This document shows positions 1 through 64,000 of a stretch of DNA of 64,000 bases, one piece after another (position 1 is the first letter of the stretch; every line of letters starts with the position of its first letter). This stretch comes from Fidelibacterota bacterium (lineage in GTDB: Bacteria; Fidelibacterota; Marinisomatia; Marinisomatales; TCS55): contig JAPYRG010000001.1 in assembly GCA_029936965.1 (NCBI GenBank), positions 13,588 through 77,587 of the forward strand, written 5' to 3'. The notes beneath the pieces were generated by a model, which worked only from the letters and a program-made list of their open reading frames with translations, ran no database searches and was not told the DNA's origin. The position numbers and the translations under genes were made by a program.

Positions 1-1105
1 GCCACCCGCTTGCTCCAGACTCAAACCCTTCTACTACAAGATCTACATATGAACTGTTTCTTGCGCCAGGGGTTCCTGCAGAATCTGTACCAGTATACGC
101 AGCCCAGGTTCTGTTTGGATTAGTACCCAACATTGCACCAGGAAGGTTTGGGTGGATCCTCTCTAAAGAGGGTCCGGTACCATCAGTGCTTGCAACCCAG
201 CCGGCTGTTACTTCAGCGGCGCTGCTTCCATCTTCATAATCAACAGAATCTATAGTGGCTCCACTTGCGTTTTTTAATACAATATCTTCACCCCCATTAC
301 CTAGAGAACCAGAATCCCAACAACAAACGTCGGGGTATTCACCGTATTTGGCAAAATAAGCGGCACTATCCTTACCAGAAACTAGATAGCCGTACGCAGC
401 AATAGAGGTCCCCGATGGAAATGTATCTACAACGCCCTGGCTATAATACCAGCCCGACAAATCAATTGCGCTCGCTGTCGTGTTGTGTAATTCAATAAAT
501 TCCCGGTCATCGGTATAATCTGGATCCCCGCTGGCATCCAACGGCATAGCAGGATTATACATAATTTCATTAACAACCACACTTGGTGCAGAATGCTGTG
601 CGCCACGGTCTACCGAAGCATCGTTTTGGCTAAACGTATCATTTATATAATTTGAAATGATCTCTTTTTCGCTTTGGGTTATAGATTTTGGATCGGCATT
701 AAACTGTTGAATAAGTTTTTGTAATTCTTGTTTGGTGAGCCCCTTTTCTGGTTCTCCCATTAAAGTAGATTTGGTATACACCGCGTTGGTTTTGCCCCTC
801 TCAATTAATTTGGAGCTGTGAACCACATCATTAATTGGAACGTTTTCTTCATTCCCAATTTGCGGATTCTTTTCGGTCTCTGTGGGTTTATTGATTTCTT
901 GTTCAACAACCTCTTCTTTGTTGTAAACAACAACAACTGGCTCACGTTTCTTTTTAATAAAACCTGCTTGGTTTTTCTCCTGAAATTGTTGGTTGGTTGA
1001 AGATTTGGAGCCTCTTATTTCACTCTTATTGTTATTAGCAAACACAATTGCTACAACAAAGGCTACCGTTAATAAAACAGAACTTATTTTACCGATGTAT
1101 TTCAT
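1..1105 (-). CDS. Exported lamin-tail-domain protein (3' part beyond window edge)
   Basis: The frame stays open from an ATG at 1105 to the window edge, about 368 residues with the C-terminus missing. The start is supported by an AGGGAGAGG Shine-Dalgarno stretch just upstream. Residues 1-25 are a signal peptide with a basic N-end and a hydrophobic VLLTVAFVVAIVFA core. A low-complexity Lys/Glu/Asn-rich linker follows. From about residue 168 comes a lamin-tail (LTD) domain with the motifs VVVNEIMYNPAMP, REFIELHNTT, IDLSGWYYSQG and a Trp/Ala-rich finish. Such domains in exported bacterial proteins usually accompany nucleases, adhesins or T9SS cargo. The part that would identify the enzyme, if there is one, lies outside the window. 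It is transcribed in the same direction as the giant surface protein upstream but has its own promoter. Confidence 0.8.
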   Translation of the reverse strand, partial: MKYIGKISSVLLTVAFVVAIVFANNNKSEIRGSKSSTNQQFQEKNQAGFIKKKREPVVVVYNKEEVVEQEINKPTETEKNPQIGNEENVPINDVVHSSKLIERGKTNAVYTKSTLMGEPEKGLTKQELQKLIQQFNADPKSITQSEKEIISNYINDTFSQNDASVDRGAQHSAPSVVVNEIMYNPAMPLDASGDPDYTDDREFIELHNTTASAIDLSGWYYSQGVVDTFPSGTSIAAYGYLVSGKDSAAYFAKYGEYPDVCCWDSGSLGNGGEDIVLKNASGATIDSVDYEDGSSAAEVTAGWVASTDGTGPSLERIHPNLPGAMLGTNPNRTWAAYTGTDSAGTPGARNSSYVDLVVEGFESGASGW

Positions 1106-1195
1106 GACACCTCTCCCTAAGTTAGATTAACTTTCAAAAAAACTATACCCGAGGATTTAATTTGCCTCTCCCCCCAATTAAAGATAAGCAACTCC

Positions 1196-1224
1196 AATAT
1201 AAGTAGTCACCAGACTGGAGTCAA
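1196..1224 (-). promoter_or_regulatory. Sigma-70-type promoter for the lamin-tail gene
   Basis: On the minus strand, TTGACT (1224-1219) is separated by exactly 17 bases from TATATT (1201-1196). Transcription would start about 85 bases before the ATG at 1105. The site lies in the 167-base gap between two exported-protein genes, so the second gene need not depend on readthrough. Predicted from sequence only. Confidence 0.55.
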
Positions 1225-1272
1225 GTTTTTGTAAACTAATTAGACATAATGCTCAAACAGTAAAAAATCGCG

Positions 1273-4200
1273 TTATTTCACCAATAACAATTTTTTCACA
1301 GCTGTGAATTTTTCTGCATCAATTCGGTAAAAATACATACCAGAACCCAGCGCGCTACCCATCATATTGGTGCCATCCCAACTAACCACATAAAAACCTG
1401 GTTGATGTGACCTGTTGACAAGTTCTGCAACTTTTTGCCCCAGCACATTATATATGTCTACCCTTACATTGGATTGTTCAGGCACATCATAACGAATCGT
1501 TGTAACTGGGTTGAATGGGTTTGGATAGTTCTGGTGTAGTGCAAACACGTCTGGTATACCTAACTCTTCTCCATTGCTTAACATATACCCAATATCAAAA
1601 ATCACATATCTTGGGCCATTGCTTGCTTCTGTCGTAAGCTGGCCATCTGTTGATTCCACTGTCCAGTGAAAACCCAACGTATCTTCCACACCGTTTTCCT
1701 CTAGCATATCATATATATCGCCTAACGGTACCATCACAACCCGGCCGGAAGTATCTTGATCAATGGAAACGGTTGTTCCGTTTACCGTTGCTGTCCATGT
1801 AATTGTGTAGTTCACCGGTTGTCCGTTTGGATCTGCAGATACAGACCACGCAAACAACTGGGATCCATCAATATTTTCTGGTCGAACAATAGATATATGT
1901 CCATCTGGTGGCGTTGTAAGGCTAAACGCCCCTGGCGCAGCGTTCAGTGCGCTTGCACACTCTTCGTTTGTTGGGTCTGTTTCGTGCATCACATATAATA
2001 CTTCTGATCCTATATTTAAATATCTTGGAACGACACCATGAACCTGATAACAAGCTTCTGTTGTTGCAGACACAAACCCATCCGTCCATATGTTTTCTTC
2101 TATCTCTTCAGCAACCATCGAACCGTCTTTATATACATTATAACTAATATCAGGAGGCGGAACGTCCGCACATAAATCTATGCTAAAATCCGCCCAATCG
2201 ACCATTCCAAAACCGGCCCCACCAGTAACAAAGTAATTACCCGCTAAATCAACCTGCCCGCTTAAGCCAGACCAAGAAGAGCCATCATCACTCATAAAAA
2301 ACGGCGAAAAATAAAACGTTGTATCGGTTCCATCAATCCCCCAAACAGCTTCTGTTTGTGGGCGAACCATAACAAAAACCGCTTGGTTTGGTTGATTAAA
2401 AAATGTATCGCTTAAGGTTACGGCGTGAACTTTTACACCTAAAACATCGTCAGTTTCAATTGTTTCATAGCTATGAAAGATTGTATCCATAGTGCCGATA
2501 TTGACATCAAGTGTATCAATAACAGCAACTAGCACCTCTGCTTGTAATTCAGAGCTCATTGTGCTTGCGGTGTTGTAAAAAGTGGCAGAAACCGATAATA
2601 AAGGAACTGTGTCTGCATCAAACTCTGTTATGCTCCACACACCAGACCCTTCACCAAAACCCCAATAATAGGCAGTAGACTGCGCTGGGTTAAAACAGGT
2701 GAGTTCTCTATTGTTGTCGCTAATAGTTAGGTCTGTTTTTATTGCTGCCCCAGAAAAAAGTTGCGGGGTTTCTTGTTGTACAATTCTTGTGAACATAGAT
2801 GAGTCTGGGTGCAACCAACTAAGGGAAACGCTTGATAGCGCTGGCGTTGATGTGAGGCTGTGTGGTCCAGGAATTGTTTCAATATACAAATCGTCAAACG
2901 CAACACCATTTCCATAACCAGAATTCAAATCTGCGGTATGGGTATACAATAAAGCAAACTGTGCCTTATCTCTACCAGAAACAAGTTCACCTACACTTGC
3001 TGAATAGTCTTTCCAGCCCTCTAGGTGGTCATAACCAAAATTAACAGCAACCTCCCAAGGTCCCATGTCCGACCGAACCAATAACTGTACAACGTTGTTG
3101 TTTGCAAAATCTCCATACACTTGTGCATACCCCGACATATGAACAATTGCTGTAAAGTTATCTATAAAATCAATAAATGGGGAAATAAGCCAGGTTGCAA
3201 AATTCTCATCATTTGCTCTTCCATCGTTTACATAAGCAAAGGTTGAGTGTTCTGGGGCCGATAATGCGCCTGCACCAAAAGCAGAGCTTGCGTCAGCAGA
3301 ATCTCCAACCATCCACATGGCTGCATCGCTGCTATAAAAAACATCCCAGTTTTCCCATGAGAAATTAGCTCCTTCAAAATCTTCTACACCAAACACGTCA
3401 TCAGTAACAACGGTCGGTGTTCCTGCTCTAGCGCCTTGAAATCCTATCCAGTAAGATTCTCCTTCATCGTAAACAGCGCTTACAGCATATTCATAATAAC
3501 CACCATCGGTTACCGCAGCGTCCTCATGGGTGTTATTGGAAACCGTTGCTCCTAGCTCCCACACACCAAAAGGCCAATCCCGCTTAAACACATTATACCC
3601 TGTTAGCGATCTGCTGGTTTGGTTATTATAACTATATAATACTGTGTTAGAAGGAAATTCTCTTTCACCTTTAACGCTTTCAGTTAGAACACCATCGTCT
3701 CCCATAATCATCGGTCTGGTAGGTAATTCGTCTTCACCTAAATCAATTGCTCTTATGGTGTAGGTGGCGCGTCCAGACTCTTCTGGGGCTTCCCAAGATA
3801 ATGGAATAGATGTTCCGTAATTGGTTACGGATAGTTCAGAGGGTGGCGCCAAGAAAAATGGGTCCCACGCGACAGAAAGATTATCAAACGCACCGCCACT
3901 TGCGGTTACCCCTCCATCAGCTGAAAATAAAATACATGGGGTCGCGGTAGCCGATCTACCATCCAACACCCAACTCATATCTATATCAAGATGATCCCAA
4001 CCACCTGTTGTTCCACTAATCAAACCCACGTCTGATGTGTACCATGCAACCCCATCATCTAATCGCAGGCAAAAGTAAAAGAAATCAAAACCCTCTTCTG
4101 TGTCAACATTTACATCTACGCTAAACGTTAATCGCCCAGAGGCCTCTGTTAAATCAAATGTGGAATCTGAAACCCAAAACACCACATCATTGTTTTCATA

Positions 4201-7200
4201 GGCTGCTGAATCTGGAAACATCAACATGGATGAGCCAGACTTAGGTAAGATCGTATCTTCATCTACTGTTATAAACACACTAGACACTGCAAAAGCATTG
4301 GTCCCTACATTAACTTCCGACGATCCATTGTCATCTCCGTTTTCAAAACCAGAAGAATACAGACTGTTTATATCGAGCGGTTGTAGGGCCGCGTTTAGAT
4401 TCACGGTATCGTTATCAACTAGATTCACATTGAATAGGGCGTTATGATAGCCTTCTTTTTCAAAACCTACACCTGTTAATCCTTGCAACGATCCATAGTA
4501 CCCATACTCTCCAGCTGTATTTGTATATGTTACACCGCCCGTTCCCCAAACCGTTACCATAACACTATCAAGCGGGTTGCTGTTGTCATCACCAGTAACC
4601 ACACCCGCCACATATGTAGCGGGCCCGCCATCACCTATTACACATAGTGTGTCTGGGCTAGATGGTCCGTCATGTAATAAAATAATATTACCTGTTTGTA
4701 CACCACCAAGGCTTGGGCTAAATGTTACTGTTAATTCTGTTTCTTCTTCTCCTTCTACTGTGCTGTTGGTTAAGGTGGCGGCAAAAACAGAGTTATCGCT
4801 TACAACACTACTGACAACCATTGCCACGGACCCCATGTTTGATAACAACACAGATTCGGTTGCGGGGGTTGTTGGTGGAGTGCCCGTTGTTGGGGGGGTG
4901 CTCAGCTCCAACGTGTCTAACCCCAACACAAACACACTGGTGTTTGCAATTTCATAGGTAGACATTAACATATCATCTACGCGATGATAATTATATGAGT
5001 TATACGTGTGATCATCTTGTAAAGCAACAACGATCGAATCTCCAGCATAGTGGGCAAGACTCATTGCTGCGCGTTGATTAGAATATCCTGAAAGCCGAAC
5101 GGAATCAAGACTTACAAAACCCGTATTAGTGCCAAGTATCTTTGCTTGAACATATATATATCCGCTATCTGCGGAATTAGATGAATTATAATAAAAAATA
5201 AGTGAATCACCTGTCTGAGGAACAAGTGTGCGTGTTTCAAGTCGCTCACCGCCACCTGCAGATCGAGCATAGGACCCCAAAGGGCTACCGGTGTATCCGG
5301 GGCCATAGTAGCTATAATTAAACAACCAGGCGTTTCCATCTCCATCTAGATCAATATTTTGCCATTGCCATGGAAGGCTTCCACTAAATGCAGCGCCCTG
5401 GGAATCGTCGTTTTCATCAAAAGACACATAAGACCTTCCCGCCTCTCCTGAAAATACAATAGTGTCAGGGCTTGTGTCTGCGTTATGATATATTATTGCA
5501 TTGGTTTTTTTCAACCCAAAAACGCTTGGAGACCAAAGCATGTCTAAGTCTACATTTTCTCCCGGTTCAATGGTGTTGTTGGTGATTTCTGCGGAAAGCA
5601 AGACAGAGAAATCAGCGTTGGCTGTAGAAATGCTATCAATAACAAGAGCTGCGGAGCCCGAGTTTGTTCCTACGTTAAACCTTGTGTTACCCGTGGTTTC
5701 TCCCAGTATTTGCGGCATATAACCTATGGATGAGTATATTAATGATAGTTCTGGTGTTGGGGGAACCTCAACAAAAGATAGTTGATCAATATATATATCT
5801 CCAAAAACACTTTGCCTGTTTCCCTTACCAACCATTTTAAATATATATGTGTCGCCCAACGGAACGTTGATCGATACAATTACCCAACCAATGTTTCCTG
5901 TGCTATAATTTTCCGTTGTATCGCTAAAAGCTTTTGCCCATGAGTTGCCATCATCTGTTGAGTATGATACATAAAATTCTTCTGTTCCGCGTTTCTTCAT
6001 ATAAAAACGTAACGCCCCTTCAACAGCAGCAATGGCTGTGGTTGTATATTCAATTGCTGGTAAAATAAACGCACTTGTGTCTCCACTGGTAGATGATTCA
6101 TAACTATCAAACTCTGCAGAATATTCTCCATCGTATGCGTTGCCTGTGCCTGTTGCTTTTTCCCATCCGTTTGATGCGCCATCAGCTGACCATGTCATAT
6201 TGCCTTCTTGTGACACTCCAATTGGTTGTGGAACAGCAAGTCCCAATTCAGCAGCCCAAGAATCAAAATCCTGCCAGTAGATAGCATCCTTACCTGCTCC
6301 CATTACCATAATTGAGTCTGGGGAGGTTGATCCGTTGTGGGTAAAAACCACATACGCTGTATCGCCTTCAACTGCGGTTGGGGTATAGTTTATGGTAATT
6401 ATTTCCGAGTCTCCGCCGCCAGCTAAGGTTAAAGCTGATGTGGAAATAGTAAAATCAGAATTGCTACTTGCAATGCTAGAAACAACAAGGTCCGATGCGC
6501 CAAGGTTCTCAATCACAACAGACTCACTCATTCCCCCCAACCCTGTGTTGCCATAATTAATAGAGTTTTTATTAAGCGCTATTACAGGGCTGTCATCAAT
6601 CCAAACCTGTGGTCCACTAAAATCATCCACATATAAATACCATCCATTATAGGTGTTGTGCTGAACGGCAATATAAATATCTTGTCCTGCGTAAGACTCT
6701 AAAGCATATGCATACCTAGTCCACGTTGTTGGAACAGTTGCTACGCTGGCAAGTGTGTCTGTAAAACCTGCGGCCGAGTCTGCGTTTGTAGAAGAAACCC
6801 GCACATTAAAACTTTCATATGGGTTGCTATTGCTTGAGCGAGCCCAAAACGAGATTGAGTCCCCGCTCACAACATCAAGTTTTGGGGTAATTAACCAGTC
6901 GTCGCTTGGTTGGTTTTGTGGAACTGCGCTTAGGGATCGATAAGACACTCTTGCCAGAAAACTCCCCGAGTGGGCATAAAAAGAGGATTCATGCGCATTC
7001 CAATTGGCTGAGTGGTTATCTAGGTTTAATAAAGACCAGTTTTCAGGAATACCGCCACTCTCAAACCCTTCGCTTAATAAATTGGGAAGTATCATGGTGT
7101 GGCTTCCTAAATAGGACCATGTTTGTAAATCATATACTATCCATTCGGAGTCATCTGTTGTTGTTCCTGCCGATGTGGACCAGTTTGCGTTCCCACCGCT

Positions 7201-8076
7201 TACAGAACTTTTTCTTACTAGCGTGTGGTCTTTGGCGGCATCTGCAATACCTGCAACAGTCCAGCCAGCCCCAGGGTCATCACCAAGCAATCCAATAACA
7301 TCAATGAGGGTGGTGTCGTTATTTGCAACCTTAAACAGCCCCCGCACATCGTCTCCATTAAATGCAGATATAGAGCTTTCGGTTGTGTCGGCTTCTGCAA
7401 GTATAGAAGCGTCGGCTGAAGAGTGTGCAATCACATAGACGTCTCCATCTAATAATGTACCGCTTAATCCTAGTTCTGTGTTGTTCCACGCTGCGGCGCC
7501 ATTTTGACTATACTTAATAATGTAGTTGCTTAAATCTGCGTTTTCACCGGTTCCATTATAAATCTCTAGATATTTGTTGTTGCCGTTTCCTTCTGAGTAT
7601 TCGGAAAAGAATAAGTCGGTTGCATTTCGAGACAGCGCCGATCTTTCTGTAATGCTGGGACGAAAAACACCGTCTCCAGGATATGGAATCTCATTAATGT
7701 TATTGCGGAGAATTTGTTCTTCAAATGTACTTAAAGGTTCTCCTTGTAAATATTTGTTGATGATATGCTCTACTACGCTATCATCAACTCTTTCAGTTAA
7801 AAAACTGTTGTTAGCTTTAATTCCGGTTTCTTTTTGTACGCTAAACCTTCGGTTGTTACCGTTCGCTGTTGGAAAAGCAAACTTGATTCCTTCTGCGGGT
7901 TGTGTTGGTTCAACATATCCTGGCGGAATGGTTTCGGTTGGCAATGCGCTGTTTTGTTTTTCGTTGTTTGTTTCTTTGTTGTTTTTCAGCTCGTTTTTAT
8001 CAGCCGCTTGAATTGATACAACAAAGAAAAGCATGCAAAATGCAATTCTGTTCATATTATATTTTATAATGTTCAT
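1273..8076 (-). CDS. Giant T9SS-secreted multidomain surface protein, adhesin-like
   Basis: A protein of 2267 residues. The ATG at 8076 has GGAG five bases upstream. A signal peptide ends near SIQA-ADK. About residues 140-330 form a lamin-tail-like domain (LFFSEYSEGNGNNKYLEIYN). Next come repeated beta-sandwich modules of the cleaved-adhesin/choice-of-anchor-J type (FESGGIPENWSLLN, VEDFEGANFSWENWDVF) alternating with HYDIN/choice-of-anchor-D modules (INYGNTGLGG..SVVIENLG, SPDTIVFSGEAG). A carboxypeptidase-regulatory-like fold (VAGVVTGDDNSNPLDSVMV) and fibronectin-III-like segments (PPSELSVTNYGTSIPLSWEAP) follow. The last 90 residues are a type A T9SS sorting domain (HQNYPNPFNPVTTIRYD, then a GSGMYFYRI motif). 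It is therefore exported by Sec and then T9SS and placed on the cell surface or released. No catalytic motif was seen, so adhesion or polymer binding is inference. It is the main evidence for the phylum guess. Confidence 0.9.
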   Translation of the reverse strand: MNIIKYNMNRIAFCMLFFVVSIQAADKNELKNNKETNNEKQNSALPTETIPPGYVEPTQPAEGIKFAFPTANGNNRRFSVQKETGIKANNSFLTERVDDSVVEHIINKYLQGEPLSTFEEQILRNNINEIPYPGDGVFRPSITERSALSRNATDLFFSEYSEGNGNNKYLEIYNGTGENADLSNYIIKYSQNGAAAWNNTELGLSGTLLDGDVYVIAHSSADASILAEADTTESSISAFNGDDVRGLFKVANNDTTLIDVIGLLGDDPGAGWTVAGIADAAKDHTLVRKSSVSGGNANWSTSAGTTTDDSEWIVYDLQTWSYLGSHTMILPNLLSEGFESGGIPENWSLLNLDNHSANWNAHESSFYAHSGSFLARVSYRSLSAVPQNQPSDDWLITPKLDVVSGDSISFWARSSNSNPYESFNVRVSSTNADSAAGFTDTLASVATVPTTWTRYAYALESYAGQDIYIAVQHNTYNGWYLYVDDFSGPQVWIDDSPVIALNKNSINYGNTGLGGMSESVVIENLGASDLVVSSIASSNSDFTISTSALTLAGGGDSEIITINYTPTAVEGDTAYVVFTHNGSTSPDSIMVMGAGKDAIYWQDFDSWAAELGLAVPQPIGVSQEGNMTWSADGASNGWEKATGTGNAYDGEYSAEFDSYESSTSGDTSAFILPAIEYTTTAIAAVEGALRFYMKKRGTEEFYVSYSTDDGNSWAKAFSDTTENYSTGNIGWVIVSINVPLGDTYIFKMVGKGNRQSVFGDIYIDQLSFVEVPPTPELSLIYSSIGYMPQILGETTGNTRFNVGTNSGSAALVIDSISTANADFSVLLSAEITNNTIEPGENVDLDMLWSPSVFGLKKTNAIIYHNADTSPDTIVFSGEAGRSYVSFDENDDSQGAAFSGSLPWQWQNIDLDGDGNAWLFNYSYYGPGYTGSPLGSYARSAGGGERLETRTLVPQTGDSLIFYYNSSNSADSGYIYVQAKILGTNTGFVSLDSVRLSGYSNQRAAMSLAHYAGDSIVVALQDDHTYNSYNYHRVDDMLMSTYEIANTSVFVLGLDTLELSTPPTTGTPPTTPATESVLLSNMGSVAMVVSSVVSDNSVFAATLTNSTVEGEEETELTVTFSPSLGGVQTGNIILLHDGPSSPDTLCVIGDGGPATYVAGVVTGDDNSNPLDSVMVTVWGTGGVTYTNTAGEYGYYGSLQGLTGVGFEKEGYHNALFNVNLVDNDTVNLNAALQPLDINSLYSSGFENGDDNGSSEVNVGTNAFAVSSVFITVDEDTILPKSGSSMLMFPDSAAYENNDVVFWVSDSTFDLTEASGRLTFSVDVNVDTEEGFDFFYFCLRLDDGVAWYTSDVGLISGTTGGWDHLDIDMSWVLDGRSATATPCILFSADGGVTASGGAFDNLSVAWDPFFLAPPSELSVTNYGTSIPLSWEAPEESGRATYTIRAIDLGEDELPTRPMIMGDDGVLTESVKGEREFPSNTVLYSYNNQTSRSLTGYNVFKRDWPFGVWELGATVSNNTHEDAAVTDGGYYEYAVSAVYDEGESYWIGFQGARAGTPTVVTDDVFGVEDFEGANFSWENWDVFYSSDAAMWMVGDSADASSAFGAGALSAPEHSTFAYVNDGRANDENFATWLISPFIDFIDNFTAIVHMSGYAQVYGDFANNNVVQLLVRSDMGPWEVAVNFGYDHLEGWKDYSASVGELVSGRDKAQFALLYTHTADLNSGYGNGVAFDDLYIETIPGPHSLTSTPALSSVSLSWLHPDSSMFTRIVQQETPQLFSGAAIKTDLTISDNNRELTCFNPAQSTAYYWGFGEGSGVWSITEFDADTVPLLSVSATFYNTASTMSSELQAEVLVAVIDTLDVNIGTMDTIFHSYETIETDDVLGVKVHAVTLSDTFFNQPNQAVFVMVRPQTEAVWGIDGTDTTFYFSPFFMSDDGSSWSGLSGQVDLAGNYFVTGGAGFGMVDWADFSIDLCADVPPPDISYNVYKDGSMVAEEIEENIWTDGFVSATTEACYQVHGVVPRYLNIGSEVLYVMHETDPTNEECASALNAAPGAFSLTTPPDGHISIVRPENIDGSQLFAWSVSADPNGQPVNYTITWTATVNGTTVSIDQDTSGRVVMVPLGDIYDMLEENGVEDTLGFHWTVESTDGQLTTEASNGPRYVIFDIGYMLSNGEELGIPDVFALHQNYPNPFNPVTTIRYDVPEQSNVRVDIYNVLGQKVAELVNRSHQPGFYVVSWDGTNMMGSALGSGMYFYRIDAEKFTAVKKLLLVK

Positions 8077-8147
8077 CTCTACTCCAGTGGTTTGTTAATT
8101 ATTTTACCGATAAAATACCTCGGCTCAGTTAGTAAATATTTTCTCCT

Positions 8148-8176
8148 AATATATACTGTGTAACATAAAAGTACAA
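8148..8176 (-). promoter_or_regulatory. Predicted promoter of the giant surface protein gene
   Basis: Minus-strand TTGTAC (8176-8171) lies 17 bases from TATATT (8153-8148), about 70 bases upstream of the ATG at 8076. The remaining bases of the 163-base gap to dnaA are AT-rich with no other recognisable element. Confidence 0.45.
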
Positions 8177-8239
8177 GCTATCACTATTAATATGTGCTCT
8201 ATATCACCTAATCATTATCTTAACATTAATGAAGCGCTA

Positions 8240-9583
8240 TTACAAAATTGCAAAAGAAAAATCATCTTTTACTTTTCCCACTATTCTATTGAAGCGCTTA
8301 TCAGACTTTAAAGCGTTTCTAATTTTATTGCAGGCGTGTAGCGCTGTTGTGTGGTCTCTTCCCCCAAAGTGCATACCGATTGTAGACAGAGACAAACCAA
8401 GAAGCTCTCTACAAAGATAAACAGCGATCTGTCTGGCTTCTGCAATTTCTTTTCTTCTGCTTGGACCAACAATATCGTCCGAACGAATGTTGGTCAAGTC
8501 CGCTACGCGGTTAATAATGTCTTCAGCTGATATGTCAGCAGAAATTCCATCCCCCAACCGTTCTTTTAAAACTTTTTTAACAAGTGGAAAATCAATATCA
8601 ACCTGCGATAGCGATGCGTGCGCAAGAAGGCGAATAATAGTGCTTTCTAGCTCACGCACGCTGTTTTTCAAATGCATTGCGATAAACTCGATCATATTGT
8701 ATGGCAAATCCAATCCGTTTATTTCCGATTTTTCCATTAAAATAGCTACGCGGGTTTCATAGTTCGGTGGCTGCACATCTACAGATAAGCCCGATTGAAA
8801 ACGGCTTAAAAGCCGGTCTTGAAGGCCTGACATCTCGCCCGGGTATCTATCTGCTGTCATTACGATTTGTTTTCCTAGTTGGTATAATTCATTGAATGTG
8901 TGAAAAAACTGTTCCTGCGTTTGTTCCTTTTTTTGAAAAAATTGTATATCGTCAATTAACAAAACATCTGCTTTTCTATAAGATTTTGAGAACTCTGCTG
9001 TGTTGTTTTTTTGAATAGAGGATATGAAATCAAGTGTAAATTTTTCACTAGAAGCTATCACAACTTTAGTCTTTGGTGATGTTTCGATTATTTCATTGCC
9101 AATCGCATGTAATAAGTGTGTTTTGCCAAGGCCAACACCGCCATATATAACCAGCGGGTTAAAAGCCTGGCTTCCGGGAGAGTCAGAAACTTTTTGTGCA
9201 GCTGCTTTTGCAAACTGATTATTTGGTCCTTCAATAAATCGTTCAAAACTATAGGAACTGCTTAGGTGTCGTGGTCGATTTTGGTTTTTTGCAACAATAG
9301 CGCTGTTGTTGTTTTCTGTTTCTTCAGCTTTAAAACCTTCACCAGATACAACAAGCTTCAAATTCTTAGTTTTTACACCCATATCGTTGATGGTGTTTAA
9401 AATATGTTTAGAATAATGTGTGTCAACCCATTCTGAGAAAAACTGATTGGGCACTTGCAACACCGCTCCCGCAACCCCAAACTCTAGTGCCTCAATGGGC
9501 TCAAGCCACGTATCAAACGTGTGCGCTGGTAGACGTTTTTTTAATTCGTCTTTTGTTTTATTCCAAAAGTCTAAATGATTCAT
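8240..9583 (-). CDS. dnaA: Chromosomal replication initiator DnaA
   Basis: DnaA binds 9-bp boxes at the origin and melts it in its ATP form. The ORF could open at a GTG at 9634, but the family normally begins with a short leader and then LDFWNKTKDELKKRLPAHTFDTWLEPI. The ATG at 9583 gives exactly that and a 447-residue protein of usual length. Visible elements are the N-terminal DnaB-interaction domain I, the AAA+ core with Walker A GGVGLGKTHLL and Walker B LLIDDIQFF, sensor-type RLLSRFQSGL, and a C-terminal domain IV with the DnaA-box-binding signature GGRDHTTALHA. The gene runs leftward, divergent from rpmH. Two perfect DnaA boxes sit in its leader, so autoregulation is likely. No good Shine-Dalgarno is visible because the leader is occupied by the boxes. 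Confidence 0.97.
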   Translation of the reverse strand: MNHLDFWNKTKDELKKRLPAHTFDTWLEPIEALEFGVAGAVLQVPNQFFSEWVDTHYSKHILNTINDMGVKTKNLKLVVSGEGFKAEETENNNSAIVAKNQNRPRHLSSSYSFERFIEGPNNQFAKAAAQKVSDSPGSQAFNPLVIYGGVGLGKTHLLHAIGNEIIETSPKTKVVIASSEKFTLDFISSIQKNNTAEFSKSYRKADVLLIDDIQFFQKKEQTQEQFFHTFNELYQLGKQIVMTADRYPGEMSGLQDRLLSRFQSGLSVDVQPPNYETRVAILMEKSEINGLDLPYNMIEFIAMHLKNSVRELESTIIRLLAHASLSQVDIDFPLVKKVLKERLGDGISADISAEDIINRVADLTNIRSDDIVGPSRRKEIAEARQIAVYLCRELLGLSLSTIGMHFGGRDHTTALHACNKIRNALKSDKRFNRIVGKVKDDFSFAIL

Positions 9584-9588
9584 AAAAG

Positions 9589-9635
9589 TTATCCACAGGT
9601 TATCCACATCCACCCGTATTGTTAATTTATGCACT
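9589..9635. promoter_or_regulatory. DnaA-box cluster upstream of dnaA
   Basis: Two perfect consensus boxes TTATCCACA at 9589-9597 and 9600-9608 are spaced 11 bases apart, about one helical turn. A weaker TTATGCACT is at 9627-9635. The cluster lies directly before the dnaA ATG and downstream of its predicted promoter, which fits DnaA autorepression. Together with the AT-rich stretch beyond it, the cluster is also a candidate core of oriC. Confidence 0.8.
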
Positions 9636-9764
9636 TAAATAAATTGTAATCAAGAACAGAATTGTAATTTTTTATATAATTAAAGAAATAATTGATTTTA
9701 TAATATGAGTTTTAAATATAATTTGAGTTCGTTATTTTCCGCGGCTTAATTTATTGGTCTAAAA
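9609..9764. other. AT-rich dnaA-rpmH intergenic region, candidate oriC unwinding element
   Basis: The stretch between the DnaA boxes and rpmH is almost pure A/T from about 9640 to 9735, with runs such as TTTTTTATATAATTAAAG. A DnaA-box cluster beside an easily melted AT tract between dnaA and rpmH is the arrangement of many bacterial origins. The rpmH promoter must also lie here; TTGATT at 9693 and TATAAT 19 bases on is a weak candidate. A second candidate origin lies before dnaN. Confidence 0.5.
9625..9653 (-). promoter_or_regulatory. Predicted dnaA promoter
   Basis: Minus-strand TTGATT (9653-9648) is 17 bases from ATAAAT (9630-9625). The inferred start of transcription is close to the pair of DnaA boxes at 9589-9608. 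Bound DnaA would therefore sit on the initially transcribed region. Confidence 0.4.
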
Positions 9765-9899
9765 ATGAAAAGAACATATCAACCAAGCAATAGAAAAAGA
9801 AAAAACAAGCACGGCTTTAGGGCACGAAAAAAGTCTGTGGGCGGTAGGGCTGTCTTAAAATCGAGACGACGCCGTGGAAGAAAAGTTTTATCTGCTTAA
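9765..9899 (+). CDS. rpmH: 50S ribosomal protein bL34
   Basis: A 44-codon gene reading [21 protein letters not shown] and ending [11 protein letters not shown]. This is the typical very basic L34 sequence with the conserved MKRTYQPS start and HGFR motif. L34 is an exit-side component of the large ribosomal subunit bound to 23S rRNA. It diverges from dnaA as in most bacteria. Normally rnpA follows within a few bases, often overlapping, then yidD and yidC. Here only 35 bases separate rpmH from yidC, so both intervening genes are absent from this place. Confidence 0.97.
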
Positions 9900-9934
9900 T
9901 TATTAGATTGCCGCTAACGTTATCAACATAACCT

Positions 9935-11584
9935 ATGGATAGAAATTCCGTTTTAGCGTTTCTATTAATTGCGGTAATTATTCTGCTTATGCCAGAATAT
10001 TATAAATTTGTGTATCCAGATTCGCCGCTCTCAGATTCATCTGAGGTTCTAATACGCAACACAACCTCCGAACAAAAAGAAACAACAAAACCTGTCAACC
10101 TACTTAGTTTGGAGGATAACAAAGAAAAGAAATATTCTTCCTTTAATGTTGAAACAAGCCTATATAAAGCAACGGTTAGTAACAAAAACGGTGGCTCTCT
10201 CACCTTTTTCGAGTTAAACAACTACGCATTAAACGACTCAGAGCTCGTTAACCTAATCAATGAAAAAAATGTGGAAAACCTTGGTCTTTCTTTTCGTTCT
10301 GTTGATGGGGACATAATTAACCTGTCTTCCGGGTGGAAAACGGACAACCGGTATGATGTTAGTGTTTTCACCTCTTCAAAAACTATTAATTATTTCAAAG
10401 TAGTTGATGATAAAACCATAACAAAAAGCTTAACGTTTTATCCAAACCGTTATATTATTGATTTGGCAATAGATCTCTCTGCTGTTGGTGGTATGGTTTC
10501 ACAAAACACCGCATCAATTTATTGGCCTGGCGGCCTTCCTCTTACGGAACCAAACATAAAAGACGAACTTACATATTATAGTGCGGCTGTTTATCAGGGA
10601 GAAGAAAAGTATTCTCCCAAAACAAAACCCCTTGGGCAAGAAAAAACAGAGCGCATGTTATACCCAACAGATTGGGTGGGCGTAAGAACAAAATACTTTT
10701 TTACAGCTCTCGTGCCAAACGAAAAAGCCCCTGGAGCAGAAGTGCTTGCGGTGGAAGACGGGCTCTCTAAAGAGTTTGGTGTGGGTCTTTTGTTTAACAC
10801 CCCCTCCCCTTTTCGATCAACTTTATATTTAGGCCCTCTTGAATATAGTCGAATCAAAACTTTGGGAAACAGCTTAGACCAAATAATGAATTTTGGTTGG
10901 GCTTTTATTAGACCAATATCAAAAGGGGTGCACTGGGTGTTGTTGTTTTTACACAACTATATACCTAACTATGGTTTTGTTTTGTTGCTTTTTTCAGTGC
11001 TTATAAAAATCATTGTATACCCCCTTACAAGCAAAAGCCTCAACTCTACAAGAAAAATGCAGGCAATACAACCATTGTTGAACGAGCTAAAGGAAAAATA
11101 TAAAAACGACCAGAAAAAATTTGCACAAGCTCAAATGAGTCTATTTAAAGAACATGGCGTAAACCCGCTAAGTGGTTGTGTTCCTGTTTTCCTTCAAATG
11201 CCGTTATTGTTTGCGTTATTTACTGTGTTTCGCTCTTCAATTGAGCTGCGTGGTGCACCTTTTATTTTATGGATACAAGATTTATCTAGGCCTGACGTTG
11301 TGTTAGATTTAGGAATAAATTTACCATTGTATGGAAGCGGGGTGGCTATTCTTCCTTTGTTGATGGGTGTGACAATGTTTCTCCAAATGAAATCTGCGCC
11401 AACAGGTCAAGGCCCAGGGCAACAAAAATTTATGATGTACTTTATGAACGGTTTCTTTGTTTTAATTTTCAACCAATTTCCATCAGGTTTGGTCTTATAC
11501 TACACGCTGTTTAATGTGTTGACAATAGTACAACAAAAATATCTTACATCTCATCAAGAGAAACCAGGGGTTGCGAACAAATAA
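9935..11584 (+). CDS. yidC: Membrane protein insertase YidC
   Basis: YidC inserts and folds inner-membrane proteins, alone or with SecYEG. The 549-residue protein has the Gram-negative layout. An N-terminal membrane anchor (residues about 5-24, SVLAFLLIAVIILLMPEYY) is followed by a large periplasmic beta domain of roughly 290 residues. The conserved C-terminal five-helix core follows from about residue 320 (VHWVLLFLHNYIPNYGFVLLLFSVLIKIIVYPLTSKSLNSTRKM, GCVPVFLQMPLLFALF, LVLYYTLFNVLTIVQQ). The basic cytoplasmic C1 loop TSKSLNSTRKMQAIQP is present. The stop TAA is followed immediately by the mnmE ATG, so translation of the two is probably coupled. Confidence 0.95.
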   Translation: MDRNSVLAFLLIAVIILLMPEYYKFVYPDSPLSDSSEVLIRNTTSEQKETTKPVNLLSLEDNKEKKYSSFNVETSLYKATVSNKNGGSLTFFELNNYALNDSELVNLINEKNVENLGLSFRSVDGDIINLSSGWKTDNRYDVSVFTSSKTINYFKVVDDKTITKSLTFYPNRYIIDLAIDLSAVGGMVSQNTASIYWPGGLPLTEPNIKDELTYYSAAVYQGEEKYSPKTKPLGQEKTERMLYPTDWVGVRTKYFFTALVPNEKAPGAEVLAVEDGLSKEFGVGLLFNTPSPFRSTLYLGPLEYSRIKTLGNSLDQIMNFGWAFIRPISKGVHWVLLFLHNYIPNYGFVLLLFSVLIKIIVYPLTSKSLNSTRKMQAIQPLLNELKEKYKNDQKKFAQAQMSLFKEHGVNPLSGCVPVFLQMPLLFALFTVFRSSIELRGAPFILWIQDLSRPDVVLDLGINLPLYGSGVAILPLLMGVTMFLQMKSAPTGQGPGQQKFMMYFMNGFFVLIFNQFPSGLVLYYTLFNVLTIVQQKYLTSHQEKPGVANK

Positions 11585-12928
11585 ATGCCGTTAGGCGATA
11601 CAATTGTCGCCCGATCAACACCGTATGGTTATGGCGGAATTGCTGTTGTGCGGCTATCAGGTGTAAACAGCATAAAAATACTTAAAAAAATATCAAGACA
11701 AATCAAAACACCCGTAAGTCGTGTAGCACAAAAAACAAAAATATATCATAAAAAAAATATTTTAGATGAAACAATTGTGGTGTGCTACACCAAACCCAGG
11801 TCATTTACAGGTGAAGATATGGTTGAGATATCTTGTCACGGTAGCCCATTTATCGTTGATGGAATAATAAACGAATGTATAGATCTTGGGGCAAGGTCCG
11901 CCGGCCCGGGCGAATTTACCAGAAGAGCGTTTGAGAACGGGAAAATAGATCTTATACAGGCTGAGTCAATAGCAAACACTATAGCGGCTAGCTCAAAAGC
12001 AGGGTTGTTTAACGCAATTAGTGGATTGGGTGGTGAGATGTCTAACGCTATCAAAGGTACAGCAAGTGACATCACTGAGCTCTTAAGTTATTGCGAACAC
12101 TTATTAGATGTGTCTGATGTGGATATCCAAAAAGATAATAAATTATACATATCAAAGAAAACATCAGAAATAAATAAGAAGGTGTTAAAATTAATAGAAA
12201 ACTATGATACATGTCGCGTTCTAACTTATGGAGCAATTGTTGTACTAGCCGGTAAAACAAATAGCGGAAAATCGACTTTGTTTAATGCGCTGGTCGGAAA
12301 CAAAAGGTCGATTGTTAACAAAACCGCGGGAACAACAAGGGATTATGTAGATGCAAACATTTCTATTTCCGGGGTGCCAATTAGACTTGTTGATACCGCA
12401 GGTGTTCGTAGGTCAAAAAGCGCAATTGAGTCGGCAGGAATTGATAACTCCATCATGTTAATAGAAAAAGCAGATGTGGTGTGTTTAGTGAGAGACGTCT
12501 CGGTAAAAGACGATACGTATGTTGTTGATATTATTAAACTTAAGAATGATAATATTATTTATATAAACAACAAATCAGACCTGATAAAGAAGGTGGGTTA
12601 TAAAAAGAAAAAAGATTTATACATGTATATTTCAGCGATAAATCAAACAGGCATATCAAGTCTTAAGCGCGCGATCTTACAACAATTAAATGTAGAAAAA
12701 ATACCGAACAAGTTAAGCGGAGTTTCAACGCCAAGACAGTATGAGTGTATAGCCGATTGTATAAAATCGCTAGCTAACACAAATAATAAAATTAAGAATG
12801 GTTTTCAATTAGAGCTTATCTGTTACGAGCTAGAAAATGCTTTAAGGAGCGTTAATAGTCTTTTAGGGGTTGAAACAGAGGATTTAGTATTAAACAACAT
12901 GTTTAACTCCTTTTGTGTTGGGAAATAG
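11585..12928 (+). CDS. mnmE: tRNA modification GTPase MnmE (TrmE)
   Basis: With MnmG, MnmE forms 5-carboxymethylaminomethyl or 5-aminomethyl uridine at the wobble position U34 of several tRNAs. The 447 residues show the N-terminal tetrahydrofolate-binding domain (DTIVARSTPYGYGGIAVVRLSG), a helical domain, and an inserted G domain. Its P-loop is AGKTNSGKSTLFNAL near residues 221-235, followed by AGTTRDYVDA and DTAGVRRS. The protein ends FCVGK, equivalent to the family's C-terminal CIGK motif whose cysteine is needed for activity. The start abuts the yidC stop and the 3' end overlaps mnmG. Confidence 0.97.
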   Translation: MPLGDTIVARSTPYGYGGIAVVRLSGVNSIKILKKISRQIKTPVSRVAQKTKIYHKKNILDETIVVCYTKPRSFTGEDMVEISCHGSPFIVDGIINECIDLGARSAGPGEFTRRAFENGKIDLIQAESIANTIAASSKAGLFNAISGLGGEMSNAIKGTASDITELLSYCEHLLDVSDVDIQKDNKLYISKKTSEINKKVLKLIENYDTCRVLTYGAIVVLAGKTNSGKSTLFNALVGNKRSIVNKTAGTTRDYVDANISISGVPIRLVDTAGVRRSKSAIESAGIDNSIMLIEKADVVCLVRDVSVKDDTYVVDIIKLKNDNIIYINNKSDLIKKVGYKKKKDLYMYISAINQTGISSLKRAILQQLNVEKIPNKLSGVSTPRQYECIADCIKSLANTNNKIKNGFQLELICYELENALRSVNSLLGVETEDLVLNNMFNSFCVGK

Positions 12929-14819
12929 TTTGACAGGGTTTAATAATATAGACACAATAGTTGTTGGTGGCGGACACGCTGGGGTTGAAGCTGCGTTGGC
13001 AGCCGCAAGAACGGGCTGTAAGGTTCTCTTGATTACAATGAACAAACAAACAATTGGCAGGATGTCTTGTAACCCATCAATTGGTGGATTAGCAAAAGGA
13101 CAAATGGTAAGGGAGATAGACGCGCTGGGTGGCGCTATGGGTAAAGCAGCCGATATAACAGGAACACAGTTTAAACTTCTAAACAAATCAAAAGGTAGGG
13201 CTGTTTGGTCTCCTAGAGCGCAAGTTGATAAGAGAGAGTATGAAAAACATATTCATAAAACAGTTACAAGCCATAACAATATCACGGTTGTCGAAGGTGA
13301 GGTTGTTTCACCTATAATCAAAAAAGGGCGTGCGGCTGGTGTAACAATGTCAAACCAAGATAAAATTATAAGCAAGTCTGTAGTTTTAACAAACGGTACT
13401 TTTTTAAATGGATTAATACATATTGGTGATAAAAAAATACCAGCGGGAAGAATGGGTGAGGTAAGATCAGAAGGCATCACAGAGTCTCTGTCTTCTTTAG
13501 GTTTTAAACATGGAAGACTAAAAACAGGTACACCACCAAGGCTTAACAGGGAAACTATAAATTGGTCTATATTAGATATAATAACCGGCGATGAGAAACC
13601 AGCTCCGTTTTCACATTTTCATTCTTTATTTAACCCGCCCAATACACCAAGCCACAGCGTCAACACAAACGAGCGTGTTCATAATATAATATGGGAAAAC
13701 ATAAACAGGTCTCCTATGTATTCTGGTGAAATATTGGGCGTTGGGCCAAGATATTGTCCATCAATTGAAGATAAAATAAACAGGTTTAAAGAAAGAAACG
13801 CTCATCGTCTTATTTGTGAACCAGAGTGGAAAAACTCAGATCAAATATACCTTAATGGTTTTTCAACAAGTCTTCCAGAAAAAATACAACTTGAAGCCTT
13901 ACAAAAAATAAAAGGCTTTGAGAGCGTTTCCCTTATTAAACCAGGATATGCGATAGAATACGATTATTTTTTTCCAAACCAATTAAAAACCACACTAGAA
14001 ACCAAAACATACAAAAACCTATATTTAGCAGGTCAAATTAATGGCACCTCGGGGTATGAAGAGGCGGCTATTCAAGGATTAATTGCTGGCGCAAACGCTG
14101 GTCTGTTTTGCCTTGGATTGGGCCCTATAACTTTAAGCAGGTCCGATGCTTATGGTGGAGTTTTAATAGACGACCTAATAACCAAAAGCACTCCTGAGCC
14201 CTATAGAATGTTTACATCAAGAGCAGAAAACAGGCTAATTCTTCGGTTTACTAACGCAAACAAGAGACTGTCATTAAAAGCCTTTAGCTCAATGTTAATT
14301 AATAAAAAACAACACAACACAATGCAGGAACAAACCAAAGAAGTAATGGCGCTAATCAAATACTGCGACAAAACAATAACAACCACACAAGCAAATCCCA
14401 TATTAAAAAAGATAAATGAGAAAGAAATAACACAAAAAACAAAACTTAAAGAACTAATTAAAAGACCTTCGGTTAGTTTAGAAATGTTTGTTTCAATGAA
14501 AACTAAAAAACTTAAGGTTCGTCAACCTTATGTTGATGAAGTTGTTTTAGAAGCCGACACAGAAATTAAATACAGTGGCTATATTCGCCGAATTAACAAA
14601 CAAACAAAAAAAATATTAAACAATGAAGCGTTATTGCTAAACAGTGAAATAAAATATGATAACATATCCGGTCTATCCAAAGAAGCCCAAGAGAAACTAA
14701 ACAAATCAAAACCTGAAAACATGGGACAGGCAATGAAAATTTCAGGCGTTACAATATCTGATGCTGCGGTACTTTCAGTGTATATTAGCAAAAAACAACG
14801 TGTTTCACGTGAAACATAA
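12915..14819 (+). CDS. mnmG: tRNA uridine-5-carboxymethylaminomethyl modification enzyme MnmG (GidA)
   Basis: The FAD-dependent partner of MnmE in U34 modification. The protein has 634 residues. The dinucleotide-binding motif VVGGGHAGVEAALAAARTG is near the N-terminus, followed by SCNPSIGGLAKGQMVREIDALGG and the MnmG signature GPRYCPSIEDKI. The C-terminal helical MnmE/tRNA-binding domain ends KKQRVSRET. The chosen GTG at 12915 overlaps mnmE by 14 bases; a TTG at 12930 is an equally plausible start. The last codons coincide with a perfect parS site, and the stop overlaps the ATG of mfd by one base (TAATG). The usual neighbour rsmG (gidB) is absent here. Confidence 0.96.
   Translation: MLGNSLTGFNNIDTIVVGGGHAGVEAALAAARTGCKVLLITMNKQTIGRMSCNPSIGGLAKGQMVREIDALGGAMGKAADITGTQFKLLNKSKGRAVWSPRAQVDKREYEKHIHKTVTSHNNITVVEGEVVSPIIKKGRAAGVTMSNQDKIISKSVVLTNGTFLNGLIHIGDKKIPAGRMGEVRSEGITESLSSLGFKHGRLKTGTPPRLNRETINWSILDIITGDEKPAPFSHFHSLFNPPNTPSHSVNTNERVHNIIWENINRSPMYSGEILGVGPRYCPSIEDKINRFKERNAHRLICEPEWKNSDQIYLNGFSTSLPEKIQLEALQKIKGFESVSLIKPGYAIEYDYFFPNQLKTTLETKTYKNLYLAGQINGTSGYEEAAIQGLIAGANAGLFCLGLGPITLSRSDAYGGVLIDDLITKSTPEPYRMFTSRAENRLILRFTNANKRLSLKAFSSMLINKKQHNTMQEQTKEVMALIKYCDKTITTTQANPILKKINEKEITQKTKLKELIKRPSVSLEMFVSMKTKKLKVRQPYVDEVVLEADTEIKYSGYIRRINKQTKKILNNEALLLNSEIKYDNISGLSKEAQEKLNKSKPENMGQAMKISGVTISDAAVLSVYISKKQRVSRET
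14801..14816. promoter_or_regulatory. parS centromere site
   Basis: TGTTTCACGTGAAACA, a 16-base perfect palindrome identical to the consensus ParB-binding parS sequence. It encodes the terminal Val-Ser-Arg-Glu-Thr of MnmG. parS sites normally cluster near oriC and load ParB for chromosome segregation. parA and parB themselves are not in this window. No second perfect copy was seen. Confidence 0.9.
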
Positions 14820-17800
14820 TGGACGCTAATAGCATAAAAGAAAAAAATATTAGAAAGTTTTTTGAAGACATACAAACAAAGAACAAAACAAGCATAACCA
14901 GCAACAGCTTAAAGATAATAACATATGCAATTAAATGTCTTAGTGATGGTTGCGGTTTATTTATAATTGGAAACAACAGCTATCAGTTATATAAAGAAGT
15001 TGGGTTGATAACAAGTAAGAAATGTTTATATATAGACACTTTATATGAAACAGAGATATACCCAAAAGAATTAAACAGGGGCAGCATTAAAGAAACAAAA
15101 AAAACAGAACAGCGTATTGGTGGTGGGGGTATTGAAATATTCTTTTGTGAGGACAACCCGGGAAAAAGAAAGGTACATGTAAAGAATCAATCAAAAAAAA
15201 GAATAATGATAAAGAAGGGTGATAACATAAGTAAAAAAAGTTTTATGAACAGAGCTTTTGATATGGGTTATGAAAACACAGACACAACAAGATATGTTGG
15301 TGAAATTAGTGATCGAGGCGGTGTGGTTGATGTGTTCGCTGTAAACACAAACAACCCAATCCGTATAGAGTTTTTTGGCAACAATATAGATACAATTCGA
15401 TATTATAACCCCACGTCACAATTATCAATAAAAGAAATAGAATCAATAAATATTAGAAGTTATAAAAAAAGTATAAAACCAATAAAATCAATAACTTATG
15501 AAGAGTATATAGTAAATAATAAATATAAACTATTGTATGTTTCTGTTGTAGAAAATAAATATATACTTTCAAACAGTTCAGGTAAAATTATCAATAACAA
15601 CCATATAATAAACACTACCCCAATAACGTCTAATAAAAAAATAGAAAAATTATCAAAAGATAGTATGCTCTATTTGGATAAAGAAAATGCAGCTGTAGAA
15701 AAAGGGGTTAAGATAGAAAAAAATCGTGTAATGAAAAACAGGTTTGTGTATGAAAAATTAAATGGTGGTGAAGTATTAAAATATAAAAGATCAGAAAGTT
15801 ATAACTATAATTATAAAACAGTTCAAAAAGATGCAAATATTCACAAATATAAGTGGGGTGATTATATTACACATGAAGATTTTGGGGTAGGTGTTTATCG
15901 TGGTATTATATCAAAAAACAAATACGATTATATAAACATTGAATATAAAGACGGATCGTCAGTTATGGTTTCTACGCTTAAAATACATAAAATCTGCCCA
16001 TATGTTGGTGTGCCCAAACCTTTGCTGAACTCAATAAATGATAAAAAATGGAACAAAAAAATACAAACAACAAAGACAAGAATACATGAAATAATAAATG
16101 AAATGGTTGTTATAAGTAATAACAGAAATAGGACGAGAGAAAATGAAATAGTTGAAGATAAATATATCGACAGTGAATTAGAAAAAAGCTTCCCCTATGT
16201 AGAAACATATGATCAAAAAAAGGCTATTAATGATGTCTATAAAGATATGTCGCTGCCCGGGCTAATGGATAGAATTATTATTGGTGATGTTGGGTTTGGA
16301 AAGACTGAGGTTGCTATAAGAGCGTCTGTTCGGTCGGTGTGTTCTGGTGGTTTTGTTATAGTTGTTGTGCCCACTACGATATTAGCTGATCAACATTATA
16401 TTTCCTTTAGGGGTAGGTTAGAAAAACTTGGGATAAACGTTAGAATGTTATCTAGGTTTGTCTCAAAAAAATTAAGGGTGAAAATATGCAATGAGATCCT
16501 CAATAAAACTGTTGATATTTTAATTGGAACACACGCAGTTTTAAGTGATGATATACCGAAAAAAAGGCTTTCTTTAATTGTAATAGATGAAGAACATAAG
16601 TTTGGCGTTGCTCATAAAAATAAACTATTAAAAATACGCCAAAGTCTTGATGTTTTGACTTTGTCAGCCACACCTATTCCGCGCACTCTACAGCAATCTC
16701 TTTTAGGAATTAGGGATGTTACGTTAATTCAAACTCCACCAATTAATCGCTTACCAATAAAAACCAGGGTTTTATATAAGAAATGGCCCCATCTTAAGAA
16801 GCTTGTTGAGCGGGAGCTCTTTCGTGATGGGCAGGTTTATTTTGTTCATAATAAAATTGAAACGCTTCCGGTGGTGTATGAACGTCTTAATTCGCTCTTT
16901 CCGAATACAAATATTGCCATGGCTCACGGTCAAATGCCCTCAAATGAACTTGAAGAAGTGGTTTTGTCTTTTTTTGATGGTCGTGTTAAAATACTGGTGT
17001 GTACTAGCATTATTGAATCTGGTTTAGATGTCACTAACGCCAACACCATACTTATAAACGACTCACATTTTTTTGGTTTGTCTCAATTATATCAAATACG
17101 CGGTAGGGTGGGGCGTGGTAATCAGCAGGCGTATTGTTATTTAATTATACCCGATATTAACTCCCTTAGCAAAGAGGCTGTTGAAAGGTTGCGTGCGCTT
17201 GAAAGCAGTGTGGATCTTGGTTCTGGGTATAATATAGCTTTGAAAGATTTAGAAATTCGTGGATCTGGAAATTTGTTTGGTTACGAACAAAGCGGTTCTG
17301 TTGATAAGGTTGGTTATCATTTATATTGTAAAATGTTCGAGCAGGCGTTGGAAACAGATAAAAGAGTTGAGTTTGGTGTTGGTTCTTTGAAGATAAGCAC
17401 TTTTTTCAATTCATCTTTTGAAGAGTCATATATGCCCCTTTCGGAGGATCGTATTTATTTTTATCAACGGCTTGCCGTGACTTTGTCAAGGAGCGGGCTT
17501 GATAAAATACAAAGTGAGGTTATTGATAGGTTTGGTGTTTTGAGTGTGGGTGCTAAAAATATGTTTTACGTATCGCAATTACGCATTGTGTATAATATGT
17601 CTTTAGTGTCTAAAGTTGACATTAACAGACGTTCTGTTGTTTTATCTTTAAATAAAAATGAAAGTGTATTTTTTAGTAACTATTTTGAGCGTCTAATCGA
17701 CAATCTTAGCCGCGCCGCAATTAACCATTCTTTTAAACATGGTAATCATGATTCGCTTTATGTGGAAATACCGGTTGGCCTTAATGTTGCCCCAATTGAA

Positions 17801-17851
17801 AAGGCCCTTAAGTGTGCAGAATATTTTATATATAACAAAAAGAATGATTAA
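14819..17851 (+). CDS. mfd: Transcription-repair coupling factor Mfd
   Basis: Mfd removes RNA polymerase stalled at DNA lesions and recruits UvrA. It has 1010 residues, somewhat shorter than the usual 1100-1170, with reduction mainly in the N-terminal UvrB-like module. The retained part reads RYVGEISDRGGVVDVFAVNTNNPIRIEFFG. A CarD-like RNA-polymerase-interaction domain is near residue 345-400 (KYKWGDYITHEDFGVGVYRG). The superfamily 2 translocase has Walker A GDVGFGKTEVA near 489-497, a DEEH box near 589-592 (most Mfd proteins have DEEQ), LSATPIPRTLQ and the TRG segment. A short C-terminal D7 domain ends the protein. It overlaps mnmG by one base. The second half is visibly more G/T-rich on the coding strand than the first. 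Confidence 0.95.
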   Translation: MDANSIKEKNIRKFFEDIQTKNKTSITSNSLKIITYAIKCLSDGCGLFIIGNNSYQLYKEVGLITSKKCLYIDTLYETEIYPKELNRGSIKETKKTEQRIGGGGIEIFFCEDNPGKRKVHVKNQSKKRIMIKKGDNISKKSFMNRAFDMGYENTDTTRYVGEISDRGGVVDVFAVNTNNPIRIEFFGNNIDTIRYYNPTSQLSIKEIESINIRSYKKSIKPIKSITYEEYIVNNKYKLLYVSVVENKYILSNSSGKIINNNHIINTTPITSNKKIEKLSKDSMLYLDKENAAVEKGVKIEKNRVMKNRFVYEKLNGGEVLKYKRSESYNYNYKTVQKDANIHKYKWGDYITHEDFGVGVYRGIISKNKYDYINIEYKDGSSVMVSTLKIHKICPYVGVPKPLLNSINDKKWNKKIQTTKTRIHEIINEMVVISNNRNRTRENEIVEDKYIDSELEKSFPYVETYDQKKAINDVYKDMSLPGLMDRIIIGDVGFGKTEVAIRASVRSVCSGGFVIVVVPTTILADQHYISFRGRLEKLGINVRMLSRFVSKKLRVKICNEILNKTVDILIGTHAVLSDDIPKKRLSLIVIDEEHKFGVAHKNKLLKIRQSLDVLTLSATPIPRTLQQSLLGIRDVTLIQTPPINRLPIKTRVLYKKWPHLKKLVERELFRDGQVYFVHNKIETLPVVYERLNSLFPNTNIAMAHGQMPSNELEEVVLSFFDGRVKILVCTSIIESGLDVTNANTILINDSHFFGLSQLYQIRGRVGRGNQQAYCYLIIPDINSLSKEAVERLRALESSVDLGSGYNIALKDLEIRGSGNLFGYEQSGSVDKVGYHLYCKMFEQALETDKRVEFGVGSLKISTFFNSSFEESYMPLSEDRIYFYQRLAVTLSRSGLDKIQSEVIDRFGVLSVGAKNMFYVSQLRIVYNMSLVSKVDINRRSVVLSLNKNESVFFSNYFERLIDNLSRAAINHSFKHGNHDSLYVEIPVGLNVAPIEKALKCAEYFIYNKKND

Positions 17852-17860
17852 TTTCGTTGA

Positions 17861-18637
17861 ATGCGTTTTCTATCTATATGTTTTTTATTGGTCTTTACTG
17901 TTTGTACAAAAGACGAAGAACCGCTTAACGTTGTTGCGCGCGCTGGTGGTGCGGTTTTGACCAAAGAAGGGCTCGCTTTTGCTTCGGTTTTTACAGAAAA
18001 AGAACGTTTGTCTTATATTGACAATTGGGTTAACACTGAACTGCTTTACCAGGCGGGTGGTCGTGTTGGTCTTGATAGAGACCTTTTATTAGAAACAAAA
18101 ATAAACCTGTATAGAAAAAAGTTGGTTGGTCAAGCTTATTTAGAAACAAAAATACAAGGAATGGTTTCTGTAACAAAAGATGAGATTAGAAATTATTATA
18201 TCGATAACAAAGCGGAGTTTAAAAGGTTAAAAAGCGAAGCAACTATAAACAGTTTTATTTTAACCGATAAAAAAGAAGCAAATCGCGTTAGGGCAAACCT
18301 TGAAAAACCCTCAAACAACAAAAAAAGAAACGAGATGTTCCAACGATATGGTGTTGTGGCTGAAACCTTTGCTGATGGCCTGCTAAACCCAAAAATAAAC
18401 AAAAAGGTGTTTGGTGCAAACAATAACAAATATATAGGACCAGTTGATTTGGGTGGAAAACTTTCTGTAATTGAGGTTATAAAAAGATATGAAAAGGGAA
18501 CTTATTTAGGGTTTGATAGCGTATATGATAAAATTTATTTATTGATTTATAAACGAAAGGCAGCAATTAAAACGCAGACTATAATTGACAGCTTAAAACA
18601 TGATAATGTTTTAGAAATAAACACAAATAACATATGA
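17861..18637 (+). CDS. SurA/PpiC-like periplasmic chaperone, probable lipoprotein
   Basis: A 258-residue exported protein. The N-terminus MRFLSICFLLVFTVCTKDEE looks like a lipoprotein signal with Cys15, although Val at the -1 position is not the ideal lipobox residue. The rest is helical and resembles the N-terminal chaperone part of SurA/PpiD proteins: a VARAGGAVLTKEGL start, DNWVNTELLYQAG, then a degenerate rotamase-like region (YYIDNKAEFKR, FADGLLNPKINKKVFGANNNKYIGPVDLGGKLSVIEV). It overlaps surA by four bases (ATGA), so the two are co-translated. A role in outer-membrane protein biogenesis follows from this pairing and is inference. Confidence 0.75.
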   Translation: MRFLSICFLLVFTVCTKDEEPLNVVARAGGAVLTKEGLAFASVFTEKERLSYIDNWVNTELLYQAGGRVGLDRDLLLETKINLYRKKLVGQAYLETKIQGMVSVTKDEIRNYYIDNKAEFKRLKSEATINSFILTDKKEANRVRANLEKPSNNKKRNEMFQRYGVVAETFADGLLNPKINKKVFGANNNKYIGPVDLGGKLSVIEVIKRYEKGTYLGFDSVYDKIYLLIYKRKAAIKTQTIIDSLKHDNVLEINTNNI

Positions 18638-19911
18638 AAGCTTTATACAAATCTCTAGCTATCTTTCTTCTTGTGTTTTTAACTGGACAGGAAAAACCTC
18701 AGGCGGTTGATGGGGTGGCCGCTGTTGTTGGTGAAAACATTATACTTAAAAGCGATGTTTCTCAGGTGGTTGGTATGACGGCGCTTCAGCGTGGTTTAGA
18801 TATTACAAAAGACGCGGATTTGTTGTTGAAACTTCAAGATGGGGTTTTAAGCTCATTAATAGATCAAAAAGTTATATTAGAAATGGCAAAATTGGATTCG
18901 ATTGAAATCAGCGATAAAGATGTTGAAAGCGCGCTTGACCAGCAGGTCGATGGTTTTATTATGAGGGCAGGAACAGAAGAGGTTGCTGAAACCATGTTAG
19001 GTCAAAGCCTGTCTGATTTTCGTAGAGAGTTTTGGTATGATATGCGCGATAGACTAATAACGGAACAATATCAACAACAATTAATTATGTCAGTAAATAT
19101 TAACCGGTCTGGTGTTGTAGGTTTTTATGAGGAATACAAAGACAGTCTTCCAGTGTTTCCTATAAAAATGAAAATCAGGCACTTACTTGTTCGTATTAAG
19201 GCTGGAGAAGAAAGCAAAAAAGCGGCCCTATCTGAAATCAATTATTTAAGAGAAAAAATACTAAATGGTGATTCTTTTTCTTCTATTGCGCGGGATTTTT
19301 CTGATGATCCTGGGTCACGAACGTCTGGGGGTTCTCTTGGTTATATCAAAAGAAACCAAATGGTTAAAGAATTTGAAACAACGGCATATACTCAAGAGTT
19401 AAACTCTATTAGTGAACCTATAGAAACAACGTTTGGGTATCACATTTTAGAAACAACGGAAAGGTCGGGAGAAAAAATTAAGGTAAGACATGTTTTAATA
19501 TCACCAGAGATAACAGAACGCGATGAATCTATTGCATATAAATATGCATTAAGCTTGCGTGATAGCTCAACAAGTCTTGGTCGTTTTAAAACCATGGTTA
19601 TCAACAAATCAGAAGACGAACAAACAAAAAAAATAGCCGGTGATTTAGGTTGGATTACACCAAGCAGTTCACCTATACCAGAAATATCAGAGGTTTTAGG
19701 TCTTCTAGAGGTTGGTGAGTGTAGCCGGCCTGTAAAATCTTCTTTTGGATATCATCTGCTTTGGTTGGAAGAGGTTCGGCTTGGGGGGCAAGCTTCTCTT
19801 GCTTTACATTGGACTGAAATAGAGGAAATTGCTTTAAATCATAAGCGTATGTTGTTTTTCAAAGAGTGGGTTGCGGAGGCAAGAAAAAATCTTTATATAA
19901 ATATCAATTAA
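18634..19911 (+). CDS. surA: Periplasmic peptidyl-prolyl isomerase/chaperone SurA
   Basis: SurA escorts unfolded outer-membrane proteins to the BAM complex. The protein has 425 residues with a signal peptide (LAIFLLVFLTGQEKPQA). The N-terminal chaperone domain starts with the family's DGVAAVVGENIILKSDV motif. Two parvulin-type rotamase modules follow. The first is complete, with MKIRHLLVRIK, ARDFSDDPGSRTSGGSLGYIKRNQMVKEFE and TTFGYHILE. The second begins KVRHVLISPE and finishes with SSFGYHLLWLEEVR. The start ATG overlaps the stop of the preceding SurA-like gene. It ends the rpmH-to-surA gene run, and a long non-coding gap follows. Confidence 0.93.
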   Translation: MKALYKSLAIFLLVFLTGQEKPQAVDGVAAVVGENIILKSDVSQVVGMTALQRGLDITKDADLLLKLQDGVLSSLIDQKVILEMAKLDSIEISDKDVESALDQQVDGFIMRAGTEEVAETMLGQSLSDFRREFWYDMRDRLITEQYQQQLIMSVNINRSGVVGFYEEYKDSLPVFPIKMKIRHLLVRIKAGEESKKAALSEINYLREKILNGDSFSSIARDFSDDPGSRTSGGSLGYIKRNQMVKEFETTAYTQELNSISEPIETTFGYHILETTERSGEKIKVRHVLISPEITERDESIAYKYALSLRDSSTSLGRFKTMVINKSEDEQTKKIAGDLGWITPSSSPIPEISEVLGLLEVGECSRPVKSSFGYHLLWLEEVRLGGQASLALHWTEIEEIALNHKRMLFFKEWVAEARKNLYININ

Positions 19912-20242
19912 CAAAGTTTTACACTTTTTAATAACAATTTTTTTTCCACGAAAGAATGGTTTGTTTATTAATGTTTGTTTCGGTTTTTCCACAATATTTA
20001 TATGGTTATCCACTTTACATTTTGGTTTAAGTGTTTGTTGTTTGTTTTATGATATTGAATCTTATTTACATTTGTTTTGTTTGTTGTTAACAAAACAAGC
20101 ATCATTATAAATAATATATTATATATAGTATGTATATATTAAATAAAAATCTTATGAAATTTAGACAGTTAAGGTTATGTTCTATCGACAAGAATTAAAC
20201 AAATAAAGCTCAAATTAATTCAATCCACATACAATTAATTTT
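19912..20242. other. AT-rich surA-dnaN gap with DnaA-like boxes, alternative oriC candidate
   Basis: A 331-base region without a gene. Its first third carries TTTTCCACG (19942-19950), TTTTCCACA (19985-19993, fits the TTWTNCACA consensus) and TTATCCACT (20006-20014, one mismatch to the perfect box), all on the plus strand. It is followed by a strongly AT-rich tract at about 20100-20160 with TATATA runs. Boxes next to an unwinding-type tract just before dnaN suggest an origin or a DnaA-regulated dnaN promoter. No tRNA or small RNA was recognised in it. Confidence 0.5.
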
Positions 20243-21358
20243 ATGAAATATTCAACCTCAAAAAATGAACTTCAATCAGCATTACAAAAACTATCAAAAG
20301 CCGTTCCCAATAGATCTACCTTACCTATACTAAGCTGTCTGTTAATTGATGTTTCCGAATCTGGTGTTCTCTTAAGGTCTACTGATTTAGAAATAACAAT
20401 AACAACCACTATTGAAAGCAGTATTGAAGAACAAGGAACAGCCGCTATTCCACTACAACCACTTTTAGATATAGCAGGTGAACTCCCTGATGACACCAGG
20501 GTTGAAATGGAGGTTAATGATAATAAAGTTAAAATAAACACTGATTTTGGAACATATGATTTAATGGGAAAAGATCCGGAAGAATTTCCTGCTGCCCCCG
20601 ATACAAACAATGGAGTTGAGATAGGGATAGGTTCCACTTTATTAAATAAAATAATTTCTACTGTTAGTTTTGCTGTAAGTAAAGATGATTTAAAACCAGC
20701 ATTAACAGGTGTCTTTTTTAAAATTGACTCTGATTTAATAACCGCTGTTGCAACAGACGGCCATAGGTTGGCACAATATTTATGTAAAAACGAAACCAAA
20801 ACCACGTTTACAGGTGAGGTTATTATTCCAAAAAAGTTTTTACACACCATTGGTTCATATACCGCAGGAAAAGATGAGGTTTCTTTGTTAATCAACGATA
20901 ATGTTTTTACAGCAAGAATGGGTCCAGACACAGTTTACACAAGAATTATTGATGAAAAATTTCCTGACTATGAAAGCGTTATACCAAAAGACAACGATAA
21001 AGAACTAAAAGTTGATCGAAAAGAATTGCTTGCTGCGGTAAAGCGCGTCTCAATTTTCTCAAACAAAACAACTCAACAAGTTGCAATAAAAACCGAAAAA
21101 TCAAAACTTGTTATTACAACCGAAGACCCAGAAAAAGCCTCTAAAGCACATGAAGAACTAGAAGTATCATATGAAGGCGATTCTATAGAAATAGGTTTTA
21201 ACGCTTCATATTTGAAAGACGTTCTTTCACATATTAACTCGCAAGAGACAATCTTAAAATTAAACACACCAATAAGCGCATCTTTGTTTTATCCAGAAAA
21301 AAACAGTGAGGACGAAACAGTTTCTATGTTGTTAATGCCAATTAGGTTAAACGAATAG
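20243..21358 (+). CDS. dnaN: DNA polymerase III sliding clamp (beta subunit)
   Basis: The ring-shaped processivity clamp, 371 residues and the normal family length. Three repeated clamp folds are visible: residues 1-120 (MKYSTSKNELQSALQKLSKAVPNRSTLPILSCLLI, TDLEITI), a middle fold with LKPALTGVFFKIDSDLITAVATDGHRLAQY, and a C-terminal fold that closes with MLLMPIRLNE, the clamp's client-binding end. It heads the dnaN-DUF721-gyrB-gyrA cluster. recF, which commonly stands between dnaN and gyrB, is not here. Confidence 0.97.
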   Translation: MKYSTSKNELQSALQKLSKAVPNRSTLPILSCLLIDVSESGVLLRSTDLEITITTTIESSIEEQGTAAIPLQPLLDIAGELPDDTRVEMEVNDNKVKINTDFGTYDLMGKDPEEFPAAPDTNNGVEIGIGSTLLNKIISTVSFAVSKDDLKPALTGVFFKIDSDLITAVATDGHRLAQYLCKNETKTTFTGEVIIPKKFLHTIGSYTAGKDEVSLLINDNVFTARMGPDTVYTRIIDEKFPDYESVIPKDNDKELKVDRKELLAAVKRVSIFSNKTTQQVAIKTEKSKLVITTEDPEKASKAHEELEVSYEGDSIEIGFNASYLKDVLSHINSQETILKLNTPISASLFYPEKNSEDETVSMLLMPIRLNE

Positions 21359-21380
21359 AAAAAAAAAGAAGCATTAAAAC

Positions 21381-23619
<2,239 letters not shown>

Positions 23620-23636
23620 TATAAAAAAAAGAAACA

Positions 23637-26192
23637 ATGAGTGATATAAACAGAGACCATACGCTAAATCGTGACATAGTAGATGAAATGAATGAGAGCT
23701 ATTTAAATTACGCAATGTCCGTGATAGTGTCTCGAGCGTTACCGGATGTGCGCGACGGCTTAAAACCTGTTCATAGAAGAATTTTATACGGTATGAGCGA
23801 GTTGGGGTCCTCTTGGAATCGGCCATATAAAAAATGTGCGAGAATTGTAGGAGAGGTTATGGGAAAATATCATCCACATGGAGACTCTTCGATTTATGAT
23901 GCTTTAGTAAGAATGGCGCAAGATTTTTCTATGCGTTACGAGCTAGTTGATGGCCAGGGAAACTTTGGATCTATCGATGGAGATAACGCAGCCGCAATGA
24001 GATACACCGAATCTCGAATGACAAAACTATCAGCAGAGTTATTAAAAGACCTTGAAAAAGAAACTGTTGATTGGAGCCCCAATTTTGACGAAACCTTAAA
24101 AGAACCAATGGTGCTACCAACCACAGTGCCAACCCTTTTGGTAAACGGTTCAGAGGGAATAGCTGTTGGAATGGCCACGAAAATTCCTCCCCACAACCTT
24201 ATTGAAATAGTTGATGGTCTCATTGCGCTTATAGATGACAAAAATATTACAATCGACAGTTTAAGGGACCATATAAAGGGCCCCGATTTTCCAACCGCAG
24301 GCATGATTTTAGGAATGGACGGTCTAAAAGCAGCGTATGAAACAGGCCGAGGTAAAATTAAAATGAGGGCACGCGCACACATAGAAACATCAAAGAACGG
24401 TAAAGACAGCATTATTATAACAGAGGTTCCCTACCAAACAAACAAAGCTAATGTTGTAGAAAAGATAGCTGACCTTGTAAGAGATAAAAAAATTATTGGA
24501 ATAACAGACCTTAGAGATGAATCTGATAAAGACGGGATACGTGTTGTGATTGAAACAAAAAGAGACACGGTTCCCGAAGTAATATTAAACCAATTATATA
24601 AACACACACAACTTCAAGATACTTTTGGAATAATTTTATTAGCGCTTGTAGACGGTGTCCCTAAAATAATGCCACTAAAAACAATTCTTGAGCACTTTGT
24701 TAATTTTAGACATGAGGTTGTGGTTAGAAGAACCAAGTTTGACCTAAAAGCCGCAGAAGCAAGAGCCCACATATTAGAAGGGTTAAAAACCGCACTAGAT
24801 AACATTGATGAGGTTATTTCAATTATTAAAGGAAGCAAGGACCCCGCCCAAGCCAAAGAGGGTTTAATGGATGCTTTTAATTTGTCTGAAATACAGTCTC
24901 AGGCGATTTTAGAAATGAGACTTCAAAAACTAACAGGGCTTGAGGTTGACAAAATAGTTACTGAATATAAAGAGGTTATAAAACTAATTACCTACTTAAA
25001 AGGAATTTTAGACAGCAGAAGCCAAAGAATGGATATAATTAAAGAAGAAATGCTCGCAGTTAAAAATGAGTTTGGCGATGAAAGAAGAACAGAAATAATT
25101 CCTGTTGACTCTAATTTTTCTATGGAGGATATGATAGCAGAAGAAGAGGTTGTATTAACAATTACCCACAGTGGCTATATAAAAAGGACCGCACTAAACA
25201 CCTATAGAACACAAAGAAGGGGCGGTCGCGGCGTTCAAGGAGCAACAAGCAATGAAGAAGATTTTATTGAACACTTGTTTATTGCCAACACGCACAATTA
25301 TATGTTGTTTTTTACCAGCCTTGGTAAGTGTTATTGGTTAAAGGTTTATGATATACCCCAAGGAGGTAGAGCAACAAAAGGACGTGCAATTGTAAATTTA
25401 ATTGGCTGCGAACCAGGAGAGAAAATTGAGGCTTTTGTTAGTGTAAAAGATTTTAACGAAAACCGTTTCATAATAATGGCCACAAGAAACGGTCTTGTAA
25501 AGAAAACAGCTTTATCTGCTTATAGCAAACCACGTAAAGGTGGAATATATGCAATAGAAATTCGTGATGGCGACACCCTTATCGAGGCAAGAATAACTAA
25601 TGGAGAAAACGACATACTATTAGGAACAAGGGAGGGCAAGTCGATACGGTTCTCAGAAAAAAACATTAGAGCCACAGGAAGAAAAACCATGGGCGTTAAA
25701 GGAATCAGACTTAGTTCAAAAGAAGACTATGTTATAGCAATGCTTGTAGTAAAAAGAGAAGGAACGATTTTAGTAGCAACAGAAAAAGGGCTCGGAAAAA
25801 GAACAGACGTGATTCAATATAGAACACAAACAAGGGGCGGTAAGGGTGTGATGACTATGCGTGTAACTGAAAAAACAGGAAAAATGGTTTCAATTATGGA
25901 GGTTGTGGACGCCGACGATTTAATTGTTATAACCGATAAAGGTGTTTTAATGAGACAGCCAGTTTCTCAGATAAGAACCATCGGTCGCGTGACGCAAGGA
26001 GTAAAGCTTGTAAAATTGGACATAGGAACAAAGATATCATCTATATCAAGAGTAATTAATGATGAAAATCCGGAAACAAAACCAACGGAAACAGAAAACA
26101 CTGATGATTTAATATCAACTGAAGAAGAAATAGATAAACCAAAAAACACCGAAGAACCAAAAACGACAAATGGGCCAAATAAACAGGTGTGA
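23637..26192 (+). CDS. gyrA: DNA gyrase subunit A
   Basis: The breakage-reunion subunit, 851 residues. The N-terminal winged-helix region includes [30 protein letters not shown] and the quinolone-determining segment [34 protein letters not shown]. The catalytic tyrosine lies in [10 protein letters not shown]. The C-terminal beta-pinwheel carries the GyrA box [11 protein letters not shown], which marks it as gyrase rather than topoisomerase IV. An acidic Thr/Glu-rich tail of about 40 residues ends the protein. Its stop TGA overlaps the GTG start of the next gene (GTGA). Confidence 0.97.
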
Positions 26193-26881
26193 ACCTGTTT
26201 GATCAAATTCAAAAAGCTAGGGAAAACATCCAACAAGCGTTGGATTCTTCTAATAGAAACAGCGCGGTTATACTTATTGCCGCAACAAAAAATCAAAACA
26301 CAAACAAACTTGAAGATTGTATTAATAGCGGGATAACACACATAGGAGAAAACCGAGTTCAAGAAGCTGTAATTAAATTTGAAGAACTAAAAAAGAAAAA
26401 CACCAAATGCGTTAAGCGCATGATAGGACACCTGCAAAGCAATAAAATAAACAAAGCCCTCTCTGTTTTTGATACAATAGACTCAATTGACACAACCTCT
26501 TTGGCAAAAAAAATATCAATAAAATCGGGAAAAGAAAAATTACAAACAGAAACAATGTTAGAGATAAATACAGGTCGTGAAAAAAACAAATACGGGTTTA
26601 AACCAGAAGACCACCAAGGAATGTTGGAATCCATCGAGCTAAAGAATATTAACGTTGTGGGGTTGATGACCTTGGGCCCAAACACTAGAGATATAAAAGA
26701 AACAGAATTGTCATTTAGGTCTTTAAGAAAAATAAAAGAAAACCTAAATAGACAGCTATCAAAAGATAAGCAGCTTACAGAACTCTCTATGGGTATGAGT
26801 AGCGATTATGAGCTAGCAATACAACAAGGCAGCACAATGATACGCTTAGGAACAGCGCTTTTTGGTAGAAGGGTTCAGTGA
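26189..26881 (+). CDS. YggS/PLPBP family pyridoxal-phosphate homeostasis protein
   Basis: A cytosolic 230-residue single-domain TIM-barrel protein that binds PLP but has no known catalysis and maintains vitamin B6 and amino-acid balance. The motifs are [41 protein letters not shown] (AATKN is the usual A[VA][ST]K PLP-lysine motif), [32 protein letters not shown] and [28 protein letters not shown]. It overlaps gyrA by four bases at its GTG start. The downstream gene overlaps its stop. Confidence 0.95.
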
Positions 26882-27423
26882 TAAAAAACAAACAAACATT
26901 ATTTTTTTGTTATCCACCAAAGATTACCGAACCAGATACAAAGAAAAAAACGATTAATAATTATAATATTGTTTTTATAAATGAGAACATGATAATTTGG
27001 CCAAAAAATATATCAATATCAACCTGCGCCCCCGAAAACATGGTTGATTTAAAAAAAAATATACAAACAAAAACCATCACCATTTTTGACCAAATTAAAA
27101 ACAGCAAAAACATTGTAAATATTTGTGGACACGTTAATAGGGCGGGAACAAATTTTCTTGTAGGAAAAACACCGTTTCTAAACAAACAACAGTTCCCCGA
27201 CATGTCTAACATATACACAACAAAAACCGCGAAAAGTAAAATCGTACACACGATTGGACAACAAAGGTTTTCATCTGGAACAAAATTAATGAAAAATACA
27301 ATTTGGAGCGAATCCATCGGGCTGATTTCCCCTGTTTTTAGCTACCTAGGTTTTTATGTGACAGGCGTTGGAATACCCGAACATGAGATTGACAACATCA
27401 ATATAAATCAATTTCTCAATTAA
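26878..27423 (+). CDS. Diverged, shortened purine-nucleoside-phosphorylase-like protein
   Basis: A 181-residue protein starting with a GTG that overlaps the preceding stop. I read a weak match to class I purine nucleoside phosphorylases. Residues 79-115 (NICGHVNRAGTNFLVGK, then FLNKQQFPDMSNIYTTK) parallel the family's DHINLTGxNPLxGPN and RFPDMSxAYDxxL. Near 155-170 YLGFYVTGVGIPEHEID parallels the LGADAVGMSTVPE segment. The family normally has about 270 residues with an N-terminal phosphate-binding portion that is largely absent here. It may therefore be a degenerate or non-catalytic relative. The match is read by eye and could be wrong; the alternative is an uncharacterised lineage-specific protein. 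Confidence 0.5.
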   Translation: MIKNKQTLFFCYPPKITEPDTKKKTINNYNIVFINENMIIWPKNISISTCAPENMVDLKKNIQTKTITIFDQIKNSKNIVNICGHVNRAGTNFLVGKTPFLNKQQFPDMSNIYTTKTAKSKIVHTIGQQRFSSGTKLMKNTIWSESIGLISPVFSYLGFYVTGVGIPEHEIDNININQFLN

Positions 27424-27438
27424 TATTTTTATTAGCCA

Positions 27439-27693
27439 ATGTATCTAAATCCAAAAAAATACAACCTAAACAGCCGCGTATTAATTAAGCAATCAACACC
27501 CAACCACATAATTATTGTTATAGATAGAAAAAGCAGGATAATAATGAAAGACGGAATGCGGATTAATGAACAAAAACAATCCATAAACCAGGTGAAACCA
27601 AACACGAAAGTTAGCTTTCAAACAACTGCGCCAATATGTAGCAAAACCAAAGAATATTTATTGTCTAAAAACATAAACATAACAAACAGTTAA
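27439..27693 (+). CDS. Small uncharacterised protein
   Basis: An 84-codon ORF between the phosphorylase-like gene and the MATE transporter, 15 and 7 bases away, on the same strand. The product is basic and Lys/Asn-rich with a beta-prone core (HIIIVIDRKSRIIMKDGMRI) and a hydrophilic tail. There is no signal peptide, membrane segment or known motif. No clear Shine-Dalgarno is visible, but most genes here lack one. It is kept because it fills the gap exactly and has the same amino-acid style as its neighbours. Confidence 0.55.
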   Translation: MYLNPKKYNLNSRVLIKQSTPNHIIIVIDRKSRIIMKDGMRINEQKQSINQVKPNTKVSFQTTAPICSKTKEYLLSKNINITNS

Positions 27694-27700
27694 ACCACGC

Positions 27701-29125
27701 ATGGCTATCCGCTTTCGCCAGCTTCATAAACAGATTGATAAAAAAATATCATCCAAAGTTATGAAGCTCGCGACCCCCGTGATCCTTAGCAATATAAGCA
27801 GAACAATGATGAGCTTTGTTGATGTAATGATGGTTGGACACCTTGGATCAAAAGCGCTTGCGGCAACAGGCATGGGGTCAATGGTGGTTTGGACAATAAT
27901 AAGCTTTTCTATTGGTTTGCGGACAGCAACCCAAACCGTTTCATCCAGACGACTAGGTCAAAAGAAATATAACGAATGTGGCGTGGCGCTTCGTAATGGA
28001 ATTTTATTATCCTTTTGTTATGGTCTTCCGGTTTCTGTGTTGGGATACGTGTTTACAAACCATATAGCACAAGCCCTACTTACTGATATACAGGTTATAA
28101 CTTTTACAAGGGACTATATTTCAATTGCTTTTCTTGGGGTGTTGTTTTCTTCTACCTGTTTTGTGTTTCAGGGTTTTTATACTGGTGTTGAAAAAACCAA
28201 AATCCACATGAAAGTAACCATAACATCGAACATGCTAAATATTTATTTAAACGCAGGGTTTATTTATGGGTCTGTTGGTGTAGAAAGTTTTTTTAACAAT
28301 CTTAATCTTCCCTTTTTAAGCCATGCTTGGACCGTTTTTAATTTTCCAGCTCTAGGCGTTAAAGGAGCTGCTGTTGCAACGGTTATTGCCTCTATATTTA
28401 TGATGTTGTTTTATTTTATAATGTTATTTGATAAAGAAATAAAAAACACTTTTGATGTTTTTTCAAGACACCTTAATCGAGCAACATTATTTAGACAGAT
28501 TAAGCTTGCCACACCACAGGGTGCACAAGAACTATTTACAATGTCCGGCTACGTGCTTCTGTATAAAATAGTTGGTATAATTGGCATTATTGAGCTGGCT
28601 GCAACAGAAATTGTTTTTACCATATTGCAAACCTCTTTTATGCCTGCCGCAGGAATAGGACAAGCATGCGCAACCCTTGTCGGAAAACATATGGGAGAAA
28701 AAAAAATTGAAAAAGCAGAGCTTAGTATTCACGAAAGCACCAGGCTAAGTCTTTTTGTGATGGGCTCAGTTGGGTTTCTTTTCATTATAATTCCAGAAAC
28801 CATAATTAATCTTTTTACTTCTGAAAAAGAAGTTGTTTATTTTGGTGTTGTCGCCCTACGCCTTGCAGGTTTTTTGCAAATTATTGATTCCATAGGCATG
28901 ACTCTTTGGTTTGCGCTTTCCGGAGCAGGAAACACTTTTTACCCCAGCGTTGTAGAAACCCTTTTGGTGTGGTTATATTTTTTACCAGGTAGTTATTATT
29001 TTGGTGTTATTTTGAATTATGGATTTATTGCGCCTTGGTTGTTTTTTGGAAGCTATCTTTTGTTTTTTGCTATAGCAATGGTTTGGAAAATAAAACAGGG
29101 TGATTGGAAAAAGCTTAATGTCTAA
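27701..29125 (+). CDS. MATE family multidrug/solute efflux transporter
   Basis: An inner-membrane cation-coupled antiporter of 474 residues with about 12 hydrophobic helices in two similar halves. The N-terminal half shows the family's opening KLATPVILSNISRTMMSFVDVMMVGHLGSKALAATGMGS. The second half shows KLATPQGAQELFTMSGYVLLYKIVGIIGIIELAATEIVFTI and GIGQACATLVGKHMGEKKIEKAE. The substrate cannot be told from sequence. Cationic drugs and metabolites are the family's usual substrates. Confidence 0.92.
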   Translation: MAIRFRQLHKQIDKKISSKVMKLATPVILSNISRTMMSFVDVMMVGHLGSKALAATGMGSMVVWTIISFSIGLRTATQTVSSRRLGQKKYNECGVALRNGILLSFCYGLPVSVLGYVFTNHIAQALLTDIQVITFTRDYISIAFLGVLFSSTCFVFQGFYTGVEKTKIHMKVTITSNMLNIYLNAGFIYGSVGVESFFNNLNLPFLSHAWTVFNFPALGVKGAAVATVIASIFMMLFYFIMLFDKEIKNTFDVFSRHLNRATLFRQIKLATPQGAQELFTMSGYVLLYKIVGIIGIIELAATEIVFTILQTSFMPAAGIGQACATLVGKHMGEKKIEKAELSIHESTRLSLFVMGSVGFLFIIIPETIINLFTSEKEVVYFGVVALRLAGFLQIIDSIGMTLWFALSGAGNTFYPSVVETLLVWLYFLPGSYYFGVILNYGFIAPWLFFGSYLLFFAIAMVWKIKQGDWKKLNV

Positions 29126-29189
29126 CGCTTGCTTTTCAAGAAGATCTTATTTATAACATAATTAATTTGAACACATTAATTTATTAACA

Positions 29190-31847
29190 ATGATTCCCAA
29201 AGATAAAAGAGACATAGACCCAGAAGAGACACAAGAGTGGATAGAGTCTTTAGAAGACGAACTTGAAGAACAGGGATTTGAAAGAACTAGATTTTTACTA
29301 GAAAAATTAATCGACTATGCCTCAAGCAAAGGCGCCCGACTACCTTTTAATACAAACACACCCTTTATTAATACAATTCACTCTTATCAACAGCCTGATT
29401 TTGAAGGAGACCGCGCCATTGAAAGAAAAATAAAATCAATAGTTCGGTGGAACGCAATGGCAATGGTTGTAGCCGCAAACACTAAAAACCCAGGAATAGG
29501 CGGGCATATTTCTACTTATGCATCCGCAGCAACTTTGTATGAAATCGGTTTTAATCATTTTTTTAAAGGGCCCAACAATAAAAATGGACCAGATTTAGTC
29601 TTTTTTCAAGGACACGCATCACCAGGTATTTATGCAAGGGCTTTTTTAGAAGGGAGATTGGATAAGATAAAACTCCAAAACTTTCGACAAGAGCTATCCC
29701 CAGAAGGAGGGCTTTCTTCGTACCCACACCCATGGTTGATGCCTAATTTTTGGCAGTTTGCTACAGTGTCAATGGGTTTGGGTCCGCTAATGGCGGTTTA
29801 TCAAGCCCGGTTTATGAACTATTTAGTTGATAGAAGGCTATTGGAAAAAAGCAACAGAAAAGTATGGGCCTTTCTTGGTGATGGAGAGATGGATGAACCA
29901 GAAGCAACATCTGGGCTAACCCTAGCCGCAAGAGAACAGCTAGACAATTTAATTTTTGTTGTTAATTGCAACCTTCAAAGATTAGATGGGCCGGTTAGAG
30001 GAAACAGCCAGGTTATACAAGAACTTGAAGGGACCTTTCGTGGTGCAGGTTGGAATGTGATCAAAGTTATATGGGGGTCAGATTTTGATGAATATATAAA
30101 CCATAAAAACTCACATTTCTTTTTAAAGCGCGTAGAAGAAATTGTTGATGGCGACTTGTTAAAATATGTCGTTGAAGGTGGGGCATATTTTAGAGAGCAT
30201 TTTTGGGGTAAATATCCTGAATTGCTTAGTATGGTTGCAGATAAAAGCGATAAAGAACTGGAAAAACTAAAAGTAGGTGGACACGACCCAGTAAAGGTGT
30301 TTGCCGCCTTTAAAGAAGCTGTTGAAACAAAAGGAAAACCAACAGTTATTCTTACCCGAACAATAAAAGGTTATGGTTTGGGTGAGGCAGGTGAAGGTCA
30401 AAACATCACCCACCAACAAAAAAAACTTAACCAAGATGAATTATTATATTTTAAAGAGCGATTTGAAATTCCTATAACAAACCAACAAGCAAAATCAGCG
30501 CTTTTTTATAAACCAAGGTCTAATAGTAAGGTAATAAAGTATTTATTAAACCAACGAAAGAAACTGGGTGGCTTTATACCTGAGAGAAAATCAAAAGGCC
30601 CTAAAATCACAATACCAGATATTTCAATTTTTAATGAATTATTGGAAGGAACCAATAATAGAAAAATATCTACCACAATGGCGTATGTACGACTTTTAAC
30701 CCTATTAACAAAAGACAAGTCTATAGGGAAAAACATTGTACCAATCATCCCTGATGAGGCAAGAACGTTTGGAATGGACCCTTTGTTTCGGCAACTGGGG
30801 ATTTATGCACATAAAGGTCAATTATATGACCCTGTTGATTCAGATCAATTTTTATATTATAAAGAAACAAAAGACGGCCAAATACTTGAAGAAGGAATTA
30901 ATGAAGCCGGAGCGGTATCATCGTTTATAGCGGCAGGAACAAGTTATAGCGTAAACGGTGTGAATATGATACCATTCTATATATATTATTCTATGTTTGG
31001 GTTTCAAAGAATATGGGATTTTATATGGGCAGCAAGCGATATGCGAACAAAAGGATTTTTAATTGGAGGAACTGCTGGAAGAACAACACTGAACGGAGAG
31101 GGGTTGCAACACCAAGATGGCCACAGCCACTTAGCAGCAGCAGTTACACCAAACATTAAAGCATATGATTTATCATACGGATATGAAATTGCCACCGTAG
31201 TACACTATGGCTTAAAAGATATGTATGAAAAAAACAACGATTGTATATATTATATTACAGTTGAAAATGAAAACTATAAACACCCCCCTATTCCTAGCGG
31301 AGTTTCAGTTGATATAGTAAAAGGACTATATAAAATTAAAGCCACAAACAACCCAACAGTTAGGCTGTTAGGAAGCGGACCATTAATGAAAGAAACCTTA
31401 AAAGCTGCGGACTTATTAAAAAAAGATTGGAATATTGACCCAGGTGTTTGGAACGTAACAAGCTTTAGTGAGTTAAGAAGAGACGCTGAAGAAACAGAGA
31501 GGTGGAATTTAACCCACCCAACAAAAAACCAGCGAAAATCGCACCTTGAAAAAAGCCTTAGCAATAATAATATTCCAACAATAGCAGTATCAGACTATGT
31601 TAAAATGTTAGCAGAACAAATTGCTCCATATGTGCCCGGACCGTTTTATTCTCTTGGAACGGATGGTTTTGGAAGAAGCGACACAAGAGAAAACCTTCGT
31701 CATTTTTTTGAAATAGATAGATATTATATTACACTAACAGCCTTAAGGTCTTTGGCAAACGAAGGGCTTATAAAAATGTCAAAAATTGAACAGGCAATAA
31801 AGAAATATAACATTGATCCAGAAAAACCAAACCCAACAACAGTATAA
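29190..31847 (+). CDS. aceE: Pyruvate dehydrogenase E1 component, homodimeric type
   Basis: Decarboxylates pyruvate using thiamine diphosphate and acetylates the lipoyl group of E2. It has 885 residues, the size of the homodimeric AceE type rather than the alpha/beta type. Visible motifs are HISTYASAATLYEIGFNHFF, FQGHASPGIYARAFLEGRL, and the thiamine-diphosphate motif GDGEMDEPEATSGLTLAAREQLDNLIFVVNCNLQ. Others are the transketolase-like centre PDEARTFGMDPLFRQLGIY, GRTTLNGEGLQHQDGHSH, and a C-terminal SLGTDGFGRSDTRENLRHFFEID. It opens the aceE-aceF-lpd operon; aceF begins two bases after its stop. Confidence 0.97.
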   Translation: MIPKDKRDIDPEETQEWIESLEDELEEQGFERTRFLLEKLIDYASSKGARLPFNTNTPFINTIHSYQQPDFEGDRAIERKIKSIVRWNAMAMVVAANTKNPGIGGHISTYASAATLYEIGFNHFFKGPNNKNGPDLVFFQGHASPGIYARAFLEGRLDKIKLQNFRQELSPEGGLSSYPHPWLMPNFWQFATVSMGLGPLMAVYQARFMNYLVDRRLLEKSNRKVWAFLGDGEMDEPEATSGLTLAAREQLDNLIFVVNCNLQRLDGPVRGNSQVIQELEGTFRGAGWNVIKVIWGSDFDEYINHKNSHFFLKRVEEIVDGDLLKYVVEGGAYFREHFWGKYPELLSMVADKSDKELEKLKVGGHDPVKVFAAFKEAVETKGKPTVILTRTIKGYGLGEAGEGQNITHQQKKLNQDELLYFKERFEIPITNQQAKSALFYKPRSNSKVIKYLLNQRKKLGGFIPERKSKGPKITIPDISIFNELLEGTNNRKISTTMAYVRLLTLLTKDKSIGKNIVPIIPDEARTFGMDPLFRQLGIYAHKGQLYDPVDSDQFLYYKETKDGQILEEGINEAGAVSSFIAAGTSYSVNGVNMIPFYIYYSMFGFQRIWDFIWAASDMRTKGFLIGGTAGRTTLNGEGLQHQDGHSHLAAAVTPNIKAYDLSYGYEIATVVHYGLKDMYEKNNDCIYYITVENENYKHPPIPSGVSVDIVKGLYKIKATNNPTVRLLGSGPLMKETLKAADLLKKDWNIDPGVWNVTSFSELRRDAEETERWNLTHPTKNQRKSHLEKSLSNNNIPTIAVSDYVKMLAEQIAPYVPGPFYSLGTDGFGRSDTRENLRHFFEIDRYYITLTALRSLANEGLIKMSKIEQAIKKYNIDPEKPNPTTV

Positions 31848-31848
31848 A

Positions 31849-33078
31849 ATGAAGAAAACAAAAAACATACTTTTACCAGACCTCGGTGAAGGAATAGAGT
31901 CAGCAACAATTAGTGAGATACCAATTTCTAAAGGACAAAAGATAAACAAAGATGACACAATAGTAGTATTAGAGTCAGATAAGGCATCTATGGAAATTCC
32001 ATCAGATATAGAAGGAGTTGTAAAAAGTATAAATATAAAAAATGGACAAGAAATAAAATCAGGTGATTTGTTAATAACGCTAGAAACAACAAAAACAACC
32101 GACAAAAACATAAAACAAACACCAACACAAAAAGAACAAACACGACCAAAAAAAACAGAACAAAAAGAAACAATAGTTAAAACAAGAACAAAAACCGAAT
32201 TAAATAATGTGGGTATATATGCTAGCCCGGGGGTGAGAAGGCTTGCTAGAGAACTGGAGATTAATCTAGATATGATATCTGGAAGTGGAGACAAAGGGCG
32301 AATAACAAAGACAGATCTTCATGGGTATATAAAAGCAAAGATGTATGCACACAACACAAGCCCTTTACATTTCGGAGAAGAGATTGATTTTAGTCAATGG
32401 GGAAAGATAGATGTTAAAAAATTAACAAAAATTAAAACAATTACAGGACAAAGGCTTTCTAGGGCATGGAAAACAATACCTCACGTTACACAGTTTATAG
32501 AGTCAGACGTTACAGAACTGGAGGTTCTTAGAAAAAAAGACAAAACTAAACAAACAAACAGCGGTGTCAAGATTACAATGATGCCCTATCTTATGAAGGC
32601 GACGGTTTCTGCATTAAAAGAACACCCTGTTTTTAATAGCTCTATACAAAATAACGGAACCAATATCGTATTTAAGAAATATTATCATATTGGAGTTGCT
32701 GTTGATACAAAACACGGCCTGGTTGTTCCAGTAATAAGAGATGTTGACAAAAAAAACATTGTAGAACTTTCAAAAGAACTGATGGATGTAAGCGAAAGAG
32801 CGCGCAACAAAAAACTTAACCCAAACGAGCTTAAAGGTGGAACATTTACAATATCTAATTTAGGCGGCATTGGTGGTTCTTTTTTTACACCAATAATTAA
32901 CCCCCCAGAGGTAGCAATATTGGGTATTTCAAGAATTAAAACTGAGAACAGCAATGAACAACAATTAACACTGCCGCTTTCTCTTTCTTATGACCATAGG
33001 GTAGTTGATGGTGCAGCAGGTGCGACTTTTATGGTGTTTCTTTCAAATATATTAAACAACCCACAAAACCTTAACTAG
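31849..33078 (+). CDS. aceF: Pyruvate dehydrogenase E2 component, dihydrolipoamide acetyltransferase
   Basis: Transfers the acetyl group from lipoamide to CoA and forms the core of the complex. The frame opens earlier, but the ATG at 31849 directly precedes the lipoyl domain and follows the aceE stop. This gives 409 residues. It has one N-terminal lipoyl domain with the modified lysine in ESDKASMEIPSD, a Lys/Thr-rich flexible linker, and a peripheral-subunit-binding domain (YASPGVRRLARELEINLDMISGSGDKGRITKTDLHGY). The acyltransferase domain carries the catalytic SLSYDHRVVDGAAG motif. Possession of a single lipoyl domain is at the low end for the AceE-partner type, which often has two or three. 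Confidence 0.95.
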   Translation: MKKTKNILLPDLGEGIESATISEIPISKGQKINKDDTIVVLESDKASMEIPSDIEGVVKSINIKNGQEIKSGDLLITLETTKTTDKNIKQTPTQKEQTRPKKTEQKETIVKTRTKTELNNVGIYASPGVRRLARELEINLDMISGSGDKGRITKTDLHGYIKAKMYAHNTSPLHFGEEIDFSQWGKIDVKKLTKIKTITGQRLSRAWKTIPHVTQFIESDVTELEVLRKKDKTKQTNSGVKITMMPYLMKATVSALKEHPVFNSSIQNNGTNIVFKKYYHIGVAVDTKHGLVVPVIRDVDKKNIVELSKELMDVSERARNKKLNPNELKGGTFTISNLGGIGGSFFTPIINPPEVAILGISRIKTENSNEQQLTLPLSLSYDHRVVDGAAGATFMVFLSNILNNPQNLN

Positions 33079-33084
33079 CTATAT

Positions 33085-34506
33085 TTGTTTTTGAAACAAA
33101 ACACAACAAGAGAGATAGTTGTTATTGGCGCAGGACCCGGAGGGTATGCAGCAGCTTTTCGCGCAGCTGATCTTGGAAAAAAAGTAACCTTAATTGATAA
33201 AGAACAAGAACTTGGCGGAGTTTGTTTAAATCGCGGTTGTATCCCATCAAAAGCCCTTCTACATATTTCTAAGTCAATTCTAGAGACACAGCGTTTATCA
33301 AAAATGGGTGTACATTTTAATAAACCCGAAATAAAGATTGATCAAATTAGAAACCATAAAAACAAAATAGTTACCAAATTAAACAGAGGAATATCTCAAA
33401 TGGCAAAAGACCGCGGCGTGGAGGTGTTATGTGGAGAAGCATCGTTTTTATCTAATCAAAAGCTGTTGGTTAAAAGAGAAAGTGAAAAATTAAACATTCT
33501 ATTTGAACAATGTATTATTGCAACAGGATCTCACTCTACATTGTTACCAAATACACCAGAAAACGATAATAATATATTAACCTCAAAAAGCGCACTTGAA
33601 TTAGAGAACATACCCAATTCTTTATTGGTTGTTGGCGGTGGGATAATAGGCCTTGAGTTGGGACAGGTGTATTCAACGTTGGGATCACAAGTAACGGTTG
33701 TAGAGTTTTTACCAAACCTAATTGTTGAAGCTGATGCAGACATTATTAAACCGCTTCAAGATCAGTTAGAAAAACAATTTGAAAAGATCTATCTATCTTC
33801 AAAGGTGGTAGCTGTTAAGAAGAAAAAGAACAAACTAAGCGTTTCTATTGAAACGAACAAAAAATCATTTGTTCAAGTTTTTGACAAAGCGCTTATAGCT
33901 ATAGGAAGAAAGCCAAACATTGAAACTTTAAATATAAAAAACACAGATATTTTGATAGAAGACAATGGCTTTATATCTGTTAACGAATACCAACAAACCA
34001 GCGTTGATAATATATATGCAATTGGAGATATAACAGGAAACCCAATGTTAGCTCACAAAGCCACACATCAAGGGAAAGTAGCAGCTGAGGTGTGCGCTGG
34101 AGTGCCATCAGCTTTTGATGTTGAAGCTATTCCAAGCGTAGTGTATACAGACCCAGAGGTGGCTTGGGTAGGACTTACTGAGAATAACGCAAAGGAGAAA
34201 AAAATTCTATATGAAAAAGGAGAATTTCCCTGGGTTGCGAGCGGTCGCGCAACAGCCGTTGGATCAACCTACGGAAAGACAAAAATATTATTTTCTCCAG
34301 AAAACGGTAAAGTTTTAGGTGTTGGAATTGTTGGTGTGGGCGCTGGAGATATAATATCAGAAGCCGTACTTGCAATAGAAATGGGTGTAGACGCAGAAGA
34401 CCTAAGCTTGACAGTTCACCCCCACCCAACCTTAGGAGAAACAATGGGTTTGGCAGGAGAAGTTTTTACTAAAACCATTACTGATTTATATATTCAAAAA
34501 AAATAA
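33085..34506 (+). CDS. lpdA: Dihydrolipoamide dehydrogenase (E3)
   Basis: Reoxidises lipoamide on E2 with NAD+. It has 473 residues. FAD motif IGAGPGGYAAAFRAADLG, redox-active disulfide GGVCLNRGCIPSKALLH, NAD motif VVGGGIIGLELGQVYSTLG, second FAD motif NIYAIGDITGNPMLAHKA, and the C-terminal catalytic pair HPHPTLGETM are all present. Start codons available are TTG at 33085 and TTG at 33091; neither has a convincing ribosome-binding site. It is the last gene of the pyruvate dehydrogenase operon, six bases after aceF. Confidence 0.96.
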   Translation: MFLKQNTTREIVVIGAGPGGYAAAFRAADLGKKVTLIDKEQELGGVCLNRGCIPSKALLHISKSILETQRLSKMGVHFNKPEIKIDQIRNHKNKIVTKLNRGISQMAKDRGVEVLCGEASFLSNQKLLVKRESEKLNILFEQCIIATGSHSTLLPNTPENDNNILTSKSALELENIPNSLLVVGGGIIGLELGQVYSTLGSQVTVVEFLPNLIVEADADIIKPLQDQLEKQFEKIYLSSKVVAVKKKKNKLSVSIETNKKSFVQVFDKALIAIGRKPNIETLNIKNTDILIEDNGFISVNEYQQTSVDNIYAIGDITGNPMLAHKATHQGKVAAEVCAGVPSAFDVEAIPSVVYTDPEVAWVGLTENNAKEKKILYEKGEFPWVASGRATAVGSTYGKTKILFSPENGKVLGVGIVGVGAGDIISEAVLAIEMGVDAEDLSLTVHPHPTLGETMGLAGEVFTKTITDLYIQKK

Positions 34507-34517
34507 AGAGGAAAAAT

Positions 34518-37073
34518 GTGAAAAACCCACATATCGGAAGAAATATTTTTATATTTTTATTAATTATATTTATTTTTCCATTGTTTTCTCAAGAAACCCC
34601 AGACAGTTCTAAAACCACTCCAGACACAAGCAAAACAAAGATAACCCTTGATAGTTTAACGAAAACATCAAAGCCGTATAAAGGTATGTTTACGTTTTAT
34701 CAAGACACATCTAACGGTTCTTTACAAATGTTAATTGAAAAGAACCAATTTAATAAAGAGTTTATACATTTTGTTCACACACTAGACGGAGTGGTAGATG
34801 TTGGACATTTTAGAGGCGCTTATAAATCCAGCAAAATTTTCGAAATCAGAAAATATTTTAATAGGGTTGAATTCGTATTAATTAACACCTCATATTATTT
34901 TGACCCAAAAAACCCGCTAAGTAAAGCTTCCACAGCAAATATAAATGAATCTGTTTTAGCATCAGTAGAAATTGTATTTACTGATAAAAAAACAGAATCA
35001 ATTCTTATTAAAGCAGACGATGTGTTTTTATCAGAAAATCTTTATCAAATAAAATCGGCTCCAAACCCAAATACTAAACCAGGAGCACGATTTTCCCTAG
35101 GTTCTTTGAATAAAAAGAAATGCCAATACGTTTCTATTAATAATTATCCCTTTAATTCTGATATAGCAATTAAATATGTTTTTGATAACCCCTCACCAGT
35201 AAATCGTGGTGGACCGGGAATTACCGATCCAAGGTCAGTTAATCTGGTTATCCAACACAGCTTTATAGCTGTACCAAAAAATGATTATTTACCTCGCCAT
35301 GATGACCCTAGGGTGGGTTATTTTATGACCCAAGTAACAGATATGACATCGGTTAGCAATACACCATATAGAGATATAATTCACCGCTGGAATCTTCAAA
35401 AAAAATACCCTGAATTACCAATATCAGAACCTATAAAACCCATTATATTTTGGATTGAAAACACCACGCCAATTGAGTTTAGGGACGCTGTTAAAGAAGG
35501 TGTGTTACGTTGGAATAAGGCGTTCAGAATAGCTGGTTTTAAAAACGCAATCGAAGTTAAAGTGCAGTCAGACGATGCAGACTGGGAGGCGGGTGACATT
35601 AGATACAATGTATTAAGGTGGACATCCTCACCGCGACCACCTTTTGGAGGCTATGGCCCAAGTTTTGTAAACCCAAGAACTGGTGAAATCCTAGGAGCAG
35701 ACATAATGTTAGAGTTTGTTTATTTCACAAATCGGGTAAAATATGACAAGATTTATGAAGAACTTCTTAGTGAAAGCAATTTTTCAGAAAGCTGTTTAGC
35801 TGGGTATTATTTAAATCAAGGAAACCAATTTGGTTTTGTTACATCAATGGTATCTGGATATACAAGTGAATTAAAAAAAAGAATAATTAACGAATCATTA
35901 ATTCGTCTTGTTTTACATGAAGTTGGCCACACTCTAGGTTTGAATCATAATTTTAAATCAAGCTATTTGCACAACAATACTCGCGTGCATAACAAAGGGA
36001 TAACACAGGAAATGGGATTAACAGGTTCTGTAATGGAATATCCTGGCGTTAACATTGCGCCACCAGAAACCGAACAAGGTGAATATTATACTACAACCCC
36101 CGGACCCTATGATAAGTGGGCTATAGAGTTTGGTTATTCCATACCGCTTGACAATAACGAATTAGAAGAAAGCCGCATAAATGCGATTTTATCAAGATCA
36201 ACAGCCCCAGAATTATCATTTGGAAATGATGCGGATGATATGCGGATAGCTGGAAAAGGGATAGACCCACAGGCAATGATTTATGATATGTCTAGCGAGC
36301 CAATTGACTATGCAAGCGATAGAATCGCGCTTACAAAATATTTGATGGATGACTTAGTAATAAAATATTCAGATAAAGGAAAATCTTATCAACCTTTATT
36401 AGACGCGTTTAATATTATTTTAAGGGAAAGAGGTATAGCAAGTAGGGTTGTATCTAGGCATATTGGGGGTATATATGTTGAGCGTTCATTTTTTGGACAA
36501 CGCGGATCAAAAAAACCATTTAAAACAGTTCCATATAAAGAACAAAAAAAAGCAATAAAAACCCTCGAAGCAAACCTGTTTCATCCCAACGCATTTTCTT
36601 TCCCAAAAAATATTTTTGAAAATCTTCTCCCCCAAAGAAGAGGGTTTAATCATATGTCCATAACCGAGGATTATAAAATCCACGACAAAATATTGGGAAT
36701 ACAAAAAGATATATTTAACCACCTACTACACCCCAAAGTGTTAAAGCGCATATCTAATACAGGTGTGTATGGAAACGAATATAGTCTCAACGAATTTATA
36801 ACAGACCTTACTCTTGCTATATACATTGATGATATGAGAGGAGACGTCAACACCTTTAGACAAAACTTGCAAACAGAATACACACATCGTTTGATTAAAA
36901 TATTGAAACCAACAAACACAGAAAAATACGGTCACCACGCACAGTCAACTGTTTACAGAGCCTTAAAAAACATAAAAAACTATACAAGAAAACAAACAGG
37001 GGTTACACCCGCCACAAGCGCACATAGAGAATATATCAACTTTTTGATTGATAGCGCACTAAGCAAAGATTAA
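34518..37073 (+). CDS. Exported zinc-dependent metalloprotease (DUF5117/DUF4953 type)
   Basis: An 851-residue secreted protease. The GTG at 34518 is preceded by AAAGAGGAAAA. The signal peptide is hydrophobic (NIFIFLLIIFIFPLFS-QET), followed by a Thr/Ser-rich linker. The middle has a beta-rich domain (PYKGMFTFYQDTSNGSLQMLIEKNQFNKEF). Residues 467-477 form a metzincin-type zinc site HEVGHTLGLNH, matching HExxHxxGxxH. A downstream SVMEYPG provides the met-turn methionine. FCB-phylum genomes carry many such proteases, probably for extracellular peptide use. It stands eleven bases after lpdA but is functionally unrelated to it. Confidence 0.9.
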   Translation: MKNPHIGRNIFIFLLIIFIFPLFSQETPDSSKTTPDTSKTKITLDSLTKTSKPYKGMFTFYQDTSNGSLQMLIEKNQFNKEFIHFVHTLDGVVDVGHFRGAYKSSKIFEIRKYFNRVEFVLINTSYYFDPKNPLSKASTANINESVLASVEIVFTDKKTESILIKADDVFLSENLYQIKSAPNPNTKPGARFSLGSLNKKKCQYVSINNYPFNSDIAIKYVFDNPSPVNRGGPGITDPRSVNLVIQHSFIAVPKNDYLPRHDDPRVGYFMTQVTDMTSVSNTPYRDIIHRWNLQKKYPELPISEPIKPIIFWIENTTPIEFRDAVKEGVLRWNKAFRIAGFKNAIEVKVQSDDADWEAGDIRYNVLRWTSSPRPPFGGYGPSFVNPRTGEILGADIMLEFVYFTNRVKYDKIYEELLSESNFSESCLAGYYLNQGNQFGFVTSMVSGYTSELKKRIINESLIRLVLHEVGHTLGLNHNFKSSYLHNNTRVHNKGITQEMGLTGSVMEYPGVNIAPPETEQGEYYTTTPGPYDKWAIEFGYSIPLDNNELEESRINAILSRSTAPELSFGNDADDMRIAGKGIDPQAMIYDMSSEPIDYASDRIALTKYLMDDLVIKYSDKGKSYQPLLDAFNIILRERGIASRVVSRHIGGIYVERSFFGQRGSKKPFKTVPYKEQKKAIKTLEANLFHPNAFSFPKNIFENLLPQRRGFNHMSITEDYKIHDKILGIQKDIFNHLLHPKVLKRISNTGVYGNEYSLNEFITDLTLAIYIDDMRGDVNTFRQNLQTEYTHRLIKILKPTNTEKYGHHAQSTVYRALKNIKNYTRKQTGVTPATSAHREYINFLIDSALSKD

Positions 37074-37081
37074 TTCTCCAT

Positions 37082-37528
37082 ATGAATATAATACTCATAG
37101 CAGCAATTACGGCTGATGGTTATATTGCAAGAGACAGTAATGAGACGGTGGATTGGTCTTTAGATTTACATTTATTTAAAGAGCAAACAATGGGATATCC
37201 GGTTATAATGGGATCAAAAACAAAAAAAACATTAACATTAGATCTAAAAGGACGAAATGAGATCGTAGTTAATAGAAATGACAAACCCAAAACAATACTT
37301 AATGAAATAAAGGCGGATAAATGCTTTATTATAGGTGGAGGAACAACATTTACGCGTTTTTCTGCGCACTTAACACATTTGTATATTACAATCCACCCGT
37401 TGATTTTTGGAACAGGAGTTACTCTTTTTCCAAATCTTAAAAGGGAAATGAATCTTACATTAATTAAAATGTTGCCTGTTCAAGGAAGAGAAAACCTATA
37501 TCAGTTTCAGTATAAAATTAATCACTGA
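37082..37528 (+). CDS. DHFR/RibD C-terminal-type reductase
   Basis: A 148-residue NADPH-dependent reductase fold: MNIILIAAITADGYIARDSNETVDWS, then GYPVIMGSKTKKTL and CFIIGGGTTFTRFSAHLTHLYITIHPLIFGTGVTLFP. The early part resembles dihydrofolate reductase (PVIMGxKT). The GGG motif and IHPxIFGxGxxLF end resemble the reductase domain of RibD. Either a folate or a pyrimidine-type substrate is possible, and no more precise call is justified. Its 3' end overlaps the convergent DUF885 gene by about 11 bases, leaving no room for a terminator. Confidence 0.8.
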   Translation: MNIILIAAITADGYIARDSNETVDWSLDLHLFKEQTMGYPVIMGSKTKKTLTLDLKGRNEIVVNRNDKPKTILNEIKADKCFIIGGGTTFTRFSAHLTHLYITIHPLIFGTGVTLFPNLKREMNLTLIKMLPVQGRENLYQFQYKINH

Positions 37529-39275
37529 TATTTGTCGCAATATACTCTTTTACATGCCTTTCTAGAACATCAAGAGGCACCGCACCACTCCCAAGAACAA
37601 CATCATGAAAACTTCGCACATCAAACTTATCTCCCATTGTTATTTCTGCAAGTGAGCGTAATTCTAAAATACGCAGTTCCCCAATTTTATATGCAAGGGC
37701 TTGCCCAGGCCAGGCAATATATCGATCAATCTCAACAACGATGTCATTTTGAGTCTTTGCTGTATTGTCAGACATATATTTAATTGCCCTTTCCCTACTC
37801 CACCCAAATGCATGCATACCTGTATCAACAACCAACCTGCAAGCGCGCCACATTTCATAAGTTAATTGACCAAATTTTGAATAAGGATCTTTATAAAAAC
37901 CCATTTCTTCTCCAAGTTTTTCTGCATATAAACCCCAACCTTCGCTAAACGCAGTAAACCCACCGTGCTTTCGAAATTCCGGGACATTTTCTAATTCTTG
38001 TGAAATTGAAATTTGTAAGTGATGACCAGGAACAGCTTCATGTAAAGAAAGAGCCTCCATTTCGTACTTGGGCCTGGTATTCAACATATATGTATTCGCC
38101 CAAAAATATCCAGGACGCCCCGCTTTTAGTGAACCGCTATAATAATAAGCGGTGGGTGATGCTGGTGCCTGAAAATCAGGAATAGGCTTTACACCATATG
38201 AAAGGCGCGGTAGCTTACCAAAAAGTTTTGCTAGTTCTGGATCAGCCTTTTTACATATTGTTCTGTATCCATCTAAAAGATCATCAGGTCTATTATAATA
38301 AAAATCAGAATTTGATCTTAGATAAGAAATAAAATCATTGAAAGACCCTACAAACCCAACTTTTTTTATAACCTTGTCCATATCTATTCGAATTCTCAAA
38401 ACCTCACTCAGGCCAATTTCATGAATTTCTTGCGGCGTTTTATTGGTTGTTGTATAACTTTTTACTTTGAATTCATAAAATTGATTTCCATTTGGTAAGC
38501 TTGCTGCGCTTATGTTCTCCCGCGAATTAGGTAAATATGTATATAAGAAAAAATCATAAAGTTTTTTATACGATGTGAAAACATTTTCCTGAATTGTTAT
38601 TTGTCCTTTATTTCGATATGTTAAACGTAATGATTCTGGTAAAACGGATATTTTTTCTTTAAAAGGTTTGTAAAAGGGGCTTTTTTCTATCGCAATCTGG
38701 TGCTGTGTTAGTATTTGATCTGGCACTTTTTGAAGTACAATTTTTGGGTGCACAATATTTTCTTTAATTCCTTCATGCATTAAGTTAATTATTTGTTCTA
38801 TATACTGAGGAAATAAAGCCAACCGTTTAAGATAGTCATCAAAATCTATTTGATTCCTAAAGGGCGTAGCTTCAACTAAATTTGGAAAGTCAATTTGGAC
38901 ACCACCCATTTGATCTATAGGCATTAAATATTCTTTAAACGAGTGTGATTCAACAGACCTTATAATCCTTTTAAAAAACAAATCAAAGTTTAAAACATCA
39001 TTGTCGTTCAACTTATTCTTATTAATATTTTGAAGTCGTTTAAGTATCAATTTATTCTTTTCATTCCGCCTGTTGATTGCCTCTATGCTCATATCTGAAA
39101 GTCTATCATTATATCTATAGTCACCTAAATATGTTGCTCGAACAGGAAACTCTTGTAGTCCATTTTCCCAAACCTCATTAAATAGATTATGCAGTTTTTC
39201 TGACTCTGTGTTTTTATTTATACAGCTGGAAAGCATTATATAAAAAAGTATAATAAATAAATTGTTTAATTTCAT
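37518..39275 (-). CDS. DUF885 family lipoprotein, probable metallo-hydrolase
   Basis: A 585-residue exported protein. The ATG at 39275 is preferred over a TTG six bases upstream. Residues 1-18 (MKLNNLFIILFYIMLSSC) are a lipoprotein signal with a good lipobox LSSC. The body matches the DUF885 family, which is distantly related to M32-like gluzincins. The zinc motif is HEAVPGHHLQ, with AFSEGWGLYAEKLGEEMG downstream. TGMHAFGWSRERAIKYM and ERHVKEYI close the domain. Members are thought to hydrolyse peptides or esters but remain poorly characterised. It convergently overlaps the reductase gene at its 3' end. Confidence 0.88.
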   Translation of the reverse strand: MKLNNLFIILFYIMLSSCINKNTESEKLHNLFNEVWENGLQEFPVRATYLGDYRYNDRLSDMSIEAINRRNEKNKLILKRLQNINKNKLNDNDVLNFDLFFKRIIRSVESHSFKEYLMPIDQMGGVQIDFPNLVEATPFRNQIDFDDYLKRLALFPQYIEQIINLMHEGIKENIVHPKIVLQKVPDQILTQHQIAIEKSPFYKPFKEKISVLPESLRLTYRNKGQITIQENVFTSYKKLYDFFLYTYLPNSRENISAASLPNGNQFYEFKVKSYTTTNKTPQEIHEIGLSEVLRIRIDMDKVIKKVGFVGSFNDFISYLRSNSDFYYNRPDDLLDGYRTICKKADPELAKLFGKLPRLSYGVKPIPDFQAPASPTAYYYSGSLKAGRPGYFWANTYMLNTRPKYEMEALSLHEAVPGHHLQISISQELENVPEFRKHGGFTAFSEGWGLYAEKLGEEMGFYKDPYSKFGQLTYEMWRACRLVVDTGMHAFGWSRERAIKYMSDNTAKTQNDIVVEIDRYIAWPGQALAYKIGELRILELRSLAEITMGDKFDVRSFHDVVLGSGAVPLDVLERHVKEYIATNISD

Positions 39276-39291
39276 GAACAAGAGAATTTTG

Positions 39292-40479
39292 TTACTTATT
39301 TGCTCGTTTTTCTCTAACTATTGCAGATTTAACTTTTCCCCGGAGCAACTTGTTATCTAATGAATTAATTTCATCCATGTTTCCCCCAACCCCATCTTTA
39401 ACCAGTCTTAATATAAGCTCTTTTTCACTTTCTTGATTTGTAGCTGTAGAAACAGTCAACAGCGTTGACTGAGCTGAGGCCACAGGTACCGGAGGTCGGT
39501 CGACAGAACCGCGCTTAATTTTTATGATCATTGCTTTTGCTTTCCCACGTATAACCCTATCAGATTCAGCATTAAGCAGCTCATCATCTCCGTCTAAAGC
39601 AAGGTTAACGAGATAGGTAATGCGTTCTTCTTGAGAAGCAAACCCTTTATCACCTGTTTGTTTTATTGTATTATCTACAGAGGGAACTTCTAATAGGGCC
39701 TCCTTCAAATTTTCGGGAAGTATACCACCTTTCCTTTTAGTTTGGATTAATGTGGACTTAGCTAATCCCCGTGTTGGTTTATCTGGAATAGCATTAATTA
39801 AATCCATATTTCCTTCTAAACCAGCTTGTACAGATTGTGCAATAATAGCCCCCCTACTTAATGAAGGCGTTGTGCTATCAGTTGAAGTTTTATCAGTATC
39901 ATTATCTTTTTTAATATCAGAGGAAATAAAGAAACCAAGGTTTTCAAGAATTTTGTATTTCGAGCTAGAAAAACCCCATAATGAAAATATTGAGAACAAA
40001 CCCCGACTAATTCTACGACAAACTACGGACGTTCCATATGGTTCAGCTTTTAAGGAAAAATCAACATACTCTCGATAAAGCGGATTTAGTTTTAAATCAA
40101 AAGTAATTTTTTCATTTTTATTTACCACCACCACCCTGCTTTTATAAAATGGCGACCAACTATTTGGTCGAAGCAATAATCTTGCGCCAGGAAGAAAAGA
40201 AAATTTATCAAATGAAAACTGATGAACATATCTATCGGTATCACCATCGGGTAATAACCTATTTATTTTAGGAAACCACGATTGATAAGAATCCAAGTTA
40301 GTCAAAGATTTCCAAACAGATTCAGGTGAAGATAAATATTCATGTGTAACAACAGACTCTGCGTAAAAAGGCGTGTAATAGGAAAAAATTTTGCTACTAG
40401 TTTCTTGATCTTTGCTTGTGTCCCAGATAAATAGAAGAAGAACGCCCAAAACAGCTATTGTTGCAATTATTAATAACAT
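39292..40479 (-). CDS. Membrane-anchored SRPBCC protein with three C-terminal 40-residue repeats
   Basis: A 395-residue protein. Residues 2-19 are a single transmembrane helix. Residues about 45-165 look like an SRPBCC/START-like ligand-binding domain (SPESVWKSLTNLDSYQSWFPKINRLLPDGD, VVVVNKNEKITFDLKLNP). After an Asp/Thr/Ser-rich linker the C-terminal half holds three imperfect repeats at about 211-250, 286-323 and 354-392. Their shared pattern is LVxxGLxGNMDxIN, four or five residues, RGxAKSxIxxxKR. I do not recognise the repeats. The protein may bind a hydrophobic ligand at the membrane while the repeats, each ending in a basic cluster, bind a partner. That is inference. It diverges from the penicillin-acylase gene. 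Confidence 0.7.
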   Translation of the reverse strand: MLLIIATIAVLGVLLLFIWDTSKDQETSSKIFSYYTPFYAESVVTHEYLSSPESVWKSLTNLDSYQSWFPKINRLLPDGDTDRYVHQFSFDKFSFLPGARLLLRPNSWSPFYKSRVVVVNKNEKITFDLKLNPLYREYVDFSLKAEPYGTSVVCRRISRGLFSIFSLWGFSSSKYKILENLGFFISSDIKKDNDTDKTSTDSTTPSLSRGAIIAQSVQAGLEGNMDLINAIPDKPTRGLAKSTLIQTKRKGGILPENLKEALLEVPSVDNTIKQTGDKGFASQEERITYLVNLALDGDDELLNAESDRVIRGKAKAMIIKIKRGSVDRPPVPVASAQSTLLTVSTATNQESEKELILRLVKDGVGGNMDEINSLDNKLLRGKVKSAIVREKRANK

Positions 40480-40568
40480 ATTTAACTAATCATATAGGTG
40501 AGATTTTACGGTAATCTGTATAAATATTTATATTGTTTAATAACATTATCAAAACTAAATATATTTAT

Positions 40569-42974
40569 ATGAAAATGGTAATGAGATATTCCATTGGCGT
40601 TATAGTATTGATTATTATTGCATTACGAATATATTTTCACAATCCAAATCCAACATATTCAGGTGAAAAGGAGATTTCGGGTTTACAACAAACCGTTGAT
40701 ATATTTACTGACAATTACGGCGTGCCACATATCTTTGCTCAAAACGAATCTGATTTATTTTTTGCAGCAGGATATCAAACCGCAAGAGATAGGCTTTTTC
40801 AAATTTCATTAGTTGTATCTGCAAGCAGAGGAAGTCTTGCAGCGTTTTTTGGTGACAACTATCTTAAAGATGATATATATCTACGCACTTGGGGTATTTA
40901 TAAAACCGCAAAAGAAATTCTTAACAACACAGATCAAAAAACAATTAAAACACTACAAAGCACTTGTGATGGAATTAATGCTAGAATTGATGAATTAGAT
41001 GGTAAATATCCTTTAGAATTCAAATTATTAAGAGTAAAGCCATTGAAAATTAAACCAGTGGATATTATTGCATATGGTCGTTTAATGGCGCACGATTTGC
41101 AACAATCTTGGAAGCCTGAAATTTTATTTGGTTTATTATTAGAATATTTTGGCTCTGAAAAACTTAATGAACTTTTTCCAATATATGAACCATTTAGGCC
41201 AACAATATCAGAGGAAAATAAATATAAAAATACAAAGTTACTTTTTTCATCCATCTGGAATCATGAAAAAAAGATTAGAGATTTAACAGGCGCAAACGGT
41301 GTAAGCATTGGATCTAATAGTTGGGTTGTTTCTGGAAAAAAGTCAACCACAGGAAAACCAATACTTGCAAATGATCCACATTTAAAATTCACACAACCTT
41401 CCAAATGGTATGAGATGCATTTAAAAGGAGGCACATACAATGTAAGCGGCGCCTTTTTGCCCGGCTTCCCGCTCCCCGTTTTGGGTCAAAATGAAAAGGT
41501 TGCGTGGGGTTTTACTAACATCATGGCAGATGATATAGATTTTTTTATTGAAAAAATTCACCCAGAAAATCCAAATAAATATAAACATGATAATAAATGG
41601 CTAGATATTATTACAAGAAAAGAAACAATATCTTTAAAAGAAGAAAAAGACACTACAATAATAATACGCGAAACACACCACGGGCCCATTATTAGTGATA
41701 TACACCCCTTATTAAAAGAAAAAAATTATGCAATATCAATGTCTTGGGTGGGAAATAAAATAACAAACGAGATAAGTGCACTATCAAAACTTAGTTTAGT
41801 AAAAAACTGGAATGAATTTTCTAACATTGTAAGAGAGTTTTCTGTTCCAGGACAAAATATTATTTATGCTGACACTTTAGGTAATATAGGATGGAGGGCC
41901 GCAGCGCTAATTCCTATACGAAAAGATGGAGGAAGTTTGGTTCCAAGACCTGGGTGGGACTCAGATTATGATTGGAAAGGGTTTATTCCATTTGATGAAA
42001 TGCCTTATATATATAATCCAAAAAAAGGATATATAGCTACCGCCAATAACAAAATAGTGGACGACACCTTTCCATATTATATTTCTAATCAGTGGGCAGA
42101 GCCAAGTCGAATTGAGCGTATAGAAGAATGGATAGAAAGCAAAGAAAAATTGAGCCCGAATGATATGAAACTATTACAGAATGACAGACTATCTTCTTTT
42201 GCGCGAGAAGTGACACCTAATATTCTAAAACACCTACCTAACAACCTAAGTGGAAATCAAAAAACCGCTTATGAATATTTAGTAAACTGGGATTTTATAG
42301 AAAGCCCAAACTCTAGTGCAGCTTTAGTTTTTCATGTGATTTTAGATGAATTGTTAAACAATATATATAAAGATGAATTAGATCTTGTTGACGAAAAAGC
42401 CTTTGATGCGCTCGTACATTTTTCAATGTTACCCTACAGAAATATTCACTGGGTTCTTTCAACAGGAAAATCTTCCTGGATAGATGATGTGCGCACAAAA
42501 AATAAAACTGAATCCATAGAAGAAATCATTATTAGTTCTTATGATCGCGCTATAAATAGAATAGAAAATGAAGTAGGCGTAAACCCTTCTGTTTGGTCAT
42601 GGGGGGCACTACACACACTTACACACCCCCACCCTTTAGGGAAAATAAAACTATTAGATCTTCTTTTTGGGTTTAATGTGGGCCCATATAAAACAGGAGG
42701 ATCTTCCATGACAGTTAATAAAGGTGAATACGAAGTTTTGGAGGATTTTGATCAAAGCGTTGGAGCAAGCTTTAGGAGAATTGTAGATATGAGCAATATG
42801 AATTTAACTCAATTTATTATACCTACAGGACAATCTGGACAACAAAACAGCCCCCATTATTTAGACCAGGCACATTTATACAATAAAGGATTATACCGAA
42901 CAACATATATGGATGAAAATTTTATTCGTACAAGCAATTTGTTTAAACACCTCATTCTGCACCCAAAAAGGTAA
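40569..42974 (+). CDS. Penicillin acylase family N-terminal-nucleophile hydrolase
   Basis: A periplasmic amidase of 801 residues from the ATG at 40569; a TTG 36 bases earlier is less likely because the membrane helix follows the ATG directly (SIGVIVLIIIALRIYF). It is made as a precursor that cleaves itself into alpha and beta chains. The alpha part has the family's VDIFTDNYGVPHIFAQNESDLFFAAGYQTARDRLFQ. The new beta-chain N-terminus is Ser249 in GSNSWVVSGKKSTTGKPILANDPHL, matching SNMW of penicillin G acylase. Other motifs are LPGFPLPVLGQNEKVAWGFTN and TGQSGQQNSPHYLDQ. Natural substrates may be acyl-homoserine lactones or amides; this is not decidable here. Confidence 0.93.
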   Translation: MKMVMRYSIGVIVLIIIALRIYFHNPNPTYSGEKEISGLQQTVDIFTDNYGVPHIFAQNESDLFFAAGYQTARDRLFQISLVVSASRGSLAAFFGDNYLKDDIYLRTWGIYKTAKEILNNTDQKTIKTLQSTCDGINARIDELDGKYPLEFKLLRVKPLKIKPVDIIAYGRLMAHDLQQSWKPEILFGLLLEYFGSEKLNELFPIYEPFRPTISEENKYKNTKLLFSSIWNHEKKIRDLTGANGVSIGSNSWVVSGKKSTTGKPILANDPHLKFTQPSKWYEMHLKGGTYNVSGAFLPGFPLPVLGQNEKVAWGFTNIMADDIDFFIEKIHPENPNKYKHDNKWLDIITRKETISLKEEKDTTIIIRETHHGPIISDIHPLLKEKNYAISMSWVGNKITNEISALSKLSLVKNWNEFSNIVREFSVPGQNIIYADTLGNIGWRAAALIPIRKDGGSLVPRPGWDSDYDWKGFIPFDEMPYIYNPKKGYIATANNKIVDDTFPYYISNQWAEPSRIERIEEWIESKEKLSPNDMKLLQNDRLSSFAREVTPNILKHLPNNLSGNQKTAYEYLVNWDFIESPNSSAALVFHVILDELLNNIYKDELDLVDEKAFDALVHFSMLPYRNIHWVLSTGKSSWIDDVRTKNKTESIEEIIISSYDRAINRIENEVGVNPSVWSWGALHTLTHPHPLGKIKLLDLLFGFNVGPYKTGGSSMTVNKGEYEVLEDFDQSVGASFRRIVDMSNMNLTQFIIPTGQSGQQNSPHYLDQAHLYNKGLYRTTYMDENFIRTSNLFKHLILHPKR

Positions 42975-43050
42975 CTTTGTTTATAGCTACATTTTTCATT
43001 ACAATAGGTTTTTTATATGATAACCAAAAATTTTTCTCAAAAGAATTTAT

Positions 43051-44037
43051 ATGAGAAACGTAATAAAATGGGGAGTACTTGGTTGCGGTAATATCGCGCA
43101 AAAGTTTGTTTCAGATTTACAATATGTTGATAATTCCATCTTATATGCTGTTGCTTCAAATAATAAAGAAAGAGGAAGGAAATTTGCAAACAAATATAAT
43201 GCTAAAAAAGTTTACAGTAATTATAACAATTTAGTTAAAGACGAAAATGTGGATATAGTATATATTGCAACAACACATAATTTTCATTATAAAAACACTC
43301 TTCTTTGTCTTGATGCGAATAAACCTGTATTATGCGAAAAGCCGCTATGTGTAAACGCCAAAGAAGCACAGCTTCTAATTGACATAGCAAAACAAAAAAA
43401 AATATTTTTAATGGAGGCAATGTGGACAAGGTTTTTACCAGCAACCAAGCATTTAATAAAAGATATAAGCGACGGAGTTATTGGAAAGTCTAAATTAATA
43501 CAAGCAGATTTCGGTATAAAAAAACCACGAATTAAGGGATCAAGGTTTTATGAAAAAAAACTTGGCGCAGGAGCATTACTAGACCTGGGCGTTTATACAA
43601 TCAATTTTTCTAATTTTATTTTTGATTTACAACCAAAGAGAATAAGCGGTTTTGCAAAATTAACTAACCAGGGAACAGATGAATATGCAATATATAATCT
43701 TGAATATCAAAATGGACGCCTAGCACAACTTAGTTCTTCAGTTTCTTTTGTAACCCCGCACGAAGCAAGGATATATGGAGAAAAAGGTAAAATTGTAGTA
43801 TATGATTTTTATCACCCCCAGAAGTACACTGTTTATTTATCAACAGGAGAAGAAACCACAATCAACAAACCTTTTCAAGGTTTTGGGTATCAGTTTGAAG
43901 CCATTGAAGCGCAACGCTGTTTATTAAAAAACAAAATTGAAAGCGCGGTCTTTCCATTAGAAAAAACCCTTAAAGTTTTGAAAACTACAGACTTTCTTAG
44001 AAAAGAGTGGGGGGTAAAATACCCAAATGATGATTAG
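43051..44037 (+). CDS. Gfo/Idh/MocA family NAD(P)-dependent oxidoreductase
   Basis: A 328-residue cytosolic dehydrogenase. The N-terminal Rossmann fold has WGVLGCGNIAQKFVSDL. The family motif EKPLCVNAKEAQLL provides the conserved EKP lysine, and the C-terminal beta-sheet domain starts around LIQADFGIKK and includes GAGALLDLGVYTINFSNFI. It resembles the trans-1,2-dihydrobenzene-1,2-diol dehydrogenase branch (AMWTRFLPATKHL). The substrate is probably a sugar or cyclitol but is not determinable. It is convergent with the end of the purine operon, 30 bases away, with no strong terminator visible between. Confidence 0.92.
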   Translation: MRNVIKWGVLGCGNIAQKFVSDLQYVDNSILYAVASNNKERGRKFANKYNAKKVYSNYNNLVKDENVDIVYIATTHNFHYKNTLLCLDANKPVLCEKPLCVNAKEAQLLIDIAKQKKIFLMEAMWTRFLPATKHLIKDISDGVIGKSKLIQADFGIKKPRIKGSRFYEKKLGAGALLDLGVYTINFSNFIFDLQPKRISGFAKLTNQGTDEYAIYNLEYQNGRLAQLSSSVSFVTPHEARIYGEKGKIVVYDFYHPQKYTVYLSTGEETTINKPFQGFGYQFEAIEAQRCLLKNKIESAVFPLEKTLKVLKTTDFLRKEWGVKYPNDD

Positions 44038-44067
44038 AGCGTTTCGTAAATATTAGTCCTTATATAG

Positions 44068-45621
44068 TTAGTGTTTAAAACAACGCTTTCCAGTAAAGAC
44101 CATCGTGATCCGGTGTTCATTGCAAGCAGATACAACTTCATTGTCTCGTATAGATCCACCCGGTTGGATAATAGCTTTAATTCCAGTGTTAGCAATTTTA
44201 TCTATACTGTCACGAAAAGGAAAGAAAGCATCAGAGCAAAGTATGCTTTGAGAAATTCTTTCCCCTGATTTCTTTATAGCTATATCAACCGCATCAACCC
44301 GACTTACCTGACCGCCTCCAATTCCAACGCTCGTTTTATTTTTTACCAATAATATGGCATTAGATTTTATATGTTTTAGCACCCTCCACCCAAACAACAT
44401 GTTTTCAATATCGGTTTCATCGGGAGAAACATCAGTAACCGTTTCTAGTTGTTCAATCTTTATTTCACTTGTATCTACTCCTTGAATAAGCAATCCACCA
44501 TCTAAATTGCGAACCTCTAACTTATCTTCTCTTTTTTGTATATAGCCGGTTTCTAGTATACGAAGATTCTTTTTATTTGAAAAAACTTCAAGCGCATTAC
44601 TATCAAATGACGGTGCCAAGACAATTTCTACAAACACTTTGTTTATTTCATTAGCAATTTCTACAGTACATTTTTTATTTAAAGCAATTACCCCACCAAA
44701 AGCAGATAAGCTATCTGCTCCAAATGCTTGTTTATAAACATCCAACAAATTCTTTCCTTCCGAAACACCGCAAGGGTTAGAATGTTTTACAACAACACAA
44801 GTCGTATTATCAAACTCCCTTAAACAATTCAACGCTGCGTCTGCATCCATTATGTTATTATATGAAAGAGCCTTTCCTTGGTGAATTTTAGCATTGAGAA
44901 CATTAATAGATTTATCATTTTTAACCCTATAGGCCGCTGCAACTTGATGGGGGTTTTCACCATACCTTAAAATCGAATGTTTCATATAAGTCAACGATAA
45001 CTCATCGGGAAAACTTTCATTAAACAGATAGTTATGAATAATTGTATCATATTGCGCAGTGTGTCCGAAAGCTTTAACCGATAGTTTCTTTCGAGTTTCA
45101 AATGAAATATTACCTGCGCTTAATTCATCTATAATTATTTTATAATCTTTCGGGTCTACAGCTACACATGTCCACCCAACATTTTTTGCCGCTGATCGGA
45201 TCATGGTTGGACCACCAATATCAATATTTTCCATAGCTACGGCTAAATCAGACCCCTGTTGTTTGATTACATCTGAAAAAGGATACAGATTACATATTAC
45301 TAGATCAATCCATTTTATTTTGTTTAAACGAGCTTCCTCATAATGTTGATCGCGCAAACCAAGGATCCCCCCGGCAATTAGAGGGTTTATAGTTTTTACT
45401 CTACCATCCATAATTTCAGGGAATTGAGTATAGTCGCTAACATCTGTTACAGGTATATCTCCACTTCTCAGAACAGTTGCGGTGCCACCTGTAGAAAGAA
45501 TTTCAACTCCAAGATTATTCAATGATTTTGCAAACTCTAAGACATCAGTTTTGTCAAAAACTGAAATAAGAGCCCGTTTAATTTCAATGGGGCCCTGGTT
45601 TAAAAGCGGATTATTTAGCAT
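44068..45621 (-). CDS. purH: Bifunctional AICAR transformylase / IMP cyclohydrolase
   Basis: Catalyses the last two steps to IMP. It has 517 residues. The N-terminal cyclohydrolase has ALISVFDKTDVLEFAKSLNNLGVEILSTGGTATVLR, FPEIMDGRVKTINP and NIDIGGPTMIRSAAKN. The C-terminal transformylase has LRYGENPHQVAA, VVKHSNPCGVSEG and GGQVSRVDAVDIAIKK, and closes IIQPGGSIRDNEVVSACNEHRITMVFTGKRCFKH. It is the last gene of the purine operon and overlaps purN by 11 bases. Confidence 0.97.
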   Translation of the reverse strand: MLNNPLLNQGPIEIKRALISVFDKTDVLEFAKSLNNLGVEILSTGGTATVLRSGDIPVTDVSDYTQFPEIMDGRVKTINPLIAGGILGLRDQHYEEARLNKIKWIDLVICNLYPFSDVIKQQGSDLAVAMENIDIGGPTMIRSAAKNVGWTCVAVDPKDYKIIIDELSAGNISFETRKKLSVKAFGHTAQYDTIIHNYLFNESFPDELSLTYMKHSILRYGENPHQVAAAYRVKNDKSINVLNAKIHQGKALSYNNIMDADAALNCLREFDNTTCVVVKHSNPCGVSEGKNLLDVYKQAFGADSLSAFGGVIALNKKCTVEIANEINKVFVEIVLAPSFDSNALEVFSNKKNLRILETGYIQKREDKLEVRNLDGGLLIQGVDTSEIKIEQLETVTDVSPDETDIENMLFGWRVLKHIKSNAILLVKNKTSVGIGGGQVSRVDAVDIAIKKSGERISQSILCSDAFFPFRDSIDKIANTGIKAIIQPGGSIRDNEVVSACNEHRITMVFTGKRCFKH

Positions 45622-46195
45622 ATATATTATTTTGTATTAATTGAATTGATTCAATAAAAGCTTCACCTTCTAAGGCTTGAACCTTTGCTTTTAAGGTTTC
45701 CGCAGTATCATTATCATCAATATTACATTTTTTTTGAATTAAAATAGGGCCACTATCCACATTTTCTGTAACAAAATGGATTGTACAACCCGTTTCCCTT
45801 TCCCCGCTTCTTAATACCTCTTCATGGACATTTACATCCACTCCTCCAGCATATTTTGGTAATAACGATGGATGAACATTTAATAAACGATCTCTCCATG
45901 TTTGACAAAATTGAGCAGAAAGAATTCGCATAAACCCAATTAAAAGAATTAATTCTACACCATTTTCTTTAAGGACAGTTGTCGTTTCCTGATCAAACTC
46001 TTTTCTAGTTTTTCCTTTATGCGAAAGAAAGATAGAAGGAATATTATTTTTCTTCGCACGCTCAAGTATATAAGACTCTTCTTTATTGGATATCACAATA
46101 GTTATTTCAGCGATTAACTCCTTTTTTTCTATCGAATTAATTATTGCTTGAAGATCTGTTCCACGTGTTGAACCAAGGACCCCAAGTTTAATCAT
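45611..46195 (-). CDS. purN: Phosphoribosylglycinamide formyltransferase (folate-dependent)
   Basis: Formylates GAR using 10-formyl-tetrahydrofolate, the third step. It has 194 residues with the substrate-binding start KLGVLGSTRGTDLQAIINSI, the catalytic segment GFMRILSAQFCQTWRDRLLNVHPSLLPKYAG and GCTIHFVTENVDSGPILIQKKC. The active-site Asn-His-Asp set (N in LLNVHPS, H in the same segment, D in NVDSGPI) is present. No formate-dependent PurT is nearby. It overlaps purD by four bases (ATGA) and purH by 11. Confidence 0.95.
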   Translation of the reverse strand: MIKLGVLGSTRGTDLQAIINSIEKKELIAEITIVISNKEESYILERAKKNNIPSIFLSHKGKTRKEFDQETTTVLKENGVELILLIGFMRILSAQFCQTWRDRLLNVHPSLLPKYAGGVDVNVHEEVLRSGERETGCTIHFVTENVDSGPILIQKKCNIDDNDTAETLKAKVQALEGEAFIESIQLIQNNIYAK

Positions 46196-47499
46196 CTAAT
46201 GGTCCTCATGTGGTCAATTCTTCTTTGAATTAGAATGCTTTTTCCAATATCTTTCCTGTGAAACAAAGGACCCTCAACACGTGAAATTTCTTTTTCAACA
46301 ATAGCCTCAGCCCCAGATATAGAATCATCAACCGCAACAATTGCAACCGCACGGCTACCTGCCAATATTATTTTATCGTTTTCTATGTTTACTGATGCAT
46401 AAAACAGACCATCTACATTTTTTATATTTTCTACTTTTATTTCTTCCCCTTTTATTGGTTTATCAGGATAACCTTGAGGAACCGCATATTTACAAACACT
46501 TGCCTTTCTTAAAAAATTGACATCAATGTTTTTTAATTTACCATCTGCTATGCCTATGCAAATATCGACAAAGTCTGATTCCAACAAAGATAACACATTC
46601 ATTGCTTCTGGGTCTCCAAAGCGGGCATTGTATTCGATTAACTTAACGCCTTGAGATGTGGCTATAAAACCACCATACAACACACCTTTATAACCATAAC
46701 CATATTTATTCTTTAACGCAGCAGCTGTTAAATCATTTATTTTCTGAGCCTCATTTAGTTCATTTATTGTAAGAAAAGGTAAAGAGTGATTTGCATCAGA
46801 GTATGTACCCATTCCTCCAGTGTTTGGACCTAAATCTCCTTCAAGCGCTCGTTTGTGGTCCTGTATTGCGGGCATATGTTTAAGACAGTTTCCATCACAA
46901 AAACTCATAAGCGAAAACTCCTGACCAATTAGTTTTTCTTCAATCACAAACTTGCCACCTTTTTGTATTAATTGATCACAAAAGTCCAACGCTTCCTTAT
47001 GCGAATGGAGATGATCTCCCGAAACCTTAACCCCCTTACCACCTGCAAGACCATCATACTTTACAACAAAATCATTTCCCAGATAATTTAAGAAGCCTTG
47101 CGCACCTTTTATTGAGTCGAATACACTATATTTAGGGCTTGCTGGTATTTTGTATTCAAGCAATAAATCTCTTGTAAATGATTTAGATGACTCAATTTTA
47201 GAAAGCTCCTTGGTTGGCCCAACAACCCGGATTCCAGATCCAGCAAGCACATCCGTCACCCCGTTAGCAAGAGGGCCTTCAGGGCCAATAATTGCTAGGT
47301 AAATATTGTTTTCCTTTGCGTACTTTAATATTGTTTCATTATTATTTATATCGGCAACCTGCATATCAAAACAAATATTTTGTAGACCAGGGTTATTATT
47401 TGATGCTAAACAATAAAGAGTTTTTAGTTTCGGGGAATTATGTAGAGATCTAGCAATAGCATGTTCTCGCGCCCCAGAACCCACAATTAATATATTCAT
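46192..47499 (-). CDS. purD: Phosphoribosylamine-glycine ligase
   Basis: Joins glycine to phosphoribosylamine with ATP, the second step. It has 435 residues of ATP-grasp architecture: NILIVGSGAREHAIARSL, AIIGPEGPLANGVTDVL, VVKYDGLAGGKGVKV, and EEKLIGQEFSLMSFCDG. Further motifs are the signature DHKRALEGDLGPNTGGMGTYSD and KLIEYNARFGDPEAMNVL with the metal-binding Glu/Asn. The start lies two bases after the purF stop. Confidence 0.96.
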   Translation of the reverse strand: MNILIVGSGAREHAIARSLHNSPKLKTLYCLASNNNPGLQNICFDMQVADINNNETILKYAKENNIYLAIIGPEGPLANGVTDVLAGSGIRVVGPTKELSKIESSKSFTRDLLLEYKIPASPKYSVFDSIKGAQGFLNYLGNDFVVKYDGLAGGKGVKVSGDHLHSHKEALDFCDQLIQKGGKFVIEEKLIGQEFSLMSFCDGNCLKHMPAIQDHKRALEGDLGPNTGGMGTYSDANHSLPFLTINELNEAQKINDLTAAALKNKYGYGYKGVLYGGFIATSQGVKLIEYNARFGDPEAMNVLSLLESDFVDICIGIADGKLKNIDVNFLRKASVCKYAVPQGYPDKPIKGEEIKVENIKNVDGLFYASVNIENDKIILAGSRAVAIVAVDDSISGAEAIVEKEISRVEGPLFHRKDIGKSILIQRRIDHMRTIR

Positions 47500-47501
47500 T
47501 T

Positions 47502-48977
47502 TTATTTTCCGTTACGGTCTTTGATACGCATTTCTTCAAGTTCGTTTATTTTTTGAATATTCATTTCATTAGTAATATATTTTTTATCAAAGCAGGCCAT
47601 ACATGGTTGGTCAATATGATGATCTCCTTTTCTCATAACAGCTTCCGATAAAGAATCAATGTCTTGATAAATTAACTGATCAACCTTAAGATATTTTTTT
47701 ATTTCATCTACAGATTTATTATTAGCGATTAATTCCTTTCGTGTTGGCATATCAACCCCATAAAAACAAGGCGATATCACGGGTGGGCACGCTACGGCAA
47801 AATATACTTCTGTTGCACCAAAGTCTTTCAGCATACGAACAATCTCCCTGGATGTGTTTCCTCGAACAATACTATCATCAACTATCATAACTTTTTTCCC
47901 TTCTATTTCTGTTCTTTGAGGAGTCAGTTTGTACCGAACAGATTTTTTACGCGCCTTTTGACCGGGCATGATAAAAGTTCTGCCTATAAATGGGTTTTTA
48001 TATAATCCTTCAGAATAACGAACACCCAAGGTGTTTGCCATTGACAAAGCAGATGTATTTGCTGTGCTAGGTGCGGGAATAATTATATCGGGAATTTTAT
48101 CTGGGAACTTTTGTTTCCATTTTTCGGCCAGATTTTGACCCATTCTTAATCTAGATCTATAAACGCTTACATCGTTCAAGGTTGCATCCGGACGTGCAAA
48201 GTATACATATTCAAATATACAGGGATTAAATGTTTGTTTTTCCAGACGCTTATTAAATACTACGCCTTCTTGGGTTATGTATATAATCTCCCCCGGCAAA
48301 ACACTTCCCTCTGGTTCAAAACCCAATGGATAAAACATAGTGTTTTCCGATGCAATGATACGATCCTTTTTCCCTTCTTTATTTGTTCTAACACCCTTTA
48401 CAAGAGGACGAATACCATTAGGGTCTCTAAACGCAACTAAGCCTTTCCCAATTATTAAAGAAACCACAGAGTATGCACCATGAACATTATCAAAAATTTT
48501 TTCTACCGCACTACATAGGTTGCCAAAAAATTCTTCATCATCAGTTGGTTGTTGTTTGTTGTGCAACAGGTCTGCAAATAAATGGAGGAGAACTTCCGTA
48601 TCACTTTGTGTATTTAAGTATCTAGATTCACTGCTCGTTACTATTTTTGCAAGCTCAGTATAGTTTGTCAAATTTCCATTATGAGCTAACGCAATACCGT
48701 ATGGAACGGAAGTCCAAAATGGTTGAATTTCACCATGACCAAAACCCCCATGTGTGGGATACCGATTATGAGCTATTCCAATATTGCCCTTTAGTCCAGC
48801 TATTTTTTTATCTGTAAATATATCTTTAACCAAACCGGACCCTTTTGATTTGTGCATACGGTTTTTGTAAGTAAAAATACCTGCAGCATCCTGCCCACGA
48901 TGCTGTAAATGTATTAGACTATCATATAATTCAGCAGCAACAGGTTTATTAGAATATATTCCAGCTATTCCACACAT
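47502..48977 (-). CDS. purF: Amidophosphoribosyltransferase (glutamine PRPP amidotransferase)
   Basis: The committed, usually feedback-inhibited first step: PRPP plus glutamine to phosphoribosylamine. It has 491 residues. Cys2 is the N-terminal nucleophile after Met removal (MCGIAGIYS), followed by the class II glutaminase motifs HLQHRGQDAAGI, IAHNRYPTHGG and LAHNGNLTNY. The phosphoribosyltransferase domain has the PRPP loop MIVDDSIVRGNTSREIVRML. Late cysteines (CPPVISPC, CMACF) correspond to positions that ligate a structural 4Fe-4S cluster in the Bacillus-type enzyme, so an iron-sulfur form is possible. The start codon overlaps the purB stop by one base. Confidence 0.95.
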   Translation of the reverse strand: MCGIAGIYSNKPVAAELYDSLIHLQHRGQDAAGIFTYKNRMHKSKGSGLVKDIFTDKKIAGLKGNIGIAHNRYPTHGGFGHGEIQPFWTSVPYGIALAHNGNLTNYTELAKIVTSSESRYLNTQSDTEVLLHLFADLLHNKQQPTDDEEFFGNLCSAVEKIFDNVHGAYSVVSLIIGKGLVAFRDPNGIRPLVKGVRTNKEGKKDRIIASENTMFYPLGFEPEGSVLPGEIIYITQEGVVFNKRLEKQTFNPCIFEYVYFARPDATLNDVSVYRSRLRMGQNLAEKWKQKFPDKIPDIIIPAPSTANTSALSMANTLGVRYSEGLYKNPFIGRTFIMPGQKARKKSVRYKLTPQRTEIEGKKVMIVDDSIVRGNTSREIVRMLKDFGATEVYFAVACPPVISPCFYGVDMPTRKELIANNKSVDEIKKYLKVDQLIYQDIDSLSEAVMRKGDHHIDQPCMACFDKKYITNEMNIQKINELEEMRIKDRNGK

Positions 48978-50341
48978 TATCTTAATTTTGCTAATACAGA
49001 GCTTAATCCTGTATAGCCCCTAGGGGTTAGATTCATTAATATATTTTTATCATCATGAGAAATATCAAGTGATGAAATAATTTCCTGAATATTGTTTTTG
49101 CCTATAGTTTCTCCTCGGGTAAGTTCTTTTATTTTTTCATATGCATCAGAATAGCCATTTTTTCTAAGAATTATTTGTACCGCTTCAGCAAGAATTTCCC
49201 AGTGATTATTTAACTCATCCTTAGTTCTCTGTTTATTGATTTTAACACGATCTATTCCTTTAATTAGGCTGTTTAATGCAATAACACAATAACCTAACGC
49301 AACGCCCTGGTTTCTTATTACAGTACTTCCCGAAAGGTCCCGTTGCAATCTAGAGATTGTTAATTTATTTGCAAGGTGAATCAACAACGAGTTTGCTAAT
49401 CCGCAATTCCCTTCAGCATTTTCAAAATGAATTGGATTAATTTTATGTGGCATAGTTGAAGAGCCGGTTTCACCGCTAACTATTTTTTGTATTAATATTC
49501 CTCTGCTTATATAAAACCACATATCATTTGAAAAATCTATTAAAATTGAATTAACACGAGCAAGTAAATGATATTGTTCGGCAAGGGAATCGTGAGATTC
49601 AATCTGTGTGGTTAGCGGATTATGTTTTAAGCCAAAATATTTAACAAATTTATTTGAAAATTTTAACCAATCAATATTTGGATATGCTAGAAAGTGAGCT
49701 GCCCACGTTCCGGTAGCGCCACTTATTTTCCCCTCTAGTTCTAACTTTTGTAATAGTTTATAGTGTTTATTTAATCGAGAATAGAATACAGCCATTTCTT
49801 TACCAAATGTAGTTGGCGTAGCTGGTTGACCATGCGTTAGAGACAGCATTGCTTCTTTAGAGTATTTACTTGCCAGAGCTTTAATTGCTTTTATAATAGT
49901 ATTTAATTTATCAAGGTATACATTTTTTGTTCCATCTTTCCACATCATACTATATGAAATATTATTTACATCTTCGGAGGTTAAGCCAAAGTGTATCCAG
50001 GGCACAAGATTGGTTTTATTCATTTTCTTCAATTTTTCTGATATAAATATCTCCACAGCTTTTACATCATGATTTGTTTGTGATTCAATCTTTTTTATCC
50101 TTCTAGCAGATATAGTATCAAACTTTTGATAGATTTTTCGTAATGAGTTTTGGACACTCTTGCTAATTAGCGGTAGGTCAACTAGTTTTTTTTCTTTGCT
50201 TAGTGAAATTAAATATTCAACCTCTACCATTATCCTGTATCTCATCAGAGCAGATTCCGAAAAATAGTTTGAAAGTATAGAAGCCTCTTTATTATACCGG
50301 CCGTCTAAAGTAGAAATGCTATTTAGCTGATCAGGCACCAA
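48977..50341 (-). CDS. purB: Adenylosuccinate lyase
   Basis: Cleaves SAICAR to AICAR and adenylosuccinate to AMP, releasing fumarate. It has 454 residues, the E. coli-like length. Visible motifs are SISTLDGRYNKEASILSNYFSESALMRYRIMVEVEYL, FGLTSEDVNNISYSMMWKD, SLTHGQPATPTTFGKEMA and the flexible signature loop GSSTMPHKINPIHFENAEGNCG with the catalytic serine. DLSGSTVIRNQGVALGYC follows. It overlaps purE by 11 bases. Confidence 0.96.
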   Translation of the reverse strand: MVPDQLNSISTLDGRYNKEASILSNYFSESALMRYRIMVEVEYLISLSKEKKLVDLPLISKSVQNSLRKIYQKFDTISARRIKKIESQTNHDVKAVEIFISEKLKKMNKTNLVPWIHFGLTSEDVNNISYSMMWKDGTKNVYLDKLNTIIKAIKALASKYSKEAMLSLTHGQPATPTTFGKEMAVFYSRLNKHYKLLQKLELEGKISGATGTWAAHFLAYPNIDWLKFSNKFVKYFGLKHNPLTTQIESHDSLAEQYHLLARVNSILIDFSNDMWFYISRGILIQKIVSGETGSSTMPHKINPIHFENAEGNCGLANSLLIHLANKLTISRLQRDLSGSTVIRNQGVALGYCVIALNSLIKGIDRVKINKQRTKDELNNHWEILAEAVQIILRKNGYSDAYEKIKELTRGETIGKNNIQEIISSLDISHDDKNILMNLTPRGYTGLSSVLAKLR

Positions 50342-50717
50342 AAATCCGCTTTACTGCTAGCGCGCAATTTCCAGGATCAATAACAGTTAGCACGGGCGTA
50401 TTGCTAGGCATTTGTAATGTAGAGTGAATATTAACGAGCATGTCGGATGTATCAGAAAAAGGTGGGCACGCTAATGTTGGGAATGTTGAATTTGCAGCCA
50501 CAAAACCAGACAGCGCATTGGAGCGACCTGCAATCGTAATGTATACCAACTCTTTTTCATTTATATTATTATCTAATATATCTAAAACTTTTCTTGGCTC
50601 TTTATGTGCAGAAGCAGCATGTTGCTCCCATTTAATTTTATACTCATCAAGTTTATTTGTAATTTTTAATGAGTGCGGTTTATCGGAAACCGATCCCATA
50701 ATAATAACGACTTTCAT
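50331..50717 (-). CDS. purE: AIR carboxylase, class II PurE
   Basis: Only 128 residues, against about 165 for the usual bacterial class I PurE. The substrate loop GSVSDKPHSLKI and the AASAHKEPRKV segment are present. The central motif, residues 63-67 AGRSN followed by ALSGFVAANSTFPTLACPP, is that of class II enzymes such as the AIR carboxylase part of animal PAICS (AGRSNGLGPVxSGNTxYPVIxCPP). It is not the AGGAAHLPGM of class I. Class II enzymes carboxylate AIR directly with CO2 and do not need PurK, and no purK is present in this otherwise complete operon. It is adjacent to purC, without gap or overlap. Confidence 0.88.
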   Translation of the reverse strand: MKVVIIMGSVSDKPHSLKITNKLDEYKIKWEQHAASAHKEPRKVLDILDNNINEKELVYITIAGRSNALSGFVAANSTFPTLACPPFSDTSDMLVNIHSTLQMPSNTPVLTVIDPGNCALAVKRIFGA

Positions 50718-51689
50718 TTATATATATTCCTTTAAATTATTTATAATTCTATTTTCAATAAGCTCACCCTTAACTGGCATCGGAAAACTTTCTCCTATAA
50801 TTGTCTCGTATAAATAAATATATCTATTAGATAGCTCAACAACCAGGTTGTTAGGCGCAGGTGGAAGTTCATCATCATTATAAGGGTCGCAATTATCTAC
50901 GAACCAAAGACGCAGAAACTCCTTATCAATGTTTTCTGGCTCTAACCCATTTTCAATTCTTTGCTCATATGTATTTTTAATCCAGTACCTACTAGAATCA
51001 GGCGTATGTATTTCATCGATAAGTAATATATTTCCAGATCCATCAATACCCATTTCATATTTTGTGTCCACAAGAATCATTCCATGTTCTGCAGCAATCT
51101 TTTGACCAAAAGAAAATAAATCTAAAGCTATTTTACTACAAAAAACCCAGTCTTCTTTTGTCATCCACCCCTCGTTTATAATATCTTCAGGAGAGATAGG
51201 TCTATCATGGTGCTCTTCTTTTGTTGTTGGTGTTAACATGTTGCCATCTAATTTTTGATTTTTTATTAAACCTTCTGGAAGTTTGTTTCCACAATATTCC
51301 CTATCCCCATTGTTATATACTGTCCAAAGCGATGTGCTTGTGCTGCCAGTTATGTAACCACGGACCACAAACTCGATAGGAATCACTTTGCATTTTTTTG
51401 CTACAACAACATTTGGATCAGGCATTTCAATCAAGTGATTTGCAACAATATGTTCAGTCTTTTTAAACCACCATGCGCTTATTTGGTTTAACACCTGCCC
51501 TTTAAACGGTATAGAAGCGAGTACACGATCAAAAGCGCTTTGTCTGTCGGTTGTTATTAGAACTATTTTATCTCCAACATCATATTGATCTCTTACTTTA
51601 CCAGTTCTTTTGTTCCCTTTTAGGAAGCTTGTTTCCGTTAAGCAGTTATTAAGCTCTAGTGAAATTCTTTTATTATAATTATCATTCAT
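50718..51689 (-). CDS. purC: SAICAR synthetase
   Basis: Condenses CAIR with aspartate using ATP. It has 323 residues, the long form related to the yeast-type enzyme rather than the about 240-residue form of many bacteria. Motifs are GKVRDQYDVGDKIVLITTDRQSAFDRVLASIPFKGQVLNQIS, IEFVVRGYITGSTSTSLW, DTKYEMGIDGSGNILLIDEIHTPDSSRYW, and the extra C-terminal segment EFLRLWFVDNCDPYNDDELPPAP. It overlaps purQ/S by eight bases. Confidence 0.95.
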   Translation of the reverse strand: MNDNYNKRISLELNNCLTETSFLKGNKRTGKVRDQYDVGDKIVLITTDRQSAFDRVLASIPFKGQVLNQISAWWFKKTEHIVANHLIEMPDPNVVVAKKCKVIPIEFVVRGYITGSTSTSLWTVYNNGDREYCGNKLPEGLIKNQKLDGNMLTPTTKEEHHDRPISPEDIINEGWMTKEDWVFCSKIALDLFSFGQKIAAEHGMILVDTKYEMGIDGSGNILLIDEIHTPDSSRYWIKNTYEQRIENGLEPENIDKEFLRLWFVDNCDPYNDDELPPAPNNLVVELSNRYIYLYETIIGESFPMPVKGELIENRIINNLKEYI

Positions 51690-52935
51690 ATGTATAACAA
51701 TTTTGTGAAAACGGATTAAATAAGATTTGACTGCCTAAAACTTTTTTAATAACCTGATCAAAGTTACCACTTTTTACTTTTATGTTCCATAGGACACCAT
51801 AACGAATTTCATTTATATCTTCTATATTGAATCGATCTATAAGGGACTGTTTTTTTTGAATGCCCAACATGTCTTCGTTTTGTCTCACCAAAAAAGTAAT
51901 GCTGTTTTTATCCGGACTAAAATCTGATATATATTCTTTATTGCTATTAAACAACTCACCGCTTCTTTCGATTTCAGCATAGTTAGAATTATTTCCCCCA
52001 ATTATTTCCCAATGAGTCATTCGTTGTATATTTACATATATACCAGCTTGATTAAGAGCGTTTTGAACCGAATTGGCTTCATTATCTGTAATTATCATAT
52101 TAACAACCCACTCTACCCCATTATTTTCAGAAGCATAATTTTTAATATTTTTCTTATCTAGTTTATAATCTAGAAAAGAAATATTTATTTTATTCTTTGA
52201 TTCAATATAATCTCGCATCGATATAAAAATTTTATCTCCATTTACTGTGCGCTCTGGGTGGGGCATTATAGCCATAATATTTCCAGAAGAATTTGTAAGA
52301 GCTGCAATATTATATGTTGACCCATTTGGGTTTGTAGGAAACTCATTAATAATATTTTCATTATTATCACAATATCGAAATGGGATCTGATGGTTGTTTA
52401 TTAATATGTTTAACAAGTTGTCTGGAATTACAAATCTCCCTTCAGCGTGCGCAAATGGAATATGCATTGTATCACCGGCATTCAACGCTCTTGTAAATGC
52501 GCTATCTTCCGGATCAATGGAACACGACAAGTGTGCCCATTCATTATAATATCCCGTGCCAAGAACTTCACCGTTTACTATACGTTTATTGTTGGATAAA
52601 GAGGAAGAAAGGGAATAATTATTTATACCAGGCACCATTCCTGACTCTACTAATATTTGTGCCCCATTACATATTCCTAGAACGGGCTTTCCTTTTTCCG
52701 ACTCTTTTTTTATTATATTTATGATAGGGTCAAGTGAGGCGATTACCCCAGATCTAGATCTGTCTTCATACGAAAAGCCCCCTACAATAATAAAACCTAA
52801 AAAACTTTTAAGTACATCATGGTTTTCATTCCATAAAAACTCAACCGGATTTAACCCCGCCCTTTCGCAGGCCATAAATGTTTCACGTTCTGTATTTGAT
52901 CCTGGGAACTGTACTATGGCAACATTAGCGCTCAT
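51682..52935 (-). CDS. purQ: PurQ glutaminase fused to PurS-like C-terminal domain(s)
   Basis: Supplies ammonia to PurL for FGAM synthesis. The 417 residues are far longer than a PurQ of about 225-260. Residues 1-247 are a class I glutaminase: VAIVQFPGSNTERET, nucleophile Cys89 in VLGICNGAQIL, and His226/Glu228 in MPHPERT. Residues about 344-417 read like PurS: ITFLVRQNEDMLGIQKKQ, IEDINEIRYGVLWNIKV, VIKKVLGSQILFNPFSQNCYTYE. This follows the family pattern DPxGxxIxxxL, VxxVRxGKxxxxxV, LLaNPVIExY. Residues about 273-340 (WVVNMIITDNEANSVQNALNQAG, RMTHWEIIG, SGELFNSNKEYISDF) may be a second, more diverged copy. No separate purS exists in the operon, and the small PurL here would need one. The PurQ part is certain; the PurS part is by-eye inference. 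Confidence 0.88.
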   Translation of the reverse strand: MSANVAIVQFPGSNTERETFMACERAGLNPVEFLWNENHDVLKSFLGFIIVGGFSYEDRSRSGVIASLDPIINIIKKESEKGKPVLGICNGAQILVESGMVPGINNYSLSSSLSNNKRIVNGEVLGTGYYNEWAHLSCSIDPEDSAFTRALNAGDTMHIPFAHAEGRFVIPDNLLNILINNHQIPFRYCDNNENIINEFPTNPNGSTYNIAALTNSSGNIMAIMPHPERTVNGDKIFISMRDYIESKNKINISFLDYKLDKKNIKNYASENNGVEWVVNMIITDNEANSVQNALNQAGIYVNIQRMTHWEIIGGNNSNYAEIERSGELFNSNKEYISDFSPDKNSITFLVRQNEDMLGIQKKQSLIDRFNIEDINEIRYGVLWNIKVKSGNFDQVIKKVLGSQILFNPFSQNCYTYE

Positions 52936-53966
52936 TAAATTAATTTAACCCCTCTTTTCCCCTCTTCAACTTTTCCTATTTCACTTACATTAATTAACTC
53001 TCTGATCTTGGCAGCTTCATCATTAGATACTATAATTATCATCCCTATGCCCATATTAAATGTGCGGAACATTTCATCCTCATCTATATTTCCAACGAAT
53101 TGCATAACATTGAAAACAGGAAGAATTTCCCAGGTTCCTTTATTAATATTTGCTGTACAGTTTTCAGGTAAAATACGTGGGATATTTTCTATAAGCCCCC
53201 CGCCCGTAATATGCGCCATTCCTTTAATAATAATATCTCTATCTAATAATGTAAAAACATCATTTGTGTAGTTGATATGTGGCTCCAAAAGCGTTAACCC
53301 AACCGAGCTTGTTAAACCCTTTGGGTGGTCGTTTATATCATAATTTCCAATGTCAAAAAATATCTTTCTTGCTAAAGAATATCCGTTTGTATGTAGCCCG
53401 CTGGATGGCAGACCTAATATAGTATCTCCTGGCGTAATTAAATTTCCACTAATAATTTTATTTTTTTCCACAACACCAGTGATAACCCCAACTAAATCAT
53501 GTTCCCCAGGTAAATAGGTGTCAGGCATTTCCGCAGTTTCTCCACCAATCAATGATACATCAGCGCCTTTGCACGCCTTAACCATTCCAGCAACAATTTC
53601 CTTTATAACTACAGGGTCTAATTGATCATTGGCGATATAGTCAAGAAACGTTATTGGTCTTGCACCCATAACAAGAATATCATTTGTAGCTGCGCTTAAT
53701 AAGTCTATGCCGATAGTATCATATTTTTTTAGCTTTCTAGCAATTATTGTTTTTGTCCCGACGCCATCAATGCTTTGCACCAAAACAGGATGATCATATT
53801 CTTTTGCAATTAATTTTAAATCATACAGCGCACCAAACCCGCCCAAACCAATAAGCACATTTTTAGAAAACGTTGATTTAACACTATCTTTAATTAATTC
53901 AACAGCTTCATTTCCAGCGCTTATATCAACCCCAGCTAATTTGTAATCAAGTTTATTTTTTGTCAT
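52935..53966 (-). CDS. purM: Phosphoribosylformylglycinamidine cyclo-ligase (AIR synthetase)
   Basis: ATP-dependent ring closure of FGAM to AIR. It has 343 residues. Motifs are YKLAGVDISAGNEAVELIK, the conserved substrate and dimer segment LVQSIDGVGTKTIIARKLKKYDTIGIDLLSAATNDILVMGARPITFLDYIA, SLIGGETAEMPDTYLPGEHDLVG, LPSSGLHTNGYSLARKI and MAHITGGGLIENIPRILP. It overlaps the neighbouring thioesterase by 14 bases and purQ/S by one. Confidence 0.97.
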   Translation of the reverse strand: MTKNKLDYKLAGVDISAGNEAVELIKDSVKSTFSKNVLIGLGGFGALYDLKLIAKEYDHPVLVQSIDGVGTKTIIARKLKKYDTIGIDLLSAATNDILVMGARPITFLDYIANDQLDPVVIKEIVAGMVKACKGADVSLIGGETAEMPDTYLPGEHDLVGVITGVVEKNKIISGNLITPGDTILGLPSSGLHTNGYSLARKIFFDIGNYDINDHPKGLTSSVGLTLLEPHINYTNDVFTLLDRDIIIKGMAHITGGGLIENIPRILPENCTANINKGTWEILPVFNVMQFVGNIDEDEMFRTFNMGIGMIIIVSNDEAAKIRELINVSEIGKVEEGKRGVKLI

Positions 53967-54450
53967 GTTGATTTTTATCGCTCCACAAATAAGACCCTGT
54001 TCCTAATGCAATACACTCTTTATCATCGTTAAACATTTTCATTCTACAAACCGTAACTCTTTCCCCTGCCCTCTCTACTTTCCCTGTTGCTGTAAATTTG
54101 CTACCGCGGCCCGGCAATAAATAATCAGTTCGTAAATCAATAGTCCCCATATGGCTAATTCTATTTTTCAGATATGCTGCAGTGAGGTTTTCCTCATTAG
54201 AAATGAAATGAGCTACGGCCACCAAACTACCAATTGAATCAAGGACCGCAGCAGAAACACCGCCATGCAATGATTTTTGAATAACATTTCCCACAAGATT
54301 GTTTTTCCATTTAAGCTCTAACACAACATCGGGATAATCAAATTTTGCAACCCTAACCCCAAGTAGTTGTAAATATGGGACCTCATTTATAAATCTTTCC
54401 TTAATAATTTTAAATATAATTTTTTTTGTAATTAATTTTTTTAATGTCAT
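53953..54450 (-). CDS. PaaI-type hotdog-fold thioesterase inside the purine operon
   Basis: A 165-residue single hotdog domain: PYLQLLGVRVAKFDYPDVVLELKWKNNLVGNVIQKSLHGGVSAAVLDSIGSLVAVAH, with the HGG(V/A)SAAVLD segment typical of acyl-CoA thioesterases of the PaaI group. A strand-rich end follows (STYLLPGRGSKFTATGKV-like; VERAGERVTVCRMKMFNDD). Family members hydrolyse aryl- or acyl-CoA thioesters in the cytosol. Its place between purL and purM, overlapping purM by 14 bases, means it is co-translated with purine genes although no purine step needs a thioesterase. The role is unknown. Confidence 0.88.
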   Translation of the reverse strand: MTLKKLITKKIIFKIIKERFINEVPYLQLLGVRVAKFDYPDVVLELKWKNNLVGNVIQKSLHGGVSAAVLDSIGSLVAVAHFISNEENLTAAYLKNRISHMGTIDLRTDYLLPGRGSKFTATGKVERAGERVTVCRMKMFNDDKECIALGTGSYLWSDKNQHDKK

Positions 54451-54458
54451 ATAAATTT

Positions 54459-56798
54459 TTATTTAATTTTATTTCTCAGGGCTTTCTGCCAACCATCTTT
54501 TGCTTTAGAAATAGGCATAAAAATTTCTTTTCCAAACACCATCGCTTGATGATCGGTGGTTTCTCCGATTTCTTCATAATGTATTTTGTATTGTGACAAA
54601 GCAGTAATGACGCCTGATAAATTATTTTTTTCCACCTCTATTATAAAACCTCCAGTTTCGCTAAAAAGCCAAACATCAGCTCGAAGGGATTTCCCAGGAT
54701 TTATTTCAAAACCAATTTCGTTTTGAAATGTCATTTCTGCAAGCGCAACAGCAATGCCCCCATCGCTAATATCATGGGCAGAAAGAATTAATTGATTATC
54801 TATTAGATCAGTTAATGCCCAAATTTCAGCTTCAACATCCTCTAAGTTTGGTTTTGGTAAATTTTTACCTAAAAAATTGTATAATGAATAATAAAGACTG
54901 CCGCCAAGCTCATTTCTTCTTTCTCCTATTAAAATAATTTTAGATTTCTTTTTCTTAAAACCTGTTGTAATTGCCTTATCAACATCAGACAGTCTTCCTA
55001 AGCAACTTACAATTGGACTTGGTGGAATAGCTCCACCAGCTGATTCATTATAAAAGCTCACATTTCCAGCAATAATAGGAACCGAGTGGCCTGGGCGGTG
55101 TTTGAGATGAATACCCTTGCATGCATCTGCCACTCCTTTTGTAGCCTCAGCAAACTCCCACATTTGTTCAGGTTTTTCAGGGTTTCCAAAGCAAAGACAA
55201 TCAGTCATTGCGTGTGGTGTAGCCCCTGTAGTAGCAACATTCCTCATAGATTCTACGACGGAATTTACCCCACACCAATAAGGACTAATTTTTCCATACA
55301 GCGGATTATGATCCGTTGAATGTGCAATACCTATTTTTCTAATTTCTTCTGGATATTGACTATTATTAAATGGAGCAAGAACACCAGCGTCAGCATCACC
55401 CGGCTCAACGATTGTCCGACCTTGTACCTGCTTATCATATGTTTCATATACGCTTGACCTTGAGCATATATTTTCATGTGTTATTAGTTTCTCTAAAATA
55501 TGATTATAATTTTTTGGTTCTTGAAGGTCTGGTTCATTTAGGTTTGACTCAGGTTTTTTAATTGCACGATTATAATTAAATCCTTTTGTAATCATTTCAG
55601 CGGGTGCATTTACAATCTCATCTTTACCGGAATGAACTATATACTGTTTATTATTATGTATTTTTCCAATTACAGAGGCTCGGGCAAGATTAGAAACACC
55701 GGGCATATCAAATGTATTATTGTAATGATCTATTATCATATCTGTAATATCAGGATGACAGACCCACATAAATCTTTCTTGAGTTTCAGAGCACAAAACC
55801 ACAGATGGATGTAAATCGTCCATACCAACATGTACATTATCTAGCCAAACTTCTGCACCATATCCAGACGTATCAGCAAGTTCAACGCTTGCACACGCAA
55901 CGCCACCTGCGCCCAAATCTTTGAAACCAACCCTATTTAACAGGTTTTTTTCTATAATCATTTTAAATAGCGCATAGGAGGATTTTAGAATATGTCTTTC
56001 TAAAAATGCGTTCGGCTCTTGTACCGCACCTTTGTTCTGCTCCTTTTTCCCTTCTTCAAGTTCAAGAGATGCAAAACTTGCCCCACCAAAGCCGCTATTA
56101 TCTGTTGCTTTTCCAACTAGTATCAGATCATAACCATCTGCGTTTTCTGGCGCATATGAGTGAAATATTTCATCTTCGCGAACCACTCCAAGGGTAACAA
56201 GAGTCACCAAACAATTATCATTATAACTTCTATTATAATATATATCTCCTCCAATATTTGGAATCCCTAAAGGATTAGCATAACCACCAATCCCAGCGAC
56301 AACACCATCATGAATCCATTTTGTTTTATTTGACTGAATATCACCAAAACGAAAACTGTCTGTACATGCAATAACTTTTGCCCCCATACAGCAAACATCT
56401 CGAACATTCCCCCCCACTCCAGTTGCAGCACCTTCATATGGGACTATTTGTGAAGGGTGATTATGGGATTCGTGGCTCATAACAATACACCAGCGGTTTC
56501 CATCTTTATCTTCCGCTATGGATACAACGCCAGCGTCTTCTTTAGCGCCAAGAACAACATCAGGACCACTTGTATTAAATTGTTTAAGATGGTTTCTACT
56601 GCTTTTATATGAACAATGCTCAGATCCTTCAATTGAAAACAGAATGCACTCTGCAAGCGAAGGCGGTCTGCCTAAAAAATCATTTTGAATCATTTTAATT
56701 TCGCTTGGTAATAAAGGAATATTGTGTTCTTGTAAAATAGCTACGATTTCAGAATCTGTTTTTCCATTAAAATCAATTGTTTCTTTTGTAAAAGGCAC
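54459..56798 (-). CDS. purL: Phosphoribosylformylglycinamidine synthase, small PurL subunit
   Basis: Catalyses ATP-dependent FGAR amidation and depends on PurQ for ammonia and PurS as adaptor. It has 779 residues, the small form. Motifs are GRPPSLAECILFSIEGSEHCSYKSSRNHL (catalytic His region), VMSHESHNHPSQIVPYEGAATGVGGNVRDV, GIPNIGGDIYYN, GFKDLGAGGVACASVELADTSG and CSETQERFMWVCHP. A second AIRS-like half follows (GDADAGVLAPF, ATTGATPHAMTDCLCFGNPEKPEQMWEFAEATKGVADAC, LSAHDISDGGIAVALAEM). It lies three bases after purA and eight bases before the thioesterase gene. Confidence 0.96.
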   Translation of the reverse strand: MPFTKETIDFNGKTDSEIVAILQEHNIPLLPSEIKMIQNDFLGRPPSLAECILFSIEGSEHCSYKSSRNHLKQFNTSGPDVVLGAKEDAGVVSIAEDKDGNRWCIVMSHESHNHPSQIVPYEGAATGVGGNVRDVCCMGAKVIACTDSFRFGDIQSNKTKWIHDGVVAGIGGYANPLGIPNIGGDIYYNRSYNDNCLVTLVTLGVVREDEIFHSYAPENADGYDLILVGKATDNSGFGGASFASLELEEGKKEQNKGAVQEPNAFLERHILKSSYALFKMIIEKNLLNRVGFKDLGAGGVACASVELADTSGYGAEVWLDNVHVGMDDLHPSVVLCSETQERFMWVCHPDITDMIIDHYNNTFDMPGVSNLARASVIGKIHNNKQYIVHSGKDEIVNAPAEMITKGFNYNRAIKKPESNLNEPDLQEPKNYNHILEKLITHENICSRSSVYETYDKQVQGRTIVEPGDADAGVLAPFNNSQYPEEIRKIGIAHSTDHNPLYGKISPYWCGVNSVVESMRNVATTGATPHAMTDCLCFGNPEKPEQMWEFAEATKGVADACKGIHLKHRPGHSVPIIAGNVSFYNESAGGAIPPSPIVSCLGRLSDVDKAITTGFKKKKSKIILIGERRNELGGSLYYSLYNFLGKNLPKPNLEDVEAEIWALTDLIDNQLILSAHDISDGGIAVALAEMTFQNEIGFEINPGKSLRADVWLFSETGGFIIEVEKNNLSGVITALSQYKIHYEEIGETTDHQAMVFGKEIFMPISKAKDGWQKALRNKIK

Positions 56799-56801
56799 TA
56801 G

Positions 56802-58124
<1,323 letters not shown>

Positions 58125-58159
58125 TTAATCAAGATTATTTAATAAAAAAAGATTATGTG

Positions 58160-58188
58160 ATTATAGGGTGAATATATAAGAGTATCAA
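58160..58188 (-). promoter_or_regulatory. Promoter of the purine operon
   Basis: Minus-strand TTGATA (58188-58183), a 17-base spacer and TATAAT (58165-58160): a near-consensus sigma-70-type promoter. The transcript would start about 58 bases before the purA ATG at 58094 and run through all twelve genes to 44068, since overlaps and short gaps leave no terminator. No purine riboswitch-like fold was recognised in this short leader. Confidence 0.65.
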
Positions 58189-58243
58189 CGATACAATGGA
58201 TATAATTAAAAAAAAAACAAATAAGATTACCCTCGAGAGACTA

Positions 58244-58265
58244 GGTCTGTAAATATTTACAGACC
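58244..58265. promoter_or_regulatory. Perfect 22-bp palindromic operator
   Basis: The half-site GGTCTGTAAAT is followed immediately by its exact reverse complement. The palindrome sits between divergent purA and the deiodinase-like gene, about 55 bases upstream of the purA -35 box and 40 bases before the deiodinase-like start. It contains TTTACA, a possible -35 box for the rightward gene. Its position favours a repressor or activator site for a dimeric regulator rather than a terminator. Related TGTAAATATT sequences recur at 59.4-59.6 kb. Confidence 0.65.
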
Positions 58266-58304
58266 ACTATGATATAGAACTAAATATGTTGTAAATTAAA
58301 TTGG

Positions 58305-58970
58305 GTGAAAAACAGGATGGGATTTAAGAAATATAAACATAATACCATAAATAACAGTGCCCGGGTGGAGCAAAGCAAGGAGTTCAAAAAACAAATTAAG
58401 TCTCGTAGGTCGGTCCGTGACTTTTCAAAAAAGGATGTTTCACAAGAAATAATAGAAAATATTATAAGTATTGCAGCAAGCGCGCCATCAGGCGCAAATA
58501 AAGAACCGTGGTTTTTTTCAATAGTAAAAGACAGCAAGACAAAGAGAAAAATACGAATAGCGGCTGAAAAAGAAGAAAAATCATTTTATACACAACGCGC
58601 TCCACAAAGTTGGTTAGATGATTTAAATAAGTTTGGCACAGATTGGAACAAAGAATTCTTAGAAATAGCACCCTACATAATAGTGGTGTTTAAGCAAATA
58701 TATGATTTGAATAACGGACAAAAGTATAAGAATTATTATGTGAATGAATCGGTTGGCATCGCATGCGGATTTTTATTAGCCGCAATTCAGAGGGCGGGAT
58801 TAGTGGCATTAACACACACCCCCTCGCCCATGGGTTTTCTTGAAAGAATATGTAAACGACCTGACAACGAACGCGCCTACTTATTGATTCCAGTCGGGCT
58901 GCCCAGTCCAGATGCCCGGGTTCCAATATTAAAGAAAAAAAAATTTAATGAATACTGTCAGATAATATAA
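58305..58970 (+). CDS. Iodotyrosine-deiodinase-like nitroreductase-family flavoprotein
   Basis: A 221-residue FMN protein (GTG at 58305; ATG at 58317 is the alternative start). The nitroreductase-fold N-terminus is RRSVRDFSKKDVSQEIIENIISIAASAPSGANKEPWFF. The central lid matches iodotyrosine deiodinases. Glu91, Tyr95 and Lys116 are spaced exactly as human Glu157, Tyr161 and Lys182, the residues that clamp the halotyrosine zwitterion. The segment DDLNKFGTDWNKEFLEIAPYIIVVFKQ and the end ACGFLLAAIQRAGLVALTHTPSPMGFL..LIPVGLPSPDARVP also follow that subfamily. Known members reductively remove iodide, bromide or chloride from tyrosine. Halotyrosine dehalogenation is therefore a well-supported but unproven function. 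The next gene begins 14 bases downstream. Confidence 0.9.
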   Translation: MKNRMGFKKYKHNTINNSARVEQSKEFKKQIKSRRSVRDFSKKDVSQEIIENIISIAASAPSGANKEPWFFSIVKDSKTKRKIRIAAEKEEKSFYTQRAPQSWLDDLNKFGTDWNKEFLEIAPYIIVVFKQIYDLNNGQKYKNYYVNESVGIACGFLLAAIQRAGLVALTHTPSPMGFLERICKRPDNERAYLLIPVGLPSPDARVPILKKKKFNEYCQII

Positions 58971-58984
58971 GAGGAGTGTATATA

Positions 58985-59332
58985 ATGTGTATTACTGTAT
59001 ATCATAACAATAGATGAGGTAAGAGTAGGAAGGTACTCCAATTATTGCGTGACAATAATACCAAATTTACTACTATTGAATACTTAAATGATCCACCCAG
59101 TGTAGCACGCTTAGGTAAGATATGTAAATATTTATCTATTCTACCAATTGATTTAGTTCGTACTTATGATAATAATTTTAAAGACTTAAAAGTAGATATT
59201 AATAATATGAATTTTGATCAAATATTAGAACTTATAGCTAATAACCCTAAAATACTTGAAAGACCAATTATAATTAAAAAGCATAGCGGAGTTATTGGTA
59301 GACCGCCCGAAAACGTCAAAAAGTTGTTTTAA
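58985..59332 (+). CDS. ArsC-family thioredoxin-fold reductase with in-frame TGA at the catalytic residue (putative selenoprotein)
   Basis: From ATG 58985 to TAA at 59330-59332 the frame is open except for one TGA at 59015-59017 (codon 11). The ATG has AGGAG eight bases upstream. Read through, the product has 115 residues, the exact length of ArsC proteins. It begins MCITVYHNNR, then the TGA residue, then GKSRKVLQLL. This aligns with E. coli ArsC ITIYHNPACGTSRNTL, placing TGA on the catalytic Cys12. The three ArsC arginines are present as Arg59 (LVRTY), Arg93 (LERPII) and Arg106 (GRPPE). A nonsense mutation in the catalytic codon alone, with everything else intact, is unlikely; selenocysteine is the simplest explanation. 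TGA serves as a normal stop elsewhere here. The substrate may be arsenate or another oxidised compound. The alternative is a recent pseudogene or read error, or translation only from TTG 59045. Confidence 0.82.
59015..59059 (+). promoter_or_regulatory. Putative bacterial SECIS: TGA followed by two hairpins
   Basis: Downstream of the TGA are two perfect stems. The first is GAGTA (59023-59027), loop GGAAGG, TACTC (59034-59038). The second is ATTATTG (59041-59047), loop CGTGA (59048-59052), CAATAAT (59053-59059). Known bacterial SECIS elements have a short apical loop with a G in the first two positions, about 16-37 bases after the UGA. The second hairpin fits, with its loop 30 bases downstream. 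The first has the better GG loop but starts closer than usual. Which one SelB would use is uncertain. Confidence 0.55.
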
Positions 59333-59642
59333 TGGCATCTTTTAATAATACAAGTCATTATTTAAAGCTATATAATATATTATCGCACACCTTTAATTGT
59401 TTACAGATATCAATCTTATGATAAACATATATCACTATTGTAAATCTATATATTGATAAATATTACAATCCCTGTATTAAATATTATTAAATCTACCGAA
59501 GATCTTATCTGTAAATATTGCTATAATTATAATTTATATTTTTTTATCTATAACTATTATTTTACAGATCATACCCACTTTATGCTTATTTTTTTATGAA
59601 CCTTTATAAATATTACAATGTTAAAATTAATTTAAACAGTTC

Positions 59643-59670
59643 TTGTCAATTAATATATTTTTCATATAAA
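59643..59670 (+). promoter_or_regulatory. Predicted promoter of the giant wHTH/coiled-coil gene
   Basis: TTGTCA (59643-59648), a 16-base spacer and TATAAA (59665-59670). The predicted transcript has a leader of about 120 bases with two inverted repeats, ACTTATTATAAGT (59683-59695) and GGTATA/TATACC (59765-59782). A direct repeat lies just upstream of the -35 box at 59606-59619. Confidence 0.45.
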
Positions 59671-59764
59671 TTTGCTAAAATTACTTATTATAAGTGATTT
59701 TTTGCGGAGACCACATACTATTAATGAGCTATAAGCACCATATAAGAGGCTTTGGGTTAAATAA

Positions 59765-59782
59765 GGTATACAGTACTATACC
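59765..59782. promoter_or_regulatory. Inverted repeat in the leader of the giant ORF
   Basis: GGTATA, six bases (CAGTAC), TATACC: six-base arms, ending 18 bases before the ATG at 59801. It could be an operator for the winged-helix domain encoded by the gene itself, or an mRNA hairpin that limits translation. Both readings are inference. Confidence 0.35.
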
Positions 59783-59800
59783 GTTTACTATTTATTAATT

Positions 59801-62800
59801 ATGGCCTCGGAACAAAAAGACATTTTTCGTATTGATAACATTAAATTGTTAAAGGTCATTTCTGACCCTATTCGTAAACAAATTATTGATGTTCTTTATG
59901 ATGAACCTCTGACAGCTTCTGAGATTGCTGATGAAATTAGTTTTCCCAAAGATAAAATTTATTACCATATAAAAAAATTACAATCTTCTGGAATTCTTAT
60001 TATAGCCGAATCAGAAAAAGTTAAAGGCATTACACAAAACAAATTTATTAACGTTGCTGAAAAATTTGAAATCGATGAATCATTGTTAGGAGATCAGCCG
60101 TCTCCACTTATAAAGAAATCATCAACTAAGACTATTGAAAAGAAACTTGACGAAAATTCCGATGCAGAGTCTATCCAGGATGATGTAGATGAAACGGAAT
60201 CTACTAAATCTGACGACAATCCCTTATTGGCTTCGCTATTAAAAGCAAAGGGAAAGCCGGCCGGTCAAATTCCAGATAGCTTCTCTACAACGGGGCAAGG
60301 TCAAATAGATGAGGGCACTCCACCACCACAAAGTGGCGATGGGCCTGTTAGAATTATTGCCGATCGTAGACGTGGAGGAGATAGACGCGCTACACTTGAA
60401 CAAAGAGTTGGTAAGGAACGTAGATTACGACAAAAAAGAAATTTTGAAGGTGGCGAAAAAAGAGAAGGAAAAGAAAGAAGAAAAGGTATTGAAAAGAGAG
60501 TATTATCTGATAGAAGAAAGGCTATTGATAGAAGGCTAGAAGCAGAGAAGAAAAAAAAGAAATCACTCGAATCTGCTGCTCCGATTAAAAGATATAAGCC
60601 GAAAAAACAATCCGCTAGAATCCTAGAATCAGTAAAGATGAATTTAAACGGCTTAAATGAGGCGATGACCTTTATACATACAGGTGATAATGTAACTTTT
60701 CTACAGGCTACAAGAAAACTTGACACCTTTGAAATTCAACAAACAAAGATTTACGATCTTCCTTATCAATATAATGGACATGCAATTAAGACACTTCCTG
60801 ATTTAATCAAACATGTATATGCAAACTATGTAGATCCTAAAAAAACCAGAAGCCATTATTTAGCGATGTATTCGACTAGATATAATTATGAGATGACTTT
60901 TGTTGCTACACCTGAGGGTGGTGCAAAAAAAGATTTTAAGGACTACTTATACTATAATCTAACTAAATCGTACAATTTAAAATTAGAAGAGTCTATTGTT
61001 GATTGGTCTTTTAATGATAAATATGAAAATAATGCTGTAGTTTGCTACTCCGCACTCGGGGCGACCATTCAAAATGACTATACCAACCTAACCGCCGCAG
61101 GGATACAGCCCAGGTATTCCACCGCTTTCCCAAAAATATTACACAATATATATAGCTATGGAGCCGGGACTACTGGCTCGGGTAATGCATTAATAATATA
61201 TATAGATGAGAGAAGAACGAATTTAGCATTGGTTCAAAATCAGCAATTAGTGGAATCAAGATATTTTTGGATTGGTGTAAGGGATTTTTATTTACCTCTT
61301 TGTAAAATGTTTAAAGTTGGACGAAAGGTTATTGATGTCGATAGAAAACTCGCAGAGGATTTTCTCCTTAATTATGGAATAGAAATGGATGAAAGCATTA
61401 TAGATACAGGAGAAAGCATACCTTGGATAGATGCTCAACAGCTTCTAGGAACACCAGTAGCTAAATTTTCAAAGGAACTTGATAATTCAATGAAATATTT
61501 TTCTGACGTAAGAAGCACGATATCAAATAAAATGTTAGAAATTGACAATGTCTATCTTGGCGGCCCGGGCAGCCACATCAAAAATATAAGCACTATAGCC
61601 CAAAGAACTGTTGGAAAAGCAGTGGAAGACATTGATGGATTATATGCAGACCTGTTTAAGGCTATGAACGTAACAAAGCAGCAGAAAAAGTTATTAAAGA
61701 ATAGAGATTCCATGTTGCAGGATCGCGAAAGAATTACTTCATCAATTAATAGGTCTCGTGATGATGTAATCCAATTAGATAAGATGATAAGAGCCTTTAA
61801 GGATCCAGAGGCAATCGCTGTTGAGATAGATAAGCAAATGCGCAATAAGCAGACATATTTCAAGGATATTGCAGTAGCGAATAATGCATTAGAAACAAAT
61901 ACCCAGGATATTAATCACTTAACTACGGAATACAATAACGAAGAAAAGAAGACCAGAGCAGATCTTGAGAAGGCAGATAAAGATCTTAAAAAACAGCAAA
62001 GTAAGGCAATGCCTATATATACTGAGGTAGATCTGATTGAAAAAAAGGTTGAAAAATTAAATGCGCCAATTAATGCGAAGAAAAAGAAATCTGCTGTTAT
62101 AGAGAAAAAATTACGCATGAAGCTTAAAGACGTAAGTCGAGAAAAAAAATTAGAACAACAGGAGTTACGCAAATTAAAAGATAGCATTAGTCTTTGTGAA
62201 TCAAGAATTAAAGATATGGAAAAAGATATTGAGCATCATATTGAAGAACAGGATGAAACAACTGGAGATTTAAATTTTCAATTTAGCCAACGGGATGAGT
62301 ATGAAATAAAGCCGAGGAAACGGCAAGTGGTGTTTAAAAAACAACAACGAGAGATAGATCAGAAAGAGTTTGAATTAAGAAAACAAAAGAAAAAGACCAT
62401 AATAGATATGAAAGTCGATGCTGGGACTATTCAGGATCTTAGCAAAAGGTTGGGTATTATAAATGAGCGAATAGAAGCGGTGAATCATGAATTAAATGAT
62501 GCAGAATTTGAATTTGAGAGTTGCTCATCGGATTTACAGGAAAATTTGTCTGCTATTGATAAAAATGAAGCAGATTTGCGTACGGCAGTAAGCGATTATG
62601 AAAAAACGCGCTTGGAGCATGACGCCACGCTACGCTTTATAAGAAAAAAGATTGATAAGCTTGATAATAAAGTAAACAAGATAATTGAAGCATATGAACA
62701 AGCACAAGGCAAAGAAGAAGAACATGAAGCTGAAAACGCCGCAACAGAGCTATCAGTTAAGTATCAAATACAGTCCTTCAAAAACGAAATAGGGAAAATG

Positions 62801-64000
62801 TCTTCATCCAGAGATAAAATAGTTACTTCTAAAAATAAACAAGAGTCAGTTATTAAATCAGATGAAAAGAATATTAAGCATAATAATAAAAAATTATCAT
62901 CTTTAAACAAGGATCAGGATTCCTTAGATAATGAGATTGAAATACTGGAAGCTGATCAAACAACTGCCACCGTAACGATCGATGCGCTTTCCTTATCAAT
63001 AAATGATCGAAAGCAAGAAATTGAAAAAATACAAAAAATCTATTTTTTTGAATTAGAAACAGCAAATAAAGTAATAGCATCTGCAAATTGGAGATTACCA
63101 GATTTTCGCAGAAAACTACCAACAAGCGTATCGGAGACTGAAAGCTTAGCTGATCGATTTAATAATGTAAGCTTACAAGAACAAGATGAGAGGATCATTT
63201 ATGCTAATATAAATGAATCAATTAATAGAGTAAACGAAATGACGCCTAAGTTAGTTCTTATAAAAGAACATGTTGGTGAATTAATTGCTTTAGACGGTGA
63301 ACTCTTAGCATTAGAAAAGGATCAAAAATCCAAAGAAACAACGATTAACAACATTGATGATAAAATTGAGAAATTACATAAGAAGCTCTCTGATTTATCT
63401 GCAAAGATAGAAACCTTAAGTAAAGATATAAAAGACAGAGAAATACGTCATAAAATAGAAAGAGACTCTCTTGTTCTTACACAAAAAAGATTAACAAAAG
63501 GCGAAACAGATCTTGAACGATCACAGGAACATTATAGTGGTTTAAAAGAAATAAAAGATAAAGCAATAAAAGACAGAGATGAGAACATAGCAGGCTTAGA
63601 AAAACAATTAGAGGAATTAAACAATCAATATGAAAACCTGCGAGACCTACAAAAAGAACATAAAGAAACCCTTAACGAACTTTTAAATATTCGTAAATCA
63701 ATTGCGAACCAAAAGGCACGTATTAACAATATAGAAAAAGAAGAGTCGGAACAAGAAAACGGATACAGTCGGTTAAGTACTTTACTTACATCTCAGATAG
63801 ACCAACTAAATAACTCGTCTGAAAGAATTGAGTCAGATAATCGCGAGTTGGAGCTTCAGATTGTATTAGAAAGAACAAGGATAAGCGAGCTTAAGCCAGA
63901 AATCAATGAGTGGACGAAAGAGAAGAGATCCCTACAAAAAGAACTTGATTTAATATCAAAACAAAAAATATCATATGCGGAAACCACGAATAAGAATAAA
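59801..64000 (+). CDS. Giant protein: ArsR-like winged helix, basic linker, PilM-like actin fold and long coiled coil (3' end beyond window)
   Basis: The frame is open for all 1400 codons to the window edge. Residues about 18-80 are an ArsR-type winged helix-turn-helix (VISDPIRKQIIDVLYDEPLTASEIADEISFPKDKIYYHIKKLQSSGIL). Residues about 100-180 are acidic and Ser/Gly-rich. About 181-253 are extremely Arg/Lys-rich (DRRRGGDRRA and several KERR/DRR units). About 271-625 resemble PilM/GspL-type actin-like domains: a mid-domain strand GNALIIYIDERRTNLALVQNQQLVESRYFWIGV and an adenosine-type motif VYLGGPGSHIKNI near 585-597. The phosphate-2 motif is DERRTN instead of DxGxxxT, so ATP hydrolysis is doubtful. 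From about 625 onward the chain is a heptad-rich coiled coil like SMC or myosin tails. There is no signal peptide. A DNA- or envelope-linked structural protein is conceivable; the true function is unknown. Confidence 0.85.
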   Translation, partial: MASEQKDIFRIDNIKLLKVISDPIRKQIIDVLYDEPLTASEIADEISFPKDKIYYHIKKLQSSGILIIAESEKVKGITQNKFINVAEKFEIDESLLGDQPSPLIKKSSTKTIEKKLDENSDAESIQDDVDETESTKSDDNPLLASLLKAKGKPAGQIPDSFSTTGQGQIDEGTPPPQSGDGPVRIIADRRRGGDRRATLEQRVGKERRLRQKRNFEGGEKREGKERRKGIEKRVLSDRRKAIDRRLEAEKKKKKSLESAAPIKRYKPKKQSARILESVKMNLNGLNEAMTFIHTGDNVTFLQATRKLDTFEIQQTKIYDLPYQYNGHAIKTLPDLIKHVYANYVDPKKTRSHYLAMYSTRYNYEMTFVATPEGGAKKDFKDYLYYNLTKSYNLKLEESIVDWSFNDKYENNAVVCYSALGATIQNDYTNLTAAGIQPRYSTAFPKILHNIYSYGAGTTGSGNALIIYIDERRTNLALVQNQQLVESRYFWIGVRDFYLPLCKMFKVGRKVIDVDRKLAEDFLLNYGIEMDESIIDTGESIPWIDAQQLLGTPVAKFSKELDNSMKYFSDVRSTISNKMLEIDNVYLGGPGSHIKNISTIAQRTVGKAVEDIDGLYADLFKAMNVTKQQKKLLKNRDSMLQDRERITSSINRSRDDVIQLDKMIRAFKDPEAIAVEIDKQMRNKQTYFKDIAVANNALETNTQDINHLTTEYNNEEKKTRADLEKADKDLKKQQSKAMPIYTEVDLIEKKVEKLNAPINAKKKKSAVIEKKLRMKLKDVSREKKLEQQELRKLKDSISLCESRIKDMEKDIEHHIEEQDETTGDLNFQFSQRDEYEIKPRKRQVVFKKQQREIDQKEFELRKQKKKTIIDMKVDAGTIQDLSKRLGIINERIEAVNHELNDAEFEFESCSSDLQENLSAIDKNEADLRTAVSDYEKTRLEHDATLRFIRKKIDKLDNKVNKIIEAYEQAQGKEEEHEAENAATELSVKYQIQSFKNEIGKMSSSRDKIVTSKNKQESVIKSDEKNIKHNNKKLSSLNKDQDSLDNEIEILEADQTTATVTIDALSLSINDRKQEIEKIQKIYFFELETANKVIASANWRLPDFRRKLPTSVSETESLADRFNNVSLQEQDERIIYANINESINRVNEMTPKLVLIKEHVGELIALDGELLALEKDQKSKETTINNIDDKIEKLHKKLSDLSAKIETLSKDIKDREIRHKIERDSLVLTQKRLTKGETDLERSQEHYSGLKEIKDKAIKDRDENIAGLEKQLEELNNQYENLRDLQKEHKETLNELLNIRKSIANQKARINNIEKEESEQENGYSRLSTLLTSQIDQLNNSSERIESDNRELELQIVLERTRISELKPEINEWTKEKRSLQKELDLISKQKISYAETTNKNK

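Follow-up and report, generated by a model that had tools for sequence, protein, structure and literature searches.

A palindrome between purA and a deiodinase-like gene

The 222-bp gap between purA and the gene of a deiodinase-like flavoprotein contains the perfect, spacerless 22-bp palindrome GGTCTGTAAATATTTACAGACC (58244..58265, no strand assigned), which we propose as an operator. All positions refer to the window, the whole stretch of 64 kb of DNA that was analyzed. As judged from the sequence and its surroundings, the palindrome is probably the operator of a dimeric DNA-binding protein which controls, and most likely represses, the rightward operon. Since its sequence is almost unchanged in both close relatives that are readable at this place, it most likely serves as the site to which a regulator binds. 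The palindrome is conserved, occurs once and overlaps with a hexamer resembling a -35 element. A conserved single-target site of this type is most likely an operator of an ordinary kind. For an uncultured marine phylum it would nevertheless be a concrete single-target operator, located in front of genes for a deiodinase-like flavoprotein and a selenocysteine-type ArsC. Used as a bait, its sequence would make the regulator, the signal and the physiological role of the operon accessible to testing.

The arms GGTCTGTAAAT (58244-58254) and ATTTACAGACC (58255-58265) are perfect inverted repeats of eleven bases with zero spacer, as the preliminary description had stated. No other spacerless palindrome in the window has arms longer than 8 bases; arms of 8 were found in two others and arms of 9 in none. 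Among 20,000 first-order Markov shuffles of the 222-bp purA/nitroreductase gap, arms of 11 bases appeared in 5, arms of at least 9 in 56 and arms of at least 8 in 204. The palindrome thus exceeds chance for its gap, and the second statement of the preliminary description, that it lies beyond chance in so short a gap, was confirmed as well. For a genome of 2.1 Mb, a rough estimate from composition gives about one such palindrome, which would be compatible with a chance or neutral remnant. However, the arms but not the flanks are kept at the same place in three species. Due to this conservation a chance origin is very unlikely, unless the genomes are much closer to each other than the protein identity of the deiodinase-like gene among them (68-79%) suggests.

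Conservation within the genus and beyond

The genome of the window (G000; 2.14 Mb, 50 contigs, 96.65% complete) has its closest relatives by protein similarity among Candidatus Neomarinimicrobiota (Marinimicrobia) MAGs. The genus set consisted of six genomes (G000-G005), and the purA/nitroreductase gap was readable in G000, in G002 (the gap of loci L006 and L035) and in G005 (the gap of L007 and L036). All three readable gaps contained GTCTGTAA-N4-TTACAGAC, a conserved core of 20 bp (58245..58264 in the window, no strand assigned). The core was set at 20 instead of 22 bp, leaving out the outermost G/C pair: in the alignment, this base pair and the central bases differ among the three species. 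When the three gaps were aligned as suggested earlier, the arms were identical in 16/16 columns, compared to 77/183 of the other ungapped columns. In the three loci the core lies 52, 42 and 54 bp before the ATG. This evidence for conservation spans three species; a lack of conservation in relatives, named earlier as a finding against the proposed role, was not observed. In G001, G003 and G004 no match to the deiodinase-like gene was found, while purA was unmatched in G001 and G004 and present as a piece at a contig end in G003. Since neither the gene nor an intact purA could be located there, the lack of the palindrome in these genomes is uninformative.

The same alignment bears on the role that the palindrome could play as an RNA hairpin in the rightward 5' leader. 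In the minimum-energy fold it forms a stem of 9 pairs in the window, 8 in L036 and 6 in L035 (8 in the centroid), each with a four-base loop, and the whole folded stretches had z values of -3.68 (window), -1.55 (L036) and -2.34 (L035). However, none of the 8 core pairs showed a compensatory change in the three species despite diverged flanks. Furthermore, judging from the promoter that matches best in both relatives, transcription would presumably start downstream of the palindrome. We therefore regard a function as RNA hairpin as decidedly unlikely.

Outside the genus the motif was absent. The 350 bases upstream of the gene were scanned in 110 loci, some of which may represent one genome fetched twice. 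Nine exact matches were obtained, which are the three gaps fetched repeatedly; the other 101 upstream stretches, with little upstream DNA in L066 and L072, had at least 5 mismatches to the motif. In nine loci of other genera the scan covered all of the DNA between purA and the gene, and the best match had 4 to 7 mismatches. The putative circuit would therefore be at most genus-wide.

A longer conserved run occurs in the gap just once, namely TGGTTTGGTAAA immediately upstream of the purA start, and it represents a separate element. On the minus strand, TTTACCAAACCA (window 58107-58118, 24 to 13 bases before the purA start) was identical in the three genus genomes and had at least 4 mismatches within the 150 bases before purA in 9 other relatives.

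Promoters in the divergent gap

The preliminary description had placed the palindrome over a plausible -35 element of the rightward operon and upstream of a near-consensus purine promoter, and both elements were found. The proposed -35 hexamer of the deiodinase-like operon, TTTACA (58256..58261, plus strand), is located within the right arm. With spacers of 16-19 allowed, the best rightward promoter match in both relatives was TTTACA-19-TATTAT (10/12), for which the right arm supplies the TTTACA. In the window, the hexamer at spacing 19 is TAAATA (58281-58286), a weak -10, and the best rightward matches listed do not use the arm. The weak -10 counts against a firm assignment of the -35, and 19 bp is a long promoter spacer.

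The leftward promoter of purA, TTGATA-17-TATAAT (58160..58188, minus strand), matched in 11/12 positions. L035 carries it at the same place and with the same score; in L036 a weaker match was recognized by eye, which was not among the best listed. The palindrome and the purA -35 are separated by 55 bp. Judged by this geometry, the palindrome more probably serves to repress the rightward operon than to control purA.

An operator serving the divergent purine operon, or both operons, through a purine-responsive regulator is a minor but real possibility. The palindrome lies in the shared divergent gap upstream of the leftward purine cluster, a single target suits a genome with one purine cluster, and purA and the deiodinase-like gene are direct divergent neighbours in L037, L047 and L049 as well. 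However, the whole purA-to-gene gaps of these three loci lacked the motif (7, 7 and 6 mismatches at best), and in the window 55 bp lie between the palindrome and the purA -35. Also, the gap with further half-sites described below is located on the far side of the operon, away from purA. The E. coli PurR site differs in sequence from the palindrome, which argues against a purine regulator too.

We infer protein binding, repression and the direction of control at the palindrome as follows. A regulator dimer sitting on the two GTCTGTAA arms would cover the -35 and exclude RNA polymerase. A signal that releases the regulator would then free the rightward deiodinase-like/Sec-ArsC operon. Likely, although this is the weaker claim, the same regulator would also act on the second gap with its arm-type half-sites. 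It may be the ArsR-like giant protein encoded after that gap, which would then be autoregulated. It had been suggested that the palindrome may couple purine synthesis or a redox signal to the seleno-ArsC operon. The part concerning an operator at the putative -35 of this operon is supported by our data, while for a purine or redox signal no support was found.

Operators of dimeric winged-helix or TetR-type repressors can overlap the -35 element, and they likewise consist of an inverted repeat of about 20 bp, placed over the -35, with a single target beside a small operon. Apart from the LexA and TyrR boxes that were compared, the arm sequence is not known to fit a consensus. The TyrR box, TGTAAA-N6-TTTACA, has the same half-site letters as the window, but the spacing here is N2. 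In the relatives, TGTAAA is not retained on both sides at once.

A single target across genomes

The genome search proposed in the preliminary description revealed the exact core once in G000 and never inside genes. One copy each was present in G000, G002 and G005, always in the purA/nitroreductase gap, and none in the other 242 genomes of the phylum that were searched (245 in total, many of them incomplete). The reversed control of the core occurred once in the 245 genomes, namely in G186.

Further members of a regulon were not detected in the six genus genomes, where the core with up to 3 mismatches was not found above the reversed control (forward/control: G000 3/7, G001 1/7, G002 5/6, G003 5/6, G004 4/7, G005 7/13). 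For the gapless 18-mer with up to 3 mismatches, G000 gave 4 matches including the palindrome, versus 2 for the control; three of the 4 had 3 mismatches. The shorter form TGTAA-N4-TTACA was present in 1, 2 and 2 copies in G000, G002 and G005, with 6, 7 and 8 for its reversed control. Recurrence inside genes had been named as a finding that would speak against an operator. It does not apply to the exact core and applies only to the shorter form, of which the extra copies, one each in G002 and G005, are located inside ORFs resembling ruvB and alcohol dehydrogenase. Among virus contigs, a version of the motif with 18 fixed bases gave 0 matches.

In literature text, at least one of the motif strings was matched in 1,155 papers; the 20 of these that were listed contained short arms alone, which does not prove absence from print. 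Titles and abstract openings on selenoprotein ArsC, bacterial iodotyrosine deiodinase operons and selenocysteine in Marinimicrobia contained nothing on this locus. The same was true for the titles and abstract openings of the best 10 of 1,874 matches on binding sites or palindromes in Marinimicrobia.

Three regulator families were searched: LexA, TetR and HTH_5 (ArsR-like). A LexA (SOS) box of the type CTGT-N8-ACAG, the E. coli consensus, would fit the motif in all three species. However, the LexA DNA-binding domain PF01726 was not found in G000, which is 96.65% complete, nor in G002, G001 and G004; one each was present in G003 and G005. In addition, CTGT-W8-ACAG occurs only once elsewhere in G000 (2 sites) and not elsewhere in G002 and G005 (1 site each). 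With no LexA found in G000 and no SOS-type set of sites, a LexA box is extremely unlikely. A TetR regulator with a site at its own gene was also considered and rejected. TetR_N domains were present twice each in G000, G002 and G005, and these six loci had at least 5 mismatches to the motif. A site at the regulator gene itself is common for TetR operators but not universal.

Genes flanking the palindrome

The leftward purine cluster starts with purA (56802..58094, minus strand; Pfam PF00709, E 3.2e-165); the names of the cluster genes beyond purA were assigned by eye. To the right, the first gene (58317..58970, plus strand) codes for a nitroreductase-fold flavoprotein of 217 aa belonging to the iodotyrosine-deiodinase-like group (PF00881, E 5e-18). 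Its best solved relative is the nitroreductase 5ko7, followed by iodotyrosine dehalogenases. By comparison of the predicted N-termini, ATG 58317 (query residue 5) is a more likely start codon of this gene than GTG 58305, since an M-x-F-K start is common to the three genus loci at this point and, of the 24 matches L007-L030, 21 align from query residue 4 or from a later residue onwards.

The second gene (58985..59332, plus strand) encodes an ArsC-family protein with an in-frame TGA at the position of the catalytic Cys (PF03960, E 1.4e-15, with the TGA read through). The TGA probably encodes selenocysteine. Among the 12 distinct ArsC loci matched, 9 have TGA and 3 have Cys at this position. Folding just after the TGA was moderately better than in shuffles, with z values of -1.25, -2.60 and -2.13. 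An ArsC (pfam03960) selenoprotein with a UxxS motif is included in the selenoproteome table of the Global Ocean Sampling study (PMC2398784), and the UGKS found here conforms to this motif. As far as its table goes, that study provides a catalogue entry of the ArsC protein.

In several loci of other genera (L037, L038, L039, L042, L043, L047 and L049), the deiodinase-like gene is directly followed by one for a small protein of about 160 aa (range 158-173) that carries TGGTFDK close to its N-terminus. In the four other-genus loci where arsC was seen (L037, L042, L047, L049), this protein is located before arsC. The window has no such ORF between the deiodinase-like gene and arsC. Inspection by eye of 12 other-genus loci revealed no consistent regulator gene beside the operon; an AsnC-like gene was present in L051 and a response-regulator-like gene further downstream in L046.

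Arm-type half-sites in the second gap

The gap of 468 bp between arsC and the next gene contains three arm-type words, versus 0.06 expected, and none of 5000 shuffles reached this number. These half-sites (no strand assigned) are TTTACAGAT at 59400..59408, ATCTGTAAA at 59507..59515, located within ATCTGTAAATATT, and a further copy of TTTACAGAT at 59561..59569. L036 carries the stretch ATCTGTAAATATT in its corresponding gap too. A single arm-type word was counted in that gap (p 0.07), at another place than in the window. The shorter word ATTACAA occurs there 6 times versus 0.53 expected, but it was chosen after seeing the sequence. The longest words common to both second gaps were no longer than shuffles give.

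The distribution of the words in the window is given by TCTGTAA/TTACAGA, which is found 22 times. Of these, 17 are located in ORFs, and all 5 intergenic words fall into the gaps on either side of the operon. The palindrome itself accounts for 2 of these 5, and the two gaps make up about one third of the intergenic DNA of the window (2055 bases in total, 1377 outside them). Across G000, G005, G002 and G004, the 12-mer TCTGTAAATATT is intergenic in these two gaps only. The other 10 copies are all located in ORFs (3 in G000, 1 in G005, 4 in G002 and 2 in G004), and for several of them the gene concerned is the same in different species.

Ahead of the giant gene, the second gaps of the window (59703-59716) and of L036 both contain TGCGGAGACCACAT without any difference.

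A giant winged-helix protein as candidate binder

The second gap is followed by a gene (59801..64000 and past the end of the window, plus strand) for a giant protein of 2785 aa with an N-terminal ArsR-like winged helix. The recurrence of the arms before this gene is the most interesting lead of our analysis. The winged helix matched PF12840 (E 3.4e-11) and PF01022 (E 2.5e-06), and the giant is the sole HTH_5 match in G000 at E 0.001 or better. Sequence and fold comparisons both gave ArsR-like proteins as the closest solved relatives of the winged helix. The best Foldseek match was 1uly with E 1.8e-03, none being at 0.001 or better, and the mean pLDDT of the winged-helix model was 66.3. G005 has an ortholog in the same position after the operon, and the two proteins share an identical stretch where the recognition helix is presumed to lie. 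The giant was not found in G002, which is 70% complete and where the contig ends inside arsC. The giant ArsR-like protein is the best candidate for a putative binder of the arms. Residues 1-110 contain no Cys, and a metal- or thiol-sensing ArsR mechanism is therefore not supported.

A more far-reaching proposal is that the giant acts as a membrane-anchored, autoregulated transcription factor or DNA tether, which would bind the palindrome and the half-sites and control a selenoprotein redox operon. We consider this doubtful. For relatives of the winged helix that stand alone, found in G014 and G022, no arm-type palindrome was seen in the loci examined. A PilM/PilN-like resemblance of the giant found no support in Pfam scans of the pieces of the giant that were searched.

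Some minor observations concern the giant and its surroundings. Among 40 genomes of the family, a close ortholog was found in G005 only. The winged helix is followed by a long coiled-coil-like part, and a hydrophobic stretch near the C-terminus was recognized by eye; the protein continues in L166. The region of the giant also holds dnaA-, dnaN- and gyrase-like genes (names by eye). Near these, at the end of an mnmG-like gene (by eye), the window contains TGTTTCACGTGAAACA (14801-14816), which corresponds to the canonical ParB-binding parS site. Furthermore, a perfect spacerless palindrome of 30 bp, CGTAGAGACGTAGCATGCTACGTCTCTACG, is located at 1266-1295 of L146, flanked on one side by an aldolase-like gene (by eye) and on the other by the gene of a stand-alone winged helix.

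Follow-up and report, generated by a model that had tools for sequence, protein, structure and literature searches.

A giant Marinimicrobia protein joining an ArsR-type winged helix, a PilM-like fold, a very long coiled coil and a PilN-type domain

Here we describe a protein of 2,785 aa, encoded by a Fidelibacterota bacterium, that is real, conserved, and unusual; it is part of a machine of a known kind, whereas the closest parts of this subunit come from three separate families. The protein seems to be one molecule linking an envelope machine to the promoter of the machine's own genes. With slightly better than even confidence, we propose that it serves both as an autoregulator of its promoter and as a GspL-like platform subunit with a long folded arm.

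Results

The window (the whole stretch of 64,000 nucleotides that was analyzed) corresponds to G000:C25:13588-77587 of a 2.14-Mb genome that is 96.7% complete. The frame that starts at 59801 on the plus strand is open to the window end at 64000 and, when read into the adjoining DNA, reaches a stop at L002:8746 after 2,785 codons, the gene thus being L002:389-8746, or G000:C25:73388-81745. The encoded domains are, in order, an ArsR-type winged helix (wHTH), a linker, a degenerate PilM fold, a coil of ~1,940 residues, the last PilM helix, an LNILP motif, a TM segment, and a PilN-type domain predicted to be periplasmic, of which the parts from the last PilM helix onward are encoded beyond the window (Table 1). 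The congener G005 has an identical wHTH-linker-actin-coil order up to its contig edge, with 83% identity over the actin domain; the frame is therefore not an accident of assembly. Ten complete giants in other genomes, one of them the single-cell genome AG-404-J18, carry the coil at the same place, and together with the congener fusion they rule out misassembly in practice.

Table 1. Features of the giant gene and its upstream region within the window
Feature	Coordinates	Strand	Basis and remarks
TACAATGTTAAA, degenerate copy of operator-like TACAAnnTTGTA, one half-site kept	59614..59625	+	Comparison with homologues
Sigma70-like promoter, TTGTCA-N16/17-TATAAAT	59643..59671	+	Position matches TTGTAA-N-ATAAATT of homologues, by eye on alignment
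Putative transcribed leader stem AATTACTTATTATAAGTGATT, then conserved GCGGAGAC	59679..59699	+	Alignment, 8 consensus pairs
Giant wHTH-PilM-coil-PilN protein, first 1,400 of 2,785 codons	59801..64000	+	Continues to G000:C25:81745
ArsR-type winged helix, residues about 12-90	59834..60070	+	Pfam HTH_20, family alignment, PDB PH1932
Low-complexity linker, residues 91-262	60071..60586	+	Motif NPLLASLLKAKG; basic RRRGGDRR/ERR repeat tract
PilM-like actin-fold domain, residues about 272-622	60614..61666	+	Profile, AlphaFold, Foldseek; phosphate motifs degenerate
Coiled-coil insertion, first 778 residues (insertion is residues 623 to about 2560)	61667..64000	+	Rest outside the window

The wHTH is matched by Pfam HTH_20 at E = 1.7e-10 (41.1 against a cut-off of 27) and by HTH_5/ArsR at 9.8e-6 (25.8 against 22), and the family profile matches the solved regulator PH1932 in the PDB at 3.8e-9. 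Its recognition helix, FPK(D/E)KIYYH(I/L)K, is nearly invariant and is the most conserved part of the family alignment. The linker that follows is predicted to be disordered, acidic at first and rich in Arg and Lys thereafter (K+R is 39% over residues 186-262), and its basic tract is missing from the compact and f8 forms.

Single-sequence searches of the actin domain against the PDB and family libraries gave no match, and profiles were needed. A 13-sequence profile found PilM of Myxococcus (3jc8, 2.6e-5) as its best PDB match, and HHalign to canonical homologues gave P = 97.3%. An AlphaFold model of residues 262-660 (pLDDT 75.5, pTM 0.71) retrieved PilM structures as all ten best PDB matches in Foldseek (5eou at 6.6e-16, 2ych at 8e-14), with FtsA ranked next and MreB further down. 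Intermediates form a continuous chain to the canonical protein: Pfam PilM_2 matches L032 at 5.5e-33 and L024 at 3e-18, and alignments over their length connect both with the compact wHTH forms and the giant. The nucleotide motifs are intact in L032 (LDIGSYAIK, IDIGHETT, CGG) and degenerate in the giant (FIHTGDNVT, IYIDERRT, LGG), in which alignment with canonical PilM found no intact phosphate or adenosine motifs for ATP. Because these motifs are lost, the domain, a PilM fold, is probably of a non-nucleotide type, that is, a PilM-like pseudo-ATPase. The first-pass annotation, made from the sequence of the window alone, had proposed the ArsR-type domain, the Arg/Lys-rich segment, and a PilM-like actin domain with a degenerate phosphate motif, and all three are borne out here. 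The 3' end, the homologues and neighbors, and the structural comparison with PilM and FtsA that it had called for are given in this section, and misassembly, which it had named as a refuting finding, is excluded in practice.

The same annotation had described an SMC-like coil of more than 770 residues; the coil is there, and its true length of ~1,940 residues was underestimated because less than half of it is visible in the window. In the coil, 63% of residues scored P > 0.5, compared with 17% in composition shuffles, 34% in the genome's own SMC (sequence as available), and 0% in PilQ and PilB, values of which only the comparison counts. The coil lies before the last helix of PilM, which is displaced to residues 2564-2575. 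Pfam PilM_2 covers the coil-less homologues L032 and L024 up to profile positions 337 and 336 of 340, its match ending in ATALATPAGISI and YTINFALA, respectively. The homologous counterpart of this terminal helix in the giant lies beyond the coil, at residues 2564-2575, where the helix NYMANIGLLLDA is followed by LNILP. The distance from the GSHIKN-type core to the last helix is 42-49 aa in the compact forms, 1,374-1,387 in ten f7 giants, and 1,979 here. Because compact homologues join PilM directly to its last helix, the coil is an insertion inside PilM, and the presence of both insertion ends in one compact domain argues for a hairpin.

Arm length is fixed among the f7 giants, with 717-719 residues on the N side and 655-669 on the C side of a central break in 10/10, despite most pairs sharing only 33-47% identity over the central segment. 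An AlphaFold model of the central 481 residues, made with nine relatives (pLDDT 88.6, pTM 0.37), consists of unbroken helix apart from two-residue kinks and a gap region of 20 residues in the middle. The nearest solved folds in Foldseek are Rad50, Wadjet JetC, the cohesin elbow, and the MukB elbow, mostly intramolecular antiparallel coils; the TM-scores are low, about 0.2, as can be expected of flexible rods. Defense-protein profile libraries gave weak LmuB and JetC matches in the coil, whereas the Pfam profiles SMC_N and SMC_hinge had no match in the whole 2,785 aa. A test for mirror symmetry of the coil breaks around the midpoint gave only a suggestive result (r = 0.39 at 1586.5, against 0.43 at another center). 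Taken together, the coil is best explained as an SMC-like antiparallel hairpin with a conserved central break, whose arm would measure about 145 nm here and about 100 nm in relatives, as estimated from a rise of 0.15 nm per residue.

The PilN-type motif LNILP lies at residue 2579 and the TM segment at 2598-2616, and about 170 C-terminal residues align with PilN domains. The Pfam PilN profile has no match in the giant itself; it matches the aligned region of L032 at 25.7 bits (cut-off 22.8) and that of L022/L023 below the cut-off. Downstream, in frames that overlap or abut, are encoded PilO, a PilP-like protein (identified from position, size, and weak SctD-type matches only), a secretin, a response regulator, PilB (T2SSE with MshEN), PilC (T2SSF), and N_methyl prepilins, and two proteins beside the pilin genes carry LamG domains. 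The genome has both a separate, canonical PilM (a frame of 386 aa) and PilT on contig C10, and C28 carries a further PilB; the giant is therefore assigned to a second machine, most likely as the GspL-like subunit that unites PilM and PilN in the platform of this T4P/T2S-type apparatus. Downstream of the giant, most f7 genomes encode PilO, a PilP-like frame of small size, a secretin, and then one PKD-like and one large, repeat-rich "ISYQG" protein; the 5.3 kb examined there contained neither PilB nor PilC nor a pilin. The response regulator, PilB, and PilC are retained in L037, and in L038 up to the point where its contig ends.

Upstream of these genes, TTACAA is the most enriched hexamer (55 observed, 9.7 expected), and TTACAA/TTGTAA occurs at 10.4/kb, against 1.7/kb in the remaining intergenic DNA of these loci, a difference whose p-value is too small because the loci are related. 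The palindrome TACAAnnTTGTA is present at no more than one mismatch in 14/18 upstream regions, where 1.14 were expected, and perfectly in seven (0.04 expected). It is carried by f7 giants, by compact f5 and f8 forms, ahead of the ParA-like gene in G043, by coil-only forms, and ahead of a 445-aa wHTH protein of G169, and the L040 promoter has TACAATATTGTA. Four architectures with little else in common carry both the palindrome and the wHTH, so that the wHTH is the common factor, and the conserved palindrome makes DNA binding its candidate function. The palindrome is absent upstream of the wHTH homologues L079, L081, and L082, and this genome and its congener keep a half-site only, with two mismatches. 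Exact sites are rare genome-wide (0-2 per genome), those near wHTH genes lying in their promoters; genome-wide binding via the palindrome was therefore rejected, and the scarcity of sites elsewhere favors autoregulation over chromosome-wide binding. The leader stem showed no covariation, only one-sided changes across its eight consensus pairs, and Rfam had no match for the leader in the window or in L041.

A scan of 84,980 species returned 14 wHTH-PilM loci, in Marinimicrobia/Neomarinimicrobiota or placed in the same order, and four more loci with wHTH and coil only; the scan pattern favors the wHTH, and distant forms may be missed. Among the genomes scanned, the architecture of the giant was found only in Marinimicrobia, and the wHTH profile matches 29/245 genomes of the phylum, in which stand-alone wHTH relatives also exist. 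Forms with the coil inside PilM make up one clade (100/100), which does not favor an independent gain of the coil in this organism's own genus. The f8 genomes G043 and G129 encode proteins of about 2,590 aa. What enlarges the G043 protein is another kind of helical repeat region, located N-terminal to the wHTH, and the first gene of the G043 operon encodes a ParA-like ATPase (Pfam AAA_31, 1.6e-28). A wHTH-coil paralogue without PilM, TM, or PilN, whose wHTH branches inside the coil clade with moderate support, sits behind the same kinds of PKD/ISYQG/LamG genes, and genome G144 carries both forms. The giant gene is located about 50 kb from dnaA in this genome and about 90 kb from it in G043, the only genomes among those tested with both genes on one contig. 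A true SMC is encoded elsewhere in the genome, and replacement of SMC by the giant was rejected, the SMC hinge being present in 11/13 genomes tested.

Discussion

Our bioinformatics analyses suggest that PilM and PilN, joined in one chain, would form the inner-membrane platform subunit of a second T4P/T2S-like machine, and that the wHTH of this subunit, as a dimer, may bind the palindrome in the promoter from which the machine's own genes are expressed. Such a membrane-anchored autoregulator could couple gene expression to the assembly of the PilM-N-O-P-secretin complex. The ~1,940 residues that leave and re-enter PilM would fold into an antiparallel hairpin, hinged at its center in the manner of the SMC and Rad50 arms; this arm probably extends through the cytoplasm and holds either a further partner or, hinge to hinge, another copy of the protein, and it may leave DNA bound at the PilM end enough slack to keep touching the nucleoid.

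With PilM and PilN of type IVa pili (PDB 2YCH, 5EOU, and 3JC8) the giant shares the actin-like fold, LNILP/LNLLP before one TM segment, a putative PilN-like periplasmic domain, and the gene order before PilO/PilP/secretin, but it is one chain with degenerate nucleotide motifs, an N-terminal wHTH, and a coil inside PilM. PilMN has been named the orthologue of GspL (PMC4471445). Like GspL, the giant has a PilM-like cytoplasmic and a PilN-like periplasmic domain in one bitopic chain, whereas its operon also includes pilins and LamG proteins. To our knowledge, GspL has neither a DNA-binding domain nor a long coil. ArsR/SmtB-type regulators (HTH_20, PH1932) share the winged helix, the conserved recognition helix, and a palindromic candidate operator, but in the giant the wHTH is part of a machine subunit anchored in the membrane. 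Membrane-tethered one-component regulators of the ToxR/CadC type have a cytoplasmic winged helix, one TM segment, and a periplasmic domain. The giant repeats this layout, except that its periplasmic domain is a machine part and its cytoplasmic part holds PilM and the coil. Its nearest structural neighbors, the arms of SMC/Rad50/MukB and Wadjet JetC, are likewise long hairpins, as the coil probably is, set in a globular head with a central hinge; the giant, on the other hand, has no ABC ATPase head and no SMC hinge family match, and its head is an actin fold. It is possible, although we hold this only tentatively, that these proteins make up a class of SMC-shaped DNA tethers without an ABC ATPase, in which the PilM head, an actin fold bearing the arm, links specific DNA to a pilus/secretin machine and from which the free wHTH-coil form arose by loss of the machine parts.

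An autoregulatory platform subunit has to be weighed against a DNA tether or positioning device, in which the wHTH and basic linker would hold the nucleoid at the machine, the arm would space or polarize the pilus base, and regulation would be secondary. The basic RRxGDRR linker, the paralogue lacking PilM and PilN, the ParA-like ATPase heading the G043 operon, the distance to dnaA, and the weak LmuB/JetC matches are in its favor, but the palindrome is rare genome-wide, its sites near wHTH genes lie in their promoters, and the basic linker is absent from the compact and f8 forms; we consider this explanation unlikely. The proposal of the first-pass annotation that the protein could tether DNA to an envelope structure is supported in kind, as a link from promoter to pilus base, given the TM segment and PilN-type domain at the operon head and the palindrome upstream of homologues, whereas its suggestion of chromosome organization near the origin is not supported in view of the scarcity of the palindrome and the presence of a normal SMC. 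Less probable still is that the coil is an extended parallel dimeric rod of ~290 nm, which would act as a scaffold or ruler in the cytoplasm while the final PilM helix is swapped or detached: the coiled-coil content is real, and the pTM is too low to establish the global fold, but the insertion point inside PilM with its last helix still conserved, the single long central break with constant arm lengths, and the mostly intramolecular antiparallel coils among the nearest folds all speak for the hairpin. Some wHTH domains serve as interaction modules, and we give slightly less credence again to a repurposed protein-protein module that does not bind DNA, with the palindrome belonging to another regulator, possibly one of the stand-alone wHTH relatives in the phylum; the recognition helix is nevertheless the most conserved part, and the palindrome tracks the wHTH through four architectures. 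Finally, an assembly artifact joining two genes, conceivable in a genome of 50 contigs that is probably a metagenome bin, is practically excluded, since independent MAGs and a single-cell genome share this architecture.

The literature searched (mostly without subscription journals) contained no described fusion of a pilus or secretion platform subunit with a specific DNA-binding domain and no actin fold with an inserted SMC-like arm of up to ~1,900 residues. The system had been put forward as undescribed; the machine is of a known kind (T4P/T2S), and it is the architecture of the subunit that seems to be undescribed. From a biological point of view, autoregulation by a platform subunit with a folded arm, if confirmed, would allow a direct test of whether an envelope machine can use its own promoter to read out its assembly, with no diffusible regulator involved, and would provide a second chassis, an actin fold rather than an ABC ATPase, on which a long folded arm has evolved, in an architecture found repeatedly in several families of a mostly uncultured marine phylum.

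Related forms of the platform protein

The proteins that join the wHTH (an ArsR-type winged helix) to ~1,800 coiled-coil residues, without PilM, a TM segment or PilN, are a free paralogue of the giant (the wHTH-PilM-coil-PilN protein); they span 1,917-1,928 aa, and G144, a relative, has both. A second giant form, independent of the first, is encoded in the relative G043, where the operator-like palindrome is followed by a ParA-like ATPase gene and then by the gene for a 2,585-aa wHTH-PilM-PilN protein with ~1,600 additional helical residues of 67-residue period N-terminal to the wHTH. A third platform type within family f7 is a single chain of ~960 aa combining an ExeA/GspA-like AAA ATPase with a PilM-like domain, next to a protein resembling a CHASE2-type sensor. 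The coil-less compact form of G055 carries near-identical acidic repeats, QEIPDTTVLTQEDEDLGEDSGSADSDEHEITDDP, within its linker.

Locations of the features discussed
Feature	Location	Strand
dnaA	window 8240-9634	-
Leader	window 59679-59720; upstream regions in L037-L047	
wHTH-coil genes	L050:3158-8911; L051:9962-15715; L052:1530-7316; L086 (G144)	
ParA-like ATPase gene, G043	L049:4073-4945	
wHTH-PilM-PilN gene, G043	L049:5012-12769	
ExeA/GspA-PilM fusion	L103:8647-11529; L102:8958-11861	
Compact form, G055	L022:3134-6094	
Secretin loci without nearby pilus genes	L041:15051-20310; L039-L047	
Laminin_G_3 proteins	L002:16131-17213; L002:17804-18931	

Genomic setting and associated machinery

GC skew changes sign near dnaA, which lies ~50 kb from the giant gene in the source genome and ~90 kb in G043. 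The conserved leader 3' of the promoter, ATTACTTTTTCCGAGGTAAT...TG(T/C)GGAGTC, had no match in Rfam; it is presumably transcribed and is hairpin-like. At several f7 loci, the giant is followed by PilO, a small PilP-like frame and a secretin, with no PilB, PilC or pilins nearby, and then by a PKD-like protein and a repeat-rich ISYQG surface protein; such loci may encode a secretin machine whose pilus is gone. In the source genome, two pilin-cluster proteins contain Laminin_G_3 domains, one having a prepilin-type start, and these domains suggest a carbohydrate-binding pilus tip.
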